A stretch of 63,027 bases of DNA, taken from SAR202 cluster bacterium. Lineage in GTDB: Bacteria > Chloroflexota > Dehalococcoidia > Lucifugimonadales > GCA-2712585. Below the pieces are notes generated by a model. The model saw nothing but the letters and a program-made list of their open reading frames with translations, did no database searches and was not told the DNA's origin. The first letter of the stretch is position 1, and every line of letters begins with the position of its first letter. Positions 1-63,027 of the stretch are shown here, piece by piece. Made by a program: the position numbers and the translations under genes. The stretch spans positions 1-63,027 of the forward strand of contig VGZZ01000011.1 of the NCBI GenBank assembly GCA_016872285.1. The letters are read 5' to 3'.

Positions 1-2108
1 CCGGCGATGGGGTTGGGATTTTCGCCGTTAGCGCCAACAATCCGGTCCTGAATGGCCTGCACGCTCGCATCCAACTCCTGGAGGTTGCTGAAGCCAAAGT
101 CCATAAAGAAGGACGCGGTGGCGGCATTGCCGGAGCTGTCCAGGATCTGGACGTCGTGGGGGCCTTCACTGGCGATGGGGATGAAGATGCGGCTGGAGAA
201 GACGCCGTCCTTCTGAGTGCGGCCGTTAGATATGACCACACCATCCACCAGCACAAAGTAGTCCCGGTTGGCCTGGAAGTTGAAACCCTGAATAATCACG
301 TCCTTGCCGCCGGCGCCCGAGGGGGGCGATAGGAAGATGGATGGGCTAGGCATGAGACGCTGCCGCGCGAAGGCGATTTTCTGGTTGGAGGGGCCAAATT
401 CGCCCAGGCGGGCGTCCGCCCAGACCATATAGACGTCCTCGTCAGTGGCGCGCATGGCGAAGTAGTCGCCGATGAAAAGGCCGCGTGGGAAGGCGCGGCT
501 GGGATTAGAGGCAAAGTCCGACACCCTAGAATTGACATTCCAAGTCTCGCCGCGATTGGTTGAGGAGGTGTAGTAGATGTGGTAGCTGGCCTCGCGGCGG
601 TCGTCGCGCATATCGCCCCACATGACATGGAGGTCACCGTTGGGGCTGACGGCGATTTCCGGGAAGAATTGCACTCTGCCGCTCTTATCGTCATTGACGA
701 CGGCGCGGCGGCTCCAGGTCGCGCCCTTGTCGGTGGACTTGAGGAAGTAGACCTCGCCATCGTCCTCCGGGTTCTCGGACGGGACGCCGGTGAAGACGAT
801 ATACACCTCGCCGGCGGGGCCAACGTCGATTCTGGGGAAGACGGTGCCCCAGTAACGGAAGAAGGAGTTGCGGGTGAGGAAACCCGGCTCCAGGAAAAAG
901 GAGGCGCGGACGGGGCGGTTGAAGCCCCTGCCGCCGTCGTTGGAGGTGGCGACGTAGATTTCCGCCAGGCCTTCGAAGGGGCCGTCGGCGGTAGTGTCGA
1001 CCCAGGCGACGTGGACCGTACCATCGGGCGCGACTGCGGGTCGGCTGCCCTGGACGATGCGGCGGGTAGCGTCGGTGACCTCGGCGGCGGGTGTGAGCAT
1101 CTGGCCGGCGGGGGTGAAGTAGGAGACCACGGGGCTTACTTCCACCGGCTGGGTCCAGGTGATGCCGCCGTCCCGGGAGGAGACCATTTCGATAACCGTC
1201 TCCAGGATGGGCGCGCCCAGGAAGGGAAGCTCGTCTATCCAGAAGACCTGCCAGGTGGAGATAAAGTTGGTGTAGGTGATGTAAATTACGTCTCTGTTCG
1301 GGTCCTTGCGGTCCGGCCCGACGGCCATCCAGGGCTTGTCCAGGAATCCGAAGGAGATGAAACCGCGGACTCGCGGGTCGTCGGGGGCGGAGGTGAGGCG
1401 GGTGCGTATGGACGCGGAGGCCGCGGCGATGGGGTCTTGCCAGTTGAGGCCGCCGTCGTCGGTGCGGGAGATGGAGATGCGGGAGATTTCGGACTGGCCC
1501 ACCAGGGGGCCGATGACGAACTCCTCTACGTCAACAGAGATGTACCCGTAATAGGCCTTGCCATTGCGGTCGAACTCAATGATGGGGTCGCCGGCGGAGG
1601 CCAGGTCGGAGCGGGGATATTTAACCCTGGCGGGGCCTTCCCAGGTGGCGCCGCCGTCTATGGAAACGTAGGAGCTGAGGCTGGGGAAGCCGTAGTCGAT
1701 CATGCCGGCGATGATGTGGTCCGGGTCTTTGGGGTTGACGGCCAGGTGGGGCTCGGTCTGGAAGGGGAGGTCGCCGAAGTCTTCGGATATGAGGACGTTG
1801 CGGCTGAACTTGGCGGAGGGGTCTCGGTAGGGGACCAGGGCCGCGCCTCCGCCGCCCTGAGCGCTGCCGGAGCCGACGCCGCTTAGAGCCTCTTTTCGGT
1901 CAAAAGACGAGAGGGCGGGGTCCTGGCCGCTGGCTACCAGCCAGGAGCGGCCTGAGAGCATCTGCGAGAAGGGCTGGATGTGAGACTTGAATTGGGGCAT
2001 GAACTGTATCTGTTCTTCTTCTGCGCGGGCGCTGGAGGACTGGGTCATGAAGGCGCCCGTCAGGACAATCAGGGCGAGTATCAGGAGAAATGGTCTCATA
2101 GCCAACAT
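1..2108 (-). CDS. secreted sialidase/BNR-repeat-like protein with IPT/TIG-like domain (partial)
   Basis: The frame stays open from an ATG at 2108 to the window edge, so the C-terminus is missing. The start is placed at 2108 because GAGG lies 5 nt upstream; a second ATG follows 9 nt later at 2099. Residues 1 to about 30 form a signal peptide (hydrophobic LLILALIVL, then SSARAEEE). The body carries repeated Asp-box-like motifs (SIDGGATW, SRTDDGGLNW, SSRDGGITW, TSNDGGRGF, KSTDKGATW, SSTNRGETW), typical of six-bladed sialidase-fold propellers. Near the end of the visible part SPPSGAGGKDVIIQGF starts an IPT/TIG-like Ig fold. I infer an extracellular glycan-binding or glycan-hydrolysing protein; catalytic residues were not identified. 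It is divergent from the lipoprotein gene at 2382. Confidence 0.8.
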   Translation of the reverse strand, partial: MLAMRPFLLILALIVLTGAFMTQSSSARAEEEQIQFMPQFKSHIQPFSQMLSGRSWLVASGQDPALSSFDRKEALSGVGSGSAQGGGGAALVPYRDPSAKFSRNVLISEDFGDLPFQTEPHLAVNPKDPDHIIAGMIDYGFPSLSSYVSIDGGATWEGPARVKYPRSDLASAGDPIIEFDRNGKAYYGYISVDVEEFVIGPLVGQSEISRISISRTDDGGLNWQDPIAAASASIRTRLTSAPDDPRVRGFISFGFLDKPWMAVGPDRKDPNRDVIYITYTNFISTWQVFWIDELPFLGAPILETVIEMVSSRDGGITWTQPVEVSPVVSYFTPAGQMLTPAAEVTDATRRIVQGSRPAVAPDGTVHVAWVDTTADGPFEGLAEIYVATSNDGGRGFNRPVRASFFLEPGFLTRNSFFRYWGTVFPRIDVGPAGEVYIVFTGVPSENPEDDGEVYFLKSTDKGATWSRRAVVNDDKSGRVQFFPEIAVSPNGDLHVMWGDMRDDRREASYHIYYTSSTNRGETWNVNSRVSDFASNPSRAFPRGLFIGDYFAMRATDEDVYMVWADARLGEFGPSNQKIAFARQRLMPSPSIFLSPPSGAGGKDVIIQGFNFQANRDYFVLVDGVVISNGRTQKDGVFSSRIFIPIASEGPHDVQILDSSGNAATASFFMDFGFSNLQELDASVQAIQDRIVGANGENPNPIA

Positions 2109-2381
2109 CCAGACCTCATAGATTTTTACTTAGAGACGGGGAATTACACGTTCGTGATAAGATGTTCAAGCTCCAATGATGGCTGCCTGATTGGAAGATT
2201 AGAATAGCCAGTCTTGCGAGTATGGACAATACCTAGTCTAAATAGGGCTGGCGCGCAATCCTAATCTGAGTGCAGGGGAGTATAACATAGACCGTTGCTT
2301 ACGCAAGTTTCTTCACAATTGGCTGGCGATGTCAGGGCGCGATAAGGATTGAGAAGAACTAACTGGATAAGGAGAACCGGG

Positions 2382-4568
2382 ATGAGGGCAGTTTTATGGC
2401 CGCCGCTCGTTTTAGCGATAGGCCTGTTATTTTTCGCGACGGCCTGCACAGGCTCATCATCAAGCCCCACGCCTTTGGCCACTATGACGGCGACACCAAC
2501 TCCCGTCAGCGCCGCCACGTCCACTCCAGTCCCTTCGCCGACAGCTACGCCTGTAGCATCACCCACCGCCACGCCTACGCCGACGCGTGGGGCGACGCAG
2601 CACCCCGCGGGCGCATTTGCCACCTTCAGCAGCGACATGTGGGGTTTTACTATGGACTACCCCTCCGGATGGGAGGTGATAGAGACAGGGGACGCGGCGC
2701 CGCTGGCGGTCATTCGAGAGCCTGGCGGATTCTCGGAGATATCGTTGAACGTGTTCTACCAGGCGGAGCGGTTTTCGCCCGCGGACGCCGCCGACGTGCT
2801 GATGCCGCAATTGCTGTCCTTGCCGGCGTTCAGGCTGATTTCAGAAGGGGACGTGAACCTAGCCGGCGGGGCTAAAGGGCGGCGGATTGAGTTTCGGATG
2901 CAGGTAGGGGAGTCGCTGGCAAAAGGGGTGGTGATGCTAGCGGTGCGGGGATCGCAGAACATGCTGGCGAGGGCGATTCTGAAGCTGGACGACCCAGCGG
3001 AGAAGCAGGCGCTGCTGGTGGACAGCATGCTGAGCCTGAAATTCCAGGAAGCCCGGCCTTTCGGGATACCTCGCAACCAGGCCCTGACGCTGTACCAGGA
3101 CACGGGGCCGGTGACGCTGGACCCGGCCATTGCCCAGGAAAGCACGTCGATTAATTACATAACGCAGATTTTTGGCGGCCTGGTGAGCTTCGACAAGGAC
3201 CAGAAGCTGACGCCGGACCTGGCGGAAAAATATGAGGTGTCGCCGGACGGCAAGGTGTTCACTTTCACTCTCAGGTCTAACGCCCGGTTCAATAATGGAA
3301 AGCAGGTCACGGCCGGCGACGTGAAGTATTCGTGGGAAAGGGCGGCGGATCCGGATACCCGGTCGCCGACGGCGCGCACGTATCTGGGGGATGTTATAGG
3401 CGTGAAGGAGATGCTGGCGGGGCAGGCGTCGGAGATATCGGGAGTGAAGGCGGTAAATGATAGAACCCTTGAGGTCACTATAGACAGCCCCAAGGGTTAT
3501 TTTCTGTCCAAGCTGACCCATACGGCAGCTTACGTGGTAGACAAGGATAACGTGGCCCAGGACTCAGAGCTGTCGCCGTGGTGGGCGGAGCCGGCGGGGA
3601 CCGGCCCCTTCAGGATACGGGCGTGGAGCCCGCTGGAGGCCATGGCGATGGAGCGGAACCCAATGTACCACCTATCGCCGGCTAAAGTCCCGTATGTGGT
3701 CTTTCGCTTCTATGGCGGCATACCGTCGCTGATGTACGAGGATGGGGAGATTGACCTGGCCCTGGTGGGCGGGGACGCGCTGTCGCAGATTCAGACGGGG
3801 CCTCAGGCGAAAGAGGTGCAGGAGGTCGAGGAACTTAGCGTGTTCTACATTGGCATCAATGTCAACAAAGCGCCCTTTGACGACATAAATGTGCGCAAGG
3901 CCTTCTACATTGTCATCGACAAGCAGAAGCTGATCAATGAAGTGCTGCAGGGAGTGGAACTGGCGGCCCACGGGTACATGCCACCAGGCCTGCCCGGACA
4001 TAACCAGTCGCTGCCGGCGGCGGCGTTTAATCCGGAAGAGGCCAGAAAGCTTTTGGCGTCGTCCAAGTATGGAGGCGGGGCAGGTTTGCCAGACGTGGTA
4101 TTTACCGCGCCGGGCGTTACTGGGCCGGACACGCTGACGCTGGCGCTGCTGGATATGTGGCGCGCCAACCTGGGCGTGCGGGTGCAGGTGCGACTGGTGG
4201 ACCCGAACATCTACTACTATGTGATCCAGCAGAACGTGGACCATCTGTATAACTACGGCTGGATAGCGGACTATCCGGACCCGCAGAACTTCCTGGACGT
4301 GCTTTTCCACAGCGGCGAGGAGAATAACGTCGGCGGCTATGCCAATGCCAGCGTGGACACGCTGCTGGATAAGCTGCGCACCGAGACAGACAACGAGTCG
4401 AGGCTGCGGCAGTACCAGGAGGTGGAGAAGATGCTGCTGAACGACTTGGCAGGGATGCCGCTTTACTTTGGACGGTCGTTTTACCTGGTGAAGCCTTACG
4501 TGCTGGGGTTCACGAAGAATGCCCAGGGGATGCTGGACCTGAAGCTGGTGGAACTGGGGAGGGTCTAG
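2382..4568 (+). CDS. lipoprotein: PsbP-like segment fused to family 5 extracellular solute-binding domain
   Basis: The start is ATG 2382 because AAGGAG sits 7 nt upstream; an in-frame TTG at 2349 has no such site. The N-terminus is a lipoprotein signal ending at a lipobox (LLFFATAC), followed by a Thr/Pro/Ser-rich linker of about 45 residues. Residues from about 75 to 220 (starting near WGFTMDYPSGW) resemble the PsbP/DUF1795 fold. The rest is an SBP_bac_5 (peptide/nickel/oligosaccharide) binding domain, recognisable by LTPDLAEKYEVSPDGKVFTF, NNGKQVTAGDVKYSWER and NVRKAFYIVIDKQKL. No permease or ATPase genes are adjacent, so it is an orphan receptor. The ligand is unknown. Total length 728 residues, longer than a normal SBP_5 (about 500-550) because of the extra N-terminal module. 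Confidence 0.88.
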   Translation: MRAVLWPPLVLAIGLLFFATACTGSSSSPTPLATMTATPTPVSAATSTPVPSPTATPVASPTATPTPTRGATQHPAGAFATFSSDMWGFTMDYPSGWEVIETGDAAPLAVIREPGGFSEISLNVFYQAERFSPADAADVLMPQLLSLPAFRLISEGDVNLAGGAKGRRIEFRMQVGESLAKGVVMLAVRGSQNMLARAILKLDDPAEKQALLVDSMLSLKFQEARPFGIPRNQALTLYQDTGPVTLDPAIAQESTSINYITQIFGGLVSFDKDQKLTPDLAEKYEVSPDGKVFTFTLRSNARFNNGKQVTAGDVKYSWERAADPDTRSPTARTYLGDVIGVKEMLAGQASEISGVKAVNDRTLEVTIDSPKGYFLSKLTHTAAYVVDKDNVAQDSELSPWWAEPAGTGPFRIRAWSPLEAMAMERNPMYHLSPAKVPYVVFRFYGGIPSLMYEDGEIDLALVGGDALSQIQTGPQAKEVQEVEELSVFYIGINVNKAPFDDINVRKAFYIVIDKQKLINEVLQGVELAAHGYMPPGLPGHNQSLPAAAFNPEEARKLLASSKYGGGAGLPDVVFTAPGVTGPDTLTLALLDMWRANLGVRVQVRLVDPNIYYYVIQQNVDHLYNYGWIADYPDPQNFLDVLFHSGEENNVGGYANASVDTLLDKLRTETDNESRLRQYQEVEKMLLNDLAGMPLYFGRSFYLVKPYVLGFTKNAQGMLDLKLVELGRV

Positions 4569-4579
4569 AAATAAAAAAG

Positions 4580-4656
4580 TGGTCGGGGCGATTGGACTTG
4601 AACCAACGACCCCCTGCACCCCATGCAGGTGCGCTACCATACTGCGCCACGCCCCG
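4580..4656 (-). tRNA. tRNA-Pro (GGG)
   Basis: This 77-nt cloverleaf on the minus strand has a 7-bp acceptor stem (CGGGGCG with CGCCCCG), discriminator A and an encoded CCA. The anticodon stem CCTGC/GCAGG encloses the loop ATGGGGT, giving anticodon GGG, and the T loop is TTCAAGT. It lies just downstream of the solute-binding lipoprotein gene, on the opposite strand. Part of it is repeated 120 bp away (4714-4748). Confidence 0.95.
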
Positions 4657-4713
4657 ACGAGACCTGAGTATAGCACAGGCCGTGCCTGGTAACAAACTTG
4701 CATTGCGCCTGTC

Positions 4714-4748
4714 GGACTTGAACCAACGACCCCCTGCACTCCATACAG
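4714..4748 (-). repeat. partial tRNA-Pro duplicate (tRNA remnant)
   Basis: These 35 nt match 4594-4628, the anticodon-arm to T-arm part of tRNA-Pro, at 33 of 35 positions, with the first 25 identical. The offset is exactly 120 bp. The acceptor stem and D arm are not conserved here, so it should not fold as a functional tRNA. It could be a decayed tandem duplicate or a trace of integration at a tRNA 3' half. Confidence 0.75.
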
Positions 4749-4793
4749 TCGCCCTCGATGGGAATGGGCCGCGGCATCTGCTAGAGTGGACAG

Positions 4794-5129
4794 ATGAACA
4801 CAATTCCTGAACCAGCATCAATACAACTGAACTCCAGCAGCATTGTCTTTAAATGGAAAGACGGCCACGAGAGCGTATTCGGGCACCGCTTCCTGCGCCT
4901 GCGATGTCCGTGCGCGCAGTGCGTGGAGGAGTGGACGGGCCGTCCTCTGTTGAATCCGGACAAGGTGCCGCAGGACATGCGCGCACTGGACTCGATACCC
5001 GTGGGGAGCTACGCAGTGCAGTTCCTGTGGAGCGATACGCATTACACAGGCATCTACACGTTCAAGTCGCTGAGAGCGTGGTGTCCCTGTGAGGTATGCG
5101 TCGCGGAAGCGGAAAGCAAGGCGTCCTGA
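4794..5129 (+). CDS. DUF971 domain protein
   Basis: A 111-residue protein made of one DUF971 (gamma-butyrobetaine hydroxylase-like N-terminal) domain. It has the two expected cysteine clusters: CPCAQC at about residues 39-44, and CPCEVC near the C-terminus. In known members this fold binds a metal, and it occurs alone or next to Mrp/ApbC-type iron-sulfur carriers. No such partner is seen here. The stop is 6 nt before the GTG start of the TenA gene, so the two are probably co-transcribed. Function of the stand-alone form is not established; an iron-sulfur or metal-handling role is inference. Confidence 0.8.
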   Translation: MNTIPEPASIQLNSSSIVFKWKDGHESVFGHRFLRLRCPCAQCVEEWTGRPLLNPDKVPQDMRALDSIPVGSYAVQFLWSDTHYTGIYTFKSLRAWCPCEVCVAEAESKAS

Positions 5130-5135
5130 ACGGCC

Positions 5136-5783
5136 GTGGGGTTCTCAGAGCAGCTAAGGGTCGAATCGGCGCCTATCTGGAATAGAATTTTCCGACATCC
5201 ATTCCTGAGCGAGATTAGAAGCGGAAAGCTGCCGGTAGAGAAATTCCGGTATTTCCTGATTCAGGACTACCTGTACCTGGAGGGCTTTGGGCGGGCGGTG
5301 GCGCTGGCGCTGTCTAAGGCGCCGTCGGAGTCGCTGGAGGGGTTGTCCAGAAGGGTGACGACGCCGATGGAGAGGCCGCTGCATCGAAAGCTTATGCCGC
5401 TGGCGGGGGTGTCGCTGGAGGAGGCGGCCCGGGCCAAGCCGTCGCCGACATGCCTGGCTTACGTCAATCACCTGCTGCGGTGCGCGACGGAGGGGAGTTT
5501 AGGAGTGGCGGCGTCAGCGCTGCTGCCGTGCCCGTGGACATACCATTTGCTGGGTGAGCATGTGGGGAGGGTGGAGTATCCCGTGTACGGACCATGGTCG
5601 GAGATATACGCCGGCGGATTTCTGGAGGAGAGCGTGAAGGCATGGCGGGGGTTTGTGGACGGGTCGGCGGAGGAGGCGTCGGAGGAGGAGCTGGAGGCGA
5701 TGCGGCGGGCGTTTATGGTGAGCAGCCGGTACGAGTACATGTTCTGGGACATGGCGTATGGCATGGAGGAGTGGGCAACATAG
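5136..5783 (+). CDS. TenA/thiaminase II family protein
   Basis: A 215-residue TenA-family protein; members hydrolyse aminopyrimidine breakdown products for thiamin salvage. Residues matching the Bacillus TenA active site are visible: D44 (LIQDY), Y109 (CLAYVNH), C132 (LLPCPW), Y136, and E200 in the terminal YEYMFWDMAY motif. The GTG start at 5136 directly follows the DUF971 stop; no strong Shine-Dalgarno site is seen, which suggests translational coupling. No thi biosynthesis genes are nearby, so whether it serves thiamin salvage or another aminopyrimidine or quinone-type reaction of the family is open. Confidence 0.88.
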   Translation: MGFSEQLRVESAPIWNRIFRHPFLSEIRSGKLPVEKFRYFLIQDYLYLEGFGRAVALALSKAPSESLEGLSRRVTTPMERPLHRKLMPLAGVSLEEAARAKPSPTCLAYVNHLLRCATEGSLGVAASALLPCPWTYHLLGEHVGRVEYPVYGPWSEIYAGGFLEESVKAWRGFVDGSAEEASEEELEAMRRAFMVSSRYEYMFWDMAYGMEEWAT

Positions 5784-5834
5784 GGCAACCTTTGTTGTAT
5801 CCCATTGACCACTAATCTAAAATAGTAATGCTGC

Positions 5835-5911
5835 GTCCCAGTAGCTCAGGTGGATAGAGCGGCTGCCTTCTAAGCAGTAGGTCGCGGGTTCGAATCCTGC
5901 CTGGGACGCCA
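5835..5911 (+). tRNA. tRNA-Arg (TCT)
   Basis: A 77-nt tRNA with acceptor GTCCCAG/CTGGGAC, discriminator G and encoded CCA. The D stem is GCTC/GAGC. The anticodon stem GCTGC/GCAGT carries loop CTTCTAA, giving anticodon TCT. The T arm is GCGGG-TTCGAAT-CCTGC. It stands 51 nt after the TenA gene and 75 nt before an AT-rich SUKH gene, a position typical of insertion points for acquired DNA. Confidence 0.95.
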
Positions 5912-5986
5912 TTTTTATTGGTATAGGAAGCCTGGTGGGCTACCAGAAAGGGGATTGAAGAGCGCAAAGCGCTCTTTGGAGTCTTT

Positions 5987-6610
5987 ATGAGTAGCCTTAA
6001 ATTAGATTTCAATCTCAAGCACCCTGAAATAGAAATCCAACCGTCAGCAGAGTCCGGGGACATACTGGGTCTTGAAGCCCAATTGGGTATAGAACTACCT
6101 CCCTCCTATAAAGAATTTGTAACTAAATACTCCAATGGCCTCTTTGTGGATATTGGTAATGCATTGACTCTTTTCCCATTATTTCCAAATAAGTTCGAGG
6201 AAAATCAAGACTTCACTTTATCAGGTAGCAAGAAACTTTTCGCAGAGATTGAGGAGGTTGGCTCTGAAGGTTTTTTGCCATTTGGAATGAATGGCGTTGA
6301 CTTCGAAACCTGGGCCTTTTATACGAGTGTCCGATTTAATGATGGAGAGTATCCTATCATCCTTCTTCTCCCGGGAGCGTGCTTACTGCCAAGATTTACA
6401 TCCTTCCTAGGCTTTCTAAACTTCACAGTTAACTGGTTGATACTAACCGACCTTGATAAAAAAGAAGACTTCTACTCCAAGAAATGGAAAGAATTATATA
6501 AGAAATACGATCCTAGAATGAAGCCTATACCAGTGGATGAGGATTATGAGAACTGTGCCAGTGTCTCGATTTTAGCTCGAAAGATGAGGGAGTTAGTGAA
6601 CATCAAGTAG
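5987..6610 (+). CDS. SMI1/KNR4 (SUKH-1) family protein
   Basis: A 207-residue protein with the SUKH signature near residues 27-55: ELPPSYKEFVTKYSNG, preceded by LEAQLGI. Known SUKH proteins are often immunity proteins against polymorphic or contact-dependent toxins. No toxin gene is next to it, so it is an orphan. Its base composition is clearly more AT-rich than both neighbours, with many AAA, ATT and TTT codons, and it sits just downstream of tRNA-Arg. That suggests horizontal acquisition. No clear Shine-Dalgarno site is seen upstream (the last bases are TGGAGTCTTT), so the start is only moderately certain. Confidence 0.8.
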   Translation: MSSLKLDFNLKHPEIEIQPSAESGDILGLEAQLGIELPPSYKEFVTKYSNGLFVDIGNALTLFPLFPNKFEENQDFTLSGSKKLFAEIEEVGSEGFLPFGMNGVDFETWAFYTSVRFNDGEYPIILLLPGACLLPRFTSFLGFLNFTVNWLILTDLDKKEDFYSKKWKELYKKYDPRMKPIPVDEDYENCASVSILARKMRELVNIK

Positions 6611-6622
6611 AACTGACTTTAT

Positions 6623-7699
6623 CTACTTGCGCCCCTTCCGCGCCCGCTCCGCCACCTTCCGCACCTCCTGCGCCCGCTCCATCCCCGCCACCAACGACGA
6701 CTCCTCGGTTTCAATCACCACCACACCTTCCAGCCCCACCAGCGCCACCCTTCCACCGCCTCGGTTTAACACCAATGAGTCCTTGACCCCTTCTAGCACC
6801 ACGTCGCCCTCCACGGCATTGCCGTTGGTGTCTTTGTCCCGCGCTTCCCAGACGGCCTGCCAGGAACCCAGGTCGCTCCAGCCGACATCCAAGGGGACGA
6901 CGGCGCAGGGGGCGCCGTTGCACTTGGGCGCCTTCTCCATGACGGCGTAGTCGATGGAGTCGCTGGGGCAGGCGGAGAAGGCGGGTTCGTGGGGGCGGAA
7001 GAGGGCGGCACGGCGGCGGCCGTTGTCGACGGCCTGGCGGCAGGCGGCGAGGATGTCTGGGCGGTGGCGTTGGATTTCGGCCAGCCAGGTGGATGAGGCC
7101 ATGAAGAAGATGCCACTGTTCCAGAGGTACTTGCCAGAGTTTACATAACTCTCAGCAGTTGGCAGGTCAGGTTTTTCGACAAAGGACGACAGATTGAGGG
7201 CGTCATCAGTATCTTTGGAGAGGGGCTTACCTTTAAGGATGTAGCCGTAGCCGGTGTTGGGGCCAGTGGGGACGATGCCGAAGGTGACGAGGTGGCCGGA
7301 AGCTGCGAGACTTGCGCCTACCTTAACCGCTCGCTGGAAGGCCTTTGTGTCCTTGATGACATGGTCGGCGGGCATGACGAGGAGCGAGTCGTCGGGGTCG
7401 GACAGCAGGGCCGCGAGGGTAAGGGCAGGGGCGGTGTTTCGGCCCATAGGCTCCAGTGCCACCAGGCATGGCCGGACGCCGACATCGCGGGCCTGGTCCA
7501 GGGCCAGGGCGCGGTGCCGTCGGTTGCAGACGATGATAGGGGCATTGACGCCTCGCAGGCCGCGAAGCCGGAGCAGGGTCTGTTGATAGAGGGTGCGGCG
7601 TCCGACGAGGGGTATGAACTGCTTGGGACGCGCTTGTGTGGAGAGGGGCCACAGGCGGGTGCCGGCGCCGCCGCAGAGGACTACGGGCTGCAGGGCCAT
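6623..7699 (-). CDS. manC: mannose-1-phosphate guanylyltransferase (GDP-mannose pyrophosphorylase)
   Basis: Makes GDP-mannose from mannose-1-phosphate and GTP for polysaccharide or glycolipid assembly. The nucleotidyl-transferase signature GGAGTRLWPLS lies at residues 10-20, with RPKQF just after. A metal/nucleotide motif (VMPADH) and the sugar-binding FVEKPD follow. At 358 residues it is the monofunctional type, lacking the C-terminal phosphomannose isomerase domain of about 470-residue bifunctional enzymes. It is transcribed away from the amidohydrolase gene at 7856. A phosphohexomutase that could supply its substrate lies 24 kb away at 31637. Confidence 0.9.
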   Translation of the reverse strand: MALQPVVLCGGAGTRLWPLSTQARPKQFIPLVGRRTLYQQTLLRLRGLRGVNAPIIVCNRRHRALALDQARDVGVRPCLVALEPMGRNTAPALTLAALLSDPDDSLLVMPADHVIKDTKAFQRAVKVGASLAASGHLVTFGIVPTGPNTGYGYILKGKPLSKDTDDALNLSSFVEKPDLPTAESYVNSGKYLWNSGIFFMASSTWLAEIQRHRPDILAACRQAVDNGRRRAALFRPHEPAFSACPSDSIDYAVMEKAPKCNGAPCAVVPLDVGWSDLGSWQAVWEARDKDTNGNAVEGDVVLEGVKDSLVLNRGGGRVALVGLEGVVVIETEESSLVAGMERAQEVRKVAERARKGRK

Positions 7700-7747
7700 G
7701 TTAACCTCAAGGGTATGCTTGGCCGATTATAGGCACGCCTGGCTACC

Positions 7748-7776
7748 TTGTAAAACGAAAAAAGTTTCATTAAAGT
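7748..7776 (+). promoter_or_regulatory. possible sigma-70 promoter for the 7856 amidohydrolase gene
   Basis: TTGTAA (7748-7753), a 17-nt spacer, then TAAAGT (7771-7776) fit a weak housekeeping promoter in the divergent gap between manC and the amidohydrolase. The spacing is right but the hexamers are imperfect, so this is a suggestion only. Confidence 0.3.
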
Positions 7777-7855
7777 TGTGTGTTGAGACGGACGGAAGAC
7801 ACCTTAGACGGCGTCGAGAAGAAAACGGGCGTCTGCAATTACGCAGGAGGTCTAA

Positions 7856-8977
7856 ATGGCCAGCTATCGAGTTATCTCGTCGGACTCACATATAATCGAG
7901 CCGCCAAACCTGTGGACGGACCGCATGGACAAGAAGAAGTGGGGCAGCCAGATACCCCACATGATTAAGGGCGGCGACGTCGACTGGTGGGAGATGGGGA
8001 AGACGAGGATGGCGACGGTAGGCGCGGTAACCCAGGCCGGGCTGCGCTTCGAGCGGCCCCAGGACATCAAGCAGGAAGGCACCTGGGACGCGGTGCGTCC
8101 CGGCGCGTACATCCCCGCCGAGCATATCAAGGACATGGACGTGGACGGGGTGTGGGGCGGGCTGGTGTACCCGTCGACAGGCCTGCCGCTATACGCCCAG
8201 GAAGACCCGGTGCTGCTGCGCGATGTGTTTGCCGCCTATAACGACTGGCTGGCGGAGTTCTGCAGCGAGTTCCCGGACCGGCTCAAGGGCATATCTATGA
8301 TAATGCTGGAGGACGGCGTTCAGGAGGGCATCGAGGAGATGCGCCGCAGCGCCGACATGGGACTGGCGGGCGTCATGATCAGTTCCTTCCCTCGCAAGGG
8401 CCAGGCTTACAACGAGCCGATGTACGAGCCTTTCTGGGCGGCGGCGGAAGAGCTGGAGATGCCAGTGGCCCTGCACGTGACCACTAATCGTCCAGGGTGG
8501 ACGCAGGTTATCAAAGACGGCAAAGCGGTGCAGACGGGCGCCGACCGGGTGCAGCACGACTACTACCCGAGGATGGACCTGTGCCACATGATCTTTTCGG
8601 GCGTCTTCGAGCGGTACCCCAACCTCAAAGCCGCCAACGTGGAGCACGAGTTGGGCTGGATACCCTTCTTCATCAAACGCATGGACAGGACATATATCGA
8701 GCGGCCCCAGGCGACGCCCCATCGATTCAAGAGTGGGGTGCTGCCCAGCGACTTTATGCGCAACAACGTGTACCACAGTTTCCAGGAGGACGAGATAGGC
8801 ATCCAGCTCCGCCATTACATCGGTGTCGACAACCTGATGTGGGGCAGCGACTACCCCCACGCCGAGTCTACCTTCCCCAAGTCGCGGGAGATACTGGAGG
8901 ACATCCTCAAGGGCGTGCCCGAGAAGGAGAAGGCCAAAATCGTCGGGGCTAACGCGGCGAAGCTGTACAAGTACTAG
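7856..8977 (+). CDS. amidohydrolase family 2 (TIM-barrel metal-dependent hydrolase)
   Basis: A 373-residue amidohydrolase_2 protein. The start is fixed by a strong AGGAGGT site ending about 5 nt before ATG 7856. The metal-binding DSH motif is at residues 10-12. Histidine-containing strands follow (LHVTTN and VEHELGW), and the C-terminal WGSDYPHAEST carries the conserved catalytic aspartate. Relatives act as decarboxylases or hydrolases on aromatic or cyclic carboxylates; the substrate here cannot be named. It is followed by a hairpin and then by two phosphotriesterase-like genes, so a shared catabolic role is plausible but unproven. Confidence 0.85.
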   Translation: MASYRVISSDSHIIEPPNLWTDRMDKKKWGSQIPHMIKGGDVDWWEMGKTRMATVGAVTQAGLRFERPQDIKQEGTWDAVRPGAYIPAEHIKDMDVDGVWGGLVYPSTGLPLYAQEDPVLLRDVFAAYNDWLAEFCSEFPDRLKGISMIMLEDGVQEGIEEMRRSADMGLAGVMISSFPRKGQAYNEPMYEPFWAAAEELEMPVALHVTTNRPGWTQVIKDGKAVQTGADRVQHDYYPRMDLCHMIFSGVFERYPNLKAANVEHELGWIPFFIKRMDRTYIERPQATPHRFKSGVLPSDFMRNNVYHSFQEDEIGIQLRHYIGVDNLMWGSDYPHAESTFPKSREILEDILKGVPEKEKAKIVGANAAKLYKY

Positions 8978-9001
8978 GCTTTAAGACCACGAGACACTAC
9001 T

Positions 9002-9037
9002 TGCGGGGCGATGGGGTGAACATCGCCCCGCAGTCTT
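9002..9037 (+). terminator. hairpin terminator or attenuator between amidohydrolase and phosphotriesterase genes
   Basis: A perfect 12-bp stem (9002-9013 with 9021-9032), GC-rich, with a 7-nt loop and followed by GTCTTTT. It ends only a few bases before the AGGAGG ribosome site of the next gene. It therefore either ends the amidohydrolase transcript or damps read-through into the next two genes. Confidence 0.65.
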
Positions 9038-9050
9038 TTAGGAGGCTGCG

Positions 9051-10103
9051 ATGACCATGACCAATCTATCTGGGAAGATACAGACGGTCCTGGGGCCGAT
9101 TGACCCCGGCAAGCTGGGCGTCACCATGACCCATGAGCATTTGCTCATCGACTTCCGGTGCGTCTTCGACGAGCCGCAGGAGTCCAGCAAGAAGGCCCTG
9201 GCCTACGCGCCGATGCAGATGGAGAACCTGGGCTGGATCCGCTACAACTGGCGCAGCAACCTGGACAACCTTTCGGTTATCGACGAGGCCACGGCCATCG
9301 CCGAGGCGCAGCTTTACGCCCGCGCCGGCGGCAATGCCATTGTGGACGCCACCAGCCGCGGCATTGGCCGCGACCCGCTGGCGCTGGCGCGCATCGCACG
9401 GGCGACGGGGCTGAACATCGTCATGGGCGCCTGCTACTATGTCGGCGTTACGCATCCTAAAGACATGGCGAAGCGGTCTGTGGAGGAGCTGGCGGAGGAG
9501 ACGGCGCGGGACGTGGTAGAGGGCGTGGGGGTTACGGGGGTAAGGGCGGGGATCATCGGCGAGATTGGCTGCTCGTGGCCGTGGCAGGAGACGGAACGGA
9601 AGGCGGTGCAGGCGGGGGCAATGGCGTCGAAACAGACCGGCGCGCCCATTCTTATCCACCCAGGGCGGCACCCGGACGCGCCCATGGAGATCATGAACGG
9701 CTTGCAGCAGTGGGGCGCGAGTCCGCCGCAGGTCATTATTTCGCACATTGAACGGACGATATACGACCTGCCGAGACTGAAGAAGCTGGCCGAGACTGGG
9801 TGCTACATCGAGTGGGACCTGTTCGGCCACGAGTGCTCCCACTATCCCTTCGCCGAGACCCACATGCCCAGCGACGCCCAACGCATCGACCAGATTGCGT
9901 GGCTGATGGAGCAGGGGTTCGAGAAGCAGATTGTGGTGGCGCAGGATATTTGCACCAAGCACCGGCTGGTGAAGTACGGCGGCCACGGCTACGCCCACAT
10001 TCTGGAGAACATTGTGCCCCGGTTCCGCCGCACAGGGCTGACGGAGGACCAGATAAACATGGTGCTGGTGGAAAACCCGCGCCGAGTTCTGACTTTCAGG
10101 TAG
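9051..10103 (+). CDS. phosphotriesterase-family hydrolase (copy 1)
   Basis: A 350-residue PTE-like (amidohydrolase superfamily) enzyme. The start follows AGGAGG by 5 nt; ATG 9057 is an alternative. The binuclear metal site is legible: H28 and H30 (THEH), H203 (LIHPG), H232 (SHIER) and D299 (AQDIC). At the bridging position it has Glu171 (GEIGCSWPW) rather than a carbamylated Lys, as in the E. coli Php subgroup. That subgroup assignment is inference. Substrate unknown: an ester, lactone or phosphoester. It is paired with a clearly related second copy 7 nt downstream. Confidence 0.87.
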   Translation: MTMTNLSGKIQTVLGPIDPGKLGVTMTHEHLLIDFRCVFDEPQESSKKALAYAPMQMENLGWIRYNWRSNLDNLSVIDEATAIAEAQLYARAGGNAIVDATSRGIGRDPLALARIARATGLNIVMGACYYVGVTHPKDMAKRSVEELAEETARDVVEGVGVTGVRAGIIGEIGCSWPWQETERKAVQAGAMASKQTGAPILIHPGRHPDAPMEIMNGLQQWGASPPQVIISHIERTIYDLPRLKKLAETGCYIEWDLFGHECSHYPFAETHMPSDAQRIDQIAWLMEQGFEKQIVVAQDICTKHRLVKYGGHGYAHILENIVPRFRRTGLTEDQINMVLVENPRRVLTFR

Positions 10104-10110
10104 GCTGGAC

Positions 10111-11160
10111 ATGGCATCACGCAAAGGCAAAATCCAGACCGTCCTCGGCCCCGTAGAGCCGTTACAGCTAGGCATCACTCTTACCCACGAACATCTGCTG
10201 GTGGACTTCCGGTACAGCTTCGTCGAGCCGGAGGACACGGCCCGGAAGGCTATGGCCCACGCGCCGCTGTCCATGGAGAACATTGGCTGGGTGCGGTACA
10301 ACTGGTCGTCGAACATGTACAACACGCTATTAGATGACGAGCCGCTGGCGGCGAGGGAGTTGGGGTATTTTAAGGCGCGGGGCGGGCGAAGCGTGGTGGA
10401 TGCGACGAGCGTCGGGATTAAGCGGAACCCTGGCGGGCTGGCGCGGGTCGCTAAAAACACGGGGCTAAATATAATCATGGGCGCGGGTTATTACCTCGCG
10501 CCGACGCATCCCAAAGACATGGCGTCGCGGACGGTGGAATCGCTGGCGGCGGAGACAGAGCGGGATGTGCTGGAGGGAGTGGACGGCACCGGGGTTAAGG
10601 CGGGGGTTATCGGCGAGGTTGGATGCTCGTGGCCGTGGCATGATAACGAGAGGAAGGCGCTGCGGGCGGCGGCCGCGGCGTCGAAACGGACCGGCGCGCC
10701 GCTGATGGTGCACGTGGGGCGGAATGAGGCGGCGCCCTTTGAAATCGCCGCCGAGCTGGAGAAGGCGAGGATGGACCTGTCGCACACGATTTTGTGCCAT
10801 ATCGACCGCACGGTGTTCGACAAGCGAAAGCTGGTGGAACTGGCGAGGACGGGAGCATATCTGGAGTTCGACCTGTTTGGGCATGAGGTATCGGGCTACC
10901 CGTTCACGCCGGACAAGTTTATGCCCAGCGACGGCGACAGGGTGGAGCGGGTGAAGCACCTGCTGGATGCGGGGTTTGCGGGACAGGTGCTGCTGGCGCA
11001 GGACATCTGCTACAAGCACCGGCTGGTGAAGTACGGGGGACACGGGTACGCGCATATTTTGGAGAACGTGGCGCCGAGAATGAGAAACGCAGGGGTCGGC
11101 CAGCCTGAAATCGATACAATGCTGGTAGAGAACCCGGCCAGGGCACTGGCCTTTCGCTAA
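10111..11160 (+). CDS. phosphotriesterase-family hydrolase (copy 2)
   Basis: A 349-residue tandem paralogue of the preceding gene, sharing long identical stretches (KHRLVKYGGHGYAHILEN, GCSWPW, HPKDMA). The same metal ligands are present: H26, H28, E169, H201, H230 and D298. The 7-nt gap to copy 1 indicates co-transcription. Differences cluster in the N-terminal and substrate-loop regions, so the two may act on different substrates or form a hetero-oligomer; neither can be shown from sequence. Confidence 0.87.
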   Translation: MASRKGKIQTVLGPVEPLQLGITLTHEHLLVDFRYSFVEPEDTARKAMAHAPLSMENIGWVRYNWSSNMYNTLLDDEPLAARELGYFKARGGRSVVDATSVGIKRNPGGLARVAKNTGLNIIMGAGYYLAPTHPKDMASRTVESLAAETERDVLEGVDGTGVKAGVIGEVGCSWPWHDNERKALRAAAAASKRTGAPLMVHVGRNEAAPFEIAAELEKARMDLSHTILCHIDRTVFDKRKLVELARTGAYLEFDLFGHEVSGYPFTPDKFMPSDGDRVERVKHLLDAGFAGQVLLAQDICYKHRLVKYGGHGYAHILENVAPRMRNAGVGQPEIDTMLVENPARALAFR

Positions 11161-11226
11161 GCTGCTCTGTTCTCTATACTGGCTAGCCACTAGTCAACGC
11201 GAAAACAAAACGCTCCCGGAGGTCCC

Positions 11227-11826
11227 TTGGAGAAGCCAGCCGTTACCCAGTACCCCGTCAGCAGCTTCATCGCGAGGCGGTGGAGCCCGCGAGCTTTTGA
11301 CGGCAAGCGCCCGCTGGATAAGAAGACCGTCGGCACGCTCTTCGAGGCGTGCCGGTGGGCGCCGTCCTTTGGAAACCTTCAGCCGTGGCGGTTTGTCGTC
11401 GGGCTGAACTTCGACGACACGCACAAGGCTATCTTCGAGACGCTGACCGACGCCAACAAGCGGTGGTGCAAAAACGCGCCGATGCTGTTTATATCTGTGA
11501 CGCGCCTCACCAAGCCTTCCGACAATACGCCATACAGCCACCCGCAACATGACCTGGGCCTTGGACTGGAAAACCTGTTCTTGCAAGCCGTGGACCTGGG
11601 CCTGTGCTGTCACCTCATGGCGGGCTTCTCCGTCGATAAGGCACGGGAGGCCTTTGGCATCCCCGAAGGCTTTCAGCCGATGACGGCAGGTGCGGTGGGT
11701 TATCCAGGGCGGCTGGAGGATATGCCGGAAGACTTGCAGAAGCGGGAGATGAACCCTAGAGAGAGAAACCCGCTTAACGCTTTTGTGTTCAGCAGACGGT
11801 GGGAGCAGCCTCTGAACCTTGGTTAG
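11227..11826 (+). CDS. nitroreductase family protein
   Basis: A 199-residue FMN-dependent nitroreductase-fold protein. It has the N-terminal RRWSPRAFDGKRP motif and ACRWAPSFGNLQPWRFVV, which line the FMN phosphate site. It starts at TTG 11227, chosen because GGAGG lies 4 nt upstream and no in-frame ATG or GTG is nearby. It follows the two phosphotriesterase-like genes on the same strand with a gap of about 66 nt. The natural substrate (nitro compound, quinone, enone) cannot be inferred. Confidence 0.85.
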   Translation: MEKPAVTQYPVSSFIARRWSPRAFDGKRPLDKKTVGTLFEACRWAPSFGNLQPWRFVVGLNFDDTHKAIFETLTDANKRWCKNAPMLFISVTRLTKPSDNTPYSHPQHDLGLGLENLFLQAVDLGLCCHLMAGFSVDKAREAFGIPEGFQPMTAGAVGYPGRLEDMPEDLQKREMNPRERNPLNAFVFSRRWEQPLNLG

Positions 11827-11843
11827 TGCATGACTGGTCCGTC

Positions 11844-12596
11844 CTAATTTTGTGGCGCCGATGCGGGGTTGTTAGCGCGGAGCCTCTTTTCGGCGCGGCG
11901 GGCGGCGGGTTCCATACGGAGGGGCCTGGGGAGGGCGCGGCAGGCGACGCGGGCGAGGGATATGTAGGACCGGAAGGCGGCCCTGACAGGCGGGTTCCAC
12001 TTGAAGCCGTAGGCGTCGCGCAGCTTCGGGGGGAGGAAGCCTGCGGCGAGGACGTATATGGAGGGCGCAGCCAGCCAGGAGTACCAGCGGGCGGATAGCA
12101 GCGACCTGGCGAGAAGGCGGGATGTGGGGGATACGGTGATGACATCGCTCAATAACATATCCTGCACCCACGCCTGGAGGTCCGGCAGGGTTGGCGGCAG
12201 GTCTTGCTCGTCGATGCTGAAGAGCTGGGCCAGCAGCTTGCTTTCCTGATAGCAGCGCTCCCACTGCTGACGGGTGAGGTCCGGGAGTAAGGCGCGGTAG
12301 CCCAGGATGGCGGAGTCCACCAGGGTGGCATAGACCCAAAGCATGAGTTTCGGGTCGGCGGCGGAATAGCTGAGTTGTAGGTCTGAAGCAGCGCCGTTAC
12401 TGTTGACTCTTGAGTGGACGGCATGAAGCCTCATGGCTGCATTAATGGCGGTCCGGGCATAGCCAAAGACCAGTTCGTTGGCGGTGCGGTGGGTGTTGAG
12501 AAAACGCTGCAGGGGCTTACGCCGGAACTGGCTGAAGTCGGCCACGCCCTGGGCGATTTTTGGGTGGGCGATTTGCATTAGCGCGGCCCTGACCAT
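11844..12596 (-). CDS. MpaB-type oxygenase/DUF2236 protein (start uncertain)
   Basis: A DUF2236 (ER-bound oxygenase MpaB/latex-clearing-protein-like) domain, recognised from ALMQIAHPKIAQGVADFSQF and HRTANELVFGYARTAI. The first ATG is at 12596, but the same frame is open upstream to a TGA at 12746. It encodes the expected N-terminal family motif GPQSVLWRVSSEAVINL there. No ATG, GTG or TTG occurs in that upstream stretch. Either a CTG codon is used, for example at 12737, or the 5' end has been damaged. Known relatives are haem- or metal-dependent oxygenases; substrate unknown. It converges with the nitroreductase gene, with a 17-nt gap. Confidence 0.78.
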   Translation of the reverse strand: MVRAALMQIAHPKIAQGVADFSQFRRKPLQRFLNTHRTANELVFGYARTAINAAMRLHAVHSRVNSNGAASDLQLSYSAADPKLMLWVYATLVDSAILGYRALLPDLTRQQWERCYQESKLLAQLFSIDEQDLPPTLPDLQAWVQDMLLSDVITVSPTSRLLARSLLSARWYSWLAAPSIYVLAAGFLPPKLRDAYGFKWNPPVRAAFRSYISLARVACRALPRPLRMEPAARRAEKRLRANNPASAPQN

Positions 12597-12832
12597 GGAC
12601 AGGTTAATGACGGCCTCACTGCTGACGCGCCAGAGAACGCTTTGGGGGCCGAAGAAGCCCGCCGACGGGTCAGCGTGCCGGCGGGATAGGTCCTCCAGAA
12701 AGCTTTGGAATTCGGCAGTGGTGCTATAACGAGTCAGCGCGGTTCACCCCACATCCCGCAGGACTGAAGGGAAGTCCTGAGGTCTTAAAGATAGCTTAAC
12801 CCCAGGAGTGAAGGCTATCAAATTGGCGGCCT

Positions 12833-12873
12833 AAAAATAAGGGAGTCCCCCATTTACCGAGGGACTCCCTTAT
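12833..12873 (-). terminator. rho-independent terminator of the large PKD protein gene
   Basis: Read on the minus strand, a 13-bp stem (12861-12873 with 12837-12849) with an 11-nt loop is followed by a TTTTT run (12837-12833). It lies 36 nt after the stop of the 2348-residue protein gene. Confidence 0.85.
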
Positions 12874-12908
12874 CTGTGCTATCTAGCTACGTGTGGTCGG
12901 AGTCTGGC

Positions 12909-15900
12909 CTACTTATGGATTTGGACGTTGCCGCCGGTGAGCTTGCCGTCGCCGTTAAGCAGCACGCCTTCTACCCACATCTTGAACACGTCGTTCTTGC
13001 CAGGCTCGCCATTGTCTTCGACATAGGCCACGAAGGTCCTTCCATCAGTAAGGACGCCCGCGAACCAACCCTTGGTGTTGTTGTCGTAGACGGCAATGTG
13101 AGTCAGGGTGTGGGCGTGGAGGTTATCGGAGCCGTTGTGGTACTGAAGCTCGCCCTTAACCGTCCCATTCTTGTCGGACTGGACGTTGAACCCGCCGCGG
13201 CCGTTATTACCGAACCTCAACACGCCGGCGGTGATCTTGCCCGTGCCGCTTAGGAAGTCTACGACAAGGCTGTCGCAGTGACTGCCTGTGTCATCGTCGG
13301 TGACGCAGATGGTGACGGTCCTAGGGCCTGTCACAACGTACAGGTGACTGCCGGTGATGGGCACGCCGGCGGTGGAGTTGCCCGTACCTACCGGCGAGCC
13401 ATCACCCCAGTCGATGCTGTAGGTCCAAGTGTCCTGAGTGCCGATGTCAGTGAAGCTGGCGCTAACGTTGAGAGGCGTTCCGATGAGGACATTCTGGTCC
13501 GCGCCAGCGTTGACTACGGGGGAGACGTTCTTAACGGTGACACTGGTGGAGGCTGAACCTGTGCCGGTGTCGTCGTCAGTGACGGTGACGTTCACGGCAT
13601 ACACGTCGGAGGCAGTACCGGTGGGATTGTCGTCCAGGTACTGGTGGCTGGCGCTGTAGGTCAGTACGCCGGCGGGCAGAGTTAGGGTGGTAGAACCCTC
13701 GCCCGCGCCCCAGCTTATGACCACGATGTGAGCGTCCAGAGTGCCGGCGTCGGTGACGGCGCCGCTGACGGTGACGCTGCCGTTCTCGTTAATAGTGAAG
13801 GGGCCGTTTACCGTGACCTGCGGGGCCACGTTGTTAACGGTGACACTGGTGGAGGCTGAACCTGTACCGGTGTCGTCGTCAGTGACGGTAACGCTGATGG
13901 TATGGGTGTCTGAAGGTGTGCCGTTGCCGGGCGACGCCCCGTCGTCCAGGTACTGGTGGGTGACGCCGCTGAAGGAGAGGACGCCCGCGCTAAGGGTGAG
14001 GGTGGTGTTGGCGGAGCCGTCACCCCAATTGATAACGACGGTATGGGTGTCTTCCACGCCGGGGTCGGTGAAGGAACCGGACAATGTGACACTGTCGTTC
14101 TCGTTTATGGAGGCGGGACTGACGTTCAGGCTCACGTTGGCCGGGGCCACGTTGCTCACAGTGATGGCGACAGCCTCAGTGTCTGAGCCTGTATCGTCGT
14201 CAGCCACGGTCACGGTTATGGTGTAGAGGTCGGAGGGGGTGCCCGTCGGGTTGTCGTCGGGGTAGGAGTGGGCGGCGGAGAAGGACCGAGCGCCCAAAGC
14301 CAGGGTCATGGTCTGGCTTTTGCCGTCGCCCCAGTCTATGGTCACAGTGTGGATGTCCTGAGTGCCGGGATCGCTGAAGCTGACGTTCAGGGTGGTGGAC
14401 TGCCCTTCATTGATGTTAGCAGCGGTCAAGCTAGTGATGGATGGAGCCACGTTGTTGACGGTGACGGTGGCGCCGGCGCTGGCCAAACCGGTGTCATCGT
14501 CGCTGACCGTGACGCCGACGTTGTAGACGTCCGAAGCTGTGCCAGTGGGATTGTCGTCCAGGTACTGGTGGCTGGCGCTGAAGGTGGTCTGGCCGGCGGC
14601 CAGGTTGAGGGTGGTGGAGCCCTGGCCGAGGCCCCAGTTGATGACTACGGTAAAGGTGTCCGGAAGGCCAGGGTCAGTGAAGGAGCCATTCAAGGTGACG
14701 GAGCCGTTCTCGTCTATGCTGGCACCGTTCAGGGTAATGTTGGTAATGGTGGGCGCCACGTTATTTATGTGGACGTTGCCGGAGGAGACGGCGCAGCCGC
14801 CGAAGCCGTCGCAGACGCGGAGCTTGATGGGCTGGTCGTCGGGGCCGTCGCGGCCGGCGGCGGAGAAGACGGGGTTCTGGCCCGGAGTCTCGAAGACGCC
14901 GTCGTTGTCCAGGTCCCAAATGTAGGTCACGGGGTTGCCGTCAGGGTCGCCGTCCTGGCCGTTGAGGGCTACGGAGCCGCCCTCGTCAACGAAGTAGAAG
15001 CCTGCGATGGACTTGGGCGGGCGGTTGATGATGAAGTCGACGGCGGAATCCTCATCGCAGGCCACGAAGATGTCGAAGAAGCTGGGGCCGACGATGTTGG
15101 TCCCGGGAGGCAACACAACCTCGACGCGGTAGTCGCCGACGAAAACGTCGAAGAAGCTGAAGCTGCCGCCGGCGGAGGTGGTGTTGTCCACAATGGTGTT
15201 GTCAATCAAGGAGCGCAGGTTGATCTGTACGGGGAATGGGAAGGGCGCGCCGCCGGAGGTGGAGACCGTGCCACTGATGGAGCCGTAGCCTGCAGTGGCG
15301 GGGGTCAGGTAGATGGCTGCGTCGGACAGGCCGACGGTCTGCAGCCGGTAGTGGACACCGCCGCCGGAAGGCGTGAAGGTATTGGAGTTAATACGCAGGT
15401 TCCACTGGCCTGTGGAGGAAGCGGCGGGGCTGATGGTCTGGTCGATGCCTGGGGGCACCGGCGCGGTCAGGATGTGGGATGTAGAGGCCGCGCCTACAGG
15501 AGTGAAGAACTGGGTATCAACCGTGGCGGTGCCGGGGGAGGGCGGCGTGGGCACGTCGGTGCTGAACCAGCGCACACCCAGGGTCTCGGAACCGTTGACG
15601 TTGAAGAACCAGCGCACCGGAGCGTCGGCCTCAATGCTGGCCCAGGTGGGACTGTTTATGGCCGCCTGGCTGGCGCCATCTATGACAGCGCGCCAGTGGG
15701 GCTGAGTGCTGGGAGTGCTGGGAGTAGTGACCTTGATGCGGTATATACGTTCGGCCACAGTAGCGATGGAATCAGTGGCGCTAACCTCGGTGCCCGCTGC
15801 TGTCCCGGCGGGGTAGGAGGCGTTGAGGGTGGCCACCAAGCCGTTGGTGGTGGTGTCGTACACCTGGGCCACCAGGTTTTCCGGGTTCATGTTGTTGACG

Positions 15901-18900
15901 GAGTGCGCGTAGACCGTGAGGTCTACACTGGCGCCGGAGGCCTTGAAGAAGAGGTGCTCAGCGCCGTTGGACTGGGTGTTCATGAAAAGGGGCGTGCAGA
16001 TGCAGCCTTCGGGGCCGTCATAGTCGATGGAGAAGTCGGGAGTAGGCGGCAGGTTGACCTGGACGATGGTGCTGTGGAGGGTGGAGCCGCCGTCCTTGTC
16101 GATGATTCTGCCCTTGACGGTGTGGCTGCCGGCGTCGTTGAACCAGCAGTCGGTGCTCATGTTGGTGCCGCTGCCAGCGTAGGTGGCGCCCAAGAGGTCG
16201 CCGCCGTTACAGTCGAAGGCGAAGTGTAGCCCCGCGGCAATGTCTCGCGATGAGGGGTCAAACTGAGGACCGAAGTTGATGGTGGTGGAGGAGCCCTCGG
16301 TTATGGGCCCGCTGTTGGAGAGGCTGGAGGTGGGGGCCACGTTGTTGACGGTGACCTCGACGGTGTCGCATCCCTGCGCGCCGTCCTTGTCAGTGACGCA
16401 GACATTGACATTGTAGATGCCGTTGTCGTTGTACTGGTGGCTCAGAGTGAAGGACTTGTTGGCCTGGTTGATGGGCAGAGGCTGTGTGCCGGTGCCGTCG
16501 CCGTAGTTGACGGTGCCGGTCCAGGGTGAATCGGCGCCGGGGTCGGTGAAGGAGCCACCGAAGGGGCCATCGAATTCGACGACGTATCCAGTGAAGAAAT
16601 ACCCGCTGCCTGGCACGTCGTTCCATTTGCCGGTAGGCGAACCTACTCCGAAGAAGTGGATGGCGCCGCCGGCGCTCATTCCGTCGCCGTTGGGTTCGCC
16701 AGCGTTCCAGTTGGTGTAGACAAAAGGCTCGCCGGTGACCCAGCCAAACCCGGAGCCAACCCAGGTGCCGCCGATCCAGTAGCCGTGGGCGAAGGGCACG
16801 CCGAAGGTGGCTGGAGGCAGGTTAGCGTTCAGGAAGCTCTGCTCAGCGCCGGAGGTGATGGTTACCAGGTGACCGGCGGAGCCGCCGCAGATGAGAGCCT
16901 GGGCCGCGGCATGGGCGCTGGGCCATGTGAGGCCGCCAGGGACGGATACCGATAGGTAGCGATGGCTGGTACTGGGGTCGGTGACTGCGCCGGCGCATGA
17001 GGGGGCATTGGTGTAGGTCTGCCCTTCATTGATAGTGGCGTCAGGCCCGGCGTTAACCACAGGCGCCACGTTGTTGACGTGGACTGGGACGCTGTTCTGA
17101 GACCCGTACACACCCAGGATGCCAATTCCGTTGTGGAAGGCGATGACCTGGGAGGATGGGCCAGCGTTGCCGGTCAAGAAAACTGAGCTGCCGTTGTTAA
17201 AGTAGAGCTGCGTTAGGCCGCTGGCCAATACGTGGGTGGAATTGACCGGCGTGACGCAGCAGATTCCGTTGTAGCCGCTGGTCTGGAATTGCAGGCCAAA
17301 GGCGCCAAGGAAGGTATTCCAAATGGCAGCCTCGCCGCCAGCACCGCCGCAGCAGCCCGTGCCTCCCCCCAGGTAAACGTTGCCGCCAGCGTTGACGTAG
17401 TCAATTAACACCTGCTGGTTGGGCGAGCCGGGGTGGGGCCAGGCGGCTAGGAAGACGCCGTCGTATTGCTGAAGCGTGGCGAGGGTGAAGGGCAGTCCGG
17501 TGTTTACGGTCCAGGTATGGCCCGCACCAGTCATGGTATTCGCCAGCTGAGGCCCTACCAAGCCGAAGTTGTTGGAATAGACCAGGAAGTTGCCCGTCCC
17601 GCCGCCGGTAAACCAGCTGGCTATGTTCTTGGCGAAGACGCCGGCTGCTCCGGGTATGGCGTTGAAGCCCTGCTCGGCAATAGTCCACTCGTCATGGTTG
17701 ACCACGATGTGACCGCCGCCGCCCGCCGAGGAGCCGCCATCCTTGTCGGTCACTGTGACGCTCACCGTGTAGGGAGCGTTGCCGGGCTTGTTATCGACGT
17801 AGGTGTGATTTGCGCTGAAAGTGAGGACGCCGGGAGCTAGGTTCAGGACGGTGTTGGGAGAGCCATCGTCCCAATTAATGATGACGGTGTGTTTGTCTGG
17901 GGCTCCCGGGTCTGAGAAGGAGCCGTTCAGTGTGGTGGATTGACCCTCATTGATAGTGTTAGGCGTCGCCGTCAGACTGGTTATGATGGGCGCCACGTTG
18001 TTGACGTTGAGCTGGAAGGTGGTGCTTCTGGTGATAACGCCGTCAAAAACGTTGATAGTCACCACCTGGGTCTGAATGGGGCCGTCAGTGGTGTTGAAAG
18101 ACCAGCTCCAGGCGCCCGGGCCGGTCTTGGTAACCGTGCCGATGGACGCGCTCAGGGTTAGCTGGGCGTCGGTGTTGTCTACGTCAGCGTAGGTGCCGCT
18201 GTTGTTGGCGGTCTGGCCCTCGTTAACAGTCACCGAGGCGCTGTTGCGGTTAATGGTGGGCGGGTCGTTCACGGCGTCGACCGTAATAGTCGCCGTAGCC
18301 ACGTTGGATGTGGCGCCCTTGTTGTCAGTGGCCTTGTATGTATAGGACGCCGGCCCGTTGTAGTTGAGACCAGGCGTCACGTTCCAGCTATTTCCGCCGG
18401 GAATGACCACTGGGCTGACGCTCACCAGGTTGAGAGATACGATCTCTATCTGTATTGGATCGCCATTCGGGTCAGTGCATGGAGGAGTGCGGGATACGGT
18501 GGCGTCCTCGCTCATGCTGAAGGCGTCGTTGTTGCAGGTGGGTGGTGTGTTGGTTAGCACATGGACGTGGAACTGGGTGAAGGCGGCGGTGCCGTTGGAC
18601 GCGTTCGTGGCCGTGATAGTCACGTCGTAGTCAAAGGGCGGGCTGGTGGTCGGCTTGCTCCACGACCACGTGCCGTTGTTGGTGCCGGTCTTGGTGACAG
18701 ATCCCACCGAGGCAGTGATGCCCACGTTCGCCCCCGCCCCGCCATCGCTATAGGTACCGGTGTTGGTCGCCGCTGCCGGCTGATTCACGGTTACCGAAGC
18801 GTTGTCTGCCGCGACGGTCGGGAAGAGGATCGCCTCGGAGTTCGTCTCCAGACGGAACATCCCTCCGGACTGCCCACCGCCGTCGAAGACGATGAAATCG

Positions 18901-19955
18901 AGCTTGTGGTTTCCGGACAGGGTCACCGGATAGGTGATGGGGACCGTCCAGGGGGCGGCCAACTGCACGCCCACCAACTGGGGATCGCTCCCGTCCGCAT
19001 TCGATATATAGATCCAGGAGCAGTTGTCGGCGGCGAGGTAGAGGATGAAGTCACCGTTCCCGCTCACCGGGGTTGAGTATCGCGTCCAGCTCTGCTGCTT
19101 GTCCCCCGGGGGACCTCCATACTGGGAAGTTAGACCGAACCACTCAAAGCCCGGCCAGGCGTTGATCCAGTCGGCGGTGAAGATGTGACTGACGGAGCTT
19201 TGGAACGAAGCCCCGTTCGCCACAAACGCCTTATGCGGGTTCGTCCAGGGCGCGTCGAGGCCCACCGCGGGGTTCGGCACACAGATCGTGCTGGGCCAGT
19301 TCGGGTCCTGGGGGTTGGGGGGTACGATCGCGTTCCAGGTATCCACGTGCGACCCGCTGGTGTAGACCACCGGCAAGGCAAAGACGCGGATGTTATCGAG
19401 GGCTGGACCGCACGCGGCGAAGGTTCCGCTGAGGCAGAGGGGTCCCGTGGTGAGGCTGGTGAAGGTAAGAGTTGTGGTATTGGAGTTCGCCGTAAAGTTG
19501 AAGGTCTCCGGCCACCAGCCCATGTTTGTTGCGGAGCGTCCCGCTGTGGCGAAGGTAGGTGTGGCCGATTGTCCCGCCGCCGACACCTGGAGCACCACGC
19601 CACCTCCGTTTCCAGGGTTGCCCGCCAGGTCGAAGACCAACTCGTAGTTATGCCCTACGAAGGTTGGGAAGCTCTGGCTTATGCTGCCGGGAAAGAACCC
19701 GTTCAAATCAAGGCTGTATGAGCCCTCACTGGGTTGCCACTCTGACGAGTGAACAACGTCCACATCCCCTGAATTTATAGTCCAGGAGGCGGTGGTGCCG
19801 GTCTCGAAGCCTCCATTGGAGATAAGGTTGGTGGCAGCCTCAGCCGGACCAGGCACCAGGGCCATGGTAACCGCCAGGACCATCGCTGCTAACAGACCCA
19901 GGACCGCTACATTAACTCTACGGGCCGCAAGTGTATACATACCATTAGTCCTCAT
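12909..19955 (-). CDS. giant secreted PKD-repeat protein with lectin-like domain and C-terminal post-COAP domain
   Basis: A 2348-residue exported protein. Residues 1-40 are a signal peptide (cut near PAEA/A). About 42-195 is a choice-of-anchor C/DUF642-like beta domain (NLISNGGFETG to ALDNIRVF). About 200-380 is an unassigned globular region. Cadherin/PKD-like Ig repeats follow to about 750. About 755-950 is a Rossmann or GATase1-like segment containing two Cys pairs. About 990-1130 is a C-type-lectin-like domain (TYTNWNAGEPNG style WNAGEPNGDG). From about 1380 a domain of unknown type and a carboxypeptidase-regulatory-like fold lead into five or more tandem PKD modules (INWGDGS, DDDTG, VNNVAP). 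The last 115 residues match the post-COAP type. No LPXTG or C-terminal membrane helix is seen. Likely cell-surface adhesion or glycan binding. Confidence 0.9.
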   Translation of the reverse strand: MRTNGMYTLAARRVNVAVLGLLAAMVLAVTMALVPGPAEAATNLISNGGFETGTTASWTINSGDVDVVHSSEWQPSEGSYSLDLNGFFPGSISQSFPTFVGHNYELVFDLAGNPGNGGGVVLQVSAAGQSATPTFATAGRSATNMGWWPETFNFTANSNTTTLTFTSLTTGPLCLSGTFAACGPALDNIRVFALPVVYTSGSHVDTWNAIVPPNPQDPNWPSTICVPNPAVGLDAPWTNPHKAFVANGASFQSSVSHIFTADWINAWPGFEWFGLTSQYGGPPGDKQQSWTRYSTPVSGNGDFILYLAADNCSWIYISNADGSDPQLVGVQLAAPWTVPITYPVTLSGNHKLDFIVFDGGGQSGGMFRLETNSEAILFPTVAADNASVTVNQPAAATNTGTYSDGGAGANVGITASVGSVTKTGTNNGTWSWSKPTTSPPFDYDVTITATNASNGTAAFTQFHVHVLTNTPPTCNNDAFSMSEDATVSRTPPCTDPNGDPIQIEIVSLNLVSVSPVVIPGGNSWNVTPGLNYNGPASYTYKATDNKGATSNVATATITVDAVNDPPTINRNSASVTVNEGQTANNSGTYADVDNTDAQLTLSASIGTVTKTGPGAWSWSFNTTDGPIQTQVVTINVFDGVITRSTTFQLNVNNVAPIITSLTATPNTINEGQSTTLNGSFSDPGAPDKHTVIINWDDGSPNTVLNLAPGVLTFSANHTYVDNKPGNAPYTVSVTVTDKDGGSSAGGGGHIVVNHDEWTIAEQGFNAIPGAAGVFAKNIASWFTGGGTGNFLVYSNNFGLVGPQLANTMTGAGHTWTVNTGLPFTLATLQQYDGVFLAAWPHPGSPNQQVLIDYVNAGGNVYLGGGTGCCGGAGGEAAIWNTFLGAFGLQFQTSGYNGICCVTPVNSTHVLASGLTQLYFNNGSSVFLTGNAGPSSQVIAFHNGIGILGVYGSQNSVPVHVNNVAPVVNAGPDATINEGQTYTNAPSCAGAVTDPSTSHRYLSVSVPGGLTWPSAHAAAQALICGGSAGHLVTITSGAEQSFLNANLPPATFGVPFAHGYWIGGTWVGSGFGWVTGEPFVYTNWNAGEPNGDGMSAGGAIHFFGVGSPTGKWNDVPGSGYFFTGYVVEFDGPFGGSFTDPGADSPWTGTVNYGDGTGTQPLPINQANKSFTLSHQYNDNGIYNVNVCVTDKDGAQGCDTVEVTVNNVAPTSSLSNSGPITEGSSTTINFGPQFDPSSRDIAAGLHFAFDCNGGDLLGATYAGSGTNMSTDCWFNDAGSHTVKGRIIDKDGGSTLHSTIVQVNLPPTPDFSIDYDGPEGCICTPLFMNTQSNGAEHLFFKASGASVDLTVYAHSVNNMNPENLVAQVYDTTTNGLVATLNASYPAGTAAGTEVSATDSIATVAERIYRIKVTTPSTPSTQPHWRAVIDGASQAAINSPTWASIEADAPVRWFFNVNGSETLGVRWFSTDVPTPPSPGTATVDTQFFTPVGAASTSHILTAPVPPGIDQTISPAASSTGQWNLRINSNTFTPSGGGVHYRLQTVGLSDAAIYLTPATAGYGSISGTVSTSGGAPFPFPVQINLRSLIDNTIVDNTTSAGGSFSFFDVFVGDYRVEVVLPPGTNIVGPSFFDIFVACDEDSAVDFIINRPPKSIAGFYFVDEGGSVALNGQDGDPDGNPVTYIWDLDNDGVFETPGQNPVFSAAGRDGPDDQPIKLRVCDGFGGCAVSSGNVHINNVAPTITNITLNGASIDENGSVTLNGSFTDPGLPDTFTVVINWGLGQGSTTLNLAAGQTTFSASHQYLDDNPTGTASDVYNVGVTVSDDDTGLASAGATVTVNNVAPSITSLTAANINEGQSTTLNVSFSDPGTQDIHTVTIDWGDGKSQTMTLALGARSFSAAHSYPDDNPTGTPSDLYTITVTVADDDTGSDTEAVAITVSNVAPANVSLNVSPASINENDSVTLSGSFTDPGVEDTHTVVINWGDGSANTTLTLSAGVLSFSGVTHQYLDDGASPGNGTPSDTHTISVTVTDDDTGTGSASTSVTVNNVAPQVTVNGPFTINENGSVTVSGAVTDAGTLDAHIVVISWGAGEGSTTLTLPAGVLTYSASHQYLDDNPTGTASDVYAVNVTVTDDDTGTGSASTSVTVKNVSPVVNAGADQNVLIGTPLNVSASFTDIGTQDTWTYSIDWGDGSPVGTGNSTAGVPITGSHLYVVTGPRTVTICVTDDDTGSHCDSLVVDFLSGTGKITAGVLRFGNNGRGGFNVQSDKNGTVKGELQYHNGSDNLHAHTLTHIAVYDNNTKGWFAGVLTDGRTFVAYVEDNGEPGKNDVFKMWVEGVLLNGDGKLTGGNVQIHK
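13220..14760 (-). repeat. tandem PKD-module DNA repeats
   Basis: The C-terminal PKD modules are repetitive at DNA level. A block at 13531-13586 recurs at 13834-13889 with one mismatch, 303 bp (101 codons) apart. A stretch starting at 13621 recurs from about 14543 over more than 30 bases. This points to recent duplication or gene conversion and is a place where module number may vary or assembly may slip. Confidence 0.8.
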
Positions 19956-20310
19956 AATTCCTAAATTTGCGGTTCCATCCTTGTTGCTCGCATCTACGAC
20001 AAAAATCTAGTCTCCTGATAACCAGGGGCAAATCTTAATCACACAAAACCCACACTTCATAAATCCCGATAATTCTGGGGTGCGGTCTTGTAGGCAGATA
20101 GGGTGCCAGCACCCAATTTTCAGGTGGTGCCACCCCCCAAAGGGGTATTTTCGGGGGTGGTATAGGGCTAGCCCCTAGCTGGCTTTAAGGGGCAGTCCCA
20201 GTACGCCAACAAAGAACAGAGATCGCCCAGGGCAACTTGCCTAAGGAAGAGACGACTCCAGTCCGCCTTGTCGACTGGCAGCGACAATGGGAGTTGTGCG
20301 GAAGCCGCTT
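19956..20310. other. 355-nt intergenic region with two short GC-rich inverted repeats
   Basis: This gap separates the PKD protein start from the stop of the nitronate monooxygenase-like gene. It holds two palindromic elements, 20101-20114 (arms gggtgc/gcaccc) and 20123-20134 (arms ggtgg/ccacc), sharing the core GGTGCCA. They could be an operator or mRNA hairpins upstream of the large gene. No gene or recognisable riboswitch was found. Confidence 0.4.
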
Positions 20311-21291
20311 TTACTTTTGGGGGAGCACTTGTGACAGGTGTGGCCCGCCCGCGAGCAGCCGTGCGGCCTCAGTGCCTACCTGCCGCACAATCTCGCCGGC
20401 TGGCTCAATGCTCTTGATAAGGTCGACGCCCTCGCCGGCAAAGACGACTCGAATGTCGGGGTCGCCGTCCTGGGTGGCGCGGTTGTAGGCCTGGCGCTCG
20501 GCGTCCAGGTTGTCGGCCAGCTCGCCCTCGCGGCCCTGCCATTTTTCAAAAAATCGGTTCTTGATGGCGCGTCCGGTGAAAGGCTTGGGCCAATCATAGC
20601 CGCGAATAGTATCGAATATGCGGGTACGAACCGTGTCCTGGGCGGTGGCCTGAACGATTCGCTCCTTGATGCGGCGGTGGCCCAGGGCTTCGTCGGAGGC
20701 GTAGAGACGGGTGCCCATGAGCGCGCCGCAGGCGCCCATCATCAGGACAGCGGCCAAGCCCCGGCCGTCGGCGATGCCGCCGGCGGCGAGGACGGGCGTG
20801 GGGTGGAACGCGTCTATGACGGCGGGCAGCAGGGGAAACAGGGCCTGGTGGGCGCCGTGGCCGCCGGCCTCCGTGCCCTGGGCGACGATGAAGTCCGCCC
20901 CGGCCTCCTGGGCCAGGCTAGCCATTTCGAGCGACTGCACCTGGCATATGAGCTTGACGCCTCGCTTTTTGATGGCGCCGGCGTAGGGCCGCGGGTCGCC
21001 GAAGGAGAGCATCACCACCGACGGCTTGTAGTCGAGGATGAAGTCGAGGGTTTGGCGATTGGTGTTCCAGGTGATGAGGCCCGCGCCCCAGGGACGCTGA
21101 GTCCGTTCAGTGACCTCGGCCAGCTCCTTAGCCAGCCATTCCCTGTCGCCGTGGCCGCCGCCTACAAGCCCCAGACCGCCGGCGTTGGACACCGCCGCCG
21201 CCAGCGCGCCGCCCGCGACGCCGCCCATGGGCGCGAGGCCGATGGGGTAGGACAGATGGAAGGCTTTGGTGAAGGCGGTGGTGATGGCCAT
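20311..21291 (-). CDS. nitronate monooxygenase / enoyl-ACP reductase II (FabK-like) family flavoprotein
   Basis: A 326-residue FMN TIM-barrel enzyme of the 2-nitropropane dioxygenase family. The start is ATG 21291 (GGAG 6 nt upstream; MAITTAFTKAF); a longer reading frame back to 21432 lacks family similarity. Seen motifs are LAPMGGVAGGALAAAVSNAG at the N-terminus, AQGTEAGGHG for FMN, and LAAGGIADGRG followed by GALMGTRLYAS. The family oxidises alkyl nitronates or reduces enoyl-ACP. The lack of any fatty-acid genes nearby favours a nitronate or related role, but this is not decisive. Confidence 0.87.
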   Translation of the reverse strand: MAITTAFTKAFHLSYPIGLAPMGGVAGGALAAAVSNAGGLGLVGGGHGDREWLAKELAEVTERTQRPWGAGLITWNTNRQTLDFILDYKPSVVMLSFGDPRPYAGAIKKRGVKLICQVQSLEMASLAQEAGADFIVAQGTEAGGHGAHQALFPLLPAVIDAFHPTPVLAAGGIADGRGLAAVLMMGACGALMGTRLYASDEALGHRRIKERIVQATAQDTVRTRIFDTIRGYDWPKPFTGRAIKNRFFEKWQGREGELADNLDAERQAYNRATQDGDPDIRVVFAGEGVDLIKSIEPAGEIVRQVGTEAARLLAGGPHLSQVLPQK

Positions 21292-21876
21292 TTTTGTCTC
21301 CAGCGCGGGTGTTGGCGCCAACAGCATAGGAGGGATAGGAAGAATAGGCAATGATGGCGCGTTTGCCTGACGCTGGCGGGAAATGCATGTACACATCCGC
21401 CGAGTTATTGCATGATGCCAGGATGGAGACACGAACCCTTACCGAGGGTACTAGGGCTATTGCCGGAGCGTGTCAGTACCTCATGCGCCTCCGCCACCCA
21501 ATGATAGATTCCAAAGTGGCTAAAAAGAGAAGGGTTACGACCTAGGCAGTTACCCGAGACTTAGTAGTGGAAAACATTGAGGAACTGTGCCACATGGTGA
21601 ACTCATAACGGCCTCGGGGCACCTATGCCATGGGGGAGGCGGAATTGGCGAAGCTAGTGACCCGCGACAGCATGATAGGGGTGTCTGAGGCGCTGGCGCC
21701 GGAGGGCGTGAGGGCGGGGTAGCAGATTTGGAATCGACTGGGCTGAACCTTGCCCACTGGATAGGGTACATAGTCGCAGCCAACTTGCTGCTCAAAGTTG
21801 TCTGCGAGGAAACCTAGGCTGCTGTTGGAGCCTATCCTCAGTTATAATCACGGCCCACTTATTTTTCCCAAGCCTG
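21292..21876. other. 585-nt region without an intact gene; possible gene remnant
   Basis: No intact gene is convincing. On the plus strand a coding-like frame from about 21546 to 21722 reads AVTRDLVVENIEELCHMV, then an in-frame TAA (21606), then YAMGEAELAKLVTRD to a TAG at 21722. It looks like the tail of a decayed gene of unknown family. The remainder shows nothing recognisable. Confidence 0.3.
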
Positions 21877-23457
21877 TCACTGAGCGCCGATGAGCGGCTG
21901 GTCAGGGTTGAACCCACCCAATGATCTCGTTCCTTTGAACTCAAGAGACAGCAGGTCGAGAACCTTAACCATCGTGTCGCCTTTCCACCCAGTCCCGATG
22001 GAGCGGGCGCTCACGTAGACATAGCGGCCGTCGGCGGAGAGGCCGAGCACGCGGACGTGGAGCCCGGGCTCAAGGTGGGCAACCTCGGTCATGGACTGGG
22101 CATCGAACACAGAAAGGCCGCTGGGGGGGACGTTGGGGTTTCCCTGAATTGAGCTTCCGAGCAACAGCCACTTGCCGTTGGGTGAGAGGTCAATATCGCT
22201 CACCGGCAGATCAAGCCGGCGAAGTTGGCGGAAATCGTCAGTGGCAATGATCTGAAGCCCCAGCGGCTGTTCGACCACAGCCTTAGTGTCTTTGTCCCAC
22301 ACGCCCTCAGTCCCGGTGACATATAGACGATCCCCGTCTGGGATAAGGACAACGCGCCGTGTGATTCCAGGGGCCTCTTTCGCATATGCCGGTCTGCTCA
22401 CCCAGTCAAGCATACGGCTAAGTGGTGATTGGGGATGGATGATGTTGGCCTGTTTCAAAAGCTTGCCTTGCGCGAGGTCCACCACGGTCACTCTGTCTGT
22501 GTCTGCGTGAACGACGTAAAGCCGCTCGCGGTCCAAGTCCCACGCGAGGCCGGCGCTGTAATCTCTCAGTGGAGTGCCGCCTTCCGCCGGCTCCCCACTT
22601 ACAACGAAGCCGTGTCTAACCCCCTCAAGCGTCACATCGGCCAGGACCCGGCCTTGCCCCACGTCCACGATCACCACGTGAGCCGTTGCTCCTATTCCCC
22701 CCAGAGCGCCATACATCGCCAGACGGTCGCCCGAGGGGAGCAATCGCATTTCCAATGGGTTGAAGCCGATGGGAAGCTCCGCCACGAGTGACAGCCTCTC
22801 GGTGTTAGGGTCGTAGCGGTGCAGCCTGTGGGTTAGAGGCTTGTTGGATGAGGGATCCATGAATATGACATACAGGCCGGTGTTATCCTCACTGAAGGTT
22901 GGGAGGTAAAACTCCGTCATGCCCGCCGGAACAACCTTCTCCGTCCAAGAGACAAGGTCTACCACGTGAAGACGCCTTTCCTCTGGCGTGTACGGCGTGC
23001 AGTTCCGCCTGCCCCCCTCCTCTGTACAGATTTCTCGGTCGGCGGTAGCAAGGTGCCAACCGACGACGGCCACCATCCGTCCGTCCCGACTCAGGGCGTA
23101 CGACCCGGAGCGGCCCTCCCAACCGAGATCCAACGGGGTGTAACCTTCTACATCGCGCAGCGTTACGGGGTCCACAGGGCGGACTGCCATGGTATGGCGG
23201 GTCCGCTCCCCTCCCGCTATCTTTTCGTGAACGACATGCGGAACCAACAAGAGCACCCTGGCAGCGGGCTCATTGCGGATCGGGGATAAGGTCGGCGTCG
23301 GCTGCTTAGTGGCTGTGGGAGATGAGGTCGGGGTCGGCTGCTCGGCGATTGTGGGAGACGGGGTAGTACCACGGCCCTGAGGGCTGCCACACGCGAAGGC
23401 AAGGATGGCTACCAAGGCCAGCCCCAAGGCTAATGGTGTTACCCAACGTCTCATCAC
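21877..23457 (-). CDS. lipoprotein with WD40/YVTN-like beta-propeller
   Basis: A 526-residue exported lipoprotein. A hydrophobic stretch ends at the lipobox AILAFACG (Cys about residue 23), then a Thr/Pro/Ser linker of about 40 residues leads into a propeller. Repeat-like blade segments include GSYALSRDGRMVAVV, DLAQGKLLKQANI, SPNGKWLLLGSS and LSADGRYVYVSARS. Such propellers usually bind proteins or ligands at the outer membrane face or cell surface. No catalytic motif was seen. The gene stands alone, with gaps of 340 and 585 nt on its two sides. Confidence 0.8.
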   Translation of the reverse strand: MMRRWVTPLALGLALVAILAFACGSPQGRGTTPSPTIAEQPTPTSSPTATKQPTPTLSPIRNEPAARVLLLVPHVVHEKIAGGERTRHTMAVRPVDPVTLRDVEGYTPLDLGWEGRSGSYALSRDGRMVAVVGWHLATADREICTEEGGRRNCTPYTPEERRLHVVDLVSWTEKVVPAGMTEFYLPTFSEDNTGLYVIFMDPSSNKPLTHRLHRYDPNTERLSLVAELPIGFNPLEMRLLPSGDRLAMYGALGGIGATAHVVIVDVGQGRVLADVTLEGVRHGFVVSGEPAEGGTPLRDYSAGLAWDLDRERLYVVHADTDRVTVVDLAQGKLLKQANIIHPQSPLSRMLDWVSRPAYAKEAPGITRRVVLIPDGDRLYVTGTEGVWDKDTKAVVEQPLGLQIIATDDFRQLRRLDLPVSDIDLSPNGKWLLLGSSIQGNPNVPPSGLSVFDAQSMTEVAHLEPGLHVRVLGLSADGRYVYVSARSIGTGWKGDTMVKVLDLLSLEFKGTRSLGGFNPDQPLIGAQ

Positions 23458-23797
23458 ACCACCTAGTTACACTTCAATCCACCCCATATACAACTGAGAT
23501 AGCGAAGAGGTTCCATTTTTACACTGCCTGCGGATAGAGGTTTCAAAGTTGGGAACGCCCAGAAAGTGCCCCACGCCCGCAAGTAAAGGGGAAGCTACCC
23601 CCACACTTTTCGTAAAAACAATGGCTTGGGAGGCCGTCCTGTATAGAATCAAGAACTTTTGAAATGGGTCTTCGCGCACTAAGTATAACACGGGACACGC
23701 CGCCGTAGCCCCGCCACGACTCCTGTGCCAACCAGAGGTCAAGGGCGGCGTGTCCCGCCGTTTTGCTGTCCCGGTTTTCCAGGGTAGGCTGAGGGGT
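23458..23797. other. 340-nt intergenic region with long-spaced inverted repeat
   Basis: Between the SIS-domain gene and the propeller lipoprotein gene. The only structure I see is the 14-bp inverted repeat at 23691-23757, listed separately. A minus-strand frame across the gap (23467-23856) has no similarity that I recognise. Confidence 0.5.
23691..23757. repeat. 14-bp perfect inverted repeat, 39-nt spacer
   Basis: The arm at 23691-23704 (CGGGACACGCCGCC) is the exact reverse complement of 23744-23757. It lies downstream of no coding end on the plus strand and about 40 nt after the SIS-domain gene stop is not possible to assign as a terminator, because no T-run follows. It may be a remnant of a small mobile repeat or a protein-binding site. 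Confidence 0.6.
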
Positions 23798-24895
23798 CTA
23801 CAAACTAATGCGCCGCCTTGCCTCGGCATAGAGCGGGTCGTCGCGGCGGAAGACATCGGGGTTCTTGCCTTTCGCCAGCGCCACGTAATAAGTGAACATC
23901 TGCAAGGGCACTATGTAGGTCAACGGACTCCATAAGTCCGGCGTTGGCGGCATAGATAGCCTGTCCGAGGCCAGCTTTGAAAGAGTCTCATCGCCCTCTG
24001 CCGACAAGGCTAAGACCGGCGCGCCGATAGTGGAGAAGGCCTGGGCGATTTCGGCGGCGCGCTGGCGGCCTGGGCCTGGCGGGGCGATGAGGGTGAGGAG
24101 CGTCTTGGGGTCGCTGGAGAGGAAGGGGCCGTGGAGGAGCTGCTCAAGCTGGAAGCCTTCGGTTATGGTGTAGCTGGCCTCCTTCATCTTCAGGGCCACC
24201 TCGTAGGCCGTGGCGGCGTTGCCGCCCCATCCGGCAAAGTAGAATCTGCTGCTGCCGGCATAACGGTGGGCCAAGCGCTTTATTTCAGGCTCGAGGCCCA
24301 GGGCGGCTTGCATCGCCTCCGGTATCGCATCCAGCTCCGCTTTCAGACTCGACGCCTCTTTCTTGTCGCTGGCGCGGCCCAATTCCACCGACAGCAGCGC
24401 CAAGACGGCCAGGGCGGAGGTGTAGCTGATGGTGAAGGCGGAGGACTTTTCTCGTTCACAGGTCCTGAGGACCAGGTCAGCGGCCTCGACGGTTGGCTCG
24501 GCCTGGGTGCTGCTCATGCATACGGTGAAAGCGCCGCGTTTTTTTGCTATATCCAGCGCTTGAAGGGAGCTGCCTTTGGCGCCGGAGTGGGTGATGATGA
24601 TAACCGCATCCGACGGCCCTAGAGGTGGCGTGTAGTGGGCGAACTCGAAGGAGTTCCACGCCTGCACTCGGTTGTGCCAGCCGCCGGCGTTTCGCATCCA
24701 GAACTCGCCGATGAGGGCGGCGTGCCAGGAGGTGCCGATGCCTACCAGATGAATCCTCTCGCGGCTAAGCGTCTGCTCCGCGGCTTCCTTGACCTGACCG
24801 TTCGGGTCCGAGAGAAGCACTCCGACTTTTGCCGGCTGGCGCACGATGGCGTCGTGCATGTGGTACGGGTGGCCGTTGCGGGGCTGGGTGGTCAT
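23798..24895 (-). CDS. SIS-domain phosphosugar isomerase/deaminase-like protein
   Basis: A 365-residue protein with two SIS (sugar isomerase) domains, similar in layout to the isomerase half of GlmS and to AgaS/FrlB-type proteins. The first domain contains HLVGIGTSWHAALIGEFW and ITHSGAKGSSLQALDIAKKRG (phosphosugar Ser/Thr loop). The second contains YFAGWGGNAATAYEVALKMKEA and GFQLEQLLHGPF, the typical GlmS-like glutamate/histidine region. There is no glutaminase domain, so it cannot be a normal GlmS. Likely acts on a phosphorylated amino or keto sugar; substrate unknown. Start ATG 24895 has AGGAAA upstream. Confidence 0.82.
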   Translation of the reverse strand: MTTQPRNGHPYHMHDAIVRQPAKVGVLLSDPNGQVKEAAEQTLSRERIHLVGIGTSWHAALIGEFWMRNAGGWHNRVQAWNSFEFAHYTPPLGPSDAVIIITHSGAKGSSLQALDIAKKRGAFTVCMSSTQAEPTVEAADLVLRTCEREKSSAFTISYTSALAVLALLSVELGRASDKKEASSLKAELDAIPEAMQAALGLEPEIKRLAHRYAGSSRFYFAGWGGNAATAYEVALKMKEASYTITEGFQLEQLLHGPFLSSDPKTLLTLIAPPGPGRQRAAEIAQAFSTIGAPVLALSAEGDETLSKLASDRLSMPPTPDLWSPLTYIVPLQMFTYYVALAKGKNPDVFRRDDPLYAEARRRISL

Positions 24896-25010
24896 AAGCG
24901 GGAATTTCCTAAAGACGGTGTTTAATTACGGTGGGGCGTTGGTGGTATTTGTGGACGAGAGGATGTGCGGGGCGTGTCAGTAATATGGCAAGGGAGGATG
25001 CTGTCACAAC

Positions 25011-25062
25011 AGATTCCTCGACTGCGTCCTTCCGAGTACAGAAGGACTACGCTCGGAATGAC
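25011..25062. repeat. REP-like imperfect palindrome in intergenic region
   Basis: An imperfect inverted repeat: ATTCCTCG on the left pairs with CTCGGAAT on the right, and inside it GCG-CCTTC pairs with GAAGG-CGC. It sits in the 230-nt gap between two minus-strand genes. Sequences of this style are dispersed in many genomes, but only one copy was noticed in this window. Confidence 0.4.
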
Positions 25063-25127
25063 AGTTTCGCTTGTTGGTTGGCGTAAACATAGGACAAATC
25101 ATCACAATGTGTTGGATTGGCACCGCA

Positions 25128-26513
25128 CTAATCCTCTGGCGCGGGACGGATGGGCAGGCGGAGGCTAGGGTGGCGTTGGAGGAGGCGCTGCCATACGCGG
25201 CGGCCAATCTTGTCCGCCTCGGCGATGATGGAAGCCTCGTCCACGTGCAGCATTTTGCCGTCGCGCAGCACCCACTGGCCGTCCACCATGACCGACTCGA
25301 TATCGCTGGGCTGGCCGTTGTTGATAAAACTGGAGACGATGCGTATAGCCGGAACCAGGTTGGAGCGCTGCACGTTGACGATGAATAAATCCGCCTTCTT
25401 GCCCGGTTCCAGGCTGCCGATTTCTTTTTCCATGCTGATGGCGCGAGCGCTGCCCATAGTAGTGTCGTACAAGACATCTTCTGGCTGAGGGTTGGCGGCG
25501 TCCTGGCGGAGGATACGCTCGGTGAACATGCCGGTGCGCATAACCTCCACCATGTCCTGGGTATTGTTGTCGGTGCCCATGCCAATGACCGCGCCGGCGG
25601 CGCGAAGGGCAGGGATGGGCGGTATAACGGCGCGTCGGGCGGCCATGGCAGGCTGGTGGGAGACGTTGGAGCGGGTGGCGCCCATCAGGGCGACCTCAGA
25701 GGGGTCTAGGTAGCGGACGTGGGCTGCGACGAGGCCCGGACCTAGATAATCGTTGTGGTGGAGGGTGTGGGCGGGGCGGACGCCGCGCATCTGCAGCAGC
25801 GATTCGACCTCTATCTGCGACTGGGAGAGGTGGATGGTGTACTTGGCGTTGTACTTCTCGGCCAGGGCGCGGGCATCACGCAGCAGCTTTGGCGATGTTG
25901 TTTCCACCAGGCCGGTGGAGACCATGCAGGCCAGGCGGCCGCTGGCCTGGCCGTGCCACTTCTCGAAGAGCCTGCCCGCGCGTTCTATGTCTCCAACGCG
26001 CTGTTTATCCGAGTAATCTAAGACCGGCTCGCCGGGGCGATAGCCCTGAGGGACGACGCCATCGGCGGTGTTCTCGGCCAATGCCCATCGCAGGCCCGTC
26101 TTGGCTAAATCGGAGGCATAGCGGTGGATGCCTTTGGCGATTTCGACGGTGGTGGTGCAGCCGGTGCGGGCGCATTCGATGGCGCTGAGGAGGGCCATGA
26201 CGGTAGTCTCGTCGTCGGTGATCATATCGCGGGGGTCTTCGGGCAGGCGGAAGCTGGAGGGGAAGCCGAAGTCCTCGGTAACGCCGCGGAAGAGGTTGGC
26301 GGTAAGGTGGGCGTGGCAGTTAATGAGGCCGGGAAACACAGCCTTGCCCCGCCCGTCGACAACCTGCGCCTGGGGATAGCGGGCCGCGAGGTCTTTGGAC
26401 GGGCCAAGGGCGGCTATACGGCCGCCGTCGATGGCGATGGCCGCGCCGTAAAGAACGTCACGGGCAGGATTGCCCGTGACAATGGTGGCGTTTTTGATAA
26501 GTGTGGCAGGCAT
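25128..26513 (-). CDS. amidohydrolase of the cytosine deaminase/chlorohydrolase (TrzN/SsnA/MtaD-like) type
   Basis: A 461-residue metal-dependent hydrolase. An N-terminal beta-sandwich (IKNATIVTG) precedes the barrel metal motif NCHAHL (H67, H69). Downstream are a histidine-containing VAAHVRYLDP strand and the TDNNTQDMVEVMRTG segment, then the C-terminal GSLEPGKKADLFIV typical of the family. The first codon ATG at 26513 overlaps the preceding stop as TGATG, so translation is probably coupled to the upstream protease gene. An in-frame TTG at 26516 is less likely. Substrates in this family are deaminated or dechlorinated heterocycles; none can be named here. Confidence 0.86.
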   Translation of the reverse strand: MPATLIKNATIVTGNPARDVLYGAAIAIDGGRIAALGPSKDLAARYPQAQVVDGRGKAVFPGLINCHAHLTANLFRGVTEDFGFPSSFRLPEDPRDMITDDETTVMALLSAIECARTGCTTTVEIAKGIHRYASDLAKTGLRWALAENTADGVVPQGYRPGEPVLDYSDKQRVGDIERAGRLFEKWHGQASGRLACMVSTGLVETTSPKLLRDARALAEKYNAKYTIHLSQSQIEVESLLQMRGVRPAHTLHHNDYLGPGLVAAHVRYLDPSEVALMGATRSNVSHQPAMAARRAVIPPIPALRAAGAVIGMGTDNNTQDMVEVMRTGMFTERILRQDAANPQPEDVLYDTTMGSARAISMEKEIGSLEPGKKADLFIVNVQRSNLVPAIRIVSSFINNGQPSDIESVMVDGQWVLRDGKMLHVDEASIIAEADKIGRRVWQRLLQRHPSLRLPIRPAPED

Positions 26514-27595
26514 CAACTACTTATAGTCTCCCCCGCCCTGAGGCGGTCCAGGTAGAGTTTAATGGTATTGGAGGAAATAGCAAAGCCCACGCCTTCCACG
26601 TTGATGTCGACCAGCTTGGAGCTGACTACTCCGACTACCTGGCCCTGGAGGTTCATCAAGGGGCCGCCGCTGTTGCCCGGGTTGATGGCGGAGTCTGTCT
26701 GTATCCAGATTACGTTCCTGCCCTTGTCCCACTTGATAGCGGAGACCAGCCCCCTGGTGACCGCTATATCCTGGGCCCTGAGGGGGAACCCCAGGACCAG
26801 GACGTCGGAGGCCAGGGGCGTGGTGCTCAGCTCACCCATCTCCAGCCACGGGAGGTCCGGCGCGTCGATTTTCACGACGGCGAGGTCGTGGACCAGGTCG
26901 CGCCCAATCAACCGGGCGGCGTGGGTAGTCCCGTTGTCGAGATGGACTGTAATAGTCGCCGCGCCGGTGATGACGTGGTTGTTGGTCAGGATATGGCCGC
27001 CGGCGTCGAAGATGAAGCCGGAGCCAGCGGCGTCCTCGGTCTCGATTCGCACCACCGCGCTGCGGGCCTTGGCGGTGATGTCACGCAAAGGCTTGGAGCC
27101 GGGAATGATGCTGCTTTCAATGATTATGGAGGACTCGCTTACTGAAATGCCCTGCTTGCGCGGCGCCCATCGAGGCATGACATCCCTGGTGGAGGTGCTG
27201 ACCACCTGCCTCACGTTGGAGCCGTCCGCGTTCATCACAAAGATTTGTGTCCTGGCGCCGTCCCGCCGGTCGCTGGAAAAGACGATTTGCTTGCCGTCAG
27301 GGGACCAGTCCCCGCTGCTATCCGCGAATTCGTTATTGGTGAGGGGAACGGCGCCGCTGCCGTGGATGTCCATCACAAAGAGGTCCCAATCGCCGTCGCG
27401 GTCGGAAGAAAAGAGAATTCGTTGGCCGTCAGGGGACCAGCTTGGGGTGTAGTCCGCGCCGGGGCTGGATGTCAGCCTTTGAAGGCCGGCGCCGTCGGCG
27501 TTGATAACGTAAATGTCCCAGTTGCCGTCCGGCGTCATGGCGGCGAAAGTAAGCCTGTCGCTGTCAGGGGACCATGAGGGCATGGCCTCGGACAC
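26513..27595 (-). CDS. PD40 propeller blades plus HtrA-type trypsin-like protease (downstream half of a split gene)
   Basis: A 360-residue frame that is the in-frame continuation of the gene at 27605-29425 beyond a single TAA. Residues 1 to about 125 are PD40/TolB-like blades (PSWSPDSDRL, PSWSPDGQRI, GDWSPDGKQI). From about 165 it is an S1C protease with the triad H207 (NNHVI), D237 (HDLAVVKI) and S309 (GNSGGPL). No PDZ domain follows; the protein ends soon after the protease fold. A GTG at 27595 could restart translation but has no good ribosome site and would produce a protein without a signal peptide. It is therefore more likely part of one secreted fusion protein. Confidence 0.82.
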   Translation of the reverse strand: MSEAMPSWSPDSDRLTFAAMTPDGNWDIYVINADGAGLQRLTSSPGADYTPSWSPDGQRILFSSDRDGDWDLFVMDIHGSGAVPLTNNEFADSSGDWSPDGKQIVFSSDRRDGARTQIFVMNADGSNVRQVVSTSTRDVMPRWAPRKQGISVSESSIIIESSIIPGSKPLRDITAKARSAVVRIETEDAAGSGFIFDAGGHILTNNHVITGAATITVHLDNGTTHAARLIGRDLVHDLAVVKIDAPDLPWLEMGELSTTPLASDVLVLGFPLRAQDIAVTRGLVSAIKWDKGRNVIWIQTDSAINPGNSGGPLMNLQGQVVGVVSSKLVDINVEGVGFAISSNTIKLYLDRLRAGETISS

Positions 27596-27604
27596 GCCGA
27601 GGGT

Positions 27605-29425
27605 TTAGGTGAGCCGCCGCGAGTTATTGCCGTCCATGTCCGCGATGTACAGCTCCAAGTCGCCGTCGCCGACACCCATGTAGGCCACCTTCTTGCCGTC
27701 CGGCGACCAGGCGGCGAAGGCGTTCTGGGCGGAGGGGAGGAGGACGAAGGGCCAGGTGCCGTCGTCGTTAATGATGACGGTGTTGCAGGAAGGGGCGCAT
27801 CCGGAATAGATGAGCCTGCGGCCATCGGGCGACCAGGTTAACATAAGGTATGAGTCCGAAATGGTGGCGATGTTCCGCTTGTTGGCGCCGTCCACGCTGA
27901 CAACAGTAAGCTCATCCCGCGTGCCGTTGATCGCGGTGAAGGCGACCCTGTCAGGCTCCACGGTGACGGAAGCTGCGGCGGAGCTGGTGACCTGGCCCTG
28001 GGTGGCGACGGCCTTTACGGTCTTTTTGAATACGCCGGGCGAGTAGCCGGAGGTAAACATGCCGTCGTCTGTGATCGACCCGCCGCCAGATTCTACGCTC
28101 CATTGAACATTTAGGCCGGAGATACGGTTGCTATACTGGTCTATGCCCACGGCTACGAACCGCTGGCTCATGCCGACGCCAAGGTCTATGTCGGCAGGGC
28201 CGACGAAGACCCGCTCCAGGGCTGCCGGCTGGACGATGACATCGATCAGAACGGTCTCGGCGCGGTCTCCCTGTGTTGCTGTCACCTCTATGGCCTTGGA
28301 GAACCGCATAGCGACTTTGGAGGCTATGAACCGGCCGTCGCTGCCCATGACTCCGGCGTCCGGGTCCTTGAGGACCCAGGAGAAGGGAACGTCGCCAATC
28401 CTGTTATCGTGGCGGTCCACGGCGTAGACCTGGATGGGCATGGACGCGCCGGCAACAATGGTAAGGGGTGAGGCGACGGCGATACGTTTCATGGGGCCAG
28501 GCAGGATGGAGACGTCGAAGGTTTTTTCGATGGACTGCTGGCCCAGGTCGGCCCTGACCTTGATGGCGGAGGGGAAGTCGCCGGCTTTGGCGCCGGTGGT
28601 CAACCTGCCCTGGGGGGTAACGGATCCAATCTCTGAGGTGGAGGTCCAGGAGAAGCTGCCGCCGGGCGTGGGGTTGCCGAAGGCGTCCTCTAAACGCGCG
28701 GTGAAATTATATCCGGCCTCGACGTTCAGCTTCGTCGGAGGCGGGCTGACGGCTATCCTGGCGGGGGCGCCGTGTTCCAGCACAACGTCGAAGGTCGCTT
28801 TCGCGGTCTTGTCGCCCTGAAAGGCCTCCACGCTGACGGCGGCGGGGTATCGGCCCGCTTTGGTGGTGGCGTCGAGGCGACCGCTTTGCGAGATGGCGCC
28901 TACGTCAGGGGAGGCCGAGAACTTGTAAATAAGCCCCGGGATGGGGTTGTCGAACTGGTCCAGCCCGCGGGCCTCCACCTTGAGGGCGCCGCCGACCTGG
29001 GCGGCCAGCTCTCGCCGGTACCCGTCGACAGCCACCCTGGCCAGCGGCCCCGGCTCGACGACGATGGCTATGGATGCCTCCACCTCTGACGAATCGCTCT
29101 TCTTAGCAGAGGCGACACTTACTTGGTAGGTCCCCGTACGGGTGTACTGGTGGGTGACGCTTTTAATGGAGGGGTTGGTAGCGGCGAACTGACCATCGCC
29201 AAAGTCCCAATTCGCCTCGCCCACGCCGTTGAAGGAGTGGGTAAAGGTGACGGTAAAGGGGGCCTTGCCCCTGGAGGCGCTGGCTTTCAGGCTTGAGCTG
29301 CTCTGATTTGAACATCCTGAGAGAACCAGGATGACGACGAGGGTAAGTGAGAAAAGGACGGATGATGTGAAAGTGTTTTGCCTGGACGGGATGGAAGGCC
29401 CTATATCCGCTAATAAGTTGATCAC
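27605..29425 (-). CDS. lipoprotein with PKD and Ig-like (Big-type) domains and PD40 blades (upstream half of a split gene)
   Basis: 606 residues. A hydrophobic segment ends in the lipobox LVLSGCS. A PKD domain follows (about 50-135; NWDFGDGQF), then four to five Ig-like repeats of about 90-100 residues, each introduced by a phrase like GPLARVAV, GAPARIAV, GPMKRIAV or AALERVFV. The last 100 residues are PD40 propeller blades (LTWSPDGRRLIYSG, AAWSPDGKKVAYMG). The frame stops at TAA (27607-27605) in the middle of a blade (NNSRRLT) and reopens at once in the same frame with TLGVSEAMPSWSPD. The propeller is thus cut in two. Nonsense mutation, programmed read-through or sequencing error are all possible. 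Confidence 0.82.
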   Translation of the reverse strand: MINLLADIGPSIPSRQNTFTSSVLFSLTLVVILVLSGCSNQSSSSLKASASRGKAPFTVTFTHSFNGVGEANWDFGDGQFAATNPSIKSVTHQYTRTGTYQVSVASAKKSDSSEVEASIAIVVEPGPLARVAVDGYRRELAAQVGGALKVEARGLDQFDNPIPGLIYKFSASPDVGAISQSGRLDATTKAGRYPAAVSVEAFQGDKTAKATFDVVLEHGAPARIAVSPPPTKLNVEAGYNFTARLEDAFGNPTPGGSFSWTSTSEIGSVTPQGRLTTGAKAGDFPSAIKVRADLGQQSIEKTFDVSILPGPMKRIAVASPLTIVAGASMPIQVYAVDRHDNRIGDVPFSWVLKDPDAGVMGSDGRFIASKVAMRFSKAIEVTATQGDRAETVLIDVIVQPAALERVFVGPADIDLGVGMSQRFVAVGIDQYSNRISGLNVQWSVESGGGSITDDGMFTSGYSPGVFKKTVKAVATQGQVTSSAAASVTVEPDRVAFTAINGTRDELTVVSVDGANKRNIATISDSYLMLTWSPDGRRLIYSGCAPSCNTVIINDDGTWPFVLLPSAQNAFAAWSPDGKKVAYMGVGDGDLELYIADMDGNNSRRLT

Positions 29426-29841
29426 TCTTCTACAGCACCTCTTCCCTAGGCTTGGGGACCCTGGTCAGCGCCGTGGGGGTTTATAGCAATCTGAATCCAG
29501 GCCGCCGCACAAACCGCGACAGCCATAAATTGGATTATGGGCAAATACAGACTTGGGATTACCTCTTTTTGCACGAAAAGGCCGGATTACTCTGGTAATC
29601 ATCGGGAATTAAAAAAAGCCCTGGCAGACTGGTTCTGCCAGGGCAAAAACAACAAAAGCTCGCGCTTTTCGTGCTAGAGGACTTGGTCTATTTGCATAGG
29701 CAATCCCGGCGCGACGGCCATACGTAGACGAGGGGCAAGAGAGTCCACGCTTCGCCGCGGGGGTCTAACGATGGCGATACATAGGACTGAAGCGCGGACT
29801 AGCCTATTTGATGCGGCTGGTCCAGGGAATGACTAGGGCTT
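29426..29841. other. 416-nt intergenic region
   Basis: Holds the terminator at 29611-29644; apart from that I see no gene or recognisable element. It separates two minus-strand genes and should contain the promoter of the 29425 lipoprotein gene, which I could not place with confidence. Confidence 0.5.
29611..29644 (-). terminator. rho-independent terminator downstream of the ThDP enzyme gene
   Basis: On the minus strand a perfect 10-bp stem (29635-29644 with 29618-29627), 7-nt loop, is followed by seven T residues (29617-29611). It lies about 200 nt after the stop of the ThDP-enzyme gene. Confidence 0.88.
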
Positions 29842-31491
29842 CTATCGGTCCTTAAAGGAGAAGCTGTGTTCCTCCCGCGTGATGATCTCCAGCAGGGCGG
29901 GCTGGCCGGCCTCGGTGACTTTTTGGGCGCGGCGCAGGGCAGGGGCGATGTCCTCCGGCCTCTCGACGCGCTCGTTCCAGGCGCCCATAGCCTGGGCCAC
30001 CATGTCGTAGCGGCCGGTGAGGCGCTTGATGTTGTACAGCTTGTGGGACACCGCGAAGCGCTCTGGCTGGTAGATGCCCATGCCGGAGTTGTTGAGAACG
30101 ATGGTGAGGACGGGTATGCGCTCCCGCACCGCCGTCTCCATGTCCAGCCCCACCATGCCGAAGGCGAAGTCGCCGAGGACGTTGATGCACAGCTTATCGG
30201 GGGCCGCCAGCTTGGCTCCCAGGGCGAGGCCGAGGCTGTAGCCAAGTTGGGTAGACTTGCCCCAGCCGAGGAAGCCTCGAGGGGTCAAGGTCTCGAAGAA
30301 GGGGGACATGTGGTCCCGGGGGCTGCCGGAGTCGTGGGTGACGATGGCCTTGCGGCGGTCCAGTGCGCGCATCATCTCCCAGATAACGCGATACGGATTG
30401 ATAGGCGTCTCGTCGGAGGTGAGCTTGGGCATCCATTCGCCCAGCCAGGCGTCCTTTACCGCCTTGACCTCGCGGGCCACCTCCGGGGCCTCCCTGGGGA
30501 CGTTGGAGCCGGCCTGGGCTTTGACCTCGTCGATGACCTGGCGCAGCACCAGCCTGGCGTCGCCGATGACGGCGTAGTCGGGGTTGTAGTCCTTGTTTAT
30601 GTCCGACTCGTCGTTGGTGCAGTGGACAATGGTCTTGCCGGGCGGAACGTCCACGCCGAAGTGAGTGCGGGTGAAGCTGCATCCGATGCCGAAGACCAGG
30701 TCGGCGTTTTGGAGGAATCTCATGACGGGGGCGGTGGTGGAAGCGCCGCCCGCGCCCAGGGCCAGGGGGTGGTCTTCGGGGAAAACACCCTTGGCGCCGA
30801 GGGTGGACATAACGGGGGCTTGAAGAAGCTCGGCCAGCTCTCGCAGCTCCTTCCAGGCCTCGGAATAAAGGACTCCCTGTCCGGCATGGATGACGGGGCG
30901 TTTAGCCTTGAGAAGCGCCGAGGCCGCAGCCTTTACGTCCCCGGGGTCGCCGGCGGCGCGATGGGGCGACACGGGCTTGTAGGCGCTAACCGTGGTATCG
31001 TCGACGTCGGCGCGCATGACATCGGTGGGCATCTCGACCAGCACGGGGCTGGGGCGGCCGCTGCGGAGCTGGCTGAAGGCGCGTCGCATCATCTCGGGAA
31101 TACGCTGGGGCATATTAATGGTGTCGGCCCACTTGGTCACGTCTCGATAGCTTCGAGTGGGGCTGAAGGTGGGCCGGACGCCGCTGCGGTCTCGATTAGC
31201 GCCGGCGGGGAGAATGAGGATGGGAGTGGAGTCCGAATAGGCCTGGGCCACGCCGGGGAAACCGTTCTCGGCCCCTGGGCCGGCCTGCATGGTGAAAACG
31301 CCGATGCGCCGCCCGTTGGTGACGCGGCTGAAGCCGTCGGCTGTGTTGATGCCCACACGCTCCTGTCGAAAGAGCATCGGGCGGACGCCAGCCTTGGCCG
31401 CGGCCTCCTCCAGGGTGTTGTAGGGTATGCAGCCGATGAAGTCCACGCCCTCCTTCTTAAGAATCTGGGCGATGGCGTCCACACCTTTCAT
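29842..31491 (-). CDS. thiamin-diphosphate-dependent enzyme, acetolactate synthase large-subunit type
   Basis: A 549-residue ThDP enzyme with the three-domain layout of the acetolactate synthase/benzoylformate decarboxylase family. The start is ATG 31491, preceded by GGAGGAG; an upstream in-frame start at 31701 adds non-family sequence. E44 (LFRQERVGI) is the glutamate that activates ThDP. The C-terminal cofactor region reads GDFAFGMVGLDMETA with NNSGMGIY, where the usual GDG is GDF. No small regulatory subunit or ilv genes are adjacent. It may therefore be a catabolic lyase or decarboxylase rather than IlvB; the reaction cannot be fixed. Confidence 0.85.
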   Translation of the reverse strand: MKGVDAIAQILKKEGVDFIGCIPYNTLEEAAAKAGVRPMLFRQERVGINTADGFSRVTNGRRIGVFTMQAGPGAENGFPGVAQAYSDSTPILILPAGANRDRSGVRPTFSPTRSYRDVTKWADTINMPQRIPEMMRRAFSQLRSGRPSPVLVEMPTDVMRADVDDTTVSAYKPVSPHRAAGDPGDVKAAASALLKAKRPVIHAGQGVLYSEAWKELRELAELLQAPVMSTLGAKGVFPEDHPLALGAGGASTTAPVMRFLQNADLVFGIGCSFTRTHFGVDVPPGKTIVHCTNDESDINKDYNPDYAVIGDARLVLRQVIDEVKAQAGSNVPREAPEVAREVKAVKDAWLGEWMPKLTSDETPINPYRVIWEMMRALDRRKAIVTHDSGSPRDHMSPFFETLTPRGFLGWGKSTQLGYSLGLALGAKLAAPDKLCINVLGDFAFGMVGLDMETAVRERIPVLTIVLNNSGMGIYQPERFAVSHKLYNIKRLTGRYDMVAQAMGAWNERVERPEDIAPALRRAQKVTEAGQPALLEIITREEHSFSFKDR

Positions 31492-31636
31492 GATGCTCCT
31501 CCGCGCGGCGTTATCTCTACCCATCCTAGTATTAGAACATTTAGGTGTCCACTTTCGTCTTGGCGGCAGATTGGAGGCTGAATATTGATGGTACAATGCC
31601 AGAAATGAGCGAAGCTCCGGTTGAGGGAGGGTGAGG

Positions 31637-33049
31637 ATGCCCATAAAGTTTGGCACCGACGGATGGCGCGCCATCATCGCCGAGGATTTTACCTTCGACA
31701 ACGTGGCGCGCTGCGCCCAGGGTGTCGCGGGTTATCTCAAGGCCAGCGGCGCTTCGTCCAAGGGGCTGGTGGTGGGCCACGACACGCGGTTCGCCTCGCG
31801 GGAGTTCGCGCAGCGGGTCGCGGAGGTGCTGGCGGGGAACGGCGTGAAGGCGATGCTGTGCAATGGCGCGGCCCCCACGCCGGCGGTCAGTTACAACGTC
31901 CTGGCCCAGAAGGCGGCGGGCGCGGCCATTATCACCGCCAGCCACAACCCGGCCATCTGGAACGGGTTCAAGTACAAGCCAGAATACGCCGGCAGCGCCT
32001 CCTCCGAGGTAGTGGCGGAGTTGGAGCGGCACATAGAAAAATCTGGCAGGCCTGCGGTTATGCCATTGTCGGAAGCCCGTCAGCGGGGTCTGGTTAGGGA
32101 GATTGACCCACGGCCCGCGTATTTTCAGCAGATGAAGCGGCTGGTGGACCTGAACGCGATAAAAGGCTCTGGGCTTAACATAATGGTCGATGCTATGCAC
32201 GGCGCGGGCGGCGGCTATGTTTCCGACCTGCTTAGTACTGGCAGGGTGTCACTGGAGGAGATGCGGGGCCAGCCCAATCCGGCTTTCCCGGGGATGCATA
32301 ACCCGGAACCTATCGCCCACAACCTGACGGGACTTTCAAGCGCGGTTGTGGAGAGCAAAGCTGACGCTGGCATCGCCTTTGACGGTGACGCCGACCGCCT
32401 GGGGATCGTAGACGAGAAGGGGCAGTACATTAACACCCTCCAGGCCTTTGCTTTGCTAGCGCTTTACCTGCTGGATGTGAAGGGGGAGCGAGGAGCCATC
32501 GTAAAATCAGTGACGTCATCGGACATGCTGGTGAAGCTAGGGGATATATACAATGTGCCTGTGCTGGAGACCGGCGTGGGCTTCAAATACATCGGCCCGC
32601 AGATGATGAAACACAACGCGCTCATCGCCGGCGAGGAGAGCGGCGGCTACGCCTTTCGAGGACACATCCCGGAGCGGGACGGAATCCTTAGTGGCTTGCT
32701 GATGCTGGAGTTTATGGTGCGCAAGGACCTGCGGCCCTCGGAGCTTTTGTCATACCTTTACAGCAAGGTGGGCGAGCATTTCTACCACCGCCGCGACGTG
32801 TCGTACAGGGCCGACGATAGACCCAAGCTCCAGGCGAAGATGGAGAAAGTCGTCGGAGCCAAGGATATAGCGGGCTTGAAGGTGAAGTCGGTGGACGCAA
32901 CGGACGGCTATAAATTCCGTTTAGACCACGGCTGGCTCATGATACGCTTCTCCGGCACCGAGCCCCTTATACGGCTTTACGCAGAAGCGGACAGCCCCCA
33001 ACGAGTCGAGTCGCTGCTGGACAGCGCCGCGGAGATGCTGGGGGTCTAG
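31637..33049 (+). CDS. phosphoglucomutase/phosphomannomutase family protein
   Basis: 470 residues, an alpha-D-phosphohexomutase. Diagnostic motifs in order are GTDGWR (6-11), the phosphoserine loop TASHNP with S102, the metal loop DGDADR (about 245-250), the sugar-binding GEESGG, and the phosphate-binding FSGTEPLIRLYAE at the C-terminus. The start is ATG 31637, 7 nt after GGGAGG; GTG 31631 is too close to it. It converts sugar 1- and 6-phosphates and could feed the GDP-mannose enzyme at 6623. Its stop is 8 nt from the stop of rpsI on the other strand, leaving no space for separate terminators. Confidence 0.9.
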   Translation: MPIKFGTDGWRAIIAEDFTFDNVARCAQGVAGYLKASGASSKGLVVGHDTRFASREFAQRVAEVLAGNGVKAMLCNGAAPTPAVSYNVLAQKAAGAAIITASHNPAIWNGFKYKPEYAGSASSEVVAELERHIEKSGRPAVMPLSEARQRGLVREIDPRPAYFQQMKRLVDLNAIKGSGLNIMVDAMHGAGGGYVSDLLSTGRVSLEEMRGQPNPAFPGMHNPEPIAHNLTGLSSAVVESKADAGIAFDGDADRLGIVDEKGQYINTLQAFALLALYLLDVKGERGAIVKSVTSSDMLVKLGDIYNVPVLETGVGFKYIGPQMMKHNALIAGEESGGYAFRGHIPERDGILSGLLMLEFMVRKDLRPSELLSYLYSKVGEHFYHRRDVSYRADDRPKLQAKMEKVVGAKDIAGLKVKSVDATDGYKFRLDHGWLMIRFSGTEPLIRLYAEADSPQRVESLLDSAAEMLGV

Positions 33050-33057
33050 TTAGCCTA

Positions 33058-33468
33058 CTAACGCTTGGTGTACTGAGGGGCGCGGCGGGCGCGCTTGAGG
33101 CCGTACTTCTTGCTCTCTTTAATCCTGGCATCGCGGGTGAGGAGGCCGTGCTGCCGCAGGGCGGGCTTGAGGGTGGCGTCGTAGACCGCCAGGGCGCGGG
33201 CGATGCCGTGGCGGATGGCCTGGGACTGGGAGGACACGCCGCCGCCGATGACCTTGGCCACGACGTGGAACTTCCCCTGATTGTTGGTGACTTCCAGGGG
33301 CAGCCGGACGATTCTCTGCCATGTCACGAAGCCAAAAAACTCCTCCATAGGCTTGTCATTGATGCGAATGGAGTCACCCTGTCCCGGATACAGCCGCACC
33401 TTGGCTATGGACGTCTTGCGCTTGCCGGTGCCGTAAAAATACTCTTGCTTCTTATTATCCTGGACCAA
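33058..33468 (-). CDS. rpsI: 30S ribosomal protein S9
   Basis: 136 residues. The N-terminal YGTGKRKTSIAKVRL and the extreme C-terminal basic tail KYGLKRARRAPQYTKR are the S9 hallmarks; the tail reaches the decoding centre and contacts P-site tRNA. Last gene of the ribosomal run, 10 nt after rplM, as in the usual L13-S9 pair. Confidence 0.97.
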   Translation of the reverse strand: MVQDNKKQEYFYGTGKRKTSIAKVRLYPGQGDSIRINDKPMEEFFGFVTWQRIVRLPLEVTNNQGKFHVVAKVIGGGVSSQSQAIRHGIARALAVYDATLKPALRQHGLLTRDARIKESKKYGLKRARRAPQYTKR

Positions 33469-33478
33469 GGTTATACCT

Positions 33479-33916
33479 CTACTTATTAGTTGTGGCTGCT
33501 AGCTGGGCCTGATGCTCGTGCTCCGCGCCGGCGTACACTTTGAGGCGCTTGAGCATCTCGCGGCCGGCTTTGGTGGAGGGGAGCATTCCCTTCACGGCCA
33601 GCTTGATGACTCGATCGGGGTGGGTCTTCAACAGGTCGCCCATGTTGTACTCTTTAAGATTGCCCACGTACAGCGTGTGATGGTAGTAGGTCTTCTGCTC
33701 GGGCTTACGGCCTGTGACCTTGATCTTGGCGGCGTTGACCACTACCACGAAATCGCCGGTCAGGGCGTTGGGGGTGTAGGTGGGCTTTTCCTTGCCGGAC
33801 AGCTTCAGCACAATGCGGCTGGCCAGGCGGCCCAGGGTCTCGCCCGTGGCGTCGATGAGCTGCCAGGAGGGCGTCACCTCCCCGTTCTTGGCAAAGTATG
33901 TCGATACGCGCTTCAT
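33479..33916 (-). CDS. rplM: 50S ribosomal protein L13
   Basis: 145 residues, one of the early-assembly 23S-binding proteins. Seen: WQLIDATGETLGRLAS, then GDFVVVVNAAKIKVTGRK and the signature MLPSTKAGREMLKRLKVY. It directly abuts truA, whose stop is at 33917, so translation is coupled. Confidence 0.97.
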   Translation of the reverse strand: MKRVSTYFAKNGEVTPSWQLIDATGETLGRLASRIVLKLSGKEKPTYTPNALTGDFVVVVNAAKIKVTGRKPEQKTYYHHTLYVGNLKEYNMGDLLKTHPDRVIKLAVKGMLPSTKAGREMLKRLKVYAGAEHEHQAQLAATTNK

Positions 33917-34702
33917 TTATTGACTCGCTTCCGGCGGAAAGTTTGAGTATTCCACTTTTATTAGCGTCAGCCCCTTAGAGGGCAGCGGGCTGAACTTAAT
34001 TCGATTCATTATACTACCAGCTAGCATATTCGTAATAACGTCTTCGGATAATCTGCCTTTTCCGACCTCGGCCAGGATACCGTTGGTCCTGAGAATCTGG
34101 TGGGGCAGGAAGGCATTGCCTTTGGCCTCTATGAGCAGGAGCCTTCCCTCTTTCCAGACGTCCCACTTCATGACGCGACGTATGGGGGTCCTTCTGGGAG
34201 GAAGGGGGCCTGAAAAGGCTGAGAAATCGCGGGTGCCTATCAGGGGCTTGGCGGCGCGGTCCATGGCCTGCCAGTCCAGCGGTCCTTTTATCCAGGCCGT
34301 GTGTTTATCCAGAAGGGGCGAGGGCGTCGGGTCGTTAAGGATGGCGTACCGGTAGGTGCGGGACAGGGCGCTTCTTCTAGCGTTAAACGCCGCCGGCACA
34401 GGGTATGCGGCTTTGACCTTGATGTCCCAGGGGAGGTAGAAGTTCAGGGCCTTTACCCATCTTTCGATGGGATGAGCGGCGTTGGTTAGAAAGTCCACCA
34501 CCTGGCCCTGGGCATGCACCCCCGCATCCGTTCGACTGGCTCCTCTTATCCTTACCTCCTCACCTGTGAATTTATGGATGGCTTTCTCAATCTCACTCTG
34601 TATGGAAGGCGCGTTGGCCTGATATTGAAAGCCGTTACAGCTGCCGCCGTCATATTCCACAATAAGGGCCAGCCTGGAAGCTGGCCTTTGCTCCTGGGCC
34701 AT
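33917..34702 (-). CDS. truA: tRNA pseudouridine(38-40) synthase TruA
   Basis: 261 residues. Isomerises uridines 38-40 of the tRNA anticodon arm. The catalytic aspartate D59 is in GASRTDAGVHAQGQVVDF. YDGGSCNGFQYQ near the N-terminus and FLPHQILRTNGILAEVGKG near the C-terminus are also typical. It lies between rplQ and rplM, a common arrangement in Gram-positive and Chloroflexota ribosomal clusters. Confidence 0.95.
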   Translation of the reverse strand: MAQEQRPASRLALIVEYDGGSCNGFQYQANAPSIQSEIEKAIHKFTGEEVRIRGASRTDAGVHAQGQVVDFLTNAAHPIERWVKALNFYLPWDIKVKAAYPVPAAFNARRSALSRTYRYAILNDPTPSPLLDKHTAWIKGPLDWQAMDRAAKPLIGTRDFSAFSGPLPPRRTPIRRVMKWDVWKEGRLLLIEAKGNAFLPHQILRTNGILAEVGKGRLSEDVITNMLAGSIMNRIKFSPLPSKGLTLIKVEYSNFPPEASQ

Positions 34703-34715
34703 GGGGCCCCCAAAG

Positions 34716-35069
34716 CTAGACGAACTCGATCTGAGCTAGAGGGGCAGCGTCTCCTTTTCGAGGGTTGAGTTTGATGATGCGGGTATAGCCGCCGCTGCGG
34801 CTGGAGTAGCGGGGCGCCAGGTCGCTAAAGACCTTCTCCACCACATCAGGGTTGGGAATCTCCGAGAGGGCCAGGCGTCGCTGGTGCAGGCCTCCCTTCT
34901 TGCCGAAGGTGACCATCTTCTCAGCCAGGGAGCGGGTCTCCTTGGCCTTGGCTTCCGTAGTGACAATCCTCTCGTTGAGGATGAGGGAGGAGGCCAGGGA
35001 CCGGAGCAGGGCAATGCGCTGGTCCTTGGGCCGTCCTAGTTTTCTGCCTGCGACGTTATGCTTAACCAT
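34716..35069 (-). CDS. rplQ: 50S ribosomal protein L17
   Basis: 117 residues. The N-terminal region around [20 protein letters not shown] and the [21 protein letters not shown] segment are diagnostic of L17, which sits near the polypeptide exit tunnel. It follows rpoA by 11 nt, the classical alpha-operon order. Confidence 0.97.
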
Positions 35070-35080
35070 GGCGGTTGGTG

Positions 35081-36124
35081 TTATTCCTCGGAGTTAGATT
35101 CTTCTTCGTCGTTGTCATTATCGCCCAGGGCCAGCGCGGATGCCGCGTCGATGTCGCTGTCGCGGCTGAAGCCTAGGGTCTTCAACTTCTCGTTGAGCTC
35201 GCTGAGGGACTTGACGCCGAAGTTGCGGATGCGGAAGAGGTCGTCGTCGCTCATCTCCAGCACCTCGCCAACCTTTCGCAGGTGGGCACGCTTGAGCGAG
35301 TTCAGGGTCCTGGGGGGAAGGTCCAGCTTTTCCAGGGGTGTCTGATAGATTTCGGGCGGGATATTGCGTGTGGACTTGATTATCTCGGCGCCAGCCTCGC
35401 CGGGCCTGCCCAGGGAATTGAAGAGGAAGAAGTGGTTCACCAGGCCCTCGGCGGCCTTCTTCATGGTGTCGGAGGGGGTGACGGTCCCGTCGGTCCATAT
35501 CTCCATGATAAGGCGCTCGTAGTCCACCACCTGGCCGACGCGAGTCTTTTCGACGGTGAAGTTGACCTTGCGCACCGGGTTGAAGATGGCGTCCAGGGGC
35601 AGCACACCACGGGGGAGGCCGTCGCCGCCGCTGGCGGGGCGATAGCCCTTGCCGGGCTCTACGTTCATCTCTATGCCCAGCCGGGCGCTTCCGGAGTCGA
35701 GAGTGGCGATGTGCTGCTCGGGGTTGACGATTTCAAAATCGGAAGACGTGGCGATGTCGCCGGCGGAGACGGTGCCCTCGCCGGTGACCTCCAGCCGCAT
35801 CTTGCCGGGCCGCCCGGAGACTGGGCGAATCCTCACCTTGGCGATGTTGTGGAGGATCTCCATGACCTCTTCTTTGACGTGGGGGACAGTGGAATACTCA
35901 TGGAGAACATCCTCAATCTTGACCCAAGTGACGGCAGCGCCGCCGATGGAGCTTAGAAGAACGCGGCGGAGGGGACTGCCAATGGTGACCCCGTAGCCCC
36001 GCTCCAAAGGCTCCATATGGAACTTACCATAAGTCTCGTTAGCGTCTATGACGGTTATGGACGGTGTGACAGGCCGGGCTTCCGCGCCCGGCGCCTCTAG
36101 CGCAAAACTATCTATATCAAGCAT
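35081..36124 (-). CDS. rpoA: DNA-directed RNA polymerase subunit alpha
   Basis: 347 residues. The N-terminal domain (to about 235) dimerises and nucleates polymerase assembly; it shows [22 protein letters not shown] and the [12 protein letters not shown] region. The C-terminal domain (about 260-325) contains [21 protein letters not shown] and [19 protein letters not shown], which bind UP elements and activators. The last 15 or so residues form an acidic tail ([13 protein letters not shown]), longer than in most families. Confidence 0.97.
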
Positions 36125-36132
36125 TTACCACG

Positions 36133-36759
36133 CTACCTCGAGTAGTACTCAACTATCTGTCGGGTGTTGATGCCGATGTCCAATTCTTCAGGGTTCGGCA
36201 TACGCTTCACGGTTGCCTTGAGGTTGGCGGTGTCCAGCTCAAGCCATTCCGGAACGGGCCGCTTGGGCAGGTCCTGGACCAGGTTCTGGACGTACTGCTT
36301 CTTCTTGCGAGTCTCCTGCCAGGCAATGACGTCGCCCTCCTTGACATGGTAGGACGGGATGTCCGTCTTGCGGCCCTTGAGCGCGAAATGGCCGTGGAGC
36401 ACCAACTGGCGGGCCTGGCGTCGAGAGTCGGCAAAGCCCAGCCGGTAAACGACGTTGTCCAGCCTGGTCTCAAGCTGAAGCAACAGGTACTGGCCGGTGG
36501 AGGTAGGCCGTGTGAAGGCCTTCTCCATATAGTTCTCCATCTGCGCCTCCATGATGCCGTACATAAAGCGGAGCTTCTGCTTCTCGCGAAGCTGGAGGCT
36601 GTGGTCGGAGGCGCGGCGGCGTCGGGAGACGTTGGCGCCCGGGGGTGTGCGGCGCCGGTCGACGGCGCACTTAGGCGTGTAGCATCGCTCGCCCTTAAGG
36701 AAGAGCTTCTCGCCTACTCGCCGGCACTGTCTGCAGACTGGACCAGTATAACGTCCCAA
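36133..36759 (-). CDS. rpsD: 30S ribosomal protein S4 (zinc-type)
   Basis: 208 residues, a primary 16S-binding assembly protein. It starts at TTG 36759, 7 nt after AAGGAG. The N-terminus contains the Cys pairs of the zinc-binding form (CRQC at 9-12, then CYTPKC). The RNA-binding S4 domain shows RLDNVVYRLGFADSRRQARQ. It lies 64 nt after rpsK, the largest gap in this part of the cluster. Confidence 0.96.
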   Translation of the reverse strand: MGRYTGPVCRQCRRVGEKLFLKGERCYTPKCAVDRRRTPPGANVSRRRRASDHSLQLREKQKLRFMYGIMEAQMENYMEKAFTRPTSTGQYLLLQLETRLDNVVYRLGFADSRRQARQLVLHGHFALKGRKTDIPSYHVKEGDVIAWQETRKKKQYVQNLVQDLPKRPVPEWLELDTANLKATVKRMPNPEELDIGINTRQIVEYYSR

Positions 36760-36823
36760 ATTATGACTCCTTTTCGCTCGCGACTATATTCGGGATTCTT
36801 CTAGATTAACGCTGTGAAATCGA

Positions 36824-37207
36824 TTAGACCCTTCGGCGTTTGGGGGGGCGGCATCCGTTGTGGGGAATGGGGGTCATGTCGCGGATGCTGGTGATGTTCA
36901 GCCCGGAGGCCTGGAGGGAACGTATGGCGGCCTCCCGGCCCGCCCCGGGCCCTCGAATGACAACGTCCACCTGCCGCAGGCCCATGTCCATAGCCTTGCG
37001 AGCGGCGTTCTCGGCGGCCTTCTGGGCGGCGAAGGCGGTGCCTTTGCGGGAGCCTTTGAAGCCGCTGGTGCCGGCGCTGGCCCAGGCTATCATGTTGCCG
37101 CCCACATCAGTCAAGGATATCTGGGTGTTGTTGAAGGTGGAATAGATATACGCCTTGCCGTTAGGGTATATCTTCCTCTCGCGTTTTCGAGTCCGCTGTC
37201 TGGGCAT
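36824..37207 (-). CDS. rpsK: 30S ribosomal protein S11
   Basis: 127 residues, in the platform of the small subunit. Motifs: [38 protein letters not shown] and the C-terminal [20 protein letters not shown]. It follows rpsM by 15 nt in the usual alpha-operon order. Confidence 0.97.
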
Positions 37208-37222
37208 TTGAAATTACCTCTG

Positions 37223-37618
37223 TTACTTCTTGGCGGTGCCGGTCTTGCGTCCGCGTCCGGCCACGGTCTTTCGCGGGCCTTTGCGGGTGCGGGCGTTGGT
37301 CTTGGTGCGCTGCCCGCGGACGGGCAGGCCGCGGCGGTGCCGCAGGCCGCGGTAGGAGCCGATATCGATAAGCCGGCGGATGGAGCCGTTATGCTCGCGG
37401 CGCAGGTCGCCTTCTACCCGGTATTCTTTGTCGATGATCTCGCGAATGCGGTCCACCTGCTGCTCGCTAAGCTCCCGCATTTTGGGCTTGATGTCGCCAT
37501 CGATGCCGGCCTTAGCCAGCACCTGGTCGGCCAGGAAGGGGCCAATGCCGTAGAGGCGGGAGATGGCGATGTTGGCCCGCTTGTTGTCCGGAACGTCTAC
37601 TCCAGCAATACGCACCAT
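37223..37618 (-). CDS. rpsM: 30S ribosomal protein S13
   Basis: 131 residues, in the head of the 30S subunit; it contacts P-site tRNA and L5. Seen: [49 protein letters not shown] and a basic C-terminal tail. It follows the short rpmJ gene by 11 nt. Confidence 0.97.
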
Positions 37619-37629
37619 GATTATTCTCC

Positions 37630-37743
37630 TTACCCTTGCCGCTGAGAATGCCTGGGGTTGGCGCAGATGACCCGCACCGCGCCCTTGCGCTTAATAACGC
37701 GGCACTTGTCGCATCTAACTTTTACTGAGGCTTTTACCTTCAT
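37630..37743 (-). CDS. rpmJ: 50S ribosomal protein L36 (zinc-binding)
   Basis: A 37-residue protein: [18 protein letters not shown], then [17 protein letters not shown]. The Cys-x2-Cys, Cys and His residues form the zinc site of the C+ type of L36. It lies between infA and rpsM as expected, 8 nt after the infA stop. Confidence 0.96.
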
Positions 37744-37751
37744 AACTCTTC

Positions 37752-37970
37752 CTACTTAAAACGATAGGTTATTCTGCCCTGGCTAAGGTCGTAGGGGGAA
37801 AGATCCACCAGCACCCGGTCTCCCGTGAGGACGCGGATGAAGTTCAAGCGTATCTTTCCCGACACGTGGGCCAGGACCATATGCTTATTGGGAAGCTCGA
37901 CGCGGAACATGCCGTTGGGCAAGGCTTCCGTTACGAGCCCCTCCACCTCTATTACTTCCTTCTTCGCCAC
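37752..37970 (-). CDS. infA: translation initiation factor IF-1
   Basis: 72 residues, one OB-fold domain. [31 protein letters not shown] and the terminal [16 protein letters not shown] are diagnostic. IF-1 occupies the A site during initiation. It stands between map and rpmJ. Confidence 0.97.
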
Positions 37971-37984
37971 GTTCTAAACGCCGC

Positions 37985-38797
37985 CTATTTCCGGACTCGC
38001 GTAACCACTTCCGGCCCCTGCTCGGTGACCAGAAGAGTATGCTCAAAATGACATGATAGGCTGCCGTCAGCCGTGACCACGGTCCACTGGTCTTCCAGGA
38101 CCTTGGCCCGCCAGTCGCCGACGTTAAGCATCGGCTCGATGGCCAGGGCCATGCCTGCTTTGAGCAGGGCGCCGCGGCCGGCGGGGCCGTAATTGGGTAT
38201 CTGAGGCTCTTCGTGCAGATTGCGGCCCACGCCGTGGCCGACGTACTGCCGCACCACCTGATAACCCTTGGATGAGGCATAGGACTCGACGGCCTGGCCG
38301 ATATCGCCAGCCCGCGCGCCGACCACCGACGCCTTGATGCCTTCCTCCAGGGCCTGCTCAGTGGCTTTGATGAGGTCCAGCGCCGCTTTGGACACTTTGC
38401 CCACCGGCACTGACACGGCGGCGTCGCCAATAAAGCCGTCCAGGGTGGCCCCCACATCCAACTTCAGAATATCGCCTTCGTTAAGCACCACCTTGTCGCT
38501 GGGGATGCCGTGGACAATCTCATGGTTGAGGGACGTGCAGATAGTAGCGGGGAAGCCGTAGTAGCCCTTGAAGGTGGGCTTGGCGCCGTGCCTGGTGATC
38601 TCTCGATACGCAATACGGTCCAGCTCCGCCGTAGTGATGCCCGGCCGCACCGCCTGCTTGAGGGCAGCAATGGCGGCGGCCACCACCGCGCCGGCGCGGC
38701 GAATAGCCTCCATCTCCTTGGGCGACTTGATAGTGATGCCACCCGGGTTGGAGGGAGGGGTGTTGGACGCGGTCTTTAGTTTGGTCTCTTGATTCAT
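37985..38797 (-). CDS. map: methionine aminopeptidase, type I
   Basis: 270 residues. Removes the initiator Met from new proteins. The metal ligands are legible in LDVGATLDGFIGDAAVSVPVG (two Asp), GHGVGRNLHEEP (His), ALAIEPML (Glu) and the C-terminal Glu of QGPEVVTR. The first 20-odd residues (TKLKTASNTPPSNP) are outside the catalytic fold and the ATG at 38797 lacks a clear ribosome site, so the true start may be slightly internal. It is downstream of adk by 81 nt. Confidence 0.95.
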   Translation of the reverse strand: MNQETKLKTASNTPPSNPGGITIKSPKEMEAIRRAGAVVAAAIAALKQAVRPGITTAELDRIAYREITRHGAKPTFKGYYGFPATICTSLNHEIVHGIPSDKVVLNEGDILKLDVGATLDGFIGDAAVSVPVGKVSKAALDLIKATEQALEEGIKASVVGARAGDIGQAVESYASSKGYQVVRQYVGHGVGRNLHEEPQIPNYGPAGRGALLKAGMALAIEPMLNVGDWRAKVLEDQWTVVTADGSLSCHFEHTLLVTEQGPEVVTRVRK

Positions 38798-38878
38798 AAA
38801 TAGTTATTGCAAATTGTCATTGTACGTCAATTAGCCTGATTTTGAAAGGCGTCTCTGCCTTTGCCATAAGGAAGTGAG

Positions 38879-39574
38879 CTACCTTGAGGGGGCGCGGCTC
38901 TGGGTTTTTCTGAAGGAGTCCAGAGTCCGAAGCAATCGCCGCTGCACGTCCTCCACGCTGCCAGCGGCGTCCACCTCGGTGAGCTTGCCCTGCCGTCGAT
39001 AGTAGTCCACCAGGGGCCTGGTCTCAGACTCGTAGACTTTGAGGCGCGTGCGCACTGACTCGGGCTTGTCGTCGTCGCGCTGGTATAGCTGGCCGCCGCA
39101 GGCGTCACAGAGGCCGGGCTTCTTGCTGGGGGCGGTGACCGAGTTATACGTGGCTTTGCACTGGCGGCAAACCAGGCGTCCCGAAAGCCGCTTTACCAGC
39201 TCATCGACAGGCAATGTCATGAGCAGCGCAGAATCGACGGCCTGGCCCTGCTGGTCCAGCGCGGCGTCCAGGCGCTGGGCCTGGGTGAGGTTTCTGGGGA
39301 AGCCGTCCAGCATGAGGCCGGAAGCCGCCCCCGCCTTGCGCATCTCCTCCAACACCATATTGATGGTCACATCGTCAGGGACCAGAAAGCCTTTGGACAT
39401 GAACTCGTTGGCCTTCTTGCCCAGGGGCGTCCCCTGGGAGAGGTGGTGTCGAAAGAGGTCGCCAGACGATATATGGCGGAGGTTGGTGGCCTCCGCTACC
39501 AGCTTGGCTTGAGTGCCCTTGCCAGCGCCGGGAGGTCCCAGCAGGATAACGATTCGGCTGGCCTTGCCGCTCAA
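38879..39574 (-). CDS. adk: adenylate kinase
   Basis: 231 residues, converting AMP + ATP to 2 ADP. The P-loop GPPGAGKGT is at 13-21, and the NMP-binding and hinge regions include HISSGDLFRHH and MLDGFPRN. The LID domain has a CRQC...CDAC zinc motif and thus belongs to the long, metal-bearing type. It starts at TTG 39574, overlapping the secY stop (TTGA), so translation is coupled. Confidence 0.96.
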   Translation of the reverse strand: MSGKASRIVILLGPPGAGKGTQAKLVAEATNLRHISSGDLFRHHLSQGTPLGKKANEFMSKGFLVPDDVTINMVLEEMRKAGAASGLMLDGFPRNLTQAQRLDAALDQQGQAVDSALLMTLPVDELVKRLSGRLVCRQCKATYNSVTAPSKKPGLCDACGGQLYQRDDDKPESVRTRLKVYESETRPLVDYYRRQGKLTEVDAAGSVEDVQRRLLRTLDSFRKTQSRAPSR

Positions 39575-40893
39575 CGTAAGAACCCTTCGTAGTTGCGCAT
39601 CTGGAGCTGGGCCTCAAGCTGCCGCAGGGTATCCAGGGCCACGGACACAAGAATGAGAAGGCTAGTGCTGCTTAAGGTCAGCGCCTGGACGTCGGTGATG
39701 TTGGACGCCAGGAAGGGAATGATGGATACAAAGCCCAAAAAGAGGGCGCCGCCGACGGTCAGCCGCAGGATAACACGGTTGAGGTATTCCTGAGTGGGCC
39801 TCCCCGGCCTGATGCCTGTGACAAAGCCGCCGCCCTTTTGCAGGTTTTCCGCCAGGTTCTGCTGCTGGAAGGTCACAAAGGTGTAGAAGAAGGTGAAGGC
39901 TACCACCAGGATAAAGGTCAAGATCCAATAAACAGCATGAGTAGGTCCAAGGACGTTGGCCATCCAGCTAGCCGCGTCGCCCACGAACCACGACTCGTCC
40001 GCCAGGAAGGTGGCGATGGTGCCGGGCAGTATGACCACGGAAAAGGCAAAAATCAAAGGAATCACGCCGGACATATTCACGCGCAACGGGAGGTAGGAAC
40101 TGCCCGCCTGTCTATACATACGTCCCGCGCGGAAGATGCTGCGTCCGTACTGAACAGGAATGCGCCGGTGCGCCTCGTTAAACACGACGATGAGGGCGAT
40201 GATCAGGATGCCGATGACCGCGAAGGCGAAGAGGCCGCCGAAGTTGTCGTTGGTCAGGAAGCCCTGCTGGATGAGACCGGGGAATCCGGCCACTATGCCC
40301 GCGAAGATGATGAGGGATATGCCGTTGCCTATGCCGCGCTCGGTGATAAGCTCGCCGAGCCAGACCAGGAACACCACGCCGGCAGTCATGGAAAAGACGG
40401 CGGCGGTAGTCGGCATTAGGGCGTCGCCGGTAAATCCTATGTCCGCTATGACGCCCGCATTTTTGAGCAAAAGGAGCTGCCCATAGGCCTGGGCCATAGC
40501 TATGGGTACGGTAAGCCAGTGTATCAGCCGGTTAATCTGCTGCCGCCCCTGCTCGCCCTCTTTGGAAAGGGCCTGGAGACTCGGAATCAAAGGCACCAGC
40601 AATTGGATAACGATGGACGCGGTGATGTAGGGGAAGACGCCCAGAGCAAGGATACTCAGGTTGCGAAGGGCGCCGCCGCTGAACAGATCGAGGAAGCCCA
40701 GCAGTTCCACTCGATCGAAGAGGCTGTCCAGGGCCGCCTTGTCGACGTCTGGCACAGGGACCTGCGCCACCAGTCGATAGAACGCCAGCAGTGCAAAGGT
40801 AAAGAGAATCTTGTTGCGAAGGTCCGGGACCTTTAGGGAATCCAGAGCGGCCTGGAGAAGCCTGGGCCGGCCTTGCGTCTCCTGGGCCATCAT
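39571..40893 (-). CDS. secY: preprotein translocase subunit SecY
   Basis: 440 residues with ten predicted membrane helices; the central channel of the Sec translocon. SecY markers: ALGVFPYITASIVIQLL, TERGIGNGISLIIFAGI, IPVQYGRS and GIRPGRPTQEYLNRVILRLT. Its ATG overlaps the rplO stop by 4 nt, the standard spc-operon arrangement. Confidence 0.97.
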   Translation of the reverse strand: MMAQETQGRPRLLQAALDSLKVPDLRNKILFTFALLAFYRLVAQVPVPDVDKAALDSLFDRVELLGFLDLFSGGALRNLSILALGVFPYITASIVIQLLVPLIPSLQALSKEGEQGRQQINRLIHWLTVPIAMAQAYGQLLLLKNAGVIADIGFTGDALMPTTAAVFSMTAGVVFLVWLGELITERGIGNGISLIIFAGIVAGFPGLIQQGFLTNDNFGGLFAFAVIGILIIALIVVFNEAHRRIPVQYGRSIFRAGRMYRQAGSSYLPLRVNMSGVIPLIFAFSVVILPGTIATFLADESWFVGDAASWMANVLGPTHAVYWILTFILVVAFTFFYTFVTFQQQNLAENLQKGGGFVTGIRPGRPTQEYLNRVILRLTVGGALFLGFVSIIPFLASNITDVQALTLSSTSLLILVSVALDTLRQLEAQLQMRNYEGFLR

Positions 40894-41339
40894 GTCTGGA
40901 GGAGTTCCGCCTTTCCCCCAGCGCCCTCGATTTTCTGTTTAGCGGAGGCGCTGAACTTGTGGGCGGTGACGGTCAGGGCCTTGGTCAAAGAGCCGTTGCC
41001 AAGGACCTTCAGGGGGTGCTTTGTGTTTCGGACAAGGCCAATCTGGACCAGGCTTTCCAGGGTCACAGGGCCCTGGCCGCTGTAACTCTCCAGGTCGCCG
41101 ACGTTCACCACCGAGTATTCAATTCTGAAGATATTGGTAAACCCGCGCCGCTCGGGCAGGCGTTTGATAAGGGGCAGCTGGCCGCCTTCAAATCCCGGTC
41201 TCATGGGCTTGCCTGAGCGGGACTTCTGGCCCTTCATACCCCGGCCTGAGTAGGACCCGCGGCCGCTGCCGTCGCCGCGGCCTACGCGTTTGCTTTTTCG
41301 CCTCGCGCCCTTTTTGGGGCGCACCAGATGCTCCATCAT
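40890..41339 (-). CDS. rplO: 50S ribosomal protein L15
   Basis: 149 residues. The Gly/Lys/Arg-rich N-terminus (RVGRGDGSGRGSYSGRGMKGQKSRSG) and GFEGGQLPLIKRLPERRGF are the L15 signature. The start overlaps the rpmD stop by 4 nt. The stop overlaps secY. Confidence 0.97.
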   Translation of the reverse strand: MMEHLVRPKKGARRKSKRVGRGDGSGRGSYSGRGMKGQKSRSGKPMRPGFEGGQLPLIKRLPERRGFTNIFRIEYSVVNVGDLESYSGQGPVTLESLVQIGLVRNTKHPLKVLGNGSLTKALTVTAHKFSASAKQKIEGAGGKAELLQT

Positions 41340-41563
41340 GACTTTGCTCCAGATTTACGAGAGGCAGCCTTGCGAGGGCTGTCCTTCACTTCTTCGATTT
41401 CCAGCATGTGGCTGACTTTGCTGATCATGCCTCGAATGGTGGGGCTGTCGTGATGCACCACGGAGTGCTGCAGCCTCTTGAGGCCCAGGGCTTCAATCAC
41501 CCTTCGCTGCCGCTGGCTGTAGCCGATCAGACTTCGCTTCCAGGTTATTTTCAGGTTAGACAT
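41336..41563 (-). CDS. rpmD: 50S ribosomal protein L30
   Basis: 75 residues. LKITWKRSLIGYSQRQRRVIEALGL with HDSPTIRGMISKVSHML is the complete L30 fold of about 60 residues, followed by a short basic tail (SPRKAASRKSGAKS). It stands between rpsE and rplO. Confidence 0.96.
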   Translation of the reverse strand: MSNLKITWKRSLIGYSQRQRRVIEALGLKRLQHSVVHHDSPTIRGMISKVSHMLEIEEVKDSPRKAASRKSGAKS

Positions 41564-41574
41564 ATTGAATTACT

Positions 41575-42171
41575 CTACGCAGTCTTGGCCGGGGCGGCCC
41601 TGACAGGCTCAGCGGGGACAGCGCCTGGTGTCTTACGGCGGGCCATTTCCTCGGCGGGGTTCTTTAGTTCCCGCAAGGCGGTAAGCGTGGCGTAGATGAC
41701 GTTTATGGGGTTGCGGGAGCCCAGGGACTTAGCCACGGCATCCTTGACGCCGGCGGCGTCTAGGACGGAGCGCATGGCGCCAGAGGCTATGAGGCCCGTG
41801 CCGGCGGGGGCTGGCTTGATTAGCACGTGGGAGGAGCCGTGTTTGGCGGTGGTCTCCTGGGGGATGGTGCTGCCCTTGAGAGGTATCCTGACCATATTCT
41901 TGCGGGCGTTGGCGGCTCCCTTGCGGACCGCGTCCGGGACAGCCTTGGCCTTGCCCAGGCCCGCACCCACCTGCCCCTGGCCGTCGCCGATAACCACCAG
42001 GGCGTTAAATCGAAGGTGCCGTCCGCCCTTGACCACCTTGGCGATGCGCCGGGTGTGGACAACCTTCTCGGACATTCCACCGCTGTCGCCGCCCATGCCT
42101 CCGCGGTCGCGGTCTCTGGGCGGGCGTTCTCTGTTCATGGGCGAGCGTTCTCTATTCATCCTAGTTGTCAT
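41575..42171 (-). CDS. rpsE: 30S ribosomal protein S5
   Basis: 198 residues, longer than usual because of both ends. The first 35 or so residues are an Arg/Gly/Asp-rich low-complexity extension (MNRERSPMNRERPPRDRDRG style). The core starts at EKVVHTRRIAKVVKGGRHLRF and has the S5 RNA-binding domain and GQVGAGLGKAKAVPDAVRK. The last 20 residues are Ala/Pro/Lys-rich. S5 contributes to decoding fidelity. Confidence 0.96.
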   Translation of the reverse strand: MTTRMNRERSPMNRERPPRDRDRGGMGGDSGGMSEKVVHTRRIAKVVKGGRHLRFNALVVIGDGQGQVGAGLGKAKAVPDAVRKGAANARKNMVRIPLKGSTIPQETTAKHGSSHVLIKPAPAGTGLIASGAMRSVLDAAGVKDAVAKSLGSRNPINVIYATLTALRELKNPAEEMARRKTPGAVPAEPVRAAPAKTA

Positions 42172-42540
42172 TTAGAACTGCAGGCCTCCCTCTTTGGCGG
42201 CGTCGGCAAGGCTCTTCACCCGGCCGTGAAACCTATAGCCACCCCGGTCAAAGACCACCTTGGTAATTCCTTTTTCCTTCGCCTTTTTCGCGATGGACGA
42301 CCCCACCAGCTTGGACGCAGAGACCTTAGAAGCCTTCTCCGCCTGCTCGCGAAGCTCTTTGTCCAGGCTGGAGGCAGAGGCCAGAGTAGTATGCTGGGAG
42401 TCGTCGATGATCTGGGCGTAGATGTTGCTCAGGCTGCGGAACACGCAAAGGCGGGGCCGCTCCCCGGTCCCAATGACCTTATTTCGGACTCGCCTGTGGC
42501 GAGCCAGCCGCAGGACCCGGCTATTTTTCTCTTTAGGCAT
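42172..42540 (-). CDS. rplR: 50S ribosomal protein L18
   Basis: 122 residues, binds 5S rRNA together with L5. [23 protein letters not shown] and the C-terminal [26 protein letters not shown] are diagnostic. Stop and rpsE start are immediately adjacent. Confidence 0.97.
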
Positions 42541-42570
42541 AAGGAAAGACTTCTCCGAAATCTAATTAAG

Positions 42571-43152
42571 CTAGGCCTTTTTGGCGGCCTTGCCAGGCTT
42601 GAGGTGCAGTACCTCGCCGGCGTACTTGATGCCCTTCTCTTTATAGGGGTTGGGCGGGCGGACGCGGCGTATCAGGGCGGCCATCTGGCCCACCTTCTGC
42701 TTGTCGCAGCCGGTAACGGTTATCTTGTTCTGCCCATCGACTTTAAGGGTCACGCCTTCCAGCGGCTGAATCTCCACAGGATGGCTGAATCCCACGTTCA
42801 GAGTTATGCCCTTGCCCGTAGGCTGGGCGCGGAAGCCCACGCCCATGATTTCCAGCCCCTTTTCGTAGCCCGTAGTGACGCCGGCCACGCCGTTGTTGAT
42901 AAGGCTCCGGGTGAGGCCGTGGAGGGCGCGGTGGAACTTACTGGGAGAAGTGCGCTCCACCACAATCTGCCCGTTTTCGACCTTGACCTTGACCTCGGGG
43001 TGGAAGGGCTGGGTCAAGGAACCCTTAGGGCCTTTTAGCGCTACCGCGTGGTCCTTGATTTCGACCTGAACACCCTTGGGGATGGGGATGGGCTTTCGGC
43101 CCACCCTCGAAAGGGTTTTTTCCTGTTCGTTGGCGCCGTTATTACCAGACAT
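42571..43152 (-). CDS. rplF: 50S ribosomal protein L6
   Basis: 193 residues, slightly longer than usual through a polar N-terminal extension (NNGANEQEKT). SRVGRKPIPIPKGV and the terminal RRVRPPNPYKEKGIKYAGE mark L6, which lies near the GTPase-associated centre. The start overlaps the rpsH stop by 11 nt. Confidence 0.97.
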   Translation of the reverse strand: MSGNNGANEQEKTLSRVGRKPIPIPKGVQVEIKDHAVALKGPKGSLTQPFHPEVKVKVENGQIVVERTSPSKFHRALHGLTRSLINNGVAGVTTGYEKGLEIMGVGFRAQPTGKGITLNVGFSHPVEIQPLEGVTLKVDGQNKITVTGCDKQKVGQMAALIRRVRPPNPYKEKGIKYAGEVLHLKPGKAAKKA

Positions 43153-43540
43153 AGCAGAGCAACTCCCCTCCGATGCCTTTTCGCCAGGCCTCGTTGCCGG
43201 TCATCATACCTTCCGGGGTGGAGATTATAGCGGTGCCAAGGCCGCCGAAGATGCGGGGTATCTCCCCCTTGCTGGCATATACCCGCAGTCCGGGCCTGCT
43301 GGCGCGTTTGATGCCGCGAATGGCGGAGTCCTTGCCGCGATAGAGGAGCTGTATCTTCAAGGTCGACAGCGGCTTGCCGGCCACCACCTCAAAGTCCCGA
43401 ATGAAGCCCTCCCGCTTGAGGATAGAGGCAATGGCGACTTTAGACTTGGATGAAGGCAAGGCGACATTTGGATGCCGCACCGCGGCGGCGTTCCGTATTC
43501 GGCTCAGCATATCGGCTATAGGGTCGCTGGGTACAGACAT
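43142..43540 (-). CDS. rpsH: 30S ribosomal protein S8
   Basis: 132 residues. DPIADMLSRIRNAAAVRHPNV at the N-terminus and the C-terminal GLGTAIISTPEGMMTGNEA identify S8, a primary 16S-binding protein that also often autoregulates the spc operon in other bacteria. Confidence 0.97.
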   Translation of the reverse strand: MSVPSDPIADMLSRIRNAAAVRHPNVALPSSKSKVAIASILKREGFIRDFEVVAGKPLSTLKIQLLYRGKDSAIRGIKRASRPGLRVYASKGEIPRIFGGLGTAIISTPEGMMTGNEAWRKGIGGELLCYVW

Positions 43541-43550
43541 ATTATTCCTC

Positions 43551-43736
43551 CTACCAACTGGCCTTTCGGACGCCCGGGAGCTCGCCCCGGAGGGCCATCT
43601 GCCGGAAGCAGATACGGCATAGACCGAAGTGCCGGATGAAGGCCCGGGGGCGGCCGCAGCGGTTGCAGCGGTTGTGGGCCTGGACTTTGAACTTTGGCGT
43701 CCTCTTCCACTTTTCTATTTTGGATGTTTTAGCCAC
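43551..43736 (-). CDS. rpsN: 30S ribosomal protein S14 type Z
   Basis: 61 residues, the short zinc-binding form. Two Cys pairs, CNRC and CRIC, with [20 protein letters not shown], match the zinc-containing S14 family. It stands between rplE and rpsH. Confidence 0.97.
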
Positions 43737-43745
43737 GTTGTTCCT

Positions 43746-44588
43746 CTACTGTGCTTTCGCGAAGGGCATGCCGAGAAGTTCCAGCAGGCGGGCGGCCTCG
43801 CCGTCGTTCTTGGCTGTTGTCGTTATCGTAATCTGGAAGCCGCGTATGCGGTCCACCTGGTTGAACTCAACCTCCGGGAAGATGATCTGCTCGCGCAGCC
43901 CCATGGAGTAGTTGCCCCGGCCATCGAAGCTGGAGCGGGGCACGCCGCGGAAGTCGCGGATGCGTGGGAGGGCCACGTTGATGAGGCGGTCGAGGAAATA
44001 GCCCATGCGCTCGCCTCTAAGGGTTACGGCTACGCCGATGGGCATGTTCTGTCGAATCTTGAAGGCGGATATGGCCTTCTTGGCCTTGGTCACCACGGGC
44101 TTCTGGCCGGCGATGGTGGTCAGATTGTTGGTGGCGAACTCCAGGGCCTTGGCGTTCTCCTTGGCCTCGCCCAGACCGATGTTCAGGACAACTTTCTTCA
44201 GACGCGGGACCTCCATGACGCTCTTGTAGCTAAACTCCTTCATCATGGCGGGCACCACGTGGCCCTTGTAGCGTTGAAATACGCCGGGGACGGCCTTCTG
44301 CACCGGGGCCTTGGGCTTCTCAGCAGGAGCGGCGGCCTTAGCGGCGGGCCTGGCCTTGGCTTCGGCGGGAGCGCCGCCTTTGGCGCCAGGCTTGGCCTTT
44401 GCCTCTGCCGGCGCGGCGCCTTTGGCCGCGGGCTTTGCCTTGGCTTCGGACTTGGGTTTAGCCTCGCTGGCGGGCTTGGCGGCGCGGGGCTTGGGCTCCT
44501 TGGCCTCGGCGGGCGCGGCGCCCTCGGGAGCTTCACCCTTGGGAGCCGCCCTTCGCTGCCGGGGCTTCTTGTCTCCGTCAGTAGTCAT
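43746..44588 (-). CDS. rplE: 50S ribosomal protein L5 with long Ala/Lys/Pro-rich N-terminal extension
   Basis: 280 residues against a usual length near 180. L5 itself begins around residue 100 ([17 protein letters not shown]) and shows [32 protein letters not shown] and the terminal [17 protein letters not shown]. Residues 1-100 are a repetitive, highly basic Ala/Lys/Pro/Glu stretch (AKPAAKG and APAEAKA units), resembling histone-H1-like or RNA-chaperone tails. No stop or alternative start with a good ribosome site interrupts it, and the upstream rplX stop is 1 nt away, so the long start fits the operon. Confidence 0.95.
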
Positions 44589-44589
44589 C

Positions 44590-44901
44590 CTAGGTAATGG
44601 TCTCCTTGCATTTTCGGCAGATGCGCACCTTGTTGCCGTCCTCCAGCTTCTTGAAGCCGACTCGCACGGGGTTGCTGCAACTGGTGCATATTAACATAAC
44701 GTTGGAGATGGATATAGGCGCGGGCTGCTGCACTCGTCCGCCCTGCCGCACCGGCGGGACGGGCTTGACGTGTCGGGTCACTACGTTGACCCCTTCCACA
44801 ATCAGACGGCCGGTCTGAGGATAGACCCGCTCCACCTTCCCTCGCTTGGCGCGGTCTTTGCCGGAAGTGACCAGTACGGTATCGCCCTTGCGGATATTCA
44901 T
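44590..44901 (-). CDS. rplX: 50S ribosomal protein L24
   Basis: 103 residues. The KOW motif near the N-terminus ([24 protein letters not shown]) and NVVTRHVKP are typical. A Cys-x2-Cys pair (CTSC) and a second CRKC near the end form a zinc-knuckle-like site seen in many L24 proteins. It overlaps the rplN stop by one base. Confidence 0.96.
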
Positions 44902-45272
44902 TAGACCACCTCCGGGGCTAAGGAAACTATCTTCATATAGCCCTTTTCTCGGAGCTCACGGGCGACGGGGCCGAAGATGCGGGTGCCTCTGGGATTATCA
45001 AGTTTCTCGGTCATAATAACGGCAGCGTTGTCGTCAAACTTAATGAAGGTGCCGTCGGGTCGGGCGTAGTTCCGGGCGGTGCGGACAATGACGGCCTTCA
45101 CCACCTCGCCCTCCTTAACGGTGCCGGCGGGAAGGGCTTCTTTAACCGCGCAAACGATGATATCGCCCACGGCGGCGTAGCGGCGGCGGCTGCTGCCGGG
45201 TATGTTGATGCACATGAGCTCTTTGGCGCCGGTGTTATCGGCGGCGGCCAGCCTGGTGTAGATCTGGATCAC
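44901..45272 (-). CDS. rplN: 50S ribosomal protein L14
   Basis: 123 residues. [22 protein letters not shown] and the C-terminal [28 protein letters not shown] are the L14 signature; it sits at the 30S-50S interface. It overlaps rpsQ by 4 nt. Confidence 0.97.
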
Positions 45273-45634
45273 GGCTGGGCCTCCTGCTTCTCTTCCTCGG
45301 CCTCGGCCTTGGCGGCGTCCTGGTTGCGGGCCCCGGTGGACAGTATCTCCGAGTCCAGCTCCGCGGGCTTAACCTCGGCGACCTCGCGGCGCTCGATGAT
45401 GTTCGTGACGCGCCATCGCTTGAGGCGGGAGATGGGCCGGGTCTCCTCGATACGCACCAGGTCGCCGACGGCGCATTCGGACTCGCCGTCATGGGCGTAG
45501 AACTTGGTAGACCGCTTCTGGGCCTTGTTATATATAGGGTGCCTCTGCTGCCACTCGACAGCCACCACCACCGTCTTGGCCATCTTGGTGCCGATGACCC
45601 GTCCGACTCGTTCTTTTCGTCGTTCTTTACTCAT
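45269..45634 (-). CDS. rpsQ: 30S ribosomal protein S17
   Basis: 121 residues; the S17 OB fold ([47 protein letters not shown]) ends at about residue 82. The remaining 40 residues are a polar acidic tail rich in Ala, Glu and Gln, not part of the usual fold. It overlaps rpmC by one base. Confidence 0.95.
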
Positions 45635-45834
45635 TATTGGACCTTCTGAAGTTGCCTCTCCCTGGCCACGGTCTTGAGCCTGGCCAGCTTCTTCCGCGTC
45701 ACGCCCAGCTGGGACGTGTTGGTAAGCTGCTTGGTGGCATGCCGGAAGCGCAGGTTCAGCAGCTCCTTCTGAGTATTATCGATCTCTTTCTCTATGCTCT
45801 CGTCCGACAGGTCTCGGACTTCCTGGATGCGCAT
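45634..45834 (-). CDS. rpmC: 50S ribosomal protein L29
   Basis: 66 residues. The two-helix L29: EVRDLSDESIEKEIDNTQKELLNLRFR, and TRKKLARLKTVARERQL. It lies next to the tunnel exit and forms part of the trigger-factor/SRP docking site. Confidence 0.96.
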   Translation of the reverse strand: MRIQEVRDLSDESIEKEIDNTQKELLNLRFRHATKQLTNTSQLGVTRKKLARLKTVARERQLQKVQ

Positions 45835-45843
45835 ATAAGTCCT

Positions 45844-46264
<421 letters not shown>

Positions 46265-46278
<14 letters not shown>

Positions 46279-46999
46279 CCTCAGTCTCCTCGTCCTCTGC
46301 TCCGGCGCTGACCGTGACCTGAATCGTCTCCATCTCTTCCGTCCGCTCGGCCACAGGCGTGGGCGCCGTAGTGCCTTTGTAAATCCAGACCTTGACGCCG
46401 ATTCGTCCCATGACGGTGGAGGCTTCGGCGTAATCGTAGTCGATATCCGCGTTGAGGGTATGCAGAGGGACGCGGCCCTCCATAATCTTCTCGGTGCGGG
46501 CGATTTCAGCGCCCATGATGCGGCCCTTGACGATAATCTTGATGCCCTGGGCGCCGGCCTGCATGGCGCGCTGCACAGACTGCCGCATAGCGCGGCGGAA
46601 GGAGACGCGGCGTTCCATCTGGTCGGCGATGTTGCGGGCCACCAGGTAGGAGTTCAGCTCAGGCTGCTGTATCTCCAGGATGTTGAGCTGGATGCGCTTG
46701 CCGGATATGGACTCGAGCCGGCTCCTGAGCTTCTTTACCCGCTCGCCGTCGCGGCCAATGAGGATGCCGGGGCGGGCTGAATGAATATTGATGACGATAT
46801 CCTGGTTGCCGCGATCGATCTCGACCCTGGCGATGCCGGCGTCGGAGAAGGAGCGGTACTCGTCCCGGATGGCGTTTCGTATAGACAGGTCGCTGAGGAC
46901 CAGCTCGCTATACTGGCGGCCCCGGGGGACGAACCAGTGGGTCTGCCAGTCCTTGATGACGCCGAGCCTAAAGCCGACCGGATGTGTTTTATGTCCCAC
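46265..46999 (-). CDS. rpsC: 30S ribosomal protein S3
   Basis: 244 residues. Contains the KH domain ([36 protein letters not shown]) and the C-terminal S3 domain ([26 protein letters not shown]). The last 25 or so residues are acidic ([14 protein letters not shown]). S3 helps unwind mRNA at the entry tunnel. It overlaps the rplV stop by one base. Confidence 0.96.
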
Positions 47000-47340
47000 T
47001 AGCTTGCCTCCTGGTCCACTACCACCGTCAGATGAGAAAACCGCCTGTTCATTCGACCAACCCTGCCACGAGCGTGGGGCTTGAAGCGGCGCATAGACTC
47101 GGCCTGGTCGGCGGTTATGCGCACCACCCGCAGGCTTTCCCGGTCCATCAGCAGGTTATTTTCAGCGTTGGCCGCCGCCGACTGAATAGTCTTGGCTACG
47201 ATTCTAGCCCAGGGCGACGGCATAAACTCCAGCACGGCAACGGCCTCCGCCACCTTTTTGCCCCGGACCAGGTCCAGGAGCGGCATGAGGCGCTTGTGGG
47301 AGGCCCCCACTTTTTTAGATACGGCTTTAACGGCAGGCAT
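46999..47340 (-). CDS. rplV: 50S ribosomal protein L22
   Basis: 113 residues. The start KAVSKKVGASHKRLMPLLDLVRGK and the end HARGRVGRMNRRFSHLTVVV mark L22, whose beta-hairpin lines the exit tunnel at the macrolide-binding region. Confidence 0.97.
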   Translation of the reverse strand: MPAVKAVSKKVGASHKRLMPLLDLVRGKKVAEAVAVLEFMPSPWARIVAKTIQSAAANAENNLLMDRESLRVVRITADQAESMRRFKPHARGRVGRMNRRFSHLTVVVDQEAS

Positions 47341-47343
47341 AGT

Positions 47344-47646
47344 TTACCCTTCCTTTGTCTCTGCGCCGCTGGCGGCGGCCTCGGCGGCCCGGAGGCCAAA
47401 GCCGCGGAAGGTGCGGGTGGGAGCAAACTCTCCCAGCCGGTGGCCGACCATGTTTTCAGTGATGAAGACCGGCACGTGGCGGTGCCCGTCGTGGATGGCT
47501 ATGTTAAGGCCTATCATCTCGGGCATTACAATGCTGCTGCGGGACCAGGTGCGGATGACCGACTTCTGGCCGGAGCGCTGTTGGGCCATGACCTTCTTTT
47601 GCAGCTTGGGATGCACATAAGGGCCCTTTCGTATAGAACGGGACAT
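47344..47646 (-). CDS. rpsS: 30S ribosomal protein S19
   Basis: 100 residues. [41 protein letters not shown] and the [16 protein letters not shown] segment are diagnostic of S19 in the 30S head. It is followed by a short Ala-rich tail. Confidence 0.97.
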
Positions 47647-47649
47647 GCC

Positions 47650-48477
47650 CTATCTCCTTCTTTCTCTGACGATAAGAGTTTTGGACTTGCGCTTGTTTCT
47701 GGTCTTAAACCCGAGGGCCGACTTGCCCCAGGGCGTCTTGGGCCCGGGCAGGCCGATGCCGGTGCGGCCTTCGCCGCCGCCATGGGGATGGTCCCGGGGC
47801 GTCATGGCGCTGCCTCGCACCGTGGGCCTGCGGCCTCGATGCCTGGTCTTGCCGGCTTTGCCGAGGATGACGTTCTTGTGGTCCACGTTGCTGAGCTGGC
47901 CTATGGTGGCGCGGCATGTGCCCGGCACGCGGCGCACCTCCCCGGAGGGCAAGCGAATAAGCACATAGATGTCCTCTCGCGAGAGCACCTGGGCCGCCGA
48001 GCCGGCGCTGCGCACCAGCTTGCCGCCCTGGCCGGCTATCAGCTCCAGGTTGTGCACCAGGGTGCCCGTGGGGATATTCCGAAGGGGCAGGCTGTTGCCG
48101 GGCTTGATGTCTGCGGTGGGGCCGGAGGCCACGTTGGAACCGACGGCCAGGCCCAGGGGGGCCAGGATATAACGCTTCTCGCCGTCAGCATAGTTCACCA
48201 GGGCGATGCGGGTGGTGCGGTTGGGGTCGTACTCGATGGTGACCACCTTGCCGGGCACGCCGTCCTTGTCGCGCCGGAAGTCGATGACGCGGTAGTGGCG
48301 ACGGCTGCCGCCGCCGCGATGCCGCACGGTTATCTTGCCGCGGAAGTTTCGCCCGCCGCTTTTAGACTTGGCCCTCAGAAGGGCCTTTGCAGGCTTGTTG
48401 GTGGTAACGTCCTTATAGGAGGGGTGCGCGGCGTTGCGCGTCCCCGGAGTCATTGGTCTAAGAACTTTGAGTGGCAT
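47650..48477 (-). CDS. rplB: 50S ribosomal protein L2
   Basis: 275 residues. [31 protein letters not shown] and the C-terminal [21 protein letters not shown] segment identify L2, which is needed for peptidyl-transfer and subunit association. The conserved His of HPHGGGEG is present. Confidence 0.97.
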
Positions 48478-48479
48478 GC

Positions 48480-48770
48480 CTACAACCCCTCGATAAGCTG
48501 AATCTTGTCGCCGGGCCGCAGGGTCACAATAGCTTTCTTCATGTCCGGCGTGCGCATCATCCTGGGGCCGTACCGTTTGGCCTTGCCCCGGTTGAGACAG
48601 ATATTGACGTCCACCACCTTCACGTTAAAGGTCTTCTCCACGGCCTCTTTAATCCTGATCTTATTGGCCTGGGGAGACACCTGGAAGGTGTATTTACCCG
48701 ACTCCTGCTGCGCGGTGCCCTTCTCAGTTATGAGAGGCTTGACAAGGACTTCCTGCATGGTTAACGCCAT
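48480..48770 (-). CDS. rplW: 50S ribosomal protein L23
   Basis: 96 residues. [24 protein letters not shown] and [15 protein letters not shown] are typical L23, the tunnel-exit docking site for SRP and trigger factor. 2-nt gap to rplD. Confidence 0.96.
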
Positions 48771-48772
48771 AT

Positions 48773-49417
48773 CTAGGCCTCCGCTTCCGCGGCCTGGGGG
48801 GCCCAGAGGTCCTCGGCGCGGCGTATGGCGTCGAGGGCGATGATGACTTTGTCCCGCTTCAAGACCTCGCCGGCGTTGAGCTGGTCCACGGGCAGCGTCC
48901 AGACCTTAGGCAGATTCCTGGCGGCGTTAACAACATTAGGCTCCGCCGACGCGGTCACCAGCAGAATCGACTCGTTGATACCCAGGGCCTTCAAGGCCTG
49001 GGCCATGCTCTTGGCGTGACCGTCCAGGTCGGCGAAATTTTCTACCAGCACTAGCTTGTCCTGCTTCACCTTCTGGGAGAGGGTGCATCGCAGGGCCAGG
49101 TGACGAATCTTCTTGGGCAGATCGCGGCGGTAGCTGCGGGGCTTGGGACCGAAGGCGATGCCGCCGTGCCGCCACTGGACCGCGCGGGTGCTGCCCTGCC
49201 GCGCGCGGCCGGTGTGCTTCTGCCGCCACGGCTTCTTGCCGCCGCCGGAGACCTCAGCGCGGGTCTTGGTGCTGTGGGTGCCTTGCCGCTGGTTGGCCTG
49301 GTAGATCACCATAGCCTGATGGACGACAGTTGGATTGAAGGGGGCGGCCACCAGGGTGTCGTTGACCTGCACGCTGCGCAGGGCTTCACCCTTGAGATTT
49401 TTTACTTGAAGTTCCAT
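48773..49417 (-). CDS. rplD: 50S ribosomal protein L4
   Basis: 214 residues. The basic tunnel loop QGTHSTKTRAEVSGGGKKPWRQKHTGRARQGS and the flanking globular domain are diagnostic. L4 lines the exit tunnel and in E. coli represses its own S10 operon. Confidence 0.97.
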   Translation of the reverse strand: MELQVKNLKGEALRSVQVNDTLVAAPFNPTVVHQAMVIYQANQRQGTHSTKTRAEVSGGGKKPWRQKHTGRARQGSTRAVQWRHGGIAFGPKPRSYRRDLPKKIRHLALRCTLSQKVKQDKLVLVENFADLDGHAKSMAQALKALGINESILLVTASAEPNVVNAARNLPKVWTLPVDQLNAGEVLKRDKVIIALDAIRRAEDLWAPQAAEAEA

Positions 49418-49434
49418 GAAATATCAGCCTTAGA

Positions 49435-50172
49435 TTAGGACTTTGCGGCGGGCTTAGGTTGAGGTTTAGGGGCCTCCGCCTTGGGGGAAGCGGCGGTCTT
49501 GGCCAGGCCCTTGGCGGCGGGCTGGGCCCTGGGTGCGGTAGGCCTGGCGGCTTTCTTGCCGGTCCTGTATACCATTAGCACGTCTTTGGGTGACCCTGGA
49601 ACGCCGCCCTTGAGCACCAGGATGTTCTTGTCCTGGTCCACACGGACCACTTCCAGATTCTTAATCGTAACCCTGTCGGACCCCATATGCCCGGCCATCT
49701 TTTTGCCCTTCCAGACACGTCCGGGCCGCGTGCCCGAGCCCACCGAGCCGGGTCCCCGGAGCCGGTCCGACTGGCCGTGGGTTCTGGGACCGCCCTTGAA
49801 GCCGTGGAGCTTGACGCCCCCCTGGTAGCCCCGACCCTTGGTGATGCCGACCACGTTCACCAGGTCGCCGGCGGCGAAGATGCTGGGGCCGAGGGTCTGG
49901 CCCACTGTCAGGCCCTCCAGTTTTTCGGCGGGGACTTCCCGGAGGTGGCTGAAGAGTCCGCCCGAGGCCTTGAGGTGGCCCTGCTTGGCCTGGGGCACTC
50001 GTTTGACCGAGCCGAACCCCAACTGGACGGATTGATAGCCGTCCTTTTCTTTGGACTTGATCTGGGTGACAGTGCAAGGCCCGGCCTCCAGGACCGTGAC
50101 TGGAACTACAGACCCGTCGGCCTGCATTACCTGGCTCATGCCTATTTTCCGGCTAACTATCGCTTGAATCAC
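49435..50172 (-). CDS. rplC: 50S ribosomal protein L3 with C-terminal basic tail
   Basis: 245 residues. L3 core runs to about residue 205 and contains SRKIGMSQVMQADGSVVPVTV, HGFKGGPRTHGQSDRLRGPGS and GHMGSDRVTIKNLEVV. The last 40 residues are an Ala/Lys/Pro-rich tail (AAKGLAKTAASPKAEAPKPQ style), similar in composition to the L5 extension. Confidence 0.96.
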   Translation of the reverse strand: MIQAIVSRKIGMSQVMQADGSVVPVTVLEAGPCTVTQIKSKEKDGYQSVQLGFGSVKRVPQAKQGHLKASGGLFSHLREVPAEKLEGLTVGQTLGPSIFAAGDLVNVVGITKGRGYQGGVKLHGFKGGPRTHGQSDRLRGPGSVGSGTRPGRVWKGKKMAGHMGSDRVTIKNLEVVRVDQDKNILVLKGGVPGSPKDVLMVYRTGKKAARPTAPRAQPAAKGLAKTAASPKAEAPKPQPKPAAKS

Positions 50173-50187
50173 AGAAGATTCCTTGTC

Positions 50188-50505
50188 TTACAGCTTGATG
50201 GAAATATCGACGCCGGCGGGAAGGTTGAGGCGGGTCAGGGCGTCGATGGTCTTGGCGGTGGGTTCCAGGATGTCGATGAGCCGCTTGTGGGTGCGGATCT
50301 CAAAGTGCTCGCGGGAGTCCTTGTCGATGTGGGGCGAGCGGATAACGCAGAAGCGCCGTATGTGGGTGGGCATGGGCACCGGGCCGGCCACGTTGGCGCC
50401 GGTCTGCTCCGCCGTCTCCACAATCTGCGTCGCCGACAGGTCTAGAGTCTTGTGGTCGAAGGCCTTGAGGACGATTCTTATTTTTTGAGATGTTTTGCTT
50501 ACCAT
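50188..50505 (-). CDS. rpsJ: 30S ribosomal protein S10
   Basis: 105 residues. [52 protein letters not shown] and [18 protein letters not shown] identify S10, also the antitermination factor NusE. It follows fusA by 6 nt; the tuf gene often found here is absent. Confidence 0.97.
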
Positions 50506-50511
50506 AAATGT

Positions 50512-52575
50512 CTATTCGCCTTTAATAATGGCAGCCGCGATGTGCTGGGGCACCGGCTCGTAGTATTTGAACTCCATGGTCTGGCTGGCACGGCCCTGAC
50601 TCATGGACCTGAGGGCTGTAGTATATCCAAAGGACTCGGCCAGGGGAACCAGGGCTCTTATCTGCTGGAGGTTGTCGTCGCCCTCAATGCTCTTGATCTG
50701 GCCGCGCCGGGCGTTAAGGTCGCCCAGGACGCTCCCCAGATACTCGCCGGGCGTTACTACTTCCATCTCCATAATCGGTTCCAGGAGAATGGGGCCGCCC
50801 TTGCGAATAGCCTCCCGGAAAGCTATGCCGCCCGCGGCGCGGAAGGCCATTTCCGAGGAGTCGACGTCGTGGTAGCTGCCGTCCACCAGGGCCACTTTGA
50901 CATCCACCACGTGGAAGCCGGCCACGGGGCCGTTTTCAGCAGCCTCGCGGACGCCCTTCTCGACGGCGGGTATGAACTCGCGGGGTATAGAGCCGCCGGC
51001 AATCTTGTTTTCGAAGACCAGGCCGGCACCGCGTTCCAGAGGCTCCATTTCAATCCAGACATCGCCGTACTGGCCGTGGCCGCCGCTCTGCCGGACAAAC
51101 TTGCCCTGGACCTTGGTGGTCCTGGTGACAGTCTCGCGATAAGAGACCTTGGGCTTGCCCACGTTGGCGACGACGCTAAACTCGCGCTTCATGCGGTCGA
51201 CAAGCACGTCCAGGTGCAGCTCGCCCATGCCGGAGATAATGGTCTGACCCGTCTCCTTGTTCTGGTTGACAACAAAGGTGGGGTCTTCTTCGGACAGCTT
51301 GCGGATGGCGTCGATGAGCTTGTCGCGGTCCGCTTGGGAGATAGGCTCGATGGCTACTGAAATAACGGGCGAGGGGAACTTGGGTGGTTCCAGGACTATG
51401 GGGTTAGCTTCTTCGCAGATGGTGTCGCCGGTGAAGGTCTCCTTCAGTCCGATACACGCCGCGATATTGCCGGCGGTAATCTCCGCCACCTCCTCGCGGT
51501 GGTTGGAATGCATGCGAAGGACGCGGCCCAGCCTTTCGCGACGCTTCTTGGTGGAGTTGTAAACCACGGCGCCGGCCTTGACCGATCCGGAGTATATGCG
51601 CAGATAGACCAGCCGGCCCACGAAAGGATCGGTCATCACCTTCATGGCGAGGGCAGACAGCGGCTCGTTGTCATCGGCTTTGCGAATAACCTTGGCGTCG
51701 TTGTTGGGGTTGAAGCCTTCCACCGGCGGGACGTCGGAGGGGGAGGGCAAATAATCGACAACGGCGTCCAGCAGCGGGGCCACGCCCATGGTGCGGAGGG
51801 CGCTGCCGCAGAGAACAGGGAATAGCCGGCGGTTGATGGTGGCTTGCCTGAGGGCGGCCTTAAGCTCGGCCTTGCTGATATCCTCGCCCTCCAGGTACTT
51901 GATCATGAGGGCGTCATCCGTCTCGGCGATGCGCTCGATCATGGCATCGCGGTACCGCTGGAAGTCGCCCTTCAGGTCCTCAGGAATCGGCCCGACCTGG
52001 AAAGCCCCGGCGTCGCCGAAGATATAGGAGTGGCCCTCCATAAGGTCCATAACGCCCTTAAAGCTGGACTCCTGGCCTATAGGCGCCTGCACAGGCACGG
52101 CCTGGGCCTTTAGCCGGTGCTTAATGGAAGTTATGGTGCGCTCGAAGTCGGCGCCGGTGCGGTCCATCTTGTTGACAAAGCAAATGCGGGGCACCTGGTA
52201 CCGGTCAGCCTGCCGCCACACCGTCTCCGACTGGGGCTGCACGCCCGCCACCGAGTCCAAAACCACAATGCCGCCGTCCAGGACTCGAAGGCTGCGCTCC
52301 ACCTCGGCCGTGAAGTCCACATGGCCCGGGGTATCGATGATATTGACCTGGTAGTCCTTCCAGGGGATGGTGGTAGCGGCGGCGGTGATGGTGATGCCGC
52401 GCTCCCTCTCCTGGGGCATCCAGTCCATGACGGCTGTGCCGGCGTCTACGTCACCTATCTTATAGGTGCGTCCGGAGACAAAAAGGACCCTCTCGGTAAC
52501 GGTGGTCTTTCCGGCGTCGATGTGAGCGATGAATCCGATATTGCGGATTCGATTTATAGGCGTGCGTGTAGGCAT
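50512..52575 (-). CDS. fusA: elongation factor G
   Basis: 687 residues from ATG 52575 (MPTRTPINRIRN). The G domain has AHIDAGKTT (17-25), the switch region [20 protein letters not shown] and NKMD. Domain IV and V motifs (GHGQYGDVW, LGDLNARRGQI) follow. EF-G moves tRNAs and mRNA after peptide transfer. A TTG at 52590 is an alternative start. Standard length, so no frameshift or truncation. Confidence 0.96.
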   Translation of the reverse strand: MPTRTPINRIRNIGFIAHIDAGKTTVTERVLFVSGRTYKIGDVDAGTAVMDWMPQERERGITITAAATTIPWKDYQVNIIDTPGHVDFTAEVERSLRVLDGGIVVLDSVAGVQPQSETVWRQADRYQVPRICFVNKMDRTGADFERTITSIKHRLKAQAVPVQAPIGQESSFKGVMDLMEGHSYIFGDAGAFQVGPIPEDLKGDFQRYRDAMIERIAETDDALMIKYLEGEDISKAELKAALRQATINRRLFPVLCGSALRTMGVAPLLDAVVDYLPSPSDVPPVEGFNPNNDAKVIRKADDNEPLSALAMKVMTDPFVGRLVYLRIYSGSVKAGAVVYNSTKKRRERLGRVLRMHSNHREEVAEITAGNIAACIGLKETFTGDTICEEANPIVLEPPKFPSPVISVAIEPISQADRDKLIDAIRKLSEEDPTFVVNQNKETGQTIISGMGELHLDVLVDRMKREFSVVANVGKPKVSYRETVTRTTKVQGKFVRQSGGHGQYGDVWIEMEPLERGAGLVFENKIAGGSIPREFIPAVEKGVREAAENGPVAGFHVVDVKVALVDGSYHDVDSSEMAFRAAGGIAFREAIRKGGPILLEPIMEMEVVTPGEYLGSVLGDLNARRGQIKSIEGDDNLQQIRALVPLAESFGYTTALRSMSQGRASQTMEFKYYEPVPQHIAAAIIKGE

Positions 52576-52613
52576 GATGACAGGGCCCAATCAAGGTAGG
52601 CAGCCGCTCCTCC

Positions 52614-53084
52614 TCACCACCTGTAGTGAACAAAGGCGCGGTTGGCCTCTGCCATCTTGTGGATATCTTCGCGCTTCTTCACGGCGGTGCCCTCGCCGCG
52701 GGCGGCCTCGATCAGCTCTACCGCCAGCCTCTTATTCATGGGCTGGCCTTTTCTGCCCTGGGCGGAGGTCAAAAGCCATCGCATAGCCAGGGCTTCGCTT
52801 CGCTCGGGGCGGACTTCCACGGGGACCTGGTAGGTAGCGCCGCCCACGCGCCGGGGTTTGACTTCCAGGAGGGGTCGGGCGTTCTCCATAGCCTGCTTTA
52901 GGACTTCCAGGGCGTCCCGCTTGGTCTCCTGCTGCATTATATCCATAGCCTGATAGACAATACGCTGGGCAACGCTCTTCTTGCCGCGCCGCATAAGGCG
53001 GTTGACGAGGCGGGACACCTCGACGCTGTTATATCGAGGGTCCGGGGGCGTAGGGCGCCTTTCGGCGCGTCGTCGTCTGGACAC
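52614..53084 (-). CDS. rpsG: 30S ribosomal protein S7
   Basis: 156 residues. Starts at GTG 53084. RRRRAERRPTPPDPRYNS, LVNRLMRRGKKSVAQRIVY and the PVEVRPERSEALAMRWLL segment are typical of S7, which nucleates assembly of the 30S head. It follows rpsL by 32 nt. Confidence 0.97.
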   Translation of the reverse strand: MSRRRRAERRPTPPDPRYNSVEVSRLVNRLMRRGKKSVAQRIVYQAMDIMQQETKRDALEVLKQAMENARPLLEVKPRRVGGATYQVPVEVRPERSEALAMRWLLTSAQGRKGQPMNKRLAVELIEAARGEGTAVKKREDIHKMAEANRAFVHYRW

Positions 53085-53116
53085 GGGTCGTTAGCCTTCT
53101 TTCCTAATTGCTGTCG

Positions 53117-53536
53117 TTAAGCGGCCTTGGGGGCTTCCGCGCCGTACTTGCTGCGGCCCTGGCGGCGGTTTTCCACGCCCTGGCAGTCCAGGGTGCCGCG
53201 AATGATGTGATATCGAACGCCGGGGAGGTCCTTGACCCTGCCGCCTCGAATCATAACCACCGAGTGTTCCTGCAGGTTGTGGCCCTCGCCGGGAATATAG
53301 GCGGTGACTTCGAAGCCGTTGGTAAGGCGCACCCTGGCAATCTTACGCAGGGCGGAGTTGGGCTTCTTGGGGGTCATGGTGCGCACCTGGACGCAGACGC
53401 CGCGGCGCTGGGGCGCGCCCTGGCTCCACTTTGTCTTGTTGGACAGCGAGTTGTGAATCCAGTGCATGGCCGGAGACTTGGACTTAGTCCTGACCTTCCT
53501 CCGACCTTTTCTGACTAGCTGGTTAATGGTGGGCAT
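53117..53536 (-). CDS. rpsL: 30S ribosomal protein S12 with small insertion
   Basis: 139 residues, about 15 longer than E. coli S12. [20 protein letters not shown] is followed by an inserted stretch at about 25-39 ([15 protein letters not shown]) before GAPQRRGVC. The decoding loops [11 protein letters not shown] and [11 protein letters not shown] are intact and carry the lysines of the streptomycin-sensitive form. First gene of the cluster, 28 nt or so from the predicted transcription start. Confidence 0.97.
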
Positions 53537-53570
53537 AGCTCTTCCCTGTTCTAATAAAGGACAAATACGA

Positions 53571-53599
53571 ACTCTACCAACAACGGCTTAAAATGTCAA
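53571..53599 (-). promoter_or_regulatory. strong sigma-70 promoter of the ribosomal gene run
   Basis: Minus strand: TTGACA (53599-53594), a 17-nt spacer and TAGAGT (53576-53571). It lies 35 nt upstream of the rpsL ATG. The -35 box matches the consensus exactly. It falls between the trpB stop and rpsL, and no strong terminator is seen in front of it. Confidence 0.85.
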
Positions 53600-53657
53600 C
53601 CGCCACGGGACGAGTTTTTCGAAAAGCGAAACATGGCTGGCAAGCCGCGCTGACGTG

Positions 53658-54869
53658 CTAACCGCTTTTCGACATGGCTTCCATGACAATGTGCATATCT
53701 TTGTCGCCACGACCGCTGAGGCACACTAGAATCGTCCGCTCCGGGTCTAGTTTCGGCGCCAGGGTTGTGACGTGATAGACGGCGTGGGAAGGCTCCAGGG
53801 CGGGTATGATGCCTTCCGCGCGGCAGAGCAGGTTGAAGCCTTCCAACGCTTGCTCGTCAGTAACTGCCACATAGTCGGCGCGGCCCGAGTCCTTGAGATA
53901 GCTGTGTTCCGGCCCGACCCCGGGGTAGTCCAGCCCCGGCGATATGCTGTGGGTGTCCGACACCTGTCCATTCTGGTCTTGCAGCAGGTACGACAGCGCC
54001 CCGTGAAGCACCCCCGGCTGCCCCGCCACCAGCGTCGCGGCGTGGGCCTTGGTGCCGACCCCATGCCCGCCCGCCTCCACACCCACCAGCTTCACGCCCT
54101 TGTCCTCGACGAAGGCATGGAAAGCGCCGATGGCGTTGCTGCCGCCACCAACGCAGGCGACGACATAGTCGGGCAGCTTGCCCTCGGCCTTCAATATCTG
54201 CTCTCGCGCCTCGGTGCCAATCACGGATTGGAAGTCACGGACTATCATCGGGTATGGGTGAGGCCCTACTGCGCTGCCCAGAAGATAGTGGGTAGTCTTG
54301 ACGTTGGTCACCCAGTCGCGGATGGCCTCATTGATGGCGTCCTTTAGGGTGCGGCTGCCGGCATCGACGGTGCGCACTTCCGCGCCCAGCAGCTTCATTC
54401 GGAAGACGTTCAGCGACTGGCGTCGAATATCCTCGGCGCCCATGTACACGATGCACTCCAACCCCAGCATGGCGCAGGCGGTGGCGGTGGCGACGCCGTG
54501 CTGCCCCGCGCCAGTCTCGGCGATGATGCGCTTTTTGCCCAATCGTTTGGCCAGCAGGCCTTGACCCAGGGCGTTGTTAATCTTGTGAGCGCCGGTGTGG
54601 GCCAGGTCTTCCCGCTTCAGGTATATCTTGGCGCCGCCGAGTTTGCGGGTGAGGTTGGCGGCGAAGTAAAGGGGCGTGGGCCGCCCGACGAAGTTGTTTA
54701 GCAGATAACCGAGTTCTTTTTGGAACTCTTTGTCTTCTTTCAGCTTGGCGTAGGCCTGCTCCAGCTCATCCAGGGCGGCCATAAGCGTTTCGGGGACAAA
54801 CTTGCCGCCGTAAGGGCCGAAGCGCCCGCGGCGGTCGGGAAGTTGGGAGGACCTGGTCTTGGATGTCAT
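53658..54869 (-). CDS. trpB: tryptophan synthase beta chain
   Basis: 403 residues. Condenses indole with serine using PLP. K96 in [14 protein letters not shown] is the PLP lysine; [18 protein letters not shown] and [11 protein letters not shown] are also typical. Motifs place it with standard TrpB1. The ATG overlaps the trpF stop by 4 nt. trpA, which almost always follows trpB, is not present; the next gene is rpsL, 121 nt on. Confidence 0.96.
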
Positions 54870-55546
54870 GACTTCTTTCCAGCGGCCACCGACGCGCGGC
54901 GGGCCTCTGCGATAAACGATTTGATTTTTGTAGTGTCCTTGACGCCATTAGTCTCAATGCCGCTGGACACGTCCACGCCCCACGGGTGTACGGCAGCGAT
55001 AGCTTGGGAAACGTTGCTGGGCGTAAGGCCTCCAGCGAGAATAAATCGATGCCCGAGGTCGGCAACTCTGGCGGCGATGACCCAGTCGAAGGCCTCACCG
55101 GTGCCGCCCTGAAGACCCTCTACTAATCGGTCTAAGGTTACAGTGTGGCCGGCCTTGATGTATGGGCTTATTTTTTCGGAAAGGGCATGAGCGGCGGGTC
55201 CTATATCTATCCCAGCAGGGACATGGAAAACTTTAATAATGCCTGCTTCTACTTTCCCACAGTAGTCCAAACTTTCTTTGCCGCAAAGCTGCGCCATATC
55301 CAACCCGGCCTCGTTAATGGTGCGGTTTATTTCCTCCAACGGCTGATCGGCGAAAAGGCCGACGATTTTGTGGGTGGGATTTGGGCCGGTGGTCCGAACG
55401 GCATCTACGATAGCCCTGGCCTGCTGCGTGGTGACTCGCCGCCTGCGCCCGGGCACAAAAACGATGCCTAGAAAATCGGCGCCGGCCTGCGCGGCCACGA
55501 CGGCATCCTCGGGCCGCATAAGGCCGCAGACCTTGACCTTAACCAC
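54866..55546 (-). CDS. trpF: phosphoribosylanthranilate isomerase
   Basis: 226 residues, a TIM-barrel enzyme for the third step of Trp synthesis. The [13 protein letters not shown] opening contains the catalytic Cys, and [16 protein letters not shown] near the C-terminus binds the phosphate. It overlaps trpC by 8 nt and trpB by 4 nt, a tightly coupled set. Confidence 0.95.
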
Positions 55547-56348
55547 GGCGCGGCGCCTCGACGGCCTGGCCTGCCAGCTCCCGCACCTTGGCCGCTGTGT
55601 CCTTGGCTGTCACCAAGGCTTCGCCCACCAGCACAGCGTTGACTCGCAGGGCGCGCAGCTTAATCACGTCCTGGGCCGTGAAGATGCCGCTCTCGCTGAC
55701 GATGATTTTGCCTCGCGGGACTTTGGGCGCCAGGCGTTCAGTAACCGATAGGTTGGTCTTAAAGGTGTGCAGGTCTCGGTTGTTGATACCGATGATCTCT
55801 GCGCCGGCCTCGATAGCTTGCTCTAACTCGGCCTCGTTGTGGACTTCGACAAGGGTTTGAAGCCAGAACTGCTGGCAGAGCTTGAGCAGGTCTTTAAGCT
55901 GCTGCGGAGAGAGAATAGCGACGATGAGCAAAAGGGCGTCCGCGCCCCAGGCCCGCGCTTCCAGGACCTGATAGGGGTCGAAGATGAAGTCTTTACGGAG
56001 GACGGGTGTGCGTCGGGCTTTGGTAGCCTCTTTGACGGCCATTAGATGCTCGGGCGTCCCTTGGAATCGTGGGTCGGTGAGGACTGATATGGCGGCGGCG
56101 CCGTTGTTGACATAAGTGTTCAATAGCGCGACGGGGTCGAAGTTGGGGGCTAAGAGGCCGCGAGACGGCGAGGCTTTTTTGACCTCGGCGATGAGCCGCA
56201 CGCGGTCGCCCATCAGAGCGCCGGAGAGGTTCAGGGGCGTGGGCTGCGATTTGATGCGCTGCTCAAGCTGCGATTGAGGCACCTGGGCCTTCTGGGCCTC
56301 CAGTTCCTTCTTCTTCTCGGCAACGATTTTTTCCAGGATGGTGGGCAT
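55539..56348 (-). CDS. trpC: indole-3-glycerol phosphate synthase
   Basis: 269 residues. AEVKKASPSRGLLAPNFDP with catalytic Lys, VLRKDFIFDPYQVLEARAWGADA, and GINNRDLHTFKTNL with VSESGIF mark TrpC, which closes the indole ring by decarboxylation. Free-standing, not fused to TrpF. It is separated from the trpD gene by the DUF4258 remnant and DUF2283 gene. Confidence 0.96.
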   Translation of the reverse strand: MPTILEKIVAEKKKELEAQKAQVPQSQLEQRIKSQPTPLNLSGALMGDRVRLIAEVKKASPSRGLLAPNFDPVALLNTYVNNGAAAISVLTDPRFQGTPEHLMAVKEATKARRTPVLRKDFIFDPYQVLEARAWGADALLLIVAILSPQQLKDLLKLCQQFWLQTLVEVHNEAELEQAIEAGAEIIGINNRDLHTFKTNLSVTERLAPKVPRGKIIVSESGIFTAQDVIKLRALRVNAVLVGEALVTAKDTAAKVRELAGQAVEAPRRG

Positions 56349-56360
56349 GAGATCTTGCTG

Positions 56361-56567
56361 TTAGACGGTTACTTCCGTGCCGCTCTTAACGAGACTTTGG
56401 AGCGCGCCCAAAATAAACTCGCTTCCACCTTGCACCTCTAACAGGACTGGCTTCCCATGCTTCGTGAAATGGAAGATTATGCCATTCCTTTCGGAAGCGT
56501 ATTCATAGGGCTCATTAGAGAGCTTCACCATCAGAATGTTGACTTCTTTATCGTAGCTAAACTTCAT
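56361..56567 (-). CDS. DUF2283 family protein
   Basis: 68 residues, single small domain: MKFSYDKEVNILMVKLSNEP, then FHFTKHGKPVLLEVQGGSEF. DUF2283 genes often sit directly next to DUF4258 genes in putative toxin-antitoxin-like pairs, and here a broken DUF4258 gene overlaps it by 11 nt upstream. The pair is inserted inside the trp operon between trpD and trpC. Its base composition is more AT-rich than the trp genes. Function is not established. Confidence 0.78.
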   Translation of the reverse strand: MKFSYDKEVNILMVKLSNEPYEYASERNGIIFHFTKHGKPVLLEVQGGSEFILGALQSLVKSGTEVTV

Positions 56568-56814
56568 ATTCTGAACGCCTCCCAGGGTATAAAGTCACCA
56601 CCACTATCTCTTGCTCTGTCTCTTCAAGAACAACCTCCAAAGTAGCTTATCACTAGAAAGGCTTTTGAGCGATTTTCCTTCCTTCACGACCGTCAAGCAA
56701 TGCGGAGGGAGAATTTATTATATCTTCCACAATGGAAACGTTCAGAGTGAATCCCAGGGAGACAGCCTCTTGAATTTTCTGTAGAGCATGATCCGTGAAA
56801 CGTACGGTTTTCAC
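56557..56814 (-). pseudogene. broken DUF4258 gene
   Basis: From GTG 56814 the frame reads KTVRFTDHALQKIQEA and DGREGRKIAQKPF, the typical start and middle of DUF4258, then meets TAG-TGA-TAA in a row (56655-56647). The family pattern continues as SDKLLWR in a second frame, then returns to the first frame as VVLEETEQEIVVVTLYPGRR, ending at 56557. Two compensating small indels thus disrupt one gene. DUF4258 is related to small RNase-like or toxin-like proteins in other contexts; that role is inference here. Confidence 0.72.
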
Positions 56815-56824
56815 CCACACTACC

Positions 56825-57844
56825 CTACGTCGTCGCCAGCCGCTGGGTCAGGGCCACCAACTGCCTCGCCTTAGCGATGGCCGCGCCGCTTTTGATAGAC
56901 TGCTCAGCCAGGGCCGCGCCTTCTTTGAAGTCCTTGGCCTTGCCGCCCACTACCATTACCGCCGCCGCATTGGCGACCACTATATCCTTAAACGGCCCCG
57001 GCGTGCCGCTGAGGACCTCTCGCAGCAGGTAGGCGTTATGACGGGCGTCGCCGCCGCGGACGGCGTTGCGCGAGAAGGTGGGGAGGCCGAAGTCGGCTGG
57101 GGCTATGTCGTATTCGGTAATGGCGCCGTCCTTCAGGTCCCACACATGGGTCTTGCCGCCCAGAGTCACCTCATCCAGCCCGTCCTCGCCGTGCACCACC
57201 ATGGCCCGCTCCGCTCCCATCAGTTTCAGCACCTGGATAAGCTTCTCGCCTAGCGCCGGAGTCGCGACCCCGAGAAGCTGCCGCCTGGCGCGGGCCGGGT
57301 TGGTCAGGGGGCCGAGGATGTTGAACACGGTGCGGATGCCGATTTCCTGCCGCACAGGCAGGGCATGCTTCATCGCCAGGTGGAAGGCGGGCGCGAACAT
57401 AAACCCGATGCCGACTTCATCGATGCACTGCTTGACAGCTTCCGGCGACAGATTGAGCTTGACGCCCACCACCTCCAGCACATCGGCGCTGCCGGCCTTG
57501 CCGGAGACGGCGCGGCTGCCGTGCTTAGCGACTTTCAGCCCCGCGCCAGCGGCCACGAAGGCGGCGGTGGTCGAGATGTTGAAGGTGCCGGTGCGGTCTC
57601 CGCCAGTGCCGCAGGTGTCAACGACATCGCCGGGGGCTTCCACCCGGAGGGCTTTGTTGCGCATGACGGTGGCCATGCCTGCCAGCTCCTCGGGCGATTC
57701 GCCCTTCATGCGCAGGGCCGTCAAAAAGGCGCCCAGTTGGGCCGGCGTGGGCTTGCCCTCCATGATCTCGTCCATCACCGTGGAGGCCTGCTCGATGGAA
57801 ATAGACTTGCCGGACACTAGCTGTTCGATGGTCTCTTTAATCAT
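56825..57844 (-). CDS. trpD: anthranilate phosphoribosyltransferase
   Basis: 339 residues. VVDTCGTGGDRTGTFNIST binds PRPP; KHGSRAVSGKAGSADVLEV and FMFAPAFHLAMKHALPVRQEIGIRT are the second and third family motifs. It transfers the ribosyl phosphate of PRPP to anthranilate. Free-standing, not fused to TrpG. A 91-nt gap separates it from trpG. Confidence 0.96.
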   Translation of the reverse strand: MIKETIEQLVSGKSISIEQASTVMDEIMEGKPTPAQLGAFLTALRMKGESPEELAGMATVMRNKALRVEAPGDVVDTCGTGGDRTGTFNISTTAAFVAAGAGLKVAKHGSRAVSGKAGSADVLEVVGVKLNLSPEAVKQCIDEVGIGFMFAPAFHLAMKHALPVRQEIGIRTVFNILGPLTNPARARRQLLGVATPALGEKLIQVLKLMGAERAMVVHGEDGLDEVTLGGKTHVWDLKDGAITEYDIAPADFGLPTFSRNAVRGGDARHNAYLLREVLSGTPGPFKDIVVANAAAVMVVGGKAKDFKEGAALAEQSIKSGAAIAKARQLVALTQRLATT

Positions 57845-57935
57845 CGTTTTATCTTTGACATAACTTTTCGGCGAAGAAGGCTGGGACTGTGGGAATTATA
57901 TTACCAGGACAAAACATGAGCTAATTCCCCTATGC

Positions 57936-58523
57936 CTACTTCGGCTTCTTCCAGCTTTCCACTCGATTCAAGTAGTTCCTCAGCAGGTCGTGGCCCACCT
58001 TGGTCATAATCGACTCAGGGTGGAACTGGACTCCCTCGACGGGCAGCTTTTTGTGGCGCACACCCATAATGAGGCCGTTACTGGTCCAGGCCGTTTTTTC
58101 CAGTTCGTCGGGCAGGGTTTCAGGGTAGATAACCAGCGAGTGATATCGAATAGCCTCGAAGGGGTTGGGCAGGCCCTGGAAGACGCCTTTGCCGTCATGG
58201 TGGATAAGGGAGGTCTTGCCGTGCATGATTTCGCCCGCCACGTCCACCGTGCCGCCGTACACCTGTCCCATGCACTGATGGCCCAGGCACACGCCCAGGA
58301 TAGGCAGCTTCTCGCCGAAGTGGCGGATAACGTCGTTAGATATGCCGGCCTCTTTGGGAGTGCAGGGGCCGGGTGAGATAACGATGCCCTGGGGCTTCAG
58401 GTCTGCGATCTCCTCCAGCGATATTTTGTCATTTCGATATGTTTTTACGTCCGCACCCAGCTCGCAGAGGTACTGGTACAGGTTGTAAGTAAAGCTGTCG
58501 TAGTTGTCGATGAGCAGTATCAC
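57936..58523 (-). CDS. trpG: anthranilate synthase component II (glutamine amidotransferase)
   Basis: 195 residues, class I amidotransferase. The triad is C79 (GVCLGHQ), H168 and E170 (VQFHPES). It supplies ammonia to TrpE and often also to PabB. The operon setting favours tryptophan synthesis, though no second trpG or pabA is visible here and dual use is possible. Confidence 0.94.
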   Translation of the reverse strand: MILLIDNYDSFTYNLYQYLCELGADVKTYRNDKISLEEIADLKPQGIVISPGPCTPKEAGISNDVIRHFGEKLPILGVCLGHQCMGQVYGGTVDVAGEIMHGKTSLIHHDGKGVFQGLPNPFEAIRYHSLVIYPETLPDELEKTAWTSNGLIMGVRHKKLPVEGVQFHPESIMTKVGHDLLRNYLNRVESWKKPK

Positions 58524-58525
58524 GG

Positions 58526-58966
58526 CTAGTTAAGCACCTCGATAAATTCCAGCCAGTTGCCGTCCGGGTCCTGGGCCATGACGGTGCGCCGCGCCAGCTT
58601 GCCGTCGATATAACGCTCCATGGGCGAGTTGAGGAACCGCAGGCCTAGCTTAGACTTCTCGCGATAGAAGGTCTCCATGTCCTCGATGTAGAAGCCGAGG
58701 TGGGCCGCGCCGATATCCTTCAGGCCTTTGTCAATCCGAACGCTGGGCGGGAAGAAGTATTTCACGAGTTCTAGATAGTGGCCGTTGTCCAGCTTCAGGA
58801 AGGCGACTTTAATGTGGCAGTCCTTGTAGCCCAGAAGCTGCTCCGCCGGCGGGCCGCTGAGTTCGCCGAAGCGGTCGAATTTGAAGCCGAGGACTCGAGT
58901 GTAGAAATCGATAGCCTTGTCCATGTCCTGAACGACGAAGCCGGTATGGAAAATCGATTTGAGCAT
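58526..58966 (-). CDS. VOC (glyoxalase/bleomycin-resistance/dioxygenase) superfamily protein
   Basis: 146 residues, two beta-alpha-beta-beta-beta modules. H7, E66, H89 and E140 fit the four metal ligands of glyoxalase I/methylmalonyl-CoA epimerase-like proteins. The gene is 2 nt before the trpG start region and 3 nt after trpE, so it belongs to the trp operon. Whether it acts on a Trp-pathway intermediate, methylglyoxal or something else is unknown. Confidence 0.85.
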   Translation of the reverse strand: MLKSIFHTGFVVQDMDKAIDFYTRVLGFKFDRFGELSGPPAEQLLGYKDCHIKVAFLKLDNGHYLELVKYFFPPSVRIDKGLKDIGAAHLGFYIEDMETFYREKSKLGLRFLNSPMERYIDGKLARRTVMAQDPDGNWLEFIEVLN

Positions 58967-58969
58967 AGC

Positions 58970-60406
58970 TTATCTCCCCTCGGCCCGGTCGATGGCACGG
59001 AGCAGGGCGCCAGCCTTGTGCAGCGTCTCCTGGTACTCAGGCTCCGGCTCGCTGTCGTACACTATGCCGCCTCCGGCCTGGACGTAGGCGATGCCGTCCT
59101 TCAGTACCATGGTGCGGATAGTGAGGGCGGTGTCGCAGTTGCCTGAGAAGCTGAAGTAGCCCACGGCGCCCGAGTAGGGACCGCGCTGCTCCTTCTCCAT
59201 CTCGGCGATGATCTCCATAGCGCGGATTTTAGGCGCGCCGGAAAGGGTACCGGCGGGGAAGCATGAACGCATGGCATCGAAGCAGGTGTACTCGGGCTTC
59301 AGCAGACCGGTGACCTGGGAGACAAGGTGCATGACGTGGGAATACCTGTCCACACCCATAAGCCGCGACACCTTCACGGTGCCCGTCTTGCTGACCCGGC
59401 CAAGGTCGTTGCGGGCCAGGTCCACCAGCATGATGTGTTCGGCGCGCTCCTTTTCGTTGTTCACCAGCTCCTTCTCCAAGGCTATGTCCTCGGCCTCGGT
59501 CTTGCCGCGAGGGCGTGTGCCAGCGATGGGGTGGGTGGTGATGCGCCCCTCTTCGACTTGCAGCAGCATCTCCGGCGACGCGCCGATGATCTGGAAGCCG
59601 TCCAGGTCCAGGTAGTACATGTAGGGCGACGGGTTGATGGTGCGCAGGGTGCGGTAGATGCGGAAGGGCGCGGCGTCGGTGCGGCGGGCCAGCCGCTGGG
59701 AAGGCACCACCTGGATGACGTCGCCGGCGACGACGTACTTCTTCACCCGCTGCACCATGTCGTGGTAACGCTCGCGGGTGAAGTTGGAGGTGTAGGGCGT
59801 CGAAGTTGATGGCGCCGATGCAGGCTCCTTAGGCAGCGGCCCCTCCAATCGTTCCACCACCTTATCGATGCGGCGGCACGCTTCTCGATACCCAGCCTCA
59901 ATGTTGCCATCGACGCGGGCCAGGCTTACAACCTTGATGTCGTGGCGTAGGTGGTCGAAGACCAGGAGGGTGTCGGTGAGCATGAAGAGCGACTCTGGAA
60001 CGCCGATGGTGTTGGCCTTGGGTATGGGCACGCGAGGCTCGAAGTAGTGGACCACGTCGTAGGCCAGATACCCCACGGCGCCGCCGTGGAAGCGGGGCAG
60101 TCCCTGGACCGGCGCCAGCTTGTACTTAGCCAGCTCTTTCTGAATGGGCGCCAGAGGGTCAACCGAGCCCAGCTTGGTGCCGGGACCGGTCTTCACCACC
60201 GAATACGGCTCCGTGCCGATGAAGCTGTACCGGCCCACCCGTTCGCCACCCTCGACGCTTTCCAGTAGGAAGGAGTACGGCGGCTTTGCCACCTTGAGAT
60301 ACGCGGACACGGGCGTCTCCATGTCGGCTGGGACCTCCCGGTACACGGGGATGAGGTTGCCCTGGGAGGCCAGGGCCCTGGCCTGGTCGAGGGATGGCGT
60401 GTACAT
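58970..60406 (-). CDS. trpE: anthranilate synthase component I
   Basis: 478 residues. N-terminal domain with LLESVEGGERVGRYSFIG includes the region that binds feedback inhibitor Trp (LLES). The catalytic chorismate-binding domain contains DLDGFQIIGASPEMLLQVE, HPIAGTRPRG and GTLSGAPKIRAMEII. Typical length and motifs, no fusion. Its start is 5 nt downstream of the first, unknown gene. Confidence 0.96.
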   Translation of the reverse strand: MYTPSLDQARALASQGNLIPVYREVPADMETPVSAYLKVAKPPYSFLLESVEGGERVGRYSFIGTEPYSVVKTGPGTKLGSVDPLAPIQKELAKYKLAPVQGLPRFHGGAVGYLAYDVVHYFEPRVPIPKANTIGVPESLFMLTDTLLVFDHLRHDIKVVSLARVDGNIEAGYREACRRIDKVVERLEGPLPKEPASAPSTSTPYTSNFTRERYHDMVQRVKKYVVAGDVIQVVPSQRLARRTDAAPFRIYRTLRTINPSPYMYYLDLDGFQIIGASPEMLLQVEEGRITTHPIAGTRPRGKTEAEDIALEKELVNNEKERAEHIMLVDLARNDLGRVSKTGTVKVSRLMGVDRYSHVMHLVSQVTGLLKPEYTCFDAMRSCFPAGTLSGAPKIRAMEIIAEMEKEQRGPYSGAVGYFSFSGNCDTALTIRTMVLKDGIAYVQAGGGIVYDSEPEPEYQETLHKAGALLRAIDRAEGR

Positions 60407-60411
60407 CTCGG

Positions 60412-61131
60412 CTACTCTCCGGCCACGCGCTCGAGGACCCGTTCGTAACCCTGGGGAATTTGGAGGCGCTGCTGGCCCTCCCGCTGGTCTATGTTGTCCA
60501 TAAACTCCTTTAAGCTCCCAATAAAGTCTTCGAACTCCTGGTGGTCCAGCACCACCGCCAGCTTGTTGCCCTTCTCATCGACGACGAACTGGGGGTAGCT
60601 TGGCGCTTGTTTCTGTAGAAAACGACGGCTGTAAGAGTAGCCCTCATCAAACAGACGGCACGCCCACTGGATAACGTCGGCCTTGTTTTGCTCCGTTACC
60701 TTGACGCTGCCGCGCCTGACGGGCAGGTTGAAACGCATGCTCCTGGTCTCAAAGGTCTTGCCCGAGGTCTCTCGCTCGATGCCGCTGAAGTAGAACTCCA
60801 GGGAATCCGGCGTCTTGGACGGGAAGAGGCAGGACATGACCTCGCTGCTGCTGCCCTTACGAGTGATAGGCGTGTTGTAAAAGGTAAACCCCACCGACCA
60901 CTCATTGGGGGCGTACATGGCCTGTCGCGTCCGAATCGAGTCTCTATTGCTTTTCTCGGTTACGCAGTCGTAAACCGAGAGAAAGGCCTCCGCCTGGGCG
61001 TTGGTCAACGCGTTGGACATCCTGACTATCCGGTCCTTGACTTCAGGACGGTTCTCTGAGTAGTCCGGCAGGATGTAGTCCAGCATCAGCTCCCTGACCT
61101 GCTTTCTTACGTCTGTTTTTACACCGACCAT
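60412..61131 (-). CDS. hypothetical protein, first gene of the trp operon
   Basis: 239 residues with no family I can name. The start is ATG 61131, 7 nt after GGGAGG; an ATG at 61146 includes that ribosome site and is unlikely. No signal peptide or membrane segment. An N-terminal helical part (about 1-65) is followed by a beta-rich middle and a C-terminal segment at 180-207 (QFVVDEKGNKLAVVL, EFEDFI) that resembles the dimerisation part of Phd/YefM antitoxin proteins. It is directly downstream of the T-box leader and 5 nt before trpE, so tryptophan availability should control it. A regulatory or stress role is possible but not shown. Confidence 0.75.
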   Translation of the reverse strand: MVGVKTDVRKQVRELMLDYILPDYSENRPEVKDRIVRMSNALTNAQAEAFLSVYDCVTEKSNRDSIRTRQAMYAPNEWSVGFTFYNTPITRKGSSSEVMSCLFPSKTPDSLEFYFSGIERETSGKTFETRSMRFNLPVRRGSVKVTEQNKADVIQWACRLFDEGYSYSRRFLQKQAPSYPQFVVDEKGNKLAVVLDHQEFEDFIGSLKEFMDNIDQREGQQRLQIPQGYERVLERVAGE

Positions 61132-61144
61132 TTTCACACCTCCC

Positions 61145-61395
61145 ATAAACGATAAGCCCCGTCCAAAAAGGGACGGGGCTTATTCCGTTATGCCACCCTA
61201 AATTCTCGAACCAAGATATGCGCGACGCTTAGGCGTTACCGCCATCATGCCGCCGGCTGTTAACGGTGCCCGCCGAAAGGCCTGTGACTCGCAGTCCAGG
61301 TCGGTCCATTCGGTTCCTCCGCCTCTGGGCGCCGGGTTCCCACCACTCCCCGGCTCTCTGGGCCCCGCGTAAGGCCTACTACTCCGACCAGCCTT
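61145..61395 (-). promoter_or_regulatory. T-box riboswitch, tryptophan-specific (specifier TGG)
   Basis: Minus strand. Stem I base GGTCGG pairs with CCGACC; the specifier loop has AGTAGTA on the 5' side and GAA-TGG-A on the 3' side, with TGG at 61308-61306. Distal stem I features follow (AGAGAGCCGGGG, GGTGGGAACCCGG). The T-box core AGGGTGGCATAACGG is at 61199-61185; its TGGC bulge pairs with GCCA, the expected end of tRNA-Trp. The terminator hairpin is 61183-61151 (13-bp stem). Uncharged tRNA-Trp should prevent termination and turn on the trp operon. Confidence 0.92.
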
Positions 61396-61415
61396 TGGAT
61401 ATTAAGTTCTATTAA

Positions 61416-61444
61416 ATACTACGGCTGTTTTGTTGAAGTGTCAA
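61416..61444 (-). promoter_or_regulatory. sigma-70 promoter of the trp operon
   Basis: Minus strand: TTGACA (61444-61439), 17-nt spacer, TAGTAT (61421-61416), placed about 20 nt before the start of the T-box leader. The -35 is a full consensus match. It lies 42 nt downstream of the aldo/keto reductase stop. Confidence 0.85.
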
Positions 61445-61485
61445 CTGAAATTTGTCACAACCAAACGACCCGTAGAAGCCGATTA

Positions 61486-62301
61486 TCACAGGCAGCGGGC
61501 CGCCTCTCGCTCGATGTACTCGCGCATCTCTGATGGCAGCCGCACATCGCCGGCCTTGGCGTTTTCGATGATGCGGGACGGCTTGGTGGTGGCGGGGATG
61601 AGGGTGGTGATGGCGGGATGGCCCAGGTCCCACGCTAGGCATGCCTGGCCCCAAGTCTCGACACCGAACTCCTCCAGGGGACGCAGATCCGGCTGGCGCT
61701 TGAGTCCTGTCACCAGCGTTCCCTTCCCCACTGGCCGCATGACGATGACGCCTATGCCCATATCCTCGGCTACGGGCAGCACCCGCTCCTCCACCTGCCG
61801 CTCCAGGAGGTTATAGGGTATCTGTATGGTGTCCACTCGACCGGACCGCATGATATCGATCATCTCAGGGTAGAACTCGGGAATGAAGTGGCTGAGGCCG
61901 ATGAGGCCAATCTTGCCCTGGGCTTTCAGCTCCTCCAGGTAGGGCAGGTGGGTCTTCCAGTCCACCAGGTTGTGTATCTGAAAGACCTCAATGTGGTCGG
62001 TGCCCAGCAGCTTGAATGAGCGAGCGATCTGCTTCCGGCCCGTCCCCTTGCCGGCGCACCATACCTTGGTCGCCAGCGTCACCTTGTTTCGCCGGCCCTG
62101 GACGGTCTGGCCGAAGACGCCTTCGGCGCGGCGGTACATGGGCGAGGTGTCCAGGAAGGTGGTCCTGTGGGCTATGCAGTTGTCGATGATGCGGCGGGCG
62201 TTGTCGATGTCCGCCGGGGCTTCGACATCGAAGCCTGAAGAAGAGGCGCTGCCCATGCCGATGACGGGCACGCTGAGATGTTTGAGTTTTCGAGTCTGCA
62301 T
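61486..62301 (-). CDS. aldo/keto reductase family protein
   Basis: 271 residues, NAD(P)H-linked TIM-barrel reductase. The tetrad reads D51, Y56 (DTSPMYRRAE), K79 (LATKVW) and H110 (FQIHN). C-terminal LIPATTKPSRIIENAKA is the cofactor-phosphate region. Substrate unknown. It is on the same strand as the trp operon but ends before the trp promoter, so it is probably a separate unit. Confidence 0.87.
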   Translation of the reverse strand: MQTRKLKHLSVPVIGMGSASSSGFDVEAPADIDNARRIIDNCIAHRTTFLDTSPMYRRAEGVFGQTVQGRRNKVTLATKVWCAGKGTGRKQIARSFKLLGTDHIEVFQIHNLVDWKTHLPYLEELKAQGKIGLIGLSHFIPEFYPEMIDIMRSGRVDTIQIPYNLLERQVEERVLPVAEDMGIGVIVMRPVGKGTLVTGLKRQPDLRPLEEFGVETWGQACLAWDLGHPAITTLIPATTKPSRIIENAKAGDVRLPSEMREYIEREAARCL

Positions 62302-62386
62302 TAAGGCTCCTTAGAGGCTGGGAAAATCGCCGAGATTATAGCTTACGCGGGTACAGGCAGACCACGAGGGGTGTTAAGATAGCTTT

Positions 62387-63027
62387 GTGAAACGCGAAAA
62401 TATCCGTAACTTCTGTATCATTGCTCACATAGACCACGGCAAGTCTACGTTGGCCGACCGGCTCCTAGAGCTGACGGGCACAGTGGACCCTCGCCAGATG
62501 GCCGCGCAGTTCATGGACTCCATGGACCTGGAGCGGGAGCGCGGCATCACCATCAAAGGCAAGGCTGTGCGAATGACCTACCGCCACCCCGTCGGCCAGG
62601 AGTACCAATTCAACCTCATCGACACGCCGGGACACGTCGACTTCACCTACGAGGTGTCTCGAGGACTGGCGGCATGCGAAGGGGCCTTGCTGGTAGTGGA
62701 CGCAACCCAGGGCGTGCAGGCGCAGACCCTAGCTAATGTTTACCTGGCTATGGAGCGCGATCTGACTATCATCCCCGTCATCAACAAAATCGACGCGCCC
62801 GCCGCCGAGCCTGACCGGGTGGCCCGGGAGCTAGAGCAAGTCTTCGGATTCAAGCCCGAGGAGGCCCTGAGGGTCTCGGCTAAGGATGGCACGGGCGTAG
62901 GCGAGTTGATGGAGGCCATCGTCGAGCGTATGCCGCCGCCCAAGGGAGATCCCACCAGCCTCCTGCGGGCGCTGATTTTCGATTCCAGCTACAACTTATA
63001 TAAAGGCGTGGTGGCCTACGTGCGGGT
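62387..63027 (+). CDS. lepA: elongation factor 4 (LepA), N-terminal part
   Basis: The frame runs from GTG 62387 to the window edge (213 residues seen, about 600 expected). [74 protein letters not shown] and NKIDAP are G-domain motifs specific to Lep[18 protein letters not shown] starts domain II. LepA is a ribosome-associated GTPase acting in initiation or back-translocation under stress. Divergent from the aldo/keto reductase gene. Confidence 0.94.

Follow-up and report, generated by a model that had tools for sequence, protein, structure and literature searches.

A single in-frame stop codon, probably a recent nonsense mutation, in a stalk-propeller-protease gene of a SAR202 cluster bacterium

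Introduction

The closest described relatives of the protein considered here come from two separate systems: TolB of the Tol-Pal system, whose propeller is built from PD40 repeats, and the HtrA/Deg proteases of family S1C, such as HhoA, DegP and DegQ. An architecture in which a PKD/Ig-like stalk is followed by a TolB-type propeller and a PDZ-less HtrA-type protease was not found in any published description, which is weak evidence given the partial coverage of the literature. The intact family therefore seems to be undescribed, and it could represent a surface protease of uncultured Chloroflexota. Two further precedents concern stop codons within bacterial genes. Recent pseudogenes and nonsense alleles are interrupted by a single in-frame stop. 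In other bacterial genes, dN/dS has been used to argue for an apparent read-through of such stops, and the conserved stops concerned are orthologous across species (PMC7918605).

Here we analyse a gene of this architecture that is interrupted by one in-frame TAA in a SAR202 cluster bacterium of the Chloroflexota (assembly GCA_016872285.1). It lies within a stretch of 63,027 nucleotides of contig VGZZ01000011.1, which is referred to below as the window.

One reading frame with one internal stop

The gene is a minus-strand frame of 971 codons, a count that includes both the internal TAA and the terminal TGA, with 606 sense codons before the TAA and 363 after it (Table 1). A preliminary description had presented it as a single frame from 29425 to 26513 broken only by the TAA at 27607-27605, and these coordinates prove exact, with no other internal stop. 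The open frame beyond the TAA is not a chance occurrence, since 363 stop-free codons would arise with a probability of only about 1e-5 at the local base composition, strong Pfam matches are found on both sides of the TAA (PKD and PD40 before it, PD40 and Trypsin_2 after it), GC3 is similar in the two parts (0.79 before vs 0.80 after), and homologues align across the site without interruption. Pfam and the intact homologues also bear out the earlier view of one gene with PKD/Ig-like, PD40 and HtrA-type protease domains.

Table 1. Coordinates of the interrupted gene, its parts and its downstream neighbour (positions in the window)
Feature	Position	Strand	Basis or remark
Whole interrupted gene	26513..29425	(-)	GTG start 29425; internal TAA 27607-27605; terminal TGA 26515-26513; homologues
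N-terminal lipoprotein signal, lipobox LSGC at end (Cys 38)	29312..29425	(-)	Read from sequence
PKD domain	29060..29290	(-)	Pfam PKD_4, E 8e-10
About four Ig-like repeats, starts near 29053, 28774, 28501 and 28228	27953..29053	(-)	Repeat starts; homologous repeats in relatives
TolB-type PD40 propeller before the TAA: N-terminal strands and blades 1-2	27608..27952	(-)	PD40; AlphaFold model of intact homologue; TolB matches
In-frame TAA, loop between propeller blades 2 and 3	27605..27607	(-)	Relatives have Asn/Asp/Glu, one gap
Propeller blades 3-6 and linker, after the TAA	27067..27604	(-)	PD40 E 4e-34, three stretches; blade motifs
HtrA-like (S1C) trypsin-fold protease, PDZ-less	26516..27067	(-)	Trypsin_2 E 1e-31; nearest solved relatives HhoA, HtrA, DegP
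Next gene, amidohydrolase-like	25128..26514	(-)	ATG overlaps terminal TGA of protease gene (ATGA, 26513-26516)

The ancestral product would have been a surface-anchored lipoprotein, in which a lipid-anchored PKD/Ig-like stalk carries the propeller and then the HtrA-like serine protease. The Ig-like region gives a single weak match to Big_1 in Pfam, under the cut-off of that family. The TolB-type propeller contains six W-[SA]-P motifs, corresponding to six PD40 blades, and presumably serves for binding. The catalytic triad of the protease is present (His 26977-26975, Asp 26887-26885 and Ser 26671-26669, minus strand), with 30 residues between His and Asp. Pfam finds no PDZ domain and the protein terminates soon after the protease domain, as expected from the earlier characterization of the protease as PDZ-less.

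To place the TAA in the fold, an AlphaFold model was built on the propeller and protease of an intact homologue, L034. Its pLDDT is above 90 across most of the propeller but the protease is modelled poorly owing to a thin alignment, and the model was used for the propeller only. The TAA maps to residue 134 of the model, within the loop that connects strands 116-123 and 138-144, so that two blades are predicted to precede it and four to follow. The stop had been described as lying exactly inside a propeller blade; it does lie within the propeller, but both the alignment and the model put it in the loop that joins blade 2 to blade 3 rather than in a blade core. Because of this position, neither product would close the propeller: translation would end after blade 2, giving a secreted stalk with an unclosable propeller fragment and without the protease.

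Intact homologues and a private stop

Eight full-length homologues were identified in other Chloroflexota genomes (L034, G006, G207, G213, G212, G166, G124 and G265), and all are single open frames through the TAA site. L034, on a public contig of a groundwater Chloroflexi genome (JACPRR010000272.1), encodes the whole protein in one frame of 969 codons. In G006, which belongs to the same family as the source genome, the gene is split over two contigs, but their ends overlap by an exact 141 nt, the kind of overlap that assemblers leave, and the joined frame is open. A profile built from the source gene, L034 and G006 was then used to search 250 genomes of the order and recovered five further full-length copies (G207, G213, G212, G166 and G124), none of which has the stop. 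One more copy, G265, came from 393 sampled genomes of the class, where the other match, in G294, represents the L034 protein again. At the column of the stop, seven homologues have Asn, Asn, Asp, Asp, Glu, Glu and Asp, and G265 has a short gap; TAA occurs in none of the eight. Since all eight are uninterrupted and none carries the TAA, the gene is, as judged from these sequences, one by descent, and the TAA is private to the source genome. Homologues always encoded as two separate proteins would have spoken against the preliminary description; instead, these eight relatives encode the protein in a single frame.

The fusion itself had been called unusual. It is indeed uncommon, but not unique, as the full architecture is found in seven of the 250 genomes of the order (source genome counted) and in two copies from the wider class. 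Thus, the combination of PKD/Ig stalk, propeller and protease is rare yet recurrent.

Split gene, read-through or recoding

One alternative is that the gene now gives two functional proteins, with translation of the second reinitiating downstream of the TAA. Possible start codons are close at hand, with a GTG and an ATG lying 12 and 24 nt, respectively, past the first base of the TAA, but no Shine-Dalgarno-like sequence precedes any of the three nearest starts, a signal peptide is missing from the second part, and the interruption is predicted to leave two incomplete propeller pieces. In addition, a homologue with the protease encoded as two genes was not found among the 250 genomes of the order or in the 393-genome class sample; all homologues with a protease are one frame, and two genes by design can be rejected. 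Splitting is therefore very improbable. With neither a signal peptide nor a ribosome-binding site near its first starts, the part after the TAA is unlikely to be produced at a useful level.

Another alternative, hinted at in the preliminary description, is that some ribosomes pass the TAA, so that a short lipoprotein with the Ig stalk would be accompanied by a small amount of the full-length protease form. The part after the TAA looks fully constrained, with the triad kept, and there is the bacterial precedent cited above. However, the stops conserved in that precedent are orthologous between species (PMC7918605), and programmed read-through would be recognized by conservation of the stop across species together with constraint on the sequence beyond it, whereas the TAA here is absent from all eight homologues. 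Moreover, TAA is an ordinary stop in this organism, terminating 58 of 202 long ORFs in 463 kb sampled of the source genome, which also rules out a genome-wide reassignment of TAA, and similar nonsense stops are present at other sites of this genome. The hint thus finds no support, and we regard read-through as no more probable than a split gene. A particular form of it, in which the TAA is real and tolerated and read-through gives a frequent protease-less stalk and a rare protease form, is less probable still; if true, a tolerated TAA would be a way to dose a potentially self-harming surface protease.

Recoding of the selenocysteine type was considered as well. The tRNA-Sec and SelB are both detected in the source genome over their cut-offs, but this machinery decodes UGA, not UAA, and selenocysteine-type recoding of the TAA was rejected. 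Three other genes of the genome have UGA at cysteine positions: a DUF3179 gene (L193:3788 (+), UxxC), a CMD/AhpD-like gene (L193:4869 (+), CxxU) and an AhpC/TSA-like gene (L200:9002 (-), UxxC). Given the tRNA-Sec and SelB, all three are probable selenoproteins, and both DUF3179 and AhpD-like proteins figure among the listed families of selenoproteins (PMC9312934).

Constraint after the stop

Downstream of the TAA, the gene shows neither a second stop nor a frameshift. The protease region of the source gene is 62% identical to that of G006, and its branch (0.23) is the shortest in the family except for the near-identical sisters G212 and G213. The propeller branch of the source gene measures 0.89 before and 1.05 after the TAA, a comparison based on a short segment and a weakly supported tree. 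With the triad intact, no added lesion and a short protease branch, relaxed selection after the TAA is not seen, which makes an old pseudogene less likely and leaves a recent one unaffected. Since the tree is weakly supported, the branch lengths argue only against long decay, and the missing decay suits a recent mutation and a consensus error equally.

The two sister sequences themselves deviate in the triad. In G213 (L179:6344-9448 (-)) the Asp is replaced by Asn, and in G212 (L180:5857-8979 (+)) the His is replaced by Tyr in addition to Asp by Asn. In these two, the protease domain may have turned into a binding domain.

Recent nonsense allele or consensus error

The main and close rival to a recent mutation is that the TAA arose as an error of consensus or assembly, or as a strain variant taken up into the consensus, in a metagenome-assembled genome, and that living cells of the population carry an intact gene. 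The source genome consists of 83 contigs (95.6% completeness, 3.1% contamination), the gene is otherwise wholly intact, and other lone nonsense stops are present in the genome, all of which would fit such an error. On the other hand, signs of poor base quality are lacking, the gene having no frameshift or ambiguous base and lying away from contig ends, and short-read assemblies with good coverage rarely contain substitution errors. No publication on errors in assembled genomes was found in the literature covered. This reading is a real possibility, although we hold it to be less likely than a mutation.

The other lone stops emerged when 863 kb of the source genome (800 kb in stretches plus the window) were scanned by codon usage. 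Two genes for SBP_bac_5 solute-binding proteins are interrupted by nonsense stops, a TGA at L144:15600 (+) and a TAG at L202:2497 (-); each gives one continuous SBP_bac_5 match on read-through, the protein family continues past the stop, and both stops probably stand at a tryptophan position. Together with the TAA at 27607-27605, at least three nonsense stops thus occur in the 863-kb sample among the rows examined, a lower bound, as the rows of the scan are mostly antisense frames or neighbouring genes. The two interrupted SBP_bac_5 genes indicate that lone nonsense codons are a background feature of this genome.

On balance, the TAA is probably a recent, private nonsense codon in an ancestrally single gene, i.e. 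a loss-of-function allele caught early. We infer from the assembled sequence that the TAA is present in living cells and of recent origin; the role proposed for the protein in the cell, a surface protease on a stalk, is likewise deduced from its domains. For annotators, the two predicted proteins are then one broken gene, which is of little importance by itself.

The mutation could also reach beyond the gene. The ATGA overlap makes it possible that the downstream amidohydrolase-like gene is translationally coupled to the protease gene, in which case the premature TAA could lower amidohydrolase expression as well, via lost coupling or polarity. A conserved operon of the two genes was considered and rejected, as the pairing is not kept in the relatives, whose gene neighbours differ from one to another.

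Comparison with known systems

Within the order, the nearest counterparts are protease-less PKD/Ig and PD40 proteins (e.g. G127, G125, G128, G122 and G258), which have the same stalk-propeller order (model positions 34-771) but end after a complete propeller, with no protease match. In G258, the protein naturally stops at the linker. The TAA was therefore also considered as the natural end of such a relative and rejected, because G258 ends past a complete propeller whereas the TAA here follows blade 2.

The propeller shares its fold and motifs with that of TolB, its nearest solved structure by sequence (phmmer E 5e-29; TolB proteins are also the best Foldseek hits of the L034 model, E ~1e-19). 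In contrast to TolB, whose N-terminal domain is unmatched here, the propeller is placed between an Ig stalk and a protease. Similarly, the protease domain and its H-D-S triad are held in common with HtrA/Deg proteases, but unlike them the protease here has no PDZ domain and follows a PKD/Ig stalk and a propeller within one fusion protein. As for the interruption, the gene resembles other nonsense-interrupted bacterial genes in its single in-frame stop, preserved frame and intact orthologues, and, judged from the assembled sequence, no difference from them was found.
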